A stretch of DNA of 64,000 nucleotides from Oryzias latipes (taxonomy: Eukaryota > Chordata > Actinopteri > Beloniformes > Adrianichthyidae), in the NCBI RefSeq assembly GCF_002234675.1, contig NC_019871.2, positions 27,032,094 to 27,096,093 of the forward strand, in the 5' to 3' direction. Positions 1 through 64,000 of the stretch are shown here, in pieces. Under the pieces are notes generated by a model. The model saw only the letters and a list, made by a program, of their open reading frames with translations, was not told the origin of the DNA and made no database searches. The stretch's first letter is position 1. Every line of letters begins with the position of its first letter. The position numbers and the translations under genes were made by a program.

Positions 1-1152
1 GCGTCGGACACAGTCTGGTTGCTGGCGGCGTCGGACACAGTCTGGTTGCTGGCGGCGTCGGACACAGTCTGGTTGCTGGCGGCGTCGGACACAGTCTGGT
101 TGCTGGCGGCGTCGGACACAGTCTGGTTGCTGGCGGCGTCGGACACAGTCTGGTTGCTGGCGGCGTCGGACACAGTCTGGTTGCTGGCGGCGGCGGACAC
201 AGTCTGGTTGCTGGCGGCGGCGGACACAGTCTGGTTGCTGGCGGCGGCGGACACAGTCTGGTTGCTGGCGGCGGCGGACACAGTCTGGTTGCTGGCGGCG
301 GCGGACACAGTCTGGTTGCTGGCGGCGGCGGACACAGTCTGGTTGCTGGCGGCGGCGGACACAGTCTGGTTGCTGGCGGCGGCGGACACAGTCTGGTTGC
401 TGGCGGCGGCGGACACAGTCTGGTTGCTGGCGGCGGCGGACACAGTCTGGTTGCTGGCGGCGGCGGACACAGTCTGGTTGCTGGCGGCGGCGGACACAGT
501 CTGGTTGCTGGCGGCGGCGGACACAGTCTGGTTGCTGGCGGCGGCGGACACAGTCTGGTTGCTGGCGGCGGCGGACACAGTCTGGTTGCTGGCGGCGGCG
601 GACACAGTCTGGTTGCTGGCGGCGGCGGACACAGTCTGGTTGCTGGCGGCGGCGGACACAGTCTGGTTGCTGGCGGCGGCGGACACAGTCTGGTTGCTGG
701 CGGCGGCGGACACAGTCTGGTTGCTGGCGGCGTCGGACACAGTCTGGTTGCTGGCGGCGTCGGACACAGTCTGGTTGCTGGCGGCGTCGGACACAGTCTG
801 GTTGCTGGCGGCGTCGGACACAGTCTGGTTGCTGGCGGCGTCGGACACAGTCTGGTTGCTGGCGGCGTCGGACACAGTCTGGTTGCTGGCGGCGTCGGAC
901 ACAGTCTGGTTGCTGGCGGCGTCGGACACAGTCTGGTTGCTGGCGGCGTCGGACACAGTCTGGTTGCTGGCGGCGTCGGACACAGTCTGGTTGCTGGCGG
1001 CGTCGGACACAGTCTGGTTGCTGGCGGCGTCGGACACAGTCTGGTTGCTGGCGGCGTCGGACACAGTCTGGTTGCTGGCGGCGTCGGACACAGTCTGGTT
1101 GCTGGCGGCGTCGGACACAGTCTGGTTGCTGGCGGCGTCGGACACAGTCTGG
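1..1152. repeat. 27-bp minisatellite (VNTR), about 42.7 units, cut by window start
   Basis: This is a perfect head-to-tail array of a 27-bp unit (GCGTCGGACACAGTCTGG followed by TTGCTGGCG). Two unit types differ at one base, GCGTCG or GCGGCG. They are arranged in blocks: about 6.7 units of the first type (1-180), 20 units of the second (181-720), then 16 units of the first (721-1152). The unit is a multiple of three and contains no stop codon in any of the six frames. The 379-codon open frame across it is therefore expected by chance and is not taken as a gene. The array stops abruptly at 1152 and its left end lies outside the window. Confidence 0.97.
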
Positions 1153-1267
1153 TCTTGATTGAGTGTTATATGGGCTTCCACCTCATTGGTTTCCAGTTGT
1201 ACTAACAAAACAAATTTTTACTTTTAAGACCTTGAAAGTTTATTTTAACATTTGCATTCGTTAATTT

Positions 1268-1646
1268 TTACAAATTCTCACCTTTAACCAGATTTTCCAA
1301 CCTGGAATCCAGTGACTGTAGGAGATCAAAGCTGTTCTCTAAAGCCAAATCTTTTGGGGGAGGAAAAGAAGGTAGTAAACATCCACTCGAGAATTTTTTC
1401 TGTATATACTTTTGCTAGCATTAAGTCTCACCAGCTCCTCTTCCAATCTTTTTATGGTTTGCATCCTGGCTCTCTCTAGCAACTGGCAAGCTTAAACCTG
1501 AGGAGAATCACAGTTTTAATGTTTGCTTTGATGGTTTATGAAAAACTAATTTCAATCTGCAGTGAATTCTCCTTCCGATAAACCTACATACCTTTGCTAA
1601 GGAGAACAGCCAAAACACAAAGGGCCACAACCGACTGAGCTCCCAT
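1268..1646 (-). CDS. Candidate three-exon gene for a small secreted peptide (weak prediction)
   Basis: On the minus strand an ATG at 1646 opens a signal-peptide-like stretch, MGAQSVVALCVLAVLLSK. It runs straight into a consensus donor (GGTATGT, exon 1646-1592). A possible second exon, 1475-1410, codes for a charged helical stretch including RLEEELVRLNASK. A possible third, 1350-1268, follows a pyrimidine-rich acceptor and codes for NSFDLLQSLDSRLENLVKG plus a few residues before TAA. The phases agree, giving 204 nt or 67 residues. An AATAAA on the same strand lies at 1244-1239, and a TATA-like CATAAATA lies about 160 bp upstream of the ATG. The family is not recognised. The exon 2 donor (AAAGTATAT) is poor, so exon 1 is the most credible part. 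Chance is a real alternative. Confidence 0.28.
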
Positions 1647-2914
1647 CTTTTCAGACACCGAATGAGAAGCCAACAAACAAGAGGAGCTTTAAAAAAGTTC
1701 CTCCTGCAGGAAACACAGCTGCTGTTCATAACAGCTGATTGTCTTTCTCCTCAGATCAGCTGGATTCACATTTTGATTGACACACCTGTGATGAAACCTC
1801 AGTATTTATGGATTACCTTGTTAGTTCTCAGCTTTATTAGGTTAAGATAAAAGCTTGAAAATGTCACACTAAGTCAACAATAAAAACAAATGTTCCTGTA
1901 ATCTTTGTGTAAAAAGTTCACATTGTTAAGGAATCAAACTGTTAACTCTGAAGAAAATGAAATCATTTGACAGTAATAGGGAATCTTAAGTATAATGGAG
2001 GACATCGAAGCTCCACAGAATTTGTCTATGCAGAAATTTTGTTTTCATTTTTATAGACATTTGATATAAATATTTTAATATATTTTTATATAAATGTCAG
2101 GACTCTGTTTCAGGACCGTTACCGTGTTGCATCTTCAGAGCAAGAGCAGAACTGTTCTGATCCGTGAGCAGACAGTCAAAAACAAACCTTCCTTCATTGC
2201 AAACTCCTTTGTCCTCAAAGACTAAAGATCAAACTTTTATTCTCCTAGAACTATTACATCTTTGTTGAATGTTAGACAACTTCCTTTTATTATGAAGTTC
2301 ACACTGAAGATTACAACATCATGTGAGCGCTCTCTAGTGGAGATTTAAAGTCATTACACATTGTGTCAGATTTTGCAGATTTTATGACATAAAAAGTCGC
2401 GCTAAAACAGATCTGTACAACTTTGCAAAGTCTGTTTACACACAATTGACGGTAAATTTGAAAATGTGGTTAAAATATCAAGAAAATTCAAACAAAATGA
2501 AAAAAAGTTTTAATATAAATGGCGCTAAAAGAGAATAACTTTGCAGATGCTGATATCTGTCAGTTTAAGAGTTTCTTCTGTTCAAGTGCTGTCTGTCAGT
2601 TGAAAGCTGCTCTCCATGGTGCTGAGAGCTTCAGCGCTATTTAGGCGGCTTCTTCCCAAAAATCGGAGTGTCTGGAGACTCTTGTCACGTATGTGGTAAC
2701 TATGCTCCGAATGTCTACCTGTGAAACTTTGTTCCTATAGAACTCAAAACAAGAGAAGAAGCCACTGTCAAACTGCTCTGATTTTCTCAAAAGAATTGCT
2801 CAAACGCAATGTATCAAGGTCTATATTCACCAATCTAGTATCTATGCACTCTGGTTCTTTGCGGAGACTTCTCGGAAAGTTCTACACTGAAAAAAGTGAT
2901 TCTGGCCTCTAGCA

Positions 2915-3700
2915 CAGTGTTTTTCAACCATGTTTGAGCCACGGCACACGTTAACCTTGACAAAAATCCTGCGGCGCACCAGCATCGATAAATGAAAAAA
3001 AAAAAGTTAAAAAAAATAGTCTGTATTGACTACAGGCCCTCTGCAAACTCACATGCATTTTTGTGATGATTGTGGCAGACAGAACTGGATGTTGCAGCTG
3101 TTTTTTTCTAAAAGATGTAATAAAAGTTAAGTTAAAAGATTCAAAAACTGTTTGATGCGTGTTTGTTGTGGTTTCAAGACGTTTAAAAAGAAAGACTCAT
3201 TGTGCGCTGAGACGCTGTCACTTTAACCTAATGCATTATGGGAGATGTCGTGTGAAAACTGCCACAAAAGGGCAAACCGATTCGCTTCTCTGAGCTAAAT
3301 TGGTTTAGTTCACACGTTCCATGGTCTGACACCGGATTCTGTGGAAAGCTACAGCGCTAAAGACGAGCTTAAGATGGTATTTTTGTTGGAACTGAGAGAC
3401 TTTATGAGCAGAATCTGAACAAGTGAAGACTTTAACCACTTCTGATTGGTCAGACTGATGACATGTGATTAAGCCTCCAAGAATGATTGGTGGAGATAGT
3501 TAAAGACTTTTCCGCAAACAGCTGAAGCTACGGCTAAATCGCGGTACCGTCATTCTTATCAAAATGTCTTTAATAGAATCACAAAAACACAAAGAAAAAA
3601 GTACTTTACGATCTTTCATATTCCTAACTTCTCAGTGTTTTATCAGGGCCTGTTTGGATGAACAAAGAGCTGATATCCTCCAGGATTGCCATCTGCCATT
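2915..3700. mobile_element. hAT-type MITE, degenerate copy, reverse orientation to 11871-12724
   Basis: It begins with the hAT-like end CAGTGTTTTTCAACC and then matches, in reverse orientation, the well-bounded element at 11871-12724. Shared blocks include the text about gcggcgcacc near 2970, the ATGCATTATGGGAGATGTC-like block near 3230, and the GGCCTGTTTGGATGAACAAAG block near 3647. The second terminal repeat is not visible, so the right end is approximate. Confidence 0.7.
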
Positions 3701-3960
3701 GGTAATCTCCAATGACAGCCAATTTGTGTAAAATAAAGTGCATCAGCCATTAAAAAAATACATCAGTCTTTAAAAGAAAAAAATGTTCACCAATATTTTT
3801 TACAGAATTTCCTTATACAACTTTACAAAACATTGAGAGCAAATTAAAAAAGATTTGTCTGAATAAGTTGTAATCATGTAAGCTGTTGTCACTAGAAAGC
3901 AGAGAGCAGGGTTCCATTGATGAAGTCAGCAGTAAACATTGGTTAAGATGCTGGCTGAAT

Positions 3961-4041
3961 GTCAGAAGTGGGATTTGAACCTACACCTCTTCTGAGACTG
4001 CGACCTGAACGCAGTGCCTTGGACCACTCGGCCATCCTGAC
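3961..4041 (-). tRNA. tRNA-Leu (anticodon CAG), possibly slightly degraded
   Basis: The minus strand folds as a type II tRNA. The 7-bp acceptor stem is GTCAGGA with TTCTGAC (one G-U pair). The A-box region reads GGCCGAGTGGTCCAAGG, the anticodon arm GCGTTCAGGTCGC gives a TTCAGGT loop with CAG, there is a variable arm, and the B box is GGTTCAAATCC. The body matches vertebrate tRNA-Leu(CAG). The T stem (GTAGG with CCCAC) has one A-C mismatch, so the gene may be weakened or a pseudogene. A degraded copy of this region and its left flank lies near 5994-6060. Confidence 0.8.
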
Positions 4042-4186
4042 ATCCTCCATGAAAGTTTTATGGAAAGTTCTATACAAAAAAGACCAATGTGCTGAACAAC
4101 ATGTCTGTTCAGAAGGCAAAGATTGAATGGTGAAAACGGCCTTCTCTTTTTTAACAGAATTTAGACTACTGAGATGTTTGTCTTGC

Positions 4187-4221
4187 TGAGTAGCGCTCTA
4201 AACCATCTGAGCTAACTGGCC
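4187..4221 (-). pseudogene. tRNA-Ile-like 5' half
   Basis: The minus strand from 4221 reads GGCCAGTTAGCTCAGATGG and then TTTAGAGCG, which closely matches the acceptor and D arm (A box) of vertebrate tRNA-Ile(AAT). No matching anticodon, T arm or 3' acceptor strand follows. It sits between the tRNA-Leu and tRNA-Val-like sequences on the same strand, so this looks like a decayed member of a small tRNA cluster. Confidence 0.55.
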
Positions 4222-4324
4222 TTTCACAATGAGTTTGCTTGTCGTTAGAGACATGATCAGCAAAGAAGTTCCGTTACGAAACTGTCATATCTCCTGACGT
4301 CTCCAATTTAAGAAGTAAGTACAT

Positions 4325-4397
4325 GCTTCTGCCCAGTTTCGAGCTGAGTACCTTTCGCGGTTTGGGCGAACGTGATAACCACTACACTACAGAAACC
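4325..4397 (-). tRNA. tRNA-Val-like sequence with abnormal anticodon loop
   Basis: The minus strand begins GTTTCTGTAGTGTAGTGGTT, a near-perfect tRNA-Val 5' half, and keeps a fully paired acceptor stem (GTTTCTG with CAGAAGC) and a paired T stem. The normal CTAACAC anticodon loop is replaced by CCAAACC. That removes the invariant U33 and changes the anticodon position from AAC to AAA. The stems look conserved while the decoding loop is broken, so this is most likely a tRNA pseudogene or a tRNA-derived repeat. A partial copy of the 5' half lies at about 10911-10938. Confidence 0.6.
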
Positions 4398-4648
4398 TTA
4401 GTGACAGACATTGTTTTCTCACACTTCAGGAAAGGTGTTGGTAAGTGCAGCAAGATGCCCACTGTGCATTACAGCTAAAGGCCCGTACACACCGGGACGA
4501 ATATTCGCCAGGCGTTATTCGCCAGCGTTTTTCGCCACGTCTTTTGTGTTCACACCCAGGCGATTTTCGCTGACGATGTCATAGCAGCCCCAGATTTTCC
4601 AGCCTTGACGTTTTTAGTATTGTGTTGGTCTAAATGTTTTTCCTTTAG

Positions 4649-4837
4649 ATCCCTTTGAACATCTGGGTCGTTTTCTACCCTCGCCGAAGTGCTGAACAGG
4701 CAGTCGAGCTCATTTCTACCTTTCACAAAGTGGCTGGTCCTATCGGACTGCGGCTGCAGCGACCAATCACGGTGGAGCTGCGAGACGATCGGACCGAAAC
4801 TTATGTCAAGAGCATCCATTCTCAACTCACCAGTGAG
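4649..4837 (+). pseudogene. Copy of the piwil2 MID-region coding exon inside a MITE composite
   Basis: These 189 bp are an exact-length copy of the piwil2 exon at 29108-29296, with its acceptor (TTTAG) and donor (GTACAG) intact. It would encode 63 residues including [25 protein letters not shown] and [15 protein letters not shown] see one difference in the exon (GTC for GTA, both valine) and two in the preceding intron. No other piwil2 exon lies nearby, so it cannot make a PIWI protein alone. It has the same orientation as the gene. It could only act as a cryptic exon or as a source of piwil2-matching RNA. Confidence 0.9.
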
Positions 4838-4849
4838 GTACAGTGTTAA

Positions 4850-5521
4850 GGCCCGTACACACCGGGACGAATATTCGCCAGGCGTTATTCGCCAGCGTTT
4901 TTTGTGTTCACACCCAGGCGATTTTCGCTGACGATGAGCCGAGCGTGCAACATGCAATTTCATTCCCTGACATTAGATGGCGCTTAATGTAAACAGAAAT
5001 ACTCCTGTACACAAGGTGGCGCTGCACAACTTTACGCTTCTTAAAGTCGCTTTTCACTCAGAAGAAGAGAGCAAGTATTTACGCGCTTGTCAGAATAATA
5101 CAAAGAATACATGAATATTTCAAGCACCAGTAGCTCCAACTGGTGCTTGGTTCGGGGATATTTAAGAATGTCCCTCATTATTTCTTTGCGGCAGTGTAGA
5201 CGCGACTTGGCGTCTATCTTCTTCGCTGGTATGTGTGCTCAGAAAGGCAGTTTTGTGTTTGAGCGCCCCCAAGTTGTGTTTTACTGTAACTTCAGAAGCT
5301 CCAGACACGTGTGCAAAAGCGCCATTCTCATTGGTCGAATAGATTTCGACGCGAGGCGTCAAAAAAAATAAACAAACCCGAGGCGTTTTTTTTTTGACGC
5401 TTTGACGCGTGGCGTTTTTTCGCGTCGGTGTGCACACTCACATTGGTGCCCTTTGTTTAGTCACGAGGCGTTAAACGTCAGCGAAAATCGCCGGCGAAAT
5501 TCGTCCCGGTGTGAACAGGCC
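4850..5521. mobile_element. TTAA-type (piggyBac-like) MITE, full-length copy
   Basis: The 672-bp element is flanked by TTAA on both sides (4846-4849 and 5522-5525). Its inverted ends are about 25 bp, beginning GGCC(C/T)GT(A/T)CACACC, with further sub-terminal inverted stretches around GCGATTTTCGCTGACG. TTAA target duplications are the hallmark of piggyBac-superfamily elements. It has no coding capacity. A second copy is at 29309-29951. Confidence 0.8.
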
Positions 5522-5525
5522 TTAA

Positions 5526-6354
5526 GTCGTCAGACCGATTGTTCTAATGCAATGACTTGACTCCTCATTCATTAGCATCCAATGACAGCCAGGTAGCCCT
5601 TAATACTCCCGCAATAAGGACAAATACAATTTGTAACTTGTTTGTAAATGACCTAAGAATTTGTTTCATTGGTATTAAGATAAATCCTCACTGCCAGGAA
5701 ATCCCATCTCATCCTTTTCCATTCACTTCAAAACAGAAAATTCTATATAATTGAAGTTCTTATAAACAAACACAAAACAAACCACACAGAACCTCAGAAA
5801 GAGTTTTCTGATGGAGGGAATCAGAAAGGATTGATCAGTCTTTCCTTCATTTCTAGCACGTACGACAACAGCCTCCTAAGAGGTCCGTTTTGTCTGAATG
5901 ACTTGACATCAACCAAGTTTGTTGATGATGTTGCTTGACGGTAAATATAATGCACTGTTACATTGTTAAGGACAGCAGTGGACAGTTGAGCAAAAGCATG
6001 ACTGCTGGCTGAATATCAGAATTTGGATTCAAACACGTGCCAGTACAAGACTGGAAGGAAATATGGCATGCGACTTCATCAAAGTGTAGTGTGTCATGCC
6101 CTCCTTTCAATGCAGAAACCAAAAAGAAGCAGAAATTATAGCGCTGCCATATAAGACAGCAGCACTAAAGCTTTAGTTTTGCAAACATGTTGTAAAACAG
6201 ACAGACCATTTTAGATAAATAGTTCACTCATGAACAAATCTGGTATTCATGTTGATTGTAATGCCTTGTGTTTAGTTGTCAAAAGAAGCATTTTTGTTTA
6301 TGTAATCTATGCTTAACAGTTCGTTTTGGAAAATTGTCAAAGTTAGACATCTGT
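5526..6354. other. AT-rich spacer with a decayed tRNA-Leu-region copy
   Basis: No gene is visible. Around 5994-6060 the text CTGGCTGAATATCAGAATTT is a diverged copy of the left flank and 3' end of the tRNA-Leu at 3961-4041. This indicates an old local duplication. The rest shows nothing I can assign. Confidence 0.5.
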
Positions 6355-7265
6355 CGTTTCCGTGATTGACCTTCTTGTCCGTTTGCATAAAGTGGCTTCA
6401 AATAGCAGTGAGGTTATGGAAGCATTCACATCTGAAGATCGTGCAAAAAATCTCAAAGATTTAGATCTCAGTGTGGATCCTCTCCCCATTCAGAGAAGCT
6501 TAGGATTGTGTTGGGATCTACAAACTGATAGCTTCACCTACCTTGTTTCCGGAGAAGTCAAACCCTTCACAAGAAGAGGCGTGCTATCAACGGTCAACTG
6601 TTTATATGACCCACTGGGTTTTGTGGCCCCCATAATCATGCATGGCACTCGTTCGTGATTTGTCATCAGAAGAGAGAGACTGGGAAAGAAGAAATGTGGA
6701 TTTCTTGGAGAAACTCTTTAAAGGCTCCTGGAAATCTCCAGATTCCAAAGTGTTACTGTGCAGTTTCTCCAGGAAAAATGAAAAGAAGAGAACTCTGCAT
6801 TTTTTCTGATTCTTCAGTTGTTGCTATAGGAGCAGCGGCTTACCTTCATTTAGTTGACACTGATGGCAAACATCATGTTGGGTTTGTGATGGGGAAGTCA
6901 AAACTTGCACCCCGGCCTGCATACACTGTACCACGCCTAGAACTGTGTGCCGCTGTCCTTGCAGTTGAAATGTTTGAACTGATCAGAGACCTTCTGGACA
7001 TGGAAGTGGACTGTGTTAGATTTTTCACTGACAGCAGGATTGTGTTAGGCTATATACACAATACCTCAAGAAGATTCTACATGTATGTGGCAACCGTGTC
7101 ACTAGGATCAGAGTATCCACAAAGCCAAATCAATGGCAGTACGTTCCAACTGCATTAAATCCAGCCGACCAAGCGACCCGATCTGTTCGAGTCTCTGAGC
7201 TGCAGGCAAGCATCTGGTTTTCTGGTCCCCCTTTTCTCTACTCTGAACAAATTTCAAAGGCACAC
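6355..7265 (+). mobile_element. BEL/Pao retrotransposon pol fragment (RT end and RNase H), broken
   Basis: The first open stretch (6362-6658) encodes the end of the BEL/Pao reverse transcriptase region, with RSLGLCWDLQTDSFTY and RRGVLSTVNCLYDPLGFVAP. A frameshift near 6655 leads into a second stretch (to 7158). That stretch carries an RNase H-like domain with FSDSSVVAIGAAAYL, VPRLELCAAVLAVE and FFTDSRIVLGYI, supplying the expected D, E and D positions. A further frame change near 7120 leads into NPADQATR-like and SIWFSGPPFLYS text typical of the next part of BEL pol. LTRs, gag, protease and integrase are missing. It is a dead 5'- and 3'-truncated copy next to the L2 element. Confidence 0.85.
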
Positions 7266-7299
7266 CAAGCAAGTGTTTTTTCTTGTTAATATCTTAAAG

Positions 7300-10200
7300 G
7301 TTAAAGGTCCAAGCAATGGCGGCGCGCATGAGTGCAGCAGCCTCTCATGCTCCCGGTACCAACACCGTTTACAGGACTGGTTTCGATGACTATGCTTTGT
7401 TAACAGATTCTATGGTCAGTCTCACCGATACTACCAGCGCTAAGAAGCGCATAAAATACAGCCGGACCGAAATAACGACCATAACGGACAGTCTGGACTC
7501 AAACACAACAACAGCGGGCCCTGGACTCAAGGCCTTACTGGGCAGGCTGCATCTCCTGAGGACACCGAAGTGGCGCAAGGATATTGGCCGAACAGAGAGC
7601 AAGAGGAAGCGGTGTGCACGGACACGTAAGAGGGGCAAACGAGCCGGAGTGCTAGCCAGGCTAAAGGCTAACGCCGGCAGGCCGCCGATCCCGTCTTTGT
7701 TCCTGGCCAACGTCCGCTCCCTGGACAACAAGATGGACATGCTTCGACTGAGGCTGGGGGCTTCCAGTGAGATGAAGAACTCTGCAGTTATTTGTCTAAC
7801 GGAGACCTGGCTGAAAGACAACATGCCGGACCCAGCCTTTCAGCTCGACGGACGGCTTCTGTTCCGGGCGGACCGCAACCAGCAGTCGGGGAAAACCCGC
7901 GGGGGTGGACTGTGTATCTACATCCACAAAGGCTGGTGTACGAACTGCACAGTGGTGAACAGCCACTGCTCCGAGGCGATAGAGCATATGACTGTTAAAT
8001 GCCGGCCACACTATCTGCCTCGTGAGTTTACGGCGGTGTTTATCATGGCTGTTTACATCCCGCCGGGCGCTAACGCTAATGCTAACGAAGCGCTAACGGA
8101 GCTACACAATAACATCAGCTCGCTCCAGCACAGGCACCCGGAGGCTTTTTACGTGATTGCAGGGGACTTCAACCATGTAAACCTGACAGACACTCTGCCC
8201 AAGTTCCACCAGCACATCAACTTTCCAACACGCGGAAATAATATTCTGGACTGTGTCTACACCAACAAAAAAGACGCATACAGAGCTGTCCCCCATCCTC
8301 ATTTGGGCTTTTCAGACCACATAGCCATCATGCTGGCCCCTGTTTACCACCCTCTCCTCAGACGACAAGCACCAACACAGCGGACCATCACAGTGTGGCC
8401 TAGTGAGGCTGCATCAGCTCTGCAAGACTGTTTCCAGCACACAGACTGGCAGATCTTCAGGGAGGCAGCTTCGCATGAGGGGGAGGTGGACCTGGAGGAT
8501 TATGCATCAGGAGTCCTCGGGTACATCAGTAAGTGCACGGAGGATGTCACCAGCACCAGGACTGTAACGGACTACCCCAACCAGAAACCCTGGCTGAACA
8601 CAGAGGTGCGGGCTCTGCTGAAACACAGGAATGCTGCGTTCCAGTCAGGTGACAAGGTGGCACTCAGAGCAGCAAGAAGGGAGCTGCATGCTGGGGTGAG
8701 GAGGGCCAAGGCCGCCTATGCTCAGAGGATTCAGGGACACTTTACGTCGAATGACCCTCGGAGTATGTGGAAGGGCATTAAGTGCATCACAGATTACAAC
8801 ACCAGAGATGCACAATGTCCTGAGGACCCCTCTCTACCAGACGCACTCAACCTCTTCTACTCCCGCTTTGAGGACTCCAACACCGCCCCTCCCAGCACCA
8901 AACTCACCATCCCACCTGGCGAAGAGCCTTTCAGTGTGACGCCCGCTGAGGTGAGGAGGACCCTCCAGAGGATCAACCCTCACAAAGCCGCTGGACCCGA
9001 CAACATCCCTGGACGGGTGCTGAAGGACTGTGCACACCAGCTCACAGAGGTGCTGACAGACATCTTCAACACCTCCCTGATGCAGGCAGTGGTCCCCACC
9101 TGCCTGAAAACCGCCACCATCATTCCAATACCCAAATCATCCACAGTGACAAGTCTGAATGACTATCGGCCGGTTGCCCTGACACCGATAGTCATGAAAT
9201 GTTTCGAAAAACTGGTCATGACCCGCATCACAGAATCCATCGACATCACCAAGGACCTGCACCAATACGCATACAGGTCAAACCGATCCACAGAGGACGC
9301 CATCTCCTCTGTGGTCCACACAACCCTCACCCACCTAGAGAACAAGAACGCGTACGTTCGACTGCTCTTCGTGGACTTCACATCAGCTTTTAACACCATC
9401 ATCCCGCAGACCCTCACCCAGAAACTACACACACTTGGACTGAACCCCACTCTGTGCAACTGGGTCTTGGACTTCCTGACAGACAGACCGCAGTCTGTAA
9501 AAATCCGCAACGTCTCCTCCTCCCCGATCACCCTCAGCACGGGCTCCCCCCAGGGCTGTGTGCTGAGCCCCCTCCTGTTCACCCTGCTCACGCACGACTG
9601 CACAGCGAGTCACCCCAGCTGTCTGATCGTGAAGTTTGCGGATGACACAGCTGTGGTTGGACGCATCTCCAACAACGATGAGTCTGACTACAGGCAGGAG
9701 GTGGAACATCTGGAGAGCTGGTGCAGAGACAACAACCTCTGCATCAATGGGAAGAAGACCAAGGAGATGATCGTGGATTTTAGGAAGGACAGATGCCCCC
9801 CTCCCCCCATTCACATCGGAGGGGACGCGGTGGAAGTGGTTTCCAGCTTCAGGTATCTGGGCGTGCACATCTCCAGCGACCTCACCTGGAGCACCAACAC
9901 CTCCTGCCTGGTCAAGAAGGCACACCAGCGCCTTTATTTCCTGAGGAGGCTCAAGCGAGCTGGGATGGGGATCCCAGTCCTGACCTCCTTCTACAGGTGT
10001 GTGGTGGAGAGCGTCATGACCTCCTGCATCACGGTGTGGCACGGCAGCTGCTCTGCGGCAGAGAGGAAAGCTCTGCAACGAGTGACCAAAGCTGCACAGA
10101 GGACTGTGGGCTGCAGCCTGCCGTCCACCACTGACATCTATACGACCAGATGCAGGAAACGGGCCTCTCGCATCCTGAAAGACCCCACCCACCCCTCACA

Positions 10201-10598
10201 CCCTCTGTTCTCCCTGCTCCCCTCAGGCAGGAGGCTGAGGAGCATAAAGAGCAGGACCACCAGACTGAGGAACAGTTTCTTTCCTGAAGCAGTCAGACTG
10301 CTTAACTCCGGTTGATCACTGCACCCCCCCCCCCCCCTCTATGGACAACAAGCTAATTCCCAAGTGCAATATCACAGGGCTGTGCAATACTTAACATAAA
10401 ATACTGTGCAATTTGAAAAATACTTCTGTGCAATACTCATCAGGAACCACACCATAACAGACTGATATTTTACTGACATTATTATTGATATATATTATTT
10501 ATGTCTGAATGTAAACGGCTGGCCCGGGACCAGAGAGCCTAATTTCGTTTTATCATGATAAAATGACAATAAAGTTTTCCTGATTCCTGATTCCTGAT
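7300..10598 (+). mobile_element. L2-like LINE, near full length
   Basis: The element comprises the open reading frame, a 3' UTR (10316-10598) with a 14-base C run at about 10325, and a tail of tandem ATTCCTG units after ATGACAATAAAG. Replication ends in short tandem repeats rather than poly(A) are characteristic of the L2/CR1/Rex1 lineages. The 5' boundary is a guess. The element directly follows the BEL/Pao fragment, with no clear target duplication. A related but broken element is at 40015-41330. Confidence 0.8.
7316..10315 (+). CDS. L2-type LINE ORF: endonuclease and reverse transcriptase, intact
   Basis: This 999-residue frame encodes a complete non-LTR retrotransposon polyprotein. Residues about 85-115 are rich in Lys/Arg. 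An APE-type endonuclease occupies about 125-335 (NVRSLDNK, CLTETWL, GGGLCIYI, AGDFNHVNL, LGFSDH). The reverse transcriptase occupies about 550-850 (NDYRPVALTPIV, LFVDFTSAFNTI, STGSPQGCVLSPLL and the catalytic FADD at about 774). The C-terminal part keeps the fish L2-like segment SCSAAERKALQRV. No stop or frameshift interrupts it, so the copy may be young. Start choice is uncertain because further ATGs follow closely. The 3' UTR ends in AATAAAG and a short ATTCCTG repeat, as in the L2/CR1 group. Confidence 0.93.
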   Translation: MAARMSAAASHAPGTNTVYRTGFDDYALLTDSMVSLTDTTSAKKRIKYSRTEITTITDSLDSNTTTAGPGLKALLGRLHLLRTPKWRKDIGRTESKRKRCARTRKRGKRAGVLARLKANAGRPPIPSLFLANVRSLDNKMDMLRLRLGASSEMKNSAVICLTETWLKDNMPDPAFQLDGRLLFRADRNQQSGKTRGGGLCIYIHKGWCTNCTVVNSHCSEAIEHMTVKCRPHYLPREFTAVFIMAVYIPPGANANANEALTELHNNISSLQHRHPEAFYVIAGDFNHVNLTDTLPKFHQHINFPTRGNNILDCVYTNKKDAYRAVPHPHLGFSDHIAIMLAPVYHPLLRRQAPTQRTITVWPSEAASALQDCFQHTDWQIFREAASHEGEVDLEDYASGVLGYISKCTEDVTSTRTVTDYPNQKPWLNTEVRALLKHRNAAFQSGDKVALRAARRELHAGVRRAKAAYAQRIQGHFTSNDPRSMWKGIKCITDYNTRDAQCPEDPSLPDALNLFYSRFEDSNTAPPSTKLTIPPGEEPFSVTPAEVRRTLQRINPHKAAGPDNIPGRVLKDCAHQLTEVLTDIFNTSLMQAVVPTCLKTATIIPIPKSSTVTSLNDYRPVALTPIVMKCFEKLVMTRITESIDITKDLHQYAYRSNRSTEDAISSVVHTTLTHLENKNAYVRLLFVDFTSAFNTIIPQTLTQKLHTLGLNPTLCNWVLDFLTDRPQSVKIRNVSSSPITLSTGSPQGCVLSPLLFTLLTHDCTASHPSCLIVKFADDTAVVGRISNNDESDYRQEVEHLESWCRDNNLCINGKKTKEMIVDFRKDRCPPPPIHIGGDAVEVVSSFRYLGVHISSDLTWSTNTSCLVKKAHQRLYFLRRLKRAGMGIPVLTSFYRCVVESVMTSCITVWHGSCSAAERKALQRVTKAAQRTVGCSLPSTTDIYTTRCRKRASRILKDPTHPSHPLFSLLPSGRRLRSIKSRTTRLRNSFFPEAVRLLNSG

Positions 10599-11870
10599 TA
10601 ATAAAGCATGGTTGAAATTAAAATGAGAAACAGATCATGACTGTTTGGCACAGGCAAAGACAGGATAGAATTAGAAAACTATGATTATGAAATGTCACTT
10701 TCAGCTTAACAAAAATAACATTTATTATGCATTTTCCATAACTTCTGACTGACATCACTCTAACCGTGGTTCGAATTCGGTACCAAAGGATTTCATCACC
10801 TTGGACAGCGTTACACAAGTAACATTTTGATTGGCTGTCTGTGTTGCTGCAGCTACAATTTGATTGGCTGTTCCGTGTTACAGGTATTTACGGCTGGCCA
10901 ACCGCTGTAAGGCGAACGTGATAACCACTACAGAAACCTGAATCTTTATAGAAATAAAATAACATACCTTATCGGTGACTTTAGAGAAAAGAAGGGCCAA
11001 AGTATGTTTGAAAGCCAACAATTGCGGACGTTCAGAACTATGTAGAGTAAGAAGTTGGTTTAGGGCGGTTTATGAGTGACTGAATGAAGGTGTTCAAGGT
11101 CCCCAAGAAATTTGTATCTTTCTTCAATTTTTACCCTCGTTTTGCGGAGAAAGGGGGCAGTTGTTTGTGGCAAATTTATTGCAGGTGGGGTACAACATTC
11201 CTTTTGGAAATAGGCCTCGCATTTTTTAAATCCCAAATTGAGTAAATACAGCTTATTCGCCAGTTCTAGCAACCAAAACAACTGTAGCTAATTGAAAAAA
11301 ACCACATGCCACACGTGACAATGCTCATTCGAGCTCCTGAAATCGCATCGGATAACCAAAGAAAAGACGTTTTGCAAATATCATCTTTCACAGTACAGTC
11401 CAAACTTTTGGTCTGTACTGTACTTTAGTTACATAATAACCAATTTCAGTTTTGATGGTAAAAAAAAATAAAAATACTATATTGATTTATTACTTTTTCA
11501 AAACGAATTTTATACATAAATGCAGAGTAAGAAAGAGTTGACCTAAATTATCTTTTGGTTTTATTACTGAATTTCATGAATTTTATAACACTTTCAAAAA
11601 TAATAGTATTACCAAAGCATACAATCGGTCAAACTTTGAACTTTGTTTGATTATTTCTTTTTCTCTTGTTTAATATTTCTTATTCTCTGTTTAACATTTT
11701 TAAAATTATATTTCGTATTCACATGTCCCTTCCTGTAATTATTTTGTGTTACAATTTTTATGGCCATTGCTATTTTTTTATGCAATTGTTTACATATTCT
11801 GTAAATGTGATAGTCGATAAAAGCAAAACGAGGGGGAAAAAGACAAGCAAAAAGCCAAGGTAGTCTATTA
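10599..11870. other. Intergenic DNA with a partial tRNA-Val copy
   Basis: At about 10911-10938 the minus strand repeats the tRNA-Val 5' half (GGTTTCTGTAGTGGTTATC, then ACGTTCGCC) with a 5-bp deletion relative to 4325-4397. The rest is AT-rich, has no coding signature, and contains only short open frames on both strands. Confidence 0.5.
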
Positions 11871-12724
11871 CAGTGTTTTTCAACCAGTGTGCCGCGGCAC
11901 ACCAGTGTGCCGTGGGAGGTGGTCAAGTGTGCCGTGGGAAATTGCCCTCATTACCTGATTTAACAACATTTTCCATCGCCAGGATTTCAGCTCTTTGTTC
12001 ATCCAAACAGGCCCTGATAAAACACTTAGAAATTAGCTATATGAAAGATCATAAAATAATTTTTTTTTCTTTGTGTTTATTTGATTCTATTAAAAACATT
12101 TTGATAAGAATGACTGGTACCGCGATTTGGCTGCAGCTAAAGCCGTTTGCGGCAAAGTCCCGCCCCTTTAACTGTCTCCGCCAATCATTCTTGGATTCTT
12201 AATCACATGTCATCAGTCTGACCAATCAGAAGTGGTTAACCTCTTCACTTCCTTGCTCTGAATTCTGCTGATAAAGTCGCTCAGTTCTAACAAAAATACC
12301 AGCTAAAGCTCGTATTTAGCGGTGTAACTTTCCACAGAATCCGGTGTCAGACCGTGGAACAAGTGAACAAAACCATGAAGCTCGGAGACGCTGGTCTTTC
12401 TGCGTTCGGCGGATAATTAACTACATCTCCCATGATGCATTGGGTTAAAAATGACAGCGTGAGCGTCTTAACGTCTTGAAACAGCGAACACAAATCAAAA
12501 AGTTTTTAAATCTTCTAACTTAGCTTTTATTACATTTATTAGAAACTTACAGCTTTTAGTGCCACAATTATCACAAAAATGCATGTGAGATCATGGAGGG
12601 ACTGTGGATCAATACAGACTGTTTTTATCCTTTTTTTCCTCTTTTTTTTTTGAATACTGGTGTGCCGCGGGATTTTTGTCAAGGTTGAAGTGTGCCGTGG
12701 CTCAAAAAAGGTTGAAAAACACTG
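11871..12724. mobile_element. hAT-type MITE with perfect 8-bp target duplication
   Basis: The 854-bp element has inverted ends CAGTGTTTTTCAACC and GGTTGAAAAACACTG. It is flanked by the identical 8-mer GTCTATTA (11863-11870 and 12725-12732), which is diagnostic for hAT transposition. Sub-terminal text repeats GTGCCGTGG. It is non-coding. A diverged inverted relative is at 2915-3700. It ends about 150 bp upstream of the proposed piwil2 first exon. Confidence 0.93.
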
Positions 12725-12732
12725 GTCTATTA

Positions 12733-12950
12733 CATAGTTCGGCCGGAAGAGGGCAGCACAAGAATTTATATGAGTTGTTGCGCTTTGAAGAAAATTGACG
12801 TATCGATGCACCAATAGCTTCCCGCCGAGGAAGTTGATTATCCAATTAAAACACCGGAGGGCGGATACCTTTGATCAAAGAGTTCAGTTCGAATTTGAAC
12901 GTTGGAGGTTTTATTTCGACGACGGAGTTGCACAAAGCTTTTAATTTCAT
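12733..12950 (+). promoter_or_regulatory. Proposed piwil2 promoter and non-coding exon 1
   Basis: The segment is unlike its AT-rich surroundings. It has two CCAAT-type motifs (CACCAATAGC near 12809 and TATCCAATTA near 12839) and a GC-richer block near 12855. A strong donor, CAT followed by GTAAGTTGTC, begins at 12951. The next usable acceptor upstream of the piwil2 start is at 14036-14038, so the segment from about 12880 to 12950 would fit as a 5' UTR exon. No TATA box is obvious. RNA data would be needed to place the start. Confidence 0.4.
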
Positions 12951-13381
12951 GTAAGTTGTCAAACAAATGTACGGAATTGTTCAGATATTTATATACATAT
13001 CAGCCAGAATTACGTCAGTATTTTAGTATTAGTCTGGTTTACCGCGCGTTTGTCTTGATATTTTCCCTCCACGTGTTTTAGCTAGCAACCCAAACGTAAT
13101 TTTTTTTTCACTCTGACACAACATTGAGTAACTTGTTGTTCTAAGTCTGTTATGTTGTTGCCTTTTTGGACATTTTTGTGTGTGTAATGTTGTGTGTAAT
13201 GGTGACAATTGCTAATGAATATCAAGGTACAGCCGTGTCGTGTGTTATCGGTTGTGTCCTGTCTGCTGTAATTTATTTTTTCTTCAAAAAAGACAACTGG
13301 CTTAAACAAGTTAATTTAAAGTTCATGTATATAAAATAATGGTAACCGTAACCACGTTTAAGAAGCTGAAAAGTCTGGGAG

Positions 13382-13797
13382 TCACATCGTTCCTTCAGCG
13401 CGGGTGGGTTTTCTCCTCCAAGCTTGGGTCTTCAGACAGAGAACGGGGGGCTTAGGGTCGTGTGCAGAGGGTGGTTTGCAGTGTCTTTCTGCTGTTCCAA
13501 CATTAGAACCTTTCTGGACTGAGATGTCTGAGGTTTTTCCAGAGATCTGTTGTAGACACTCCTTCAATTTACTGCGTTTCTGCCCCGACTGCTCACCAGG
13601 GGCACCACTGTGTCACCTTCACTTTCCAGGCTTTCTCCAGTTCTTCTCTTAGTCTCTGGTATTTCTCCAGTTTCTCATATTCCTTCTTCCTGATGTTCCC
13701 ATCGCTTGGGACTGCCATATTCACCACAACGGCTTTCCTCTGTTCTTTATCCACCACTACAATGTCTGGTTGGTTCACCATTACCATCCTGTCAGTC
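13382..13797 (-). mobile_element. Non-LTR retrotransposon C-terminal fragment in piwil2 intron 1
   Basis: The minus strand reads QPDIVVVDKEQRKAVVVNMA and then SDGNIRKKEYEKLEKYQRLR. After a frame change it reads LQQISGKTSDISVQKGS. This text is familiar from the C-terminal end of LINE-like polyproteins that are abundant in fish genomes. The frame is broken and no reverse transcriptase core remains, so the exact clade is not assigned. Confidence 0.6.
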
Positions 13798-14038
13798 TAG
13801 ATCTTTGCTCTCTCATTCTCTACTTTTGAAGGCGTTTCCCATTTTGACCCTGGGGTTTTCAGGCCATTTTCCATATACATGTTCCTGTACACTATTCAAG
13901 TTGGGTCTCTATATAACTGATGTTTTTCTACAGTCAGTCCTTTGACATTTATTTGACTTGCCTCTGCTGTAAATGCTAAGGATGCCTCTTGATACATACA
14001 AATACCATGCTTCAGTTAACCTCTTTTGTTGTCAGCAG

Positions 14039-37530
<23,492 letters not shown>

Positions 37531-37730
37531 GCTGTTTTTTCTTCATTTGAGCGGTTCATTTATTTTCTGAAAGAAAAAAAAATTTATTGGATGAATATGT
37601 AAAGTTTTTTTTCAAACTGAACTTGTTCTGAGTTTGGAAAGTATTCCTCAAAATGTTTTAAGAAAAAAATTGTTCTTTTGAGGGTCCAGCAGGTTGTCTG
37701 TTGTGAAACATGGATCATTTTGGATCAAAA

Positions 37731-37736
37731 AATAAA
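37731..37736 (+). terminator. Candidate piwil2 polyadenylation signal
   Basis: AATAAA lies 200 bp after the stop codon, the first canonical hexamer downstream. The 3' end itself is not determined. Confidence 0.5.
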
Positions 37737-37974
37737 AGATGTTTCTGCTTTTCCCCTTTTTCTTTTAAGAGCGGGGGGGGGGGACTGACAAAAGAGACTT
37801 TAAGGCAAGTCTGAGGCTTCTCCCTACCCCTCCAATTGTAGGGGCATTTGGAGCTGTAGTGGGGTCCAAACTTGTTTTTTTTTAAGGGGTAGCCATAGTG
37901 ACTTAGGACTAGAGCTGGGTTCAAAAAATCAATGAACCAATCAAAATTGATCCAAGCTTATTAAGTCACTATAC

Positions 37975-39096
37975 CAGGGGTCGGGAACCTATGGCTCGCG
38001 AGCCATATATGGCTCTTTTGATGGTCACATGTGGCTCGCAGACAAATCTTTAATTATACTTTTTTATTTTTTATTAGACCAGTCCTTCTCGGGCGCGATG
38101 CGATGCCAGAGGCGTGGTGCTTGGAGAGAAAAATCTGCGCCAGCATTATCAGTTTACTATTATCTACTATTTCACAGAGTTTGTACCAACCGTAAACCTG
38201 TGAATTGACGTCCCTAAAACTGCACGCTCCCGTCTCTGAGAAAGAGCGCGCAGTTTTAGGCACGGGATGTGTGAGGAAGAAAGCAGAGGGTGGGGGTGAG
38301 GGGGTTGTGGGGACAGGCAGCAGGTGAATCGCGCAGGGATTGTAAAAACCTAAAACCCGCTGCCCGTCACTCACTGCAGCGTGTGAGTGTGTGTTTGGCT
38401 CCCCGTCTGCATGTGAGCAGTCTTTCTCACATCTACAGAACATTCAGACCTACGATGACGTTTAAAGTCTCAACGCCTGCATGAAGCTGAAACTCACCAC
38501 GGATCAACCAGACTAGACCATCAGCAAAACTACTACGAGAAATACTCATCATTTATCAGCAACAGCATAACAACGTTATTAAAAAGAATCCACAGACTTA
38601 TTGTACTTTAAAAATGTTGAAATTACAACAAATGCACACATTCACTTGTATATTTAGTTTTAAACATATTGTCCCGGACTGAGTTGGGTGGCTGTTGGGA
38701 CGACTTATAAGTTCTGGAGTTCATTGAACGCATCAAGCAGAGATCTGATTGGCCCTCAGTTCTGTCGCTCAGCCTGTTGTTAGGTAATCTGGACCAATGG
38801 GGTTCAGCTATGGGCCAAATAAGGGAAATGGGAGGGCTGGAGCGGGAGGGGGGGAATATATAGTTGGGAGAAGCGCTCTCTCTCGTCTCGGCGGGAGAGA
38901 TTCATGAGTTGCTGAATTAATCATACGGCGTTTGTTGTGGTCTGCAGTAACCAGAATAAAGAACCTTAAAAGAGGTTAAGTCTCCGTGCCTCAGTGTGGG
39001 AAAGGGACACTACATTAATGTATGGCTCTTTCGAAATTACATTTCAAAATATGTGGCGTTTATGTCTCTCTTGGCCAAAAAGGTTCCCGACCCCTG
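37975..39096. mobile_element. hAT element with near-perfect 8-bp target duplication
   Basis: The 1122-bp element has ends CAGGGGTCGGGAACC and GGTTCCCGACCCCTG. It is flanked by CACTATAC and CAATATAC (one mismatch). The interior has TATGGCTC-type sub-terminal repeats. A later insertion with LTR features (38670-39014) is nested in it. No transposase frame is intact. Confidence 0.88.
38670..39014 (+). mobile_element. LTR-like insertion nested in the hAT element
   Basis: The segment begins TGTCCCGGACTGAG and ends with GGGACACTACA. It carries a TATA-like AATATATAG near 38856 and AATAAAG near 38957, followed by a GT-rich end, the layout of a retroviral-type LTR. Sequence on both sides resumes hAT-type text. 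No clear target duplication was found, so the boundaries may be a few bases off. Confidence 0.55.
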
Positions 39097-39499
39097 CAAT
39101 ATACCATGGTCTGGGTGAATACTCGATTCTGATTGGCTGCTGGTGTGGATTCAAAAGTGCTATACCGCAGTGATAAACACGCCTTAAAGTAGTTCCGGTC
39201 ACATAGCTTAAATGTTCTGTATCACAGCGCTGCTGCTTTAAAACAAACTTTAGTTTCATCTGGACAAAAACAAGCAGTAAGAGGTGAACTGATGCTTCAT
39301 TCAACCCATCGGGACGATCAGCATATATAAATATACCTTTCCTTTGTTGCTGTAGTTGAGGTCCACGCCAGCTATGCGGCGTTGTCATAACATGACGCGT
39401 TTCACCACATGAAAAATGGTCCGCTTTTTGTGAAAAAAAGCGATCCAAACAAAAAAAAACAAGAATAAAGTGCTATATATTGATCGGTGGTTGGTGTTT

Positions 39500-39910
39500 A
39501 CTAGGGCTGCACGATATGAGGAAAATTCGCGATATGCGATCGTGGTGATTAATATTGCGATAACGATATAATTTGCGGTATATAAACAAATAGCAAAACA
39601 ACCAAAAATATCATTTCCATTTCACTGCAACAGTTTAAAAATTATACTCCAAATGACCCTTGTCGACGTAGGAGGCAAACGTCAAACATAAATGGGCTCA
39701 TCTGATTGATCAACAACGTAAACGGGTCCCCTTCCGATTGGTTAAATGGGTAAAGGGATTTATTTAATTTGTTCAATATTTCAAGCTGCCATGAGTTTGT
39801 TTTAGCACATTTAAGGTAACCATTTATTGCGATTTTTGACATCTTTTGCGGTATGCATATTGCACAGCTTGATGTTGCGATAACGATAAATTTGCGGTAT
39901 ATTGTGGAGG
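39500..39910. repeat. Dispersed repeat, copy B (better preserved)
   Basis: It starts TAGGGCTGCACGATATGAGG and ends near GCGGTATATTGTGGAGGC, with GATAACGATA near both ends. It shares about 300 bp with 28385-28690. The CTGCACGATAT start is common to a widespread fish DNA-transposon family. The class is not settled here. Confidence 0.65.
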
Positions 39911-40014
39911 CTTAGTGTTTACATTCCACTACAGGCGTGTGTAATGGAGGCGTTACACCAACTCGCTGACCAGATTACAGACGTTGGGGGAAAAAAAACA
40001 ACTGTCTACTGATC

Positions 40015-41330
40015 AGTCTCAAGGATTTTAACACAGAGCTAACCTTAAGGTGGAAATACCCAAATACAAACAGCCTGTGACTTGTCCCACCAGAGGCTCG
40101 AACATTTTTTGACCACTGCTACACGACAATAAAGGACGCATATCACTGTTTGGGACTCTGACCACTGCCTAGTCTATCTCATCCCAACCTCTAGGCAAAA
40201 GCTGAAATCAGCGAAGTCCATAGTGAGGACTGTGAAGAGATGGTCGGATAAGTCAAAGATGCAACTGCAGGCCTGCTTTGACTGCACTGATTGGAGCGTC
40301 TTCAAGGCTGCTGCCTCAGATTTGGATGAACTCACAGACACTGACATCCTAAATCAGCTTTTGTGAGGACGTGTGTGTGTGCGACCAAAGCCTACGCATT
40401 CAACAAAAAACCATGGTTCACTGCTAAGCTGAGGCAACTACATCAGGACAAGGAAGAGGCCTACAGGAGTGGTGATCGGGACCGGTACATGCAGGCCAGG
40501 AAGAAGCTGACAGTGTAGATCAAGGCTTCAAAGAGGACCTAAACTGCAAAGTTGACAGACCAGTTATCTGCCAACAGCTGCTGCAGTTTGTAAAGACCTG
40601 CAGACCATCACCAACTACCGGTGATGAGACTGCATACAGAGAAGTGGAGCGGCTAGTCCTCTGGTGCAGCCAGAACCAATTGGAGTTGAACCCACTTAAA
40701 ACGGTGGAGATGACAGTGGACTTCAGGTTCCTAGGGTCCACCATGTCACGGGGCCCTAAGTGGACCTCTCAGATTGACTTACTTCAGAAAAAGGCTCAGC
40801 AGAGGTTGTACTTGTGTGACAACTCAAGAAGTTCAACCTGCCTCAGGAGCTGCTGACCATCTTCTATACTGCAATAATCCAGTCTGTCCTGACCACATCC
40901 ATCTCGGTCTGGTTTGGATCAGCAACCAGACACGACAGGAACAGACTACAAAGAATCATCAGATCTGCTGGGAGGATTATTGGTTCCAGCCTTCCGTCCA
41001 TTCAGGACCTATACCGATCCAGGGTCAGGAAGCAGGCTGGCAGAATCGCAAAAGACCCCTCTCATCCCGGACATTGATTTTTCTGCCTCCTCCCGTCAGG
41101 GCGGCGTTTATGGACAATGTCCGTCAAACTAGAGGCCACAAAGACAGCTTCTTCCCCCGAGCTGTCACTCTAATGAACTCCTGACCACTCAAGATCACCG
41201 AACTAAATCATAGAAACTGTCACACCGGAGCTACAGTTTCTGTCCGGGTTTTGAACTACTGTTGCAATTTTATTTAGTTATGGTTATTTATTCCTATCTT
41301 ATATTACCTCTCGCTGCAGCAGAAAACAAA
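40015..41330 (+). mobile_element. L2-related LINE, internally deleted and frameshifted
   Basis: The first part retains the end of an endonuclease domain (SNIF-DHC text, DHCLVYLIPTSRQKLKSAKS, CFDCTDWSVFKAA). At about 40610-40640 it jumps to the C-terminal reverse transcriptase region (VERLVLWCSQNQLELNPLKT, WTSQIDLLQKKAQQRLY) and ends in FFPRAVTLMNS. The catalytic FADD region has been deleted and several frameshifts are present. It is related to, but clearly diverged from, the intact element at 7316-10315. Confidence 0.8.
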
Positions 41331-42627
41331 ACGAACAGAAAACACTCAAAAGTATAAAAAAAAAAAACATTACGGCCACAACCGTGACAGACATATTTTA
41401 AAATCCACGTAGTTAATATTTTCTAGTGTCAAGCCTTAAATTATGATTTTGTTTGTAATTGACTGCATGTCCTCTGATCTTATGACCATATTGTTTGTGT
41501 GACATCCACAAAAAGGAAACCTCTTGTCCTCTCCTGAACTCTTGTGGACAAAATGGGTTAGTACATCCACAATGGTTTGGTGTGAGAAATTGTTTGGACA
41601 AAAGTAGCTCAGAAAACACAGAATGTGGTTAAGTACACCGGCAGAACCCAGAATAGAAAAAGAATAGCATATTGATGGCTTAAATGAAAATGTGATGTTT
41701 AACCTCTTTAACTGCCTGCTCAACCAAACGGTTGAGCAAACTTTGACTCACCATATTTTTATTAGAGAAGTTTCTAACTTAACTCAAACTGATTTAGCCA
41801 TCTCAACCAATTGGTAGAAGCATGCAAAGCTAAAGAAAACCAACAGATGGCACTGTGTCAGTCAGTAGTTGCTTGCCTGACTTCTTTGACTGACAAGCAA
41901 GTCACAACTTGAAAATGATCATACACACTTTCTTACCTTTTATGAAAATTTGAAAGGTAGGAATATTTTTCTTACTTGGTATTACTAGTAAAGGTGTTAA
42001 TCAACTGATATATGTTCCTAGATAAACAAAAATAAACAAATTTCTGTTTGTGATAATTTTTTTAAAACATGCTCTACCAAATGGTTGATTTGTCACTTTA
42101 TGGTATAAGTAGCAAAATCAAGCCAATGTTAAATAAAGGGACTGTTTGTCATAAAATCAGTTAAAACAACCTTCTAAATCATCCATTACTAAAGAAATAC
42201 TCATTATCATAAATAATTTAAAATGCATACTACTGTTAAGTTTTGTCTATTTTTGAGTTTATATCAGCTGGTGTGTAAATAAATAAAATATCAAGATTAT
42301 TACACCCAATTCACTTAAAACTAAACAAAAAAAGCTGCAATAATAATATTACCAACATTTACAAAAGTTTTCTATCATTTTCTTTTGTTTTACAACTAGT
42401 AGATAGATACTAAAACATTCTACAGTGCTAGACCACGACAAAGTCCACATGACTCAGATGCAGATCTGTATGACAGTGATGATGACCTAACAGATCCTGA
42501 TTATCAATCCACACATGCAAAGGGCATTGGTGACGGTTCTTTTGAATCCCTGGATGTAGAAGAATCTCTTTCAACAAGCAGATCATCTACACTGCCACCT
42601 CATAAGAAGAACTGAAAACGCAAAAAC

Positions 42628-43745
42628 ATGCCATTCTACCCCACTAAGAATAGCCTGTCTCCTCCAATTTTGTTGGAGGAGACAGGCTATTCTCCTGACT
42701 CAATATACCCCTCCAACCCAAGCAAAACCACAAGAAGAATATGGAAGCATGAGGACATTGAAGAATTCAAGGTTCCAGAATCAAGATTTGAGCCTCCTGA
42801 GGATGTACACACACCCTTCCAATACTTCAAAATGCTTTTCAGTGATGAAATGATTGAGCATATTGCCTATCATACAAATCTTTATTCTGCTCAGATGTTG
42901 GGAGATCCTACAAAGACAAGTTCTGAAGAAATTGAGGATTTCTTAGCAATTCTTCTATATTTGGGTGTTTTCACCTTCCTATCGCAGGCGGACAACTGGC
43001 ACAGATATATAGATTTTTGTGATAAGTAGCACATCAACAATAGTACAGACCAATTTCACAAAATTTGACAGCAAATGATTCAACATGCTTAGCAATGCTT
43101 TTGGGATCATGCCTCTTTCAACAGTCAGGCGGTGGAGTAAAAAGTCAAAAGAGTTCATCACATGCCAATAACTGATCCCTGCTAAATAGATCTCTTTGAT
43201 ATGCTGGTGCACCTGTACAAGACCTGTACAGCTAAATTTAGGTGACGGTACAGTCCCCTGTTTGGATACATCATTGACTTGTGTATCACTAATTCCTGGC
43301 TGGTTTACAAGAGGGACCTACTGAAGCAAAAACCAGTGTTACTCAAAAGGTTCCGCCTGGCTGTTGCACACAGTTTAAATAAGATCAACAAGCAAGCAAC
43401 CAAAGTTGGCTGACTATCATTGAGCTCTCTACCACAGATGTGGAAAGGCCACACACCAAGACCATCACAACCAAAACAACAGTGTGCACTACGACAACAT
43501 GGTACGGCGCCTCTTCATTCTGACAAGCTGGGACGATGAAACCTCGGTCCAAATAGGTCAAGATGTCAGAAATATGTTTTTCTGTGTTTCAATCCAAACC
43601 AAGAATGCTTTATGAAATACCATCAAAAGTGAGTCAGAGGTGTAGTGTCAAACAACTTCCAGGAAATATAGGTCAAAATTTGCTTTGTTTTAAAAAAGTT
43701 CAATGTTTGAGGCATGATAAAAAGAATGGAGACAAATGCCCTTAA
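42628..43745 (+). pseudogene. piggyBac transposase pseudogene
   Basis: An open stretch (42628-43029) encodes RRIWKHEDIEEFKVPESRF, PFQYFKMLFSDEMIEHIAYH and EEIEDFLAILLYLGVF, matching the start of piggyBac-derived (PGBD-type) transposases. Acidic text DSDADLYDSDDDL-like lies upstream at 42450-42490. After a stop at 43027 the match resumes in broken frames, such as LFGYIIDLCITNSWLVYKR at about 43255-43315, and a C-terminal cysteine-containing remnant runs to about 43745. Several stops make it non-functional. Confidence 0.82.
42647..42693. repeat. Perfect 21-bp inverted repeat (hairpin) in the transposase frame
   Basis: Arms 42647-42667 and 42673-42693 are exact reverse complements with a 5-base TTTTG loop. 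Each arm starts or ends in AGAATAGCC or its complement. The palindrome does not disrupt the open frame around it. Confidence 0.95.
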
Positions 43746-44001
43746 TATTGAGTGTTACTAATGTCTAAATAAATTGGTTTACATGATTTTTTCAAATATT
43801 TGTTGTATCTGTATGAAATTTTGCACTTTTACCATTAAAGGACATCTCAACCGTTTGGTAGAGGTCATTATTTATAAAACTAAAAGGTCAGTTAAAAAAA
43901 TAAATAAACAGATAGTGGTCATTACTTACCTAAAGCAATAAGAAATGCAAACAAATAATTTTTTGAAAGCTTTTTTCTTGGTGGGGTAGTTAAAGGGTTA
44001 A

Positions 44002-45190
44002 GCTGGGAGCAAAAAGAAGGGCATTCGTGTTTGCACTCCCACTCTGGATCATTTTAGGCTGTGGCCACTGATGAGTTGCAGAATTGTACCTTAAAAATTT
44101 TAAAATTGTTCTTCTCTTCACTTGTTTGTTTCTGTTTTTTTTAATCATAAACAACAATTTACTTTTTTTTAAACTATTTTTTCCTACTTTGAAGTAAAAG
44201 ATAAAGCCAGTGACGGTGTTACACATACATTGTCAGTGAAAACTACAAAACTTTAATTAAAATGTCAAATGTAATCTTTGCACCACGTAGAGTGATTATA
44301 TTTGTGCAGGTTGGCCAGTTTATGGATATCTCCTTCAGGGGTCTGGAGTGTGGCTGATAAATGCATGGTTGCCAGGCAGCTGGGTGTTTTGGGTTTCCCT
44401 TCTGAGCTGCAAGAGGCTTTAGTGTTCACAGCCACTCAGAGTTAAAGGGATTTTTGATTCCTCCCTCTGTGGCCTGGAGTGTAGATTCCAAATTAAGATG
44501 TTAAACTGGTTAAACCCCAAGACGAAACTCCATAGTTGCAACCAACTATGAATGTGTAAACAGGCTGAAAGGGGACGTCAACAGTCGTCCGTCAAATTTC
44601 TCACATCTTCTTGTTTGGTATGGCAGGGACTGCCAATATTCAACTGTGGGAGGATGTCACAGGGTGATTTTCTCCGTGTACTTGTGCGTACCATTTCTTT
44701 TTTTGGTTTTTGATATTAAATTCATATTAAATTTATACCAAACTCGTTAAATTTATCTGGGTGGGACATCTGTCAACATTTGGTTTGGGTATTTTTAAAG
44801 CACCACCTCATTAATTTTACTACATGAACATGAAAAGATATAGCATAATATGAATACCTTATATGTTCCAATAGTGGCTGGTCTCCTTAAAGTCCTCGAT
44901 CTTCAATTAAACTATTTCCTGCTGAGTCTGCAAAGAAACCGAGTAACGAATTGGAAGAACTGCTTTTAACATGGATTATAGAGCATATAGAAAAGTGTCG
45001 TGTCTCCAGGAAAAAGATCTGCATGAAAACGGAGGATTTTTATTTATTTATTTTTAACTTGCCCTGTCCAACAACTAAGCAAGCAGATGACAGCTGAAGG
45101 CCTTTTGTGATGGACAGATTTTACTGTTGCATTACAGGTTTGTGGACCTTCAGACTAAGTATATTTGTATAAACCCCTTTTGTATTTGAG
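44002..45190. other. Gene-free AT-rich spacer
   Basis: No coding exon, tRNA or bounded mobile element is recognisable. A moderately GC-richer stretch near 44330-44470 has no assignable content. Confidence 0.5.
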
Positions 45191-45219
45191 GCTATGCTTC
45201 ATTAATTATTATATTTATA

Positions 45220-46230
45220 TGCATTCCTTGTTGGACCGGATGAAAGAAAAAAAAGAAGAGAGAGAGAGTGGGATTTAAGAGATTTGGGATAAGGGGTAGA
45301 GATGGGGGGCGGGGGCCAGTCGCTAATACAGAGTCATAACATAAAGGTGTCATCAGTAAATTGTATGACTTAGTTCTCACATAAAATACAATAGACACCA
45401 ACAAATAGTCTGCGCAAAGGTATTTACAGCCTTTGAGTATATTCATACATTAATGACGGAAGATTGATCTCACAAGGCAATGCACACAGACCGGTACACA
45501 CAAGATTCACATTAGAGGGGTATTAAAACGGTACCCATGTCCATATTTGTTCAAAAGTGAATAAGCAGGTGGGTTGAATGAATGTGAGCTTCTTAGAGTG
45601 TACCTTTACAATGAATGCATTCAAGAGCGCCGTCAAAGACCTGGGAGCAACCACCCTCACGTGCACCGGACCCCCACCAAAGAGTCAGATGCCAAGACCC
45701 GGCGGCCCCCCAGCTGAGGAGCAGGAGGAACAGGGAACGCATAAAGCCGGAGCTTCTGCCGGGGCAGGGAGCCACCCCATCCCAAGGCAGGTCAGGACAA
45801 CCCATGGTCAGCCCGCACTGCACACTCATACAACATGCCCGCCAGCCCTTCCAAGGACAAACCAGGGGAATCTGCAGAAACCAACTGGGAAAGCGGACAG
45901 AAACGACCAGCAGACGGATCGGTGAGCCTGAAGACCTGGCTCTAGTTGCTGTGAGCAATGATGGAAAAATTGAGGTACCCTGGTGTGCCTGAAACAAAGG
46001 GGCCCCACCTGCTTCTCAGGGGATACGGTCCACCCCTGTTCAGATGTTGGATGGATTCCCTCACCGTGTGGGAAAGAGCTGCAAGGTCAGGGGTGCAGGA
46101 ACCCCTGTGGGCACCCCCAATGCCTTGGCAGCAGACACAATTCCACCCCACCCAGTCTGGGGGGTGGGAGACGGGGAACAGCATGGCTATTGCGCTCTCG
46201 CTGTGATGTTTTTTTTCTAAGACAGTAGTG
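45220..46230. repeat. GC-rich dispersed repeat of unknown class, copy A
   Basis: The region around 45935-46060 (GCTGTGAGCAATGATGGAAA, TACCCTGGTG, TTCAGATGTTGGATGG) matches, in reverse orientation, 54100-54230 (GCAACAATGGAAATATT on the other strand). Short overlapping open frames in all frames reflect base composition. No protein family was recognised. Confidence 0.5.
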
Positions 46231-47800
46231 ATAGTAATGCACTTTTAACCACATGCAGGTCAGACAGTCTTACAGAAAGAGAAGGGGGAGTTAGAGGTGC
46301 GTAGTTGCGTCCCAGAAAGTGAGGTTGGCTCAAAGTTGGTTGGTGAGAGTAGCAGTGGGGCTTAGATCCAGGCGGCAAGGGCGACGGTGGCGCCTAGAGG
46401 CGGGCAGCAAGTGTGGGTAGCGCCAACGGGCACTACAATGCTACTCTTGTCAGAGATTTTTTTTTTTTTAAACATTGTCTCTGTCAAATGGTATTAAAAA
46501 GAACGTTATGATTCTTTTTTATTGCTTGCAATGCAAATACATTCTACATCTGTGTTTTTTGCATTTAGAGGGAAACCGGCTGGTGACTCTTGGGTAGATT
46601 GTTGTGTTCGCTTCAGGACCGGACACCATTCCGCCACTGGGATTCTCCAGTCACCCAACGCTTACATTCATTCATCAGGAAGGGTTTCCAAGAATTTTCG
46701 AGAGAACACACGGGATGTTTCCCTACATCTGCCTTTGCACTCCAGGTACTCTGGTTTTGTGGATAAAATGGAGTCTGGGATAATCCCATCCCCCACTTTT
46801 GGTTTTGCCTAATTATTATAGGTAGCGCAGCATCGTTTCTTTATTCTTTTTATTTCTTCTTTTTCAAGCTTATACAAACAATTTGAAAATTGAGTATCTT
46901 CAGAAATATGTGTATGGCAATGCTGGTAAAAGAATACTGGAGAAAAGAGGCCCAAAGATCAAATTGCATCTCGGCATTTAAAAAAATCTGAATTATAATG
47001 AGAGTTGAAAAATGTTAATCATATTTATTTCTTTTCTGCTTTCCAGAAAAGCAAGTCTTGAGGGATTTTTTTAAATTTTGTGTTAATGTTCCAGAGATAC
47101 ATTTTAAGTTTAGGAGCATCCTGTTAATAAAAATGTTATAGTTTAATGGATACAATGGCATTTGTCTCTTCATTTTCAGTTTTCAAAGGCCTTAGTGTAA
47201 TCTGTCCTATTTACATTTATTAATGTTCATTAATATACATTGTCCCTTTCTCATTAATCCACAAGGAGGAAGTGACGTAATATGTGTGCACGTGTGGATG
47301 TTTAGGATAGCCAGGCATGTCTGGAGCTTCTTATGTTTTTTCGTCACTAGATGTCACCAAACTCAATGTTCCAACTTGGACGAGATTTTATTAAGTTCTC
47401 TGGAAAAGTAAAACTCACAGTCAGAAAAACCCCTTCCCAAATTCTTTAGCTGATGGAGGTTTGGGTGATTTGACCTTTACAGACTTTATATGGAACATTT
47501 TCCCATATAATCTCGTTGATAAGAGACTAACCATGGACAGTTAACATAACATGGACCGTTTTATTTCACGTCATATCCATGTCTGTGACAAGGGCACTGA
47601 CTTTAATCAAATTAAAAAATAACAGTAATAATAAATATAAAAGTAAAAAAAATAAAGCAATTATTGAAATTAGCTTCCTCCCACTCCCTTTCAAGCAATC
47701 TATTAAATGCTTTTTGACAATCTCTGTCGATTTAAATTGAACTCAAAATGTGATTTTAATTGGGGAGATTAGCCAGATTGATGAGAAGTGTACAAACAGG
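46231..47800. other. No recognisable gene
   Basis: It contains a G-rich stretch near 46360-46440 and otherwise AT-rich DNA. The 96-codon frame at 46522-46812 has no recognised motif and no flanking splice logic. Confidence 0.45.
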
Positions 47801-48970
47801 TTGTCACAAAACAAGCAGACAGCTGATTCCAATTGCAGCAGGTTAATTAGCTCAGCTAAAAGACCATTAAGCTAAATCAGGGTCAGGCAGGTAGGGATCA
47901 ATAAAGGGGATAGCAGCATCAGAGAAACAATGAGAATAGTCAGGATCAAGGAGGAATTCAGGGCAGGCAAACAGAGTCAGATACAAAACAGGGTCAGGAA
48001 ATCAGGTCCAGATAAAACGGTCAGTAATGCAGGTAGGCTGGCACAAAGAATACTTCTCACTGAGTGAGGCCTAATGCTGTGCTTAAAGTGTGCTGTGAGT
48101 GATTGCAAATGAATTTTAGGTGTGTGGCATCCAGAAACTTTGTTACAGTGGGTCATAGGTGCTAAACATCTATAAGTTTTTGGCAAGCAGGAGGAAACCT
48201 AGATGCAGGGAGGAACCACAAGCATATTTTAAGCAAAGTCCCAAGGCTTTATTTACAAGGATAATGACGGGTAACAGACTCAGGAGATTGTAAACCACAC
48301 AGAGGGCTCAGAGAGAGTTCCTTAAATGCACTTCAAGCTAACTAGCACCAGGAGAATGGGCGGAGTCACAGCCTCCCTGCACAGAAACTAGAGAAAGTAA
48401 AATGAGCAGCATCACAAGGATGGACATGGTCAGCAACAATACTCAGTGCTCAATGTGTTGAGAAAATGTTCCCCACACCATGACACTACCACCACCAGCC
48501 TGAATCATTGCTGCAAGACAGGATGGAGTCATACTTTCATGTTGTTGATGCGAAATTCTGACCCTATTGTCCAAATTTGGCATCACAAATGAAACTCATT
48601 AAACTAGACGAAATTTTTCTTATCTTCCTTTGTCCAGTTTGGTGATACTGTGTGAATTGTAGCCTCAGTTTCCTGTTCTTAGTTGACAGAAAGGGCCCCT
48701 GGTGTGGTCTTCTTCCCAGTAGATCAGCAGTTTCTGAAATACTGTCTGGCACCAACATCCATGCTGCGTTCAAAGTCACTTCAATCACCTTTCTTCCCCA
48801 TTCTGATGCTCGGTTTGAACTGCAGCAGACCATCTGGACCATGTCTACATGCCTGAATGCATCAGATTGCTGCCATGTGATTGGCTGATTAGAAATTTGT
48901 GTTAACAAGCAGATGGACAGATGTGGCCAGAAAGGAAATATACTTTGATAAACACAGAGAATCAACAAAC
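47800..48970. repeat. Dispersed fish repeats
   Basis: At about 48480-48930 the text GATCAGCAGTTTCTGAAATA, AAGTCACTTCAATCACC, CGGTTTGAACTGCAGCAGA and TGCCATGTGATTGGCTGATT belongs to a repeat that is extremely common in fish genomes. Its usual right end is missing. The preceding 47800-48400 looks like another retroelement-related repeat (GGGTCAGGAAATCAGGTCC). Confidence 0.55.
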
Positions 48971-49955
48971 AGCAAAATTTTAATCCTGCACTTTAAGTAA
49001 TACCCTTAACAACATTAAACAGTTTAAGACTATAAAGCGTGTTTAACTGACATGAAGAAGACTGAAGATTAATTGTTTATTGCCATTTATACACGTAAAA
49101 CAAATGCATTGGAATTTTTTCTTTAGCAGCTCTCAAGTCAGGGCGAATGACAGGACAACAAAAACTAACGAGGTTCATAAATAAAGATGAGGAACGAAAT
49201 CTGAGAGAAAAAAAATCTGAACAACTTGCAGAGAGACATAATGTAGTCATAACCACATTATTGCAGTGTCTCAACCGTTTCAATATTGCACTTTTTGTCA
49301 TATTTGTGACATATTGTGATTGTTAATTGCTCATTGTCCTTAGTGTTCCGGCTATTTAGCGTGTTGTGTGGTTCAGTCTCCCCTCTCTTATGTCATGTGC
49401 AAGCATTCTGACTGCAGCTGGGAGGAAGTTATTGTGTAAGCGTGCCCTGTGTGCGTGGATGCTTCTTCCAGGCCAAAGGGAGTCTGAGGTTGTGGCCTGA
49501 GTCCACACACTGCATCAGTGCGTGGGCAGGGTGGTGTCTGTCCATGATGTCCCCTAACACAAAGAGTGAACTAGAAAAGTTAAAAACTTGTAATTCCAAA
49601 TGTTTTGTATTTAGCAGAATTAAACATTTTAATTAAGATTACGTTCAACTTTGTAGTCTTAATTAAACAAACCAAATATACAACAGTAACATGGAATCAG
49701 GGGACACCATCATAAGATGCATATAATAAAATAAGTATGTGTCTTCTAATATGTGTAGTAAATTTAATTTATATTTGTGAATTAAATAGTTTTAATCATT
49801 TTTTTAAATCTAATTTGTTGATTAAAACATGATTTTGCGTGTTTCCTGTTCAATTACAGCATAGGCTTTGAGGTAGCATCAAGCTCTACCTCACATTAGA
49901 TTGCACAATCTCATGCATTAGCTTACTCAGCATATGTTGATAACGTAATGGCTCA
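48971..49955. other. Gene-free AT-rich spacer
   Basis: Nothing with coding, RNA or mobile-element signature was recognised. Confidence 0.45.
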
Positions 49956-50940
49956 TTAAAAAATTCGAATCCATCCAGACTGTCTAGACTTCCCTCTCCC
50001 CAGCCACTTCCTCCAGCTCCTCTGCAGGGACCCCCAGACATTCCCAGGACAGCCCAGAGAAACAGTCTCTCCAGAGTGTCCTGGGTCTTCCCCAGGCCCT
50101 TCGCTCAGTTTGACATTCCCAGAACACCTCCCCAAGGTCCTCCCTGGTCCAGATGTCAAGGAGGCATCTGGACCAGATGCCCGAGCCACCTCAACTGGCT
50201 CCTTTGATGTGGAGAAGCAGCGGCTCTATTCAGATCTCGCTGGGTGACCGACCTTCTCACCCCATCGCTGAGGAAGCGTCCAGCCACCCTACGGAGGAAG
50301 CTCATTTCAGCCGCTCATATTTAGGACCTCGTTCCTGCGGTCATGTCCAAGAGCTTATGACCATAGTTGAGTATTGAAACTGAGATCGAATGGTAAATTG
50401 AGAGCTTTACCACAACAGACCGCCACAGCAACCGCAATGGTGGGCACTGCACCAATCAGCCTATCACTCAGTCAAAGTCAACAGCTCCCCACCTGCACCC
50501 AAAACAGTGCTTGCAGAAAACTGCTTTCCTCTCCTTAGGTGCAGGATGTTTTTCCAGAATCAAGGCCAACCAATAGTCCTCCATGGGCTCAACGAACTCC
50601 TTCCAGGACTGAGTTTTTGCCTTCACAACAGCAGCTTGCTTAGACTGCCGGATCCTGTCAGCTGCTTCTGGAGTCCCACAAGCTAGTTAGGCTTGGTAAG
50701 ACTTCTTCTTCAGCTTGATGGCATCCTTTACTTCGAGGTTTACTGATTGCACCCCGACAGACACCAGAGACCACGCGACCACAGCTCAGAATGACAGCAG
50801 AGACAATGGATGTGGAAAACATGGTTCCACTCTGACTCAATGTCCCCGGCCCCCCTCGGTACCAGTTTGAAACTCTCCCGACTTTCCTGATGAAGGGCTC
50901 AGCCAGAAGTTCCCAGCAGACCCTTTACAGAGATGTCTGT
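49956..50940 (-). mobile_element. Non-LTR retrotransposon fragments, minus strand
   Basis: Read on the minus strand, 50740-50560 gives text such as DAIKLKKKSYQA and GTPEAADRIRQSKQAAVVKA, a region between endonuclease and reverse transcriptase in fish LINE proteins. 50090-49980 gives GRPRTLWRDCFSGLSWECLG and EELEEVAGEGEVW, the C-terminal tail. The reverse transcriptase core is missing, so the copy is internally deleted. The exact clade is not assigned. Confidence 0.65.
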
Positions 50941-51860
50941 GTGTAAAGACAAAGACAGGGGGTGGGACAATTTTTTGCAAAAGAGGAAAGTCTGTGACGA
51001 CATGATGTGACGTGGTTGTGGTCAGTAAGAACCTCAATATTAATAATGATAAAATGTGATCTCTAATTTCAAAAAAATCAATCAACCAATTAAAAAGAAT
51101 TCCCTCTGAAGAGTTTTCCTTGATATAAAATGTTACTTTATGCTGGAAAAAATCACGATTGTCTAAACATAAGTTTATTTTCAGTGGTAAATCTAACTTG
51201 CTTCCTTCTGACACAGCCATCGGTAGTCTTATGAGGAACTGCATTATTCTGTACTGTCTGGCAAATTTGGATATAATAGTGCTGAGGTCTGGGATAACCA
51301 GCTGTAATGTGACAGGGGCGGGGGCTGACTATGATAAACCTGTTTTGTAGAAACCTCTCAACAGTGGTGCTGTCATGGTAAACTGGTTTGACAAGGGTCT
51401 GGCCTGTAAAAACCTTTTTTGGCAAAAGAGGAAACTTTGGCTAACTGGTCAAACACAGGTGCCAAAATCAAAGGCTGCGCCCACAACAAGCTTTTGTGAC
51501 ATCTTCAACACCTGTGATAACATGTTGTAATGGAGGCAGGGCCTGTGAAAAGCTGCCGTGAAAAAGGCAGGATTTATAAAAATACTGACTAAATGGGGTG
51601 TTGCTTAAGGAAGGCTGGCGGAACTAAGGTGGAGTCTGGGATTGAGATAGAATCTGTGAACAAACAAGTCATTAAGGCAGAATTTCTGACAAACTAATAG
51701 GACTGGCTTTTGGAAACCTGATGCGACCATGAACCATGGTCAAAGGTTTTGAGAATGACACATTCATTTCCAAAAGGTCCGCTGCTTCAGGGTTTTCAGG
51801 TGTTTTCTCACGTTACTATGCTATACTGAAATATAATTACATTAATTTAAAAATTAATGG
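50941..51860. other. No recognisable gene
   Basis: Only short open frames without known motifs are present. No bounded element was found. Confidence 0.45.
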
Positions 51861-52235
51861 TAAATGGCGTACTTGTACATCGCTTTTCTACCGCACTCCA
51901 AGGCCCAAAGTGCTTCACAGTCACAGTCCCATTCACACAGACATTCCCACACTGCCGAACACTAGCTTCGGTTACATGTGCAAAATATCTTTGATTGGAA
52001 TGAATCAGATTATTCCGAATGGGGTGTTTACATGACACATTTTTATTCTGATCAGGCGTTCATTCCAATTACTTTTGTCCATGTAACTGCAGCTACTGGC
52101 ACCAACCTATAACCACAGGAGCAATGTGGGAATCAGTGTCTAGCCCAAGGACGCATGGGTGGGCCAGGCAGGCATCAGGCCAGCGAGCTTCCAATCCAAG
52201 TTCCGACAGCCTAACTCTGCCCCACGGCCGCCACA
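51861..52235. repeat. Dispersed fish repeat with a small inserted MITE
   Basis: GTACTTGTACATCGCTTTTC, AAAGTGCTTCACAGTCACAG and CGGCCGCC-type ends form a repeat very common in teleosts. A related stretch lies at 26060-26110. At about 51969-52087 it is interrupted by a 120-bp inverted-repeat insertion that starts GGTTACATGTGC and ends TCCATGTAAC, with internal GGAATGAATCAGA and TCTGATCAG. This is probably a Harbinger-like MITE. Confidence 0.55.
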
Positions 52236-52249
52236 ATTAATACCAACTT

Positions 52250-53640
52250 AATCTTAATCTTAATCTTGCCTAGGGCACCAAATTGGTTAGGGCCTGGCCG
52301 GCCCTGCTGGTCCCAAGTCCAGATAAATACAGGTTGTGCCAGTAAGATCATCCCTCATTAAACCAAAGCCGGTGTAGGTACCGGATGTTCTCGGGTTGCC
52401 GGATGTTCTCGGGGTCCTTCGGGGTCCTTCAAATGAGTTATATCACTAGAGGAGACATCACGTGGTTCCTCATGGGAGGAGAGCACCGCCATCTTGGTGA
52501 GGTCAAGTTTTGAAGACCAAACCACTTTTGTAACATTTAATAAAGAGCTCTGTTTTTGCTTTCAATCACTTCATTATATGAAAAAGAAGAATGGCTTGAA
52601 ATTGCTTAGTTTTGTTCAGAAATACAAACTTCACGAGTACCCATAACTTAACTAGTATTAGACTACTTAGATTTTTTCTATGTTCCTTTATTTTATTTTA
52701 CTTATGTTTACTTATTTTACTTATGTTTTTATTTATTTGTGTGTTATGTTCATCGTTTCTTTTTTCCCCTCTATTCTTTATTTTCTATGTCAATATGTTA
52801 TATTTGGCAATGGTGACTGATCTTCGAGGCAATATTGATTACATCGTTATTGTTCGTTGTTAACGTTAATGTCATTGTTAATGTATGATACCGCAATTGT
52901 CAATAAAGTTTTTAAAAAAAACGTAGCGACGTTAACTCATTGGTCGTGGCAACTTACATCCAATCAAATAGTGTGACGTCATCATTGGTCGAAGGACCCC
53001 GAAGGACCCCGAGAACATCCGGCAACCCGAGAACATCCGGTACCCACACCGGTTCCAGCGTGTTGACCTACGGGGTGTGCTGGTGGAAAATACCCCACTG
53101 TTTCCTAGAGGAAGGGGTAAGGTAAAACGAAAGGAAGGCTAGGGAGCTGACCAACACAATGGGAAAATAGGGTCAACATTTAGTGTGTTCAGGAAACAAG
53201 GTTGAAAGAGAGCAAGGATTGTAGAATAGGAACAGGGTTCAAACCATTTTATCGTGGTGTGGATGGAGGAATGCAGTAGGTGTGATACTGAAAGAAAAGT
53301 TAGATAAAAAACCTTTTGTAGGTGAAGGGTGTTAGATAAGTAGGACCCGAGCGAGAGAGGATGCAGAAATTCTGAAAGGAGATGGGATTTCCTAGAGGAG
53401 AGAGCGGTAAATGGGGCACATGTGAACAGAAATGTGGATAAGTAAAACAGAGGTGATGAGTAAGTGATGGGTAAGTCTGGTGTTCATAACAGGAATGCAG
53501 AAGGGGGGGAGGTGGATTTGGACAGGTTGGCCTGGGAGAGAGCTAGAGATTGGAGGAATGTGCAGCAGGTTAGGGGGACCAAGGACAGTGACAGAAATGT
53601 GTTCAAAGATACCATATGATGGAAAGTAGGAATGAGTCGT
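52250..53640 (+). mobile_element. RTE-type LINE 5' fragment, interrupted by a fold-back element
   Basis: 52250-52368 and 53053-53640 together resemble the 5' part of fish RTE elements. 53100-53300 translates in broken frames to GKARELTNTMGK, ESKDCRIGTGFKPFYRGVDG, the start of the RTE endonuclease domain. The fold-back element at 52369-53052 lies between the halves. Reverse transcriptase text of the same lineage is on the opposite strand at 55241-55498. Confidence 0.6.
52369..53052. mobile_element. Fold-back element with about 62-bp inverted ends
   Basis: The left arm (52369-52430) and right arm (52991-53052) are reverse complements with one visible mismatch. Each starts CCGGTGT(A/G)GGTACCGG and contains internal direct repeats CGGATGTTCTCGGG and GGGGTCCTTC. 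The middle is AT-rich with no coding sequence. The superfamily and target duplication are unclear. Confidence 0.8.
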
Positions 53641-53799
53641 TTAAAAAACTGTGCTCTACGGTTTTAAAAGTCCTCACTACACACTTTATGCTTTTTTCTG
53701 AGACAAATGAACATTCCCTCTCCCCAGATTTTAATTGCTTTAGACTCATAGGGATCATTGGTGAAGGTAACCACCAGTTTTAAATGTGCCTCTTTTTAG

Positions 53800-53934
53800 C
53801 ACATATACTACAGATTGATCCCCAAGATGCACATTTCACACGTGCAGGGCCCTCTGGAGGGAGTGTATGGGGGATTGGAAGCTGCTGTTGGAAGGACGGA
53901 GGCATCGGATTTGCCCCACTTCACCAATTTTAAT

Positions 53935-53965
<31 letters not shown>

Positions 53966-54480
53966 TTAGCATATTAACACACATGTACACACCAGGAGGA
54001 TGGTCACATCGGGCCCTGTCCGACCCGGTGGCTGGTGCAGGGCCGGCTGGGGTATCCAGGGGGGCTCCTGAGCTCCAAATCTGGCGGCTCACTTTCTGTG
54101 TGGTGGGGGAGTCCAAAACATCTGAGATGGGGGGCCTGTATTCTGGGGGTTTGGGCGGGGTTCCAGACATCAGGGCACCAGGCTACCCCAAATATTTCCA
54201 TTGTTGCTTATAGCAACAGGAGCCCTGTCCTCTTGTTCGGCCTCTTCCCCCTGTCGGTCTTCGTGGGGCTGACGGGCAGGCTATCGAGGGTGCAGTGTGG
54301 GTAACGGTGGCTCGCCGAGGGCTGTGGGTGGGTGACCTCCCTCTCCGTTCCCGTGGTGGGGTCTAGTACACTTGTGGGTGGTCGCTCCTGGGCATCTGTC
54401 TGTCGGGAGGGAGACCTGGGTGCCTGCCGGACCGGACGGCTGCTCTGTCTGCTCTGGCTCTAGGGGGTATGGTGGGATAA
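53800..54480. repeat. GC-rich dispersed repeat of unknown class, copy B (inverted)
   Basis: This is an inverted relative of 45220-46230 over at least 100 bp (54100-54230). It contains a 28-base C run (53937-53964). Open frames here are compositional. Confidence 0.5.
53937..53964. repeat. C homopolymer, 28 bases
   Basis: An uninterrupted C run. As with 24599-24638, the true length may differ from the assembly. Confidence 0.95.
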
Positions 54481-55240
54481 CTGCTCTCACTGAAGCATTC
54501 AATGTGAACAAGTGCATATCAGCAAACAAACAGTTATTCAATTTACATGCTTATTCCTTCTGGTTTAAGACAGGCATGGTGGGTGTTTTATTTGTTGGAC
54601 ACCTAACGCCATATTTTCATGTCTGTTTGCAGAAGGAAGTGCTGGTTGGAGTGATGTGTGGCATGAAGTCTACTATAGATACTGTAAATTTATAGAAATG
54701 CTTAAGACTAAACAGTTGTGTGGATGCTGCATGTGTATACGTGTGTGTATGAGCATTAATGCTTGTAATGTAAGTTACCTATGACACCCTACGGAAGAGG
54801 ATTAGACTCATGGACAAAGAAATAAAAAGGGCATAGAAATAATCAGTCTATATATACTATGTAGAGATTTTTTTAAAGTGATTACTTAGCACAATGAAAA
54901 GGCTGATGGCAATGAGCAGGGCAGAAGTCAGAAGAATGAAAACTTGAGAAATGTCCTTGTTAATTATTGTTAGAACTTTGAGTTATTAGAGATGTGTGAA
55001 CTTGGACCTATACATGATAAAAGCTTTCAGTTGTTGTGCTATAAGTTTCCCTTCTGCTTACAAAGGTAACCGCAGATGAATGCTGTTGAGTCTCTATATG
55101 ACAGCGGTGCAACCCGTCAAAGGCCAATGTCGTGCTTCTTTTCTATTTACTCCTACACTGGTTGCTTCTCATTGGTAGAAAGCCTGATCCAAGCAATTAG
55201 TAGTATGTAGGAGAATATACTAAAAAACAGACACTTGCTT

Positions 55241-55530
55241 TCAAGGACTTGGACTGGACTCCCTCTGTCTCTGTAGCTTCTCCTCCAACTGTTCCCTGCT
55301 CTCACTACAAATCTCTGTATCATCTGCAAACATCATAGTCCATGGTGATTCCTGTCTAACCTCATCTGTCAGCCTGTCCATCACCATTGCAAACTGGAAT
55401 GGGCTGAGAGCTGATCCCTGATGTAATCCTGCCTCCACCTTAAAATCCTCTGTCCTCCCTATAGCACACCACACCACTGTCTTACAGCCCTCATGCATGA
55501 CCTGTACTGCTCTAAGCTTTCTCTAGATCT
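55241..55530 (-). mobile_element. RTE-type LINE reverse transcriptase fragment
   Basis: The minus strand encodes MHEGCKTVVWCAIGRTEDFK, VEAGLHQGSALSPFQFAMVM and the catalytic block WTMMFADDTEICSESREQ. These match the fish RTE family, in which QGSALSP and FADD are conserved. It is cut at both ends. Confidence 0.85.
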
Positions 55531-55537
55531 ATCTAGG

Positions 55538-55569
55538 GTATTACTCTGAGAGTATTCTCAGAGTAATAC
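55538..55569. repeat. 14-bp hairpin
   Basis: GTATTACTCTGAGA and its exact reverse complement are separated by GTAT. It lies at the broken 5' edge of the RTE fragment. Confidence 0.85.
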
Positions 55570-56384
55570 TTGTACAGAGGTTTGCCGGCCAACTCCAGAT
55601 TTGAAGGCCATGTCAGGTGGCCACGTGCTGGGAGATTGGTTAGGTTGGTGAACAGACTGATTCAATCTGTGATCCAGAGAACGCATCAAACTGCTGAAGG
55701 GCATTTTGGATTTTTCTACTTGTCATTATTTTGGGGGTTGAATACTGGGAAGGCGAAAATAAATGTGTTGTGTGGCATCATGTCTAATCTGTTCTGATCT
55801 CTTTTCCATATTTATTTTCTTCTTCCTTCTTTTCCTTACTATTTTTTGTGGTGTCCAAGGCTTCATATGTGTCATTTCTTTGTGTATTTTCTTCTCAGGA
55901 TGTTGGTCAACTGCAGGCGAGGTGTATGTCACCCAGAAAAAATTAGTTTTTGTTTGTAATAAAAATCTACCAAAATCCTGACTTCCAGGTTATAAAGAGG
56001 TTTACCACCCTGTTGTTTTGGTTTGTATGGGGTTCTCCGCACCCTCAGTTCACGCCTTCTTCTGTTGAAAAAGGTATTAATGTTCTGAAGACCTGTAATC
56101 ACGAACTAGTTCTTTTCCAATCATGTCTGAATAAATAGAATGCATCTCATCCCTCCATAACTGAACACAACACAGAGGAACGAGTGAGGTGTTCACAGAT
56201 TTCCCAAATGCATTTCCAAACACATAAGAAGTCTGTGTTTTTGATGTACTATAGACACTAACAGAACCTGCTGCTCGTGGTTCGAGCAGATTAGTCCTTT
56301 TGCATCTCACTATTCATGTTTAGACTTCAAGGCCAAGTTCCGTCTTGTGTCTTGTACTTTCCTGTTCCCTCTTTTTCAGTTTAA

Positions 56385-56530
56385 CCCTCCTGCTATCCTA
56401 GGCACTTTAACATTGGGAGTTGGGTCATCTAGACCCACTAGACAGTGCACTGAACCTTTTTTCTTCAATGATTTGTGATCTTCACTGGTGTCCATGGATT
56501 ACATGAAATCTTTCCACCTTTGTCATGGTA
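56385..56530. mobile_element. TTAA-type MITE partial copy
   Basis: It begins TTAACCCTCCTGCTATCC and continues GTCATCTAGACCCACTAGAC, then TTCTTCAATGATTTGTGATC and GTCATGGTAG. It is the same family as 58684-58895 and lacks the right end. Confidence 0.7.
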
Positions 56531-56929
56531 GTAGGAAACACATCAACTTTTCGACTGTAAAACCTGCTCCATTTGTGGCCTTGATAGGAAGACATCCTTC
56601 TAAGTCAATGCTGAAAGCTATATCTTATAAGTTGGAACTATCTAAACACTTGAGGCAGAAAAGCTTTGGCACCCAAAGGCCAACCTCTAACCTAAAATAA
56701 AACTGTCATTCCTGATCATTTAAAACATTATTTCCCTTTTCCATGTAAAAAGTGTCCCCACAGTCTAGTTTATGAATAATAATATAATTGTTACCACTGC
56801 TAGCACAATGACTTGTAGTAGTATATCTGTGTTATGGCCGTTATGAACTATGATACACATAGCATTCCACAAATTCCGCTGAATCTATCAACATCCATCT
56901 CCATTACTGCTTTGTCCTGTGAAGGATCA

Positions 56930-57060
56930 TGGGCGTTGTTGGAGCTTATCCCAGCTGCTTCAGGGTTAAGGCGAAGTACACCCTTGACAGTTCCAATGCA
57001 CGGCCATACACAACACACACCTGCATGCACAAACACACACACACACACACACAGGATATT
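56930..57060. repeat. Teleost interspersed repeat with a CA microsatellite
   Basis: GGAGCTTATCCCAGCTGCTTC and GTACACCCTTGACAG-like text is a common fish repeat. It ends in an (AC)n run at about 57028-57052. Confidence 0.7.
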
Positions 57061-58187
57061 GCTTTGTTATCAACTCTCAGTCATCTGGTAGTGCAAACAG
57101 ATCAGATATAATGGCCTCATGTTGTGTAACCTGAATGGTGAAAGACGTTTAGTCATCACAACTCAATCAGGTTCTGCTGCCTGCATTTCTTGCTTGCTGA
57201 GGAGTTCAACAAGTAAAATAAGGTGTGGCGAGAGGAAATGTGAAAATGCCAAATGGATTTTAGATTGCCTTGGAAATCTGCTCTGAAATACACAAACTGA
57301 ACTAATTTAACAATTTTGTTGACCATCTAAACTTGTCTTAACAAGAAAAACCCAAATGTCAAACCTAAAAACTGTGTTAGATAAGCTTAAAGGGGCTATA
57401 TTATGCTTTTCTTAAGCCTTTCAGAGTAATATTAATGATAATATATTAACATTGGTACACTAAAGAACGATTTACTTTATGAAAACAGTTATTTTCACAG
57501 AGCATTTTCCTACCCAGAAATAAACAACTCGATCTTTGATTTGCAACTGTTTTTCCTAAAAGTTGCAAAAGTTTTAAATAATTTTCAACGTAACTAGTTA
57601 AAACTTTGCCCAGGTATTTGTTTTTCCCTCCAGTTTAAATTATATGTAACCCAAAAATAAAAAACAAAAGTATAATCTTTTAGAACAGTGATTTAAAAAA
57701 ATGTCTTTGTTGTCATGAGTGCAACTGTAGTTTTTGAACAAATATAATGATCACAACACGAGTGACACATTTTACACAAAAAAGATCAACATTATATTCA
57801 TGTTTATGCTGAAGGTTTATTTGTTTTTCTTTTGTCTAAATCAAAAATGTAACTTTAACAAAAAAAAATTAATCATTTTTGGGTGAATAAATTTATTTTA
57901 GTTTGAATTAGTCTGTTGGTCACTTCACCTTCGGTTTCTTTATGTTGTTATTGGTTTTATTTAAAGTCAACGTTTAATTATTAGAAAGCAACTGTTTCTT
58001 TTAGAAAGAGGACTTGGACCAAACGCTGGAATCTCTGACTGTTAGAGATTCATTTGTTTTTGATAAAATGTTGCAGGGACTTGAAAGTATATTGCAATCC
58101 TACTGTTCCATATTCTACAGCTGCCAGGATTCTTTATTTGTTGAAATTCTACAGTCTACTTCAATCCTAAAAAACGTATTAGATTAT
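57061..58187. other. AT-rich spacer with dispersed repeat copy B
   Basis: 57387-57560 matches the repeat at 16185-16400. The remainder has no recognised content. Confidence 0.5.
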
Positions 58188-58456
58188 TTAACACCCTTGT
58201 GCTACCCTAGGCACTTTACCATTGGGAGTTGGGTCATCTAGACCCACTAGACAGTGCTCTGAATGCCACTTTCAGTTGTTGGTTAGTGCAGAGACGGGAT
58301 CACACTGACGACCCATTGATTAAGCAATTCATATTGAATCAGGCAGGGGGGGGGTAAAGAATAGGTTCAAGGATGAGAGAATCTGCGTATATTGTGAAAT
58401 GGAAATGCCACGTGCCGCTCCAGAACTTGCATGTCAAGTATGTCATTTTGGGTTAA
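58188..58456. mobile_element. TTAA-bounded composite: MITE end fused to a copied intron segment
   Basis: 58188-58262 is the left end of the MITE family completed at 58684-58895 (TTAACACCCTTGTGCTACCC onward). At 58263 it switches abruptly to a 167-bp copy of the segment at 61442-61609, in inverted orientation. That segment lies in an intron of the minus-strand dehydrogenase gene. About three differences are visible. The composite ends in GGGTTAA at 58450-58456, as the complete MITE does. Confidence 0.65.
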
Positions 58457-58683
58457 ATAAGTTCAGTTTTTAAAGAACACCAGTTATAACCAGAGTTGTC
58501 TCAAAGCAAAAGCAAATCACATCTTCATCAAAACCTTGTCCTTTATAAAATTCCGCCTTAACGTTCACAGGGAAAAAAGCCAAAGTCTAAAGTCGTTGCT
58601 GTTTCAGGAGGTACAATTTTTCCGCTTTTTTGAAGAAGTTCCCACTACTATTGGTAATGTGCCGTCTCAAAACAAGTCAATCC

Positions 58684-58895
58684 TTAACCCTTGTGCTATC
58701 CAAGCACTTTAACATTGGGAGTTGGGTCATTTAGACCCACTAGACAGTGCTCTGAACCTTTTTTCTTCAATGATTTGGGATCTTCACTGGTGTCCATGGA
58801 TTACATGAAATCTTTCCACCTTTATCCACCTTTGTCATGGTAGGGAGAACACGTCAATGTAAGGGTGGGGTCATCTAAGATAGCACAAGGGTTAA
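58684..58895. mobile_element. Complete TTAA-type MITE (212 bp)
   Basis: The ends TTAACCCTTGTGCTATC and GATAGCACAAGGGTTAA are perfect inverted repeats starting in TTAA. The interior has GGGTCATTTAGACCCACTAG and, near the right end, a second GGGGTCATCTA. Partial copies lie at 19045, 21785, 56385 and 58188, so this family has been active here repeatedly. It has no coding capacity. Confidence 0.85.
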
Positions 58896-59249
58896 CATGA
58901 CTTATATTATACTAAATTAACTTTTTGACCTTTTAAGTGAAAAACAACCCCAAAGTGGTATTTTTTACATTTTTGGAAAATGTGGACCTTGGCTCAAAAG
59001 GTTCCCTTTGATATTACTCTTGATGAATGAGAAGAAACATTATTTTCATTAGTTTGATATTCATGACCCCAAAAACTAAGCCAACAGTAAAGAAAGCCCC
59101 ACACAACAATAGCAGGTATTTCTGCAGTGACAGCTGGACGGAGACGTCTCACGCTCCTCACCCTGCTGTTCTGTGGCGTTCCACTCTCCCATAAGTGCTA
59201 CATGCAGTTCTGCAGGTCAATTAGCAATCTGGGCTCCGTGTGTTTGAAG

Positions 59250-59640
59250 AGTCTTATTGTTTGTCACTAGTTGTTGGTATATTTCTTGTTTAATTCCTTG
59301 ATTTCCATCTTGACATCTTCTGTAATTTGCTCCTTCAAGGAGTTCATGTCCTTTTTCACGTCAGCTCTTGGGTCACGGATTTCCTTGCTAACGGAGTCGA
59401 GTCCACAGCGCATGGATTCAGCTAGCTGGTTAACTCCAGAGAGTTCGTCTCCGTCTTCTTTGGTTTTATCCACATCTCGTCCTTTCATCTGATCTTGTTT
59501 TTTAATTTTTCCTCTGGTTTCGACACCTTTCATTGTTTCGCTCCGTTTGCTAATAATGAATTTTGAGGATTCCATTTGCTATTTTGTTGGGAGCAGCAAA
59601 TTACACAGGCATCACGTCCGCCATCTTGTCGGAAACCCAA
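59250..59640 (-). mobile_element. LINE ORF1-like fragment (L1/Tx1 type)
   Basis: On the minus strand, CAAGATGGCGGACGTGA precedes a coiled-coil-like frame (59575-59267). The frame is rich in Lys and Glu and includes KEIRDPRADVKKDMNSLKEQ. This layout fits the 5' UTR and N-terminal coiled coil of an L1/Tx1-type ORF1. The RNA-binding part is absent. Confidence 0.6.
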
Positions 59641-60512
59641 AGAGAACAGTTTGTGTCTTCCCTTCAATGTATTTCACACACTCTGGATTTACACAACGAC
59701 ACTTTAAGTTTGGTTTGTATTATTTTATTTTACCTCAATTTACAATAAAAATACATTACACAAAGCCACATGTTTAACTCATTTACTTTTTTATAACCAT
59801 TTTTCAATAATCGTAACATATAATTCTGGTTTTGTTGCTCTGACTATTGCAGACATCAGCCTCTGGCAGCCATTGGCCGGGTGATATATATAGTCCACAT
59901 ATTAGATAAGAAGCACGATAAGACCTTTTCTCCGACAGATTGTTTTATTCATCAAAGCCGACATTACTTTCTGTGCCGTGGTTCTCTTGGCAGTGCTATA
60001 CTACCTAAAATGCAGAACTTACAAGGCAGAACGGAAAATAAAAAAACAACCAAACACAACACAAAAGTCTCTAAACCAAACCAACGGTTAGATAAACTTT
60101 ATGAGATCAGGTAAACTTAATTCATCCCAAAATGGGGAAATTCTCTATTTGAGAATTTAATTGAGGTTTAAAAATTGAGGTTTTGGGTGTTAAAAAGCAG
60201 GAGATTAAACTGAGAACACTTTTAAAAAAAGGTATGAATTCAACTATGGGTATAAGAAGAAGAAAGAAAACAGACTTGATTATTACGATGGAATTTTGTT
60301 TTAGAGACTATGTCCACACAATTTTGTTTCTAATGTTGCGTAGGTTTGATCAGCGGGTGATGAATGTTTTATGTTTCATTTTTCACTTGTACTCTGTAAA
60401 AAAGTCTTATAGAATAGATTTTTTTTCTGTGGTCAAAACCTCGCAACATAGACCAGAAAACCTCGCAACATAGACCAGAAGTCAATGCTATGGATTCAAT
60501 TATTAGCTATTT
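59641..60512. other. Spacer downstream of the dehydrogenase gene
   Basis: AT-rich. A 22-bp direct duplication (AAAACCTCGCAACATAGACC and two more bases) lies at 60435-60478. No clear AATAAA for the minus-strand gene was identified. Confidence 0.5.
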
Positions 60513-63500
60513 TTAGGCGAGCCCACTCATTCTCTCACTGAGCTCCCACAGTTTCTTGGCTGTGGCATCATCCTTGGCTCTGGCGAAGACATCCCTCACG
60601 GTGCAGTTAGAGAAGTAACGCCCAGAGAGATGCTCAATGCCTTCCTGGAGAGCACAGTGCAGAGTGGTCTGGCTTCCCTGCTCAGCATCCTTGAAGAAAA
60701 AAACACTTGCGAACGTCAGGCTGAACTGCAGGATGGAGCCTGCATTTCTTTTGAGCTCCGTGCTGATGGCTCCTACAAAAAAGACAAAGCAGATTTTTTT
60801 AGATAACACAGTAAAAACAAAGAACCGTTATTGTCATCCAAAATTGATCAAACAGACTGGAAGACAAAATGTGCTGCCCTTGTTTCTGGTCATGGGCTGA
60901 GCGGTGACCACTGACCTGGGTGAAGGGAGTAACAGGTGACCTTAGTTCCCTCTAGTCTTTTGGCCAGTTCATGCGTAAAGAGAACGTTGCACAGTTTGCT
61001 GTCACAGTACATCTGGAGGGCATCCCGAGTTGATGTCGCCACTCCCAAATCCTTGTGGGTGTTCAGACAGTCAAAGTTGACGTTTCCAACATTGTGAGCG
61101 GAGGATGACACGTTCACTATCCTGCTGGGTCCACACTCTTTGAGTCGGTCCAACAACAGGTTTGTCAGCAGAAAATGCCCAAGGTGGTTGACACCAAACA
61201 TCATCCCGAATCCATCCTCTGTGCGACCCTGCATGTAAAGTCCTGGAAGCAAACGTTGAAAAGCTTAATTGTCTCCCAGTGAAAAGTCGACAACAAACAG
61301 TAGAGCTTCAACCTCAAACACAGAGGCATCGTTTTCACTTTCTCACATCTCGTAAGGTTCCACTAGACACACGGCCCTCTACTTCATGGGCAAGTCTGAA
61401 CGTAACCGGACCGTGACCTCCAAGCATCAATAGTAGGATTACAAGTTCTGGAGCGGCACGTGGCATTTCCATTTCAAAATATACGCAGATTCTCTCATCC
61501 TTGAACCTATTCTTTACCCCCCCCCCTGCCTGATTCAATATGAATTGCTTAATCACTGGGTCGTCAGTGTGATCCCGTCTCTGCACTAACCAACAACTGA
61601 AAGTGGCATTTACCCCACAACCACAGATGGCGGGGTTGGCCTAAATCTCAGCATACTATTCAGATAATTTTACAATTACTAAATTAAATGATAAAATAGA
61701 AAATTCCGTTCCACAGTTTTAAAATGTTTCTAATTAACAGTAAAAATCTGTATCCTTTTAATTTGTGACTTCAAAAGAGATAAACATGAATGTATTGAGT
61801 GTGCTGAGTGTGCCGATTTCAAATGTGTTTTTTATAAATAATCAATTTAAGGTCATTTCTTAGGGTTCATTGAACAGCAACATAACGAAACCTAAACATT
61901 AAATTAAAATTCTGTTTTCTTGGTCTGTTGATACCAAAAGGCATCTGACAGACAAACGTGGAACCGCCACAGCGCGCACATCTTATTTAATAATAACCCC
62001 CCCTCGCATTAAATCTGTTCCTTTTTGCACACGTTCATCCTAGCACAAAATTACAATATATATTTTCTGTTCACATACTTAGTTGATTTTCCTGATAAAG
62101 CAACTGTGTGTTGCCTTTCAATTTTTACGGGAAAAAAATCCTAAAACTGTCAGAAAAACAAAAAAATGTTTTCCATTTTGCAACTACTTAACACTGTTGT
62201 GTTCTAATAAGAAAATAGCCTCTAGACGAGACAGTCAAAACTATTAAGTCACATGACTAACTTTGACACAAATGAGCAGTTTTTAACTGTCATGCTATTA
62301 CGTGATACTAACACTACAGAATCCTTTATAATCACTAAACACTTTTAACCTTCTGCTGTTTCCTCAGACGTGTTTAGCAAGTTGCTGCTGTGCTGCATGT
62401 TTGCAGAGCACAGAAGTATGTAATTACCAATGGTTAAGTTTTAACAGACATGTATATGGAACTCAATGTCAGGTAGGGAGGGCTGGTGACCATGAAGGAC
62501 CCAAAATGCAGAGATGGGAGGCACACGGTTCCAGGGCAAGGGGTTTATCCTTAAACAAAAGCGCTGCAGAGCAGGGAAACAAAACTAAACTTACTGCGGG
62601 TTAACATGAAAACATGGAAGAAGACAGACAGGGAAGAGACGGTATGGACCAGCACAAGAGGAAGGCAGAGACAAGACTTATATACAGACAGGACTGACAA
62701 GACACAGGTGAACATGATCAGGAGAGATTGGGACCAAGGAAGTAAAACTCAAAAGCATGACAAAACAGGAAACCTTCCAAAATAAAACAGGAAACAGAAC
62801 TCAAACATGACAAAAACAAAAGCAAGCAAAAACTAAGGCAAAGACACCCAAACCATGACACTCAATTATCCAACATTTTAATTTCATTTGCCAAATACAA
62901 TGCTTTGGCCTAGTCATTTGCTCTGGGCTCTCTAGAACCCCACTTCAAAATTTAGAATAAAGTTGCAAAACCTGCGTTGTTGATGAGGATGTCCAGTCTT
63001 GATTCAGTCTTTAGAAAGGTCTCAGCAAAGTTGCGAACAGACTTGAGGGAGCCAAGATCCAGCTGCATAAACAGAACCTGAGTGCTGCCTGTCACCTGCG
63101 AAATGAAGGATAAAACTGGAGATGAAACTCACTAAAAGACGTCTTTGATCCTTGAGACTCCAGCTGATCCAGGCTCTGTTCTCTGCTTAAGAAACCAAAT
63201 GTGTGCTGTTTCTCACCCTCCTAACGTCCTCAAGAGCTGCTTCTCCTCGTTGCTTAGAGCGGCAGGCCAGAATCACTCTGGCTCCTCTTTTAGCCAGCTC
63301 TATAGCTGTGGCTTTCCCAATCCCTGTGTTGCTTCCTGTGAAAGAAAACCTTTTACTCTGAAAAGCCTTCAGATGTAAATCTACACCACAACAGGAAAAG
63401 CTAGAATCAGAAATCTTCACTCACCAGTCACAATGGCAGTTTTCCCATTCAGGTTTGCATTGCTTTTGCATCTCTTTCCCTTAACTACAATGTCATGAAA

Positions 63501-63551
63501 CATGTAAGCTACTGCTGCGAGAGCAAAAACGATCAGTATGAAGCCACACAT
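60513..63551 (-). CDS. dhrs13l: DHRS13/RDH12-like short-chain dehydrogenase, 5 exons, 318 residues
   Basis: This is an NAD(P)-dependent short-chain dehydrogenase/reductase of the retinol dehydrogenase group, probably membrane-anchored in the ER. The substrate is not proven; retinoids are likely by family. Exons on the minus strand: 63551-63425, 63335-63217, 63095-62972, 61242-60916, 60772-60513, total 957 nt with matching phases and GT-AG borders. Residues 2-18 form a hydrophobic anchor. The cofactor motif TGSNTGIG is at about 42-49, followed by LACR at about 71. NNAG is at about 122. The active site has the serine block [10 protein letters not shown] and Y-C-D-S-K. The C-terminal text [12 protein letters not shown] and [14 protein letters not shown] favours DHRS13-like over RDH12. 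The start is at the only ATG that gives the anchor. Intron 3 holds a solo LTR and the segment copied to 58263-58429. Confidence 0.92.
61442..61609. repeat. Intron segment duplicated in inverted orientation at 58263-58429
   Basis: This 168-bp part of intron 3 of the dehydrogenase gene is about 98% identical, by eye, to the inverse of 58263-58429. Differences are one G-run length change and two substitutions. No terminal repeat or TTAA borders it here. This copy therefore looks like the source. Confidence 0.85.
62467..62860 (-). mobile_element. Solo LTR with perfect 5-bp target duplication
   Basis: On the minus strand the 394-bp unit starts TGTCATGGTTTGGGTG and ends CCTACCTGACA. CTCAA flanks both sides (62462-62466 and 62861-62865). 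A TATA-like GTATATAAG lies inside. A 5-bp duplication with TG...CA ends is typical of Gypsy/ERV-type LTRs reduced by recombination. It sits in intron 3 of the dehydrogenase gene, in the same orientation. Confidence 0.9.
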
Positions 63552-64000
63552 GATTCCTACCTATTAGCTAGTGGCTCGCCAACTCAGTTGTGGCTCGATT
63601 TAAACCCATTGACTTGCCTCCTTCCTGAATGGGAGGGACTACACTCCCTTTTTTAATCAGGCAGAAAAACTGGAATTTTCTAAAGGCTTTAAGGTTCGCC
63701 AGAGACTCAGGCTGCAGCTCCGGTTATTACACAACTAGGAAGGAGCTGTTCAACTTTGCCCTATATTTTAAAGGGAAGTGGAATAGAAAAGAATTTAGTG
63801 CATAAACTGTGGTCAACATTTCATTAAACTAAACTAAAGTCAGAAGTTATGGACAAAGAAGGTATTTTACACCATACAGTTGACAGCTAAAAATCTCATT
63901 TAAATTGTGATTTAATGAGTGTGTACTGATACTTTAGACTGATTTTGATAAAGTTATACCATGGTAACATCACCATCTGCTGAAGTTTCTCCTTTAGGTG
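63552..64000. promoter_or_regulatory. Upstream region of the dehydrogenase gene
   Basis: On the minus strand, ATG is preceded at about 50 bp by TTTAAAT (63598-63604), a weak TATA-like box next to CAATGGG. The rest to the window end has no recognised feature. Confidence 0.3.

Follow-up and report, generated by a model that had tools for sequence, protein, structure and literature searches.

A medaka PIF/Harbinger MITE, found once, that carries a copied exon of piwil2

How does a near-identical exon of piwil2, a transposon-silencing gene, come to lie inside a transposable element some 24 kb from the original exon? The locus that raises this question lies in Oryzias latipes, in the 64-kb stretch of DNA analysed here (64,000 nucleotides of contig NC_019871.2; the window). 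The best explanation that we can offer takes the composite for a non-autonomous MITE of PIF/Harbinger type, of which one was found, that gained its piwil2 exon by copying. Positions 4479-5522 of the window consist of a 100-bp MITE left end, an intron-exon-intron piece of piwil2 and a complete MITE, with the host gene fragment thus present inside the terminal inverted repeats (TIRs). The parts are as follows.

4476..4478, + strand: left target-site duplication of the composite, TAA, read from the sequence
4479..4578, + strand: outer-left MITE end of about 100 bp, from another subfamily, identical to the left ends of L010, L015 and L016
4577..4578, + strand: TG overlap (microhomology) where the MITE end meets the piwil2 intron, from the sequence of both loci and BLAST
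4577..4648, + strand: copied piwil2 intron with splice acceptor, differing from 29036-29107 at 2 of 72 bases
4649..4837, + strand: copied piwil2 exon of 63 codons, with one silent difference in 189 bases and 100% identity to residues 662-724 of medaka piwi-like 2 (P0001)
4838..4848, + strand: donor splice site, also copied, followed by the genic MITE's TTA target copy, identical to 29297-29307
4849..5522, + strand: complete MITE, whose source up to 5374 at least is the piwil2-intron MITE, judging from derived changes in common and a tree
4977..5108, + strand: remnant of a Harbinger transposase start within the MITE (tblastn of P0124, residues 1-45, 64%)
5523..5525, + strand: right target-site duplication of the composite, TAA, read from the sequence

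The corresponding features of the gene are these.

14060..37527, + strand: piwil2 coding region, start codon to last exon (tblastn of P0001)
29036..29307, + strand: source piece, with its exon at 29108-29296 (BLAST, alignment)
29308..29951, + strand: MITE in a piwil2 intron, with TTA duplications at 29305-29307 and 29952-29954 (sequence)
29436..29513: Harbinger transposase remnant in the genic MITE, 96% identical to residues 1-26 of P0124

The closest match to the gene is piwi-like 2 of Oryzias latipes, at 93% for a rough joined model, followed by that of O. melastigma at 85%, and the peptide of the exon matches PIWIL2 structures. With P0001 as the tblastn query, 12 of the 18 matched gene stretches are at 94-100% identity, and the other six, at 57-71%, appear to overrun introns or exon edges. 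The window has other repetitive content: a tandem array with a 54-bp period occupies positions 1-1153 (self-BLAST shifts of 54 bases at 96-100% identity), a Pao retrotransposon fragment (6347-7158) and a long LINE-like reverse transcriptase open reading frame (7298-10315) lie between the composite and piwil2, and a fragment matching PF13843, which we take to be a piggyBac-type transposase, is situated downstream of piwil2 at 42616-43029 (E 4e-10).

The piece at 4577-4848 is a copy of 29036-29307, and the resemblance runs on into the adjoining MITE. BLAST aligns 4577-5475 to 29036-29928 at 97% over 900 columns, and the full alignment of 4577-5525 to 29036-29954 contains 21 substitutions among 918 aligned bases and three indels, one of the 21 substitutions sitting in the target duplication. 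The exon copy differs from 29108-29296 at one of its 189 positions, 4669, a GTC/GTA change that is silent. An earlier note on this DNA had described a near-identical exon, matching intron flanks, an adjacent MITE duplicated along with it, and a 2-bp overlap at the left fusion, and all of these hold: the upstream intron has two differences in 72 bases, at 4630 and 4636, the segment after the exon is identical, and the overlap is the TG at 4577-4578. In a simple model a microhomology of at least 2 bp is expected at about 0.16 of random joints. By the same note, a large segmental duplication reaching past the MITE ends would have refuted its reading. Homology between the two loci stops there and the outer flanks are unrelated, and a larger segmental duplication is ruled out by both BLAST and alignment. 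That the composite is an artefact of assembly was an explicit concern of that note, as near-identical pieces lie 24 kb apart; we find it hardly credible for two copies that differ by 21 substitutions and three indels, stand in unrelated flanks and belong to one contig.

The sequence does not support the TTAA, piggyBac type that had been assigned to the element. Target duplications of 3 bp flank both MITEs, TAA in the composite (4476-4478 and 5523-5525) and TTA in the genic MITE (29305-29307 and 29952-29954), and the family derives from PIF/Harbinger. A TTAA duplication was considered and rejected: the outer-left flank reads CTAA before AGGCCC, and a 3-bp TWA fits both elements. Perfect 3-bp duplications occur in 31 of 38 other copies (19 TTA, 10 TAA, one TTT and one TGA), these 38 being the 40 scored places of a search with 2280 initial candidates, minus the composite and the genic MITE; mispaired ends of the family agree in 3 bp in 582 of 1406 cases (41%). 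The target duplication of PIF/Harbinger elements is 3 bp, usually TAA for mPing, according to the available text of PMC2836001. The left and right ends of the MITE match as TIRs over about 60 bp, mostly at 80-84%, and the exact 30-base left end has 1761 matches in the genome (881 forward, 880 reverse).

The coding remnants within the family belong to the O. latipes protein P0124, whose DDE domain is that of Harbinger (DDE_Tnp_4, PF13359); the MITE encodes the start of this protein (tblastn: residues 1-26 at 96% in 29436-29513, residues 1-45 at 64% in 4977-5108). In longer relatives the same left end stands before a Harbinger transposase: nine of ten fetched transposase loci also hold it and one, L050, does not, the ten including two overlapping pairs (L043 with L051, L045 with L052), and L010, a longer relative of the MITE, has a transposase piece 90% identical to P0124. 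In the flanks fetched with these loci no MITE right end could be found downstream of the transposase, Pfam returned 0 families for a 56-residue transposase fragment, and the TIR pattern had 0 matches in viral_contigs and genome_contigs. The family is best read, on these sequence relationships, as an internal-deletion derivative of a medaka PIF/Harbinger element. One relative, the 852-bp L010:2720-3571 with matching TAA flanks and a broken transposase piece, is an apparent intermediate between the transposase-bearing element and the MITE. Its transposase fragment is 88% identical to P0125 of Carassius gibelio, while the match in Salarias fasciatus is at 54%; a possible reading is that the Harbinger transposon has moved horizontally between distant fishes.

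Two different MITEs have contributed to the composite. A TGC insertion at 4946-4948, T5108 and A5374 are common to the composite and genic MITEs and each is present in 0 of the 38 other copies; T5369 is likewise common to the two and occurs in three of the 38. Because derived changes held by both are absent from the 38 other copies, the variants indicate that the composite's MITE is copied from the piwil2-intron MITE at least to 5374. The two also have in common a 12-bp deletion at 4895, to which we give little weight because L028 and L037 carry the same one; three more copies have an overlapping gap. In a tree of 40 rows the composite and genic MITEs are sisters at 88/81, a value that the tool does not rank as strong support, and the bootstrap of this tree had yet to settle. 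Their tip branches are 0.013 and 0.019, the median end branch being 0.012, and the copying would thus date to about the time when the MITE family was spreading. The outer-left end has another origin. Its 100 bp differ from the composite's own inner-left end at 13 positions, 12 of them a single gap (BLAST of 4478-4578 against the inner-left end gives one 12-bp gap and zero mismatches), and since they have no differences from L010, L015 and L016 we assign this end to another subfamily.

The genome, searched over 734 Mb in 25 contigs (the window is on contig C13), contains the piwil2 piece twice. The 271-base piece gave two candidates and two matches, the composite and the gene, and with the composite as the query the piece was covered at only two of the 40 scored places, again the composite and the gene. 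The check for further composites that the earlier note had called for was thus run, and these searches found no more than one; with the piwil2 piece present nowhere but there and in the gene, the composite has apparently not amplified. BLAST and alignment found no copies of the MITE in the 64-kb window besides the composite and genic ones, and neither these nor the sequence itself reveals a second MITE upstream of the genic exon at the piwil2 locus.

The origin that we favour, at about an even chance, is template switching during repair of a broken MITE resident at a TAA site. A MITE of the L010/L015/L016 subfamily would have been resident at the TAA at 4476 and would have suffered a break there, perhaps through excision by transposase or in the course of replication. 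Synthesis during repair would have copied the first 100 bp of this resident and then, at the TG match of 2 bp, turned to the piwil2 intron, 24.5 kb away, as its template, continuing through the exon and into the intronic MITE for at least 526 bp; closure would then have come from annealing to homologous MITE sequence towards the right end, with the donor gene left intact. The order of these events, the break and the repair pathway are what we infer. We favour this route because one event suffices and the donor stays intact, and it is supported by the presence of two subfamilies in one element (an outer-left end of the L010/L015/L016 type and an inner MITE of the genic type), by the single 2-bp microhomology joint, and by the finding of one composite and no detectable MITE remnant upstream of the genic exon.

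Several observations weigh against the repair route. Repair-mediated duplications of the proximal class have donors less than 5 kb away and a length of at most 619 bp in the available text of PMC2671141, and with a donor at 24.5 kb and no less than 798 bp of copied sequence the composite exceeds both limits. Beyond 5374 nothing marks the right tip as coming from a resident element: A5517 agrees with eight of eight copies of the L010 subfamily clade and also with 23 of 38 overall. At 5164, 5187 and 5243, between the sites in common, the composite and genic MITEs carry different family-polymorphic alleles, and later conversion or recurrent mutation is needed to account for them. Chance alone would also give a 2-bp joint in about 16% of cases. 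We tried and rejected a single return to a resident MITE near 5018 (change-point permutation p 0.10). Window scans for a switch gave p just under 0.05 in two of three cases and 0.09 in the third, and a single switch before 5374 is argued against because T5108 and A5374 are shared and derived; several switches or later conversion may be involved. Faster evolution of the MITE part than of the piwil2 part was likewise rejected (18 of 647 versus 3 of 271 positions, Fisher p 0.15).

The principal alternative, to which we give a lower but still serious probability, is transposition as a unit in the manner of Pack-TYPE elements, with two MITEs once flanking the piwil2 exon. Loss of the inner end and most of the upstream MITE by deletion would have fused the two; transposase would then have carried the product 24 kb upstream, where a new TAA duplication would have arisen, and the sister or homologous chromosome would have served to restore the donor. 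The matching TAA outside intact outer ends speaks for this, same-strand MITEs flank host DNA elsewhere in the family (L053, with about 460 bp between), and fusion of neighbouring insertions is the model for Pack-TYPE elements, including maize PIF, in the available text of PMC8903248. The TAA match is weak, however, since 582 of 1406 mispaired family ends agree as well, and several steps are needed. The earlier note had similarly proposed mobilisation and reinsertion of MITE and exon as one unit, and against both accounts stand the single copy found and a gene with no detectable trace of an upstream MITE, to which the outer-left end of a different subfamily is added in the case of the note's reading. 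The bolder form of the idea, in which a founding vertebrate Pack-Harbinger MITE assembled beside piwil2, jumped whole to the TAA at 4476 and, both of its termini being intact, might still be mobile under the medaka Harbinger transposase and take its splice-competent exon along, we consider somewhat doubtful. Local clustering of the family is seen on contig C1, where complete or almost complete MITEs stand on the same strand in pairs and one triplet, a few bases to about 460 bp apart (L053-L055). No second capture of host DNA was found in three same-strand clusters within 3 kb, chosen by eye among the matches listed (contig C1 and part of C2).

A rearrangement of another kind, for instance one in which replication duplicated exon and MITE next to a truncated MITE end and the TAA match is fortuitous, would also account for a joint with only 2 bp of microhomology, the kind met in roughly 16% of random joints, and for a target-site match that is weak by itself. 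We regard it as unlikely, because on the right the copied piece stops precisely at a MITE end with TAA after it, and because on the outer left a complete terminus has TAA in front of it.

The exon copy keeps its acceptor, its donor and its 63-codon frame, in the orientation of piwil2. These intact splice sites and frame would fit a functional element, either as a source of piRNAs or antisense RNA directed at piwil2 or through splicing of the exon into transcripts; we nevertheless think such a role very improbable. With about 9 kb between the composite and the piwil2 start codon downstream of it (14060), splicing into piwil2 would need transcription from upstream, and proteins of 35-110 residues that contain the exon are at 73-85% identity in 3 of 3 candidates and so do not come from the composite copy. 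One silent difference is too few for a selection test, and the copy is probably inert. The composite as a whole looks like a one-off copying accident of DNA repair, not a working device; that the captured exon comes from a transposon-silencing gene is striking, and relevance is not implied by this analysis.

The locus offers a base-resolved vertebrate case in which a DNA transposon family gains a complete exon with its splice sites while the donor persists 24 kb away. As the two source MITEs can be distinguished by variants, repair template switching and the fusion of neighbouring insertions make different predictions, which are testable in medaka populations.

Among known systems, the piwil1 duplications of Lake Malawi cichlids resemble the medaka composite in that a fish piwi gene is duplicated with a DNA transposon, although in the available text of PMC11753138 that transposon is PiggyBac, with TTAA, and the copies are full-length or PIWI-domain copies of piwil1, whereas medaka has one piwil2 exon in a Harbinger MITE. 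Turmoil-1 of C. elegans is, like the composite, a Harbinger element in an animal that has taken up coding gene fragments, but as described in the available text of PMC2572040 it is a 5-kb element with a transposase and carries its fragments in long ITRs, and is not a MITE. Pack-TYPE elements of plants, such as Pack-PIF of maize (in the accessible part of PMC8903248), similarly hold a gene fragment between non-autonomous TIRs of PIF/Harbinger type with an outer 3-bp duplication; the medaka composite differs in being vertebrate, and in being one copy found, which may not have moved as a unit. A partial and mainly open literature on DNA-transposon exon capture, Harbinger MITEs, medaka and piwil2 yielded no vertebrate capture of an exon by Harbinger.

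The closest comparison is with the repair-mediated capture of DNA into vertebrate transposable elements, exons included, at microhomologies of 2-9 nt (Pace et al. 2009, PMC2671141). The accessible part of that study counts 80 such duplications in zebrafish and includes captured exons in human. As there, nearby chromosomal DNA that includes an exon with its splice sites has been copied into a transposable element with microhomology, the duplicate interrupting the element at the 2-bp TG overlap. The composite departs from those duplications in that its donor is 24.5 kb away and its tract 798 bp long or more, outside the class of less than 5 kb and at most 619 bp, and in that a copy of the same MITE forms one end of the source. 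The kind of event is thus already known, and to it the medaka composite adds a vertebrate capture of a single exon by a Harbinger MITE, next to piwil2.
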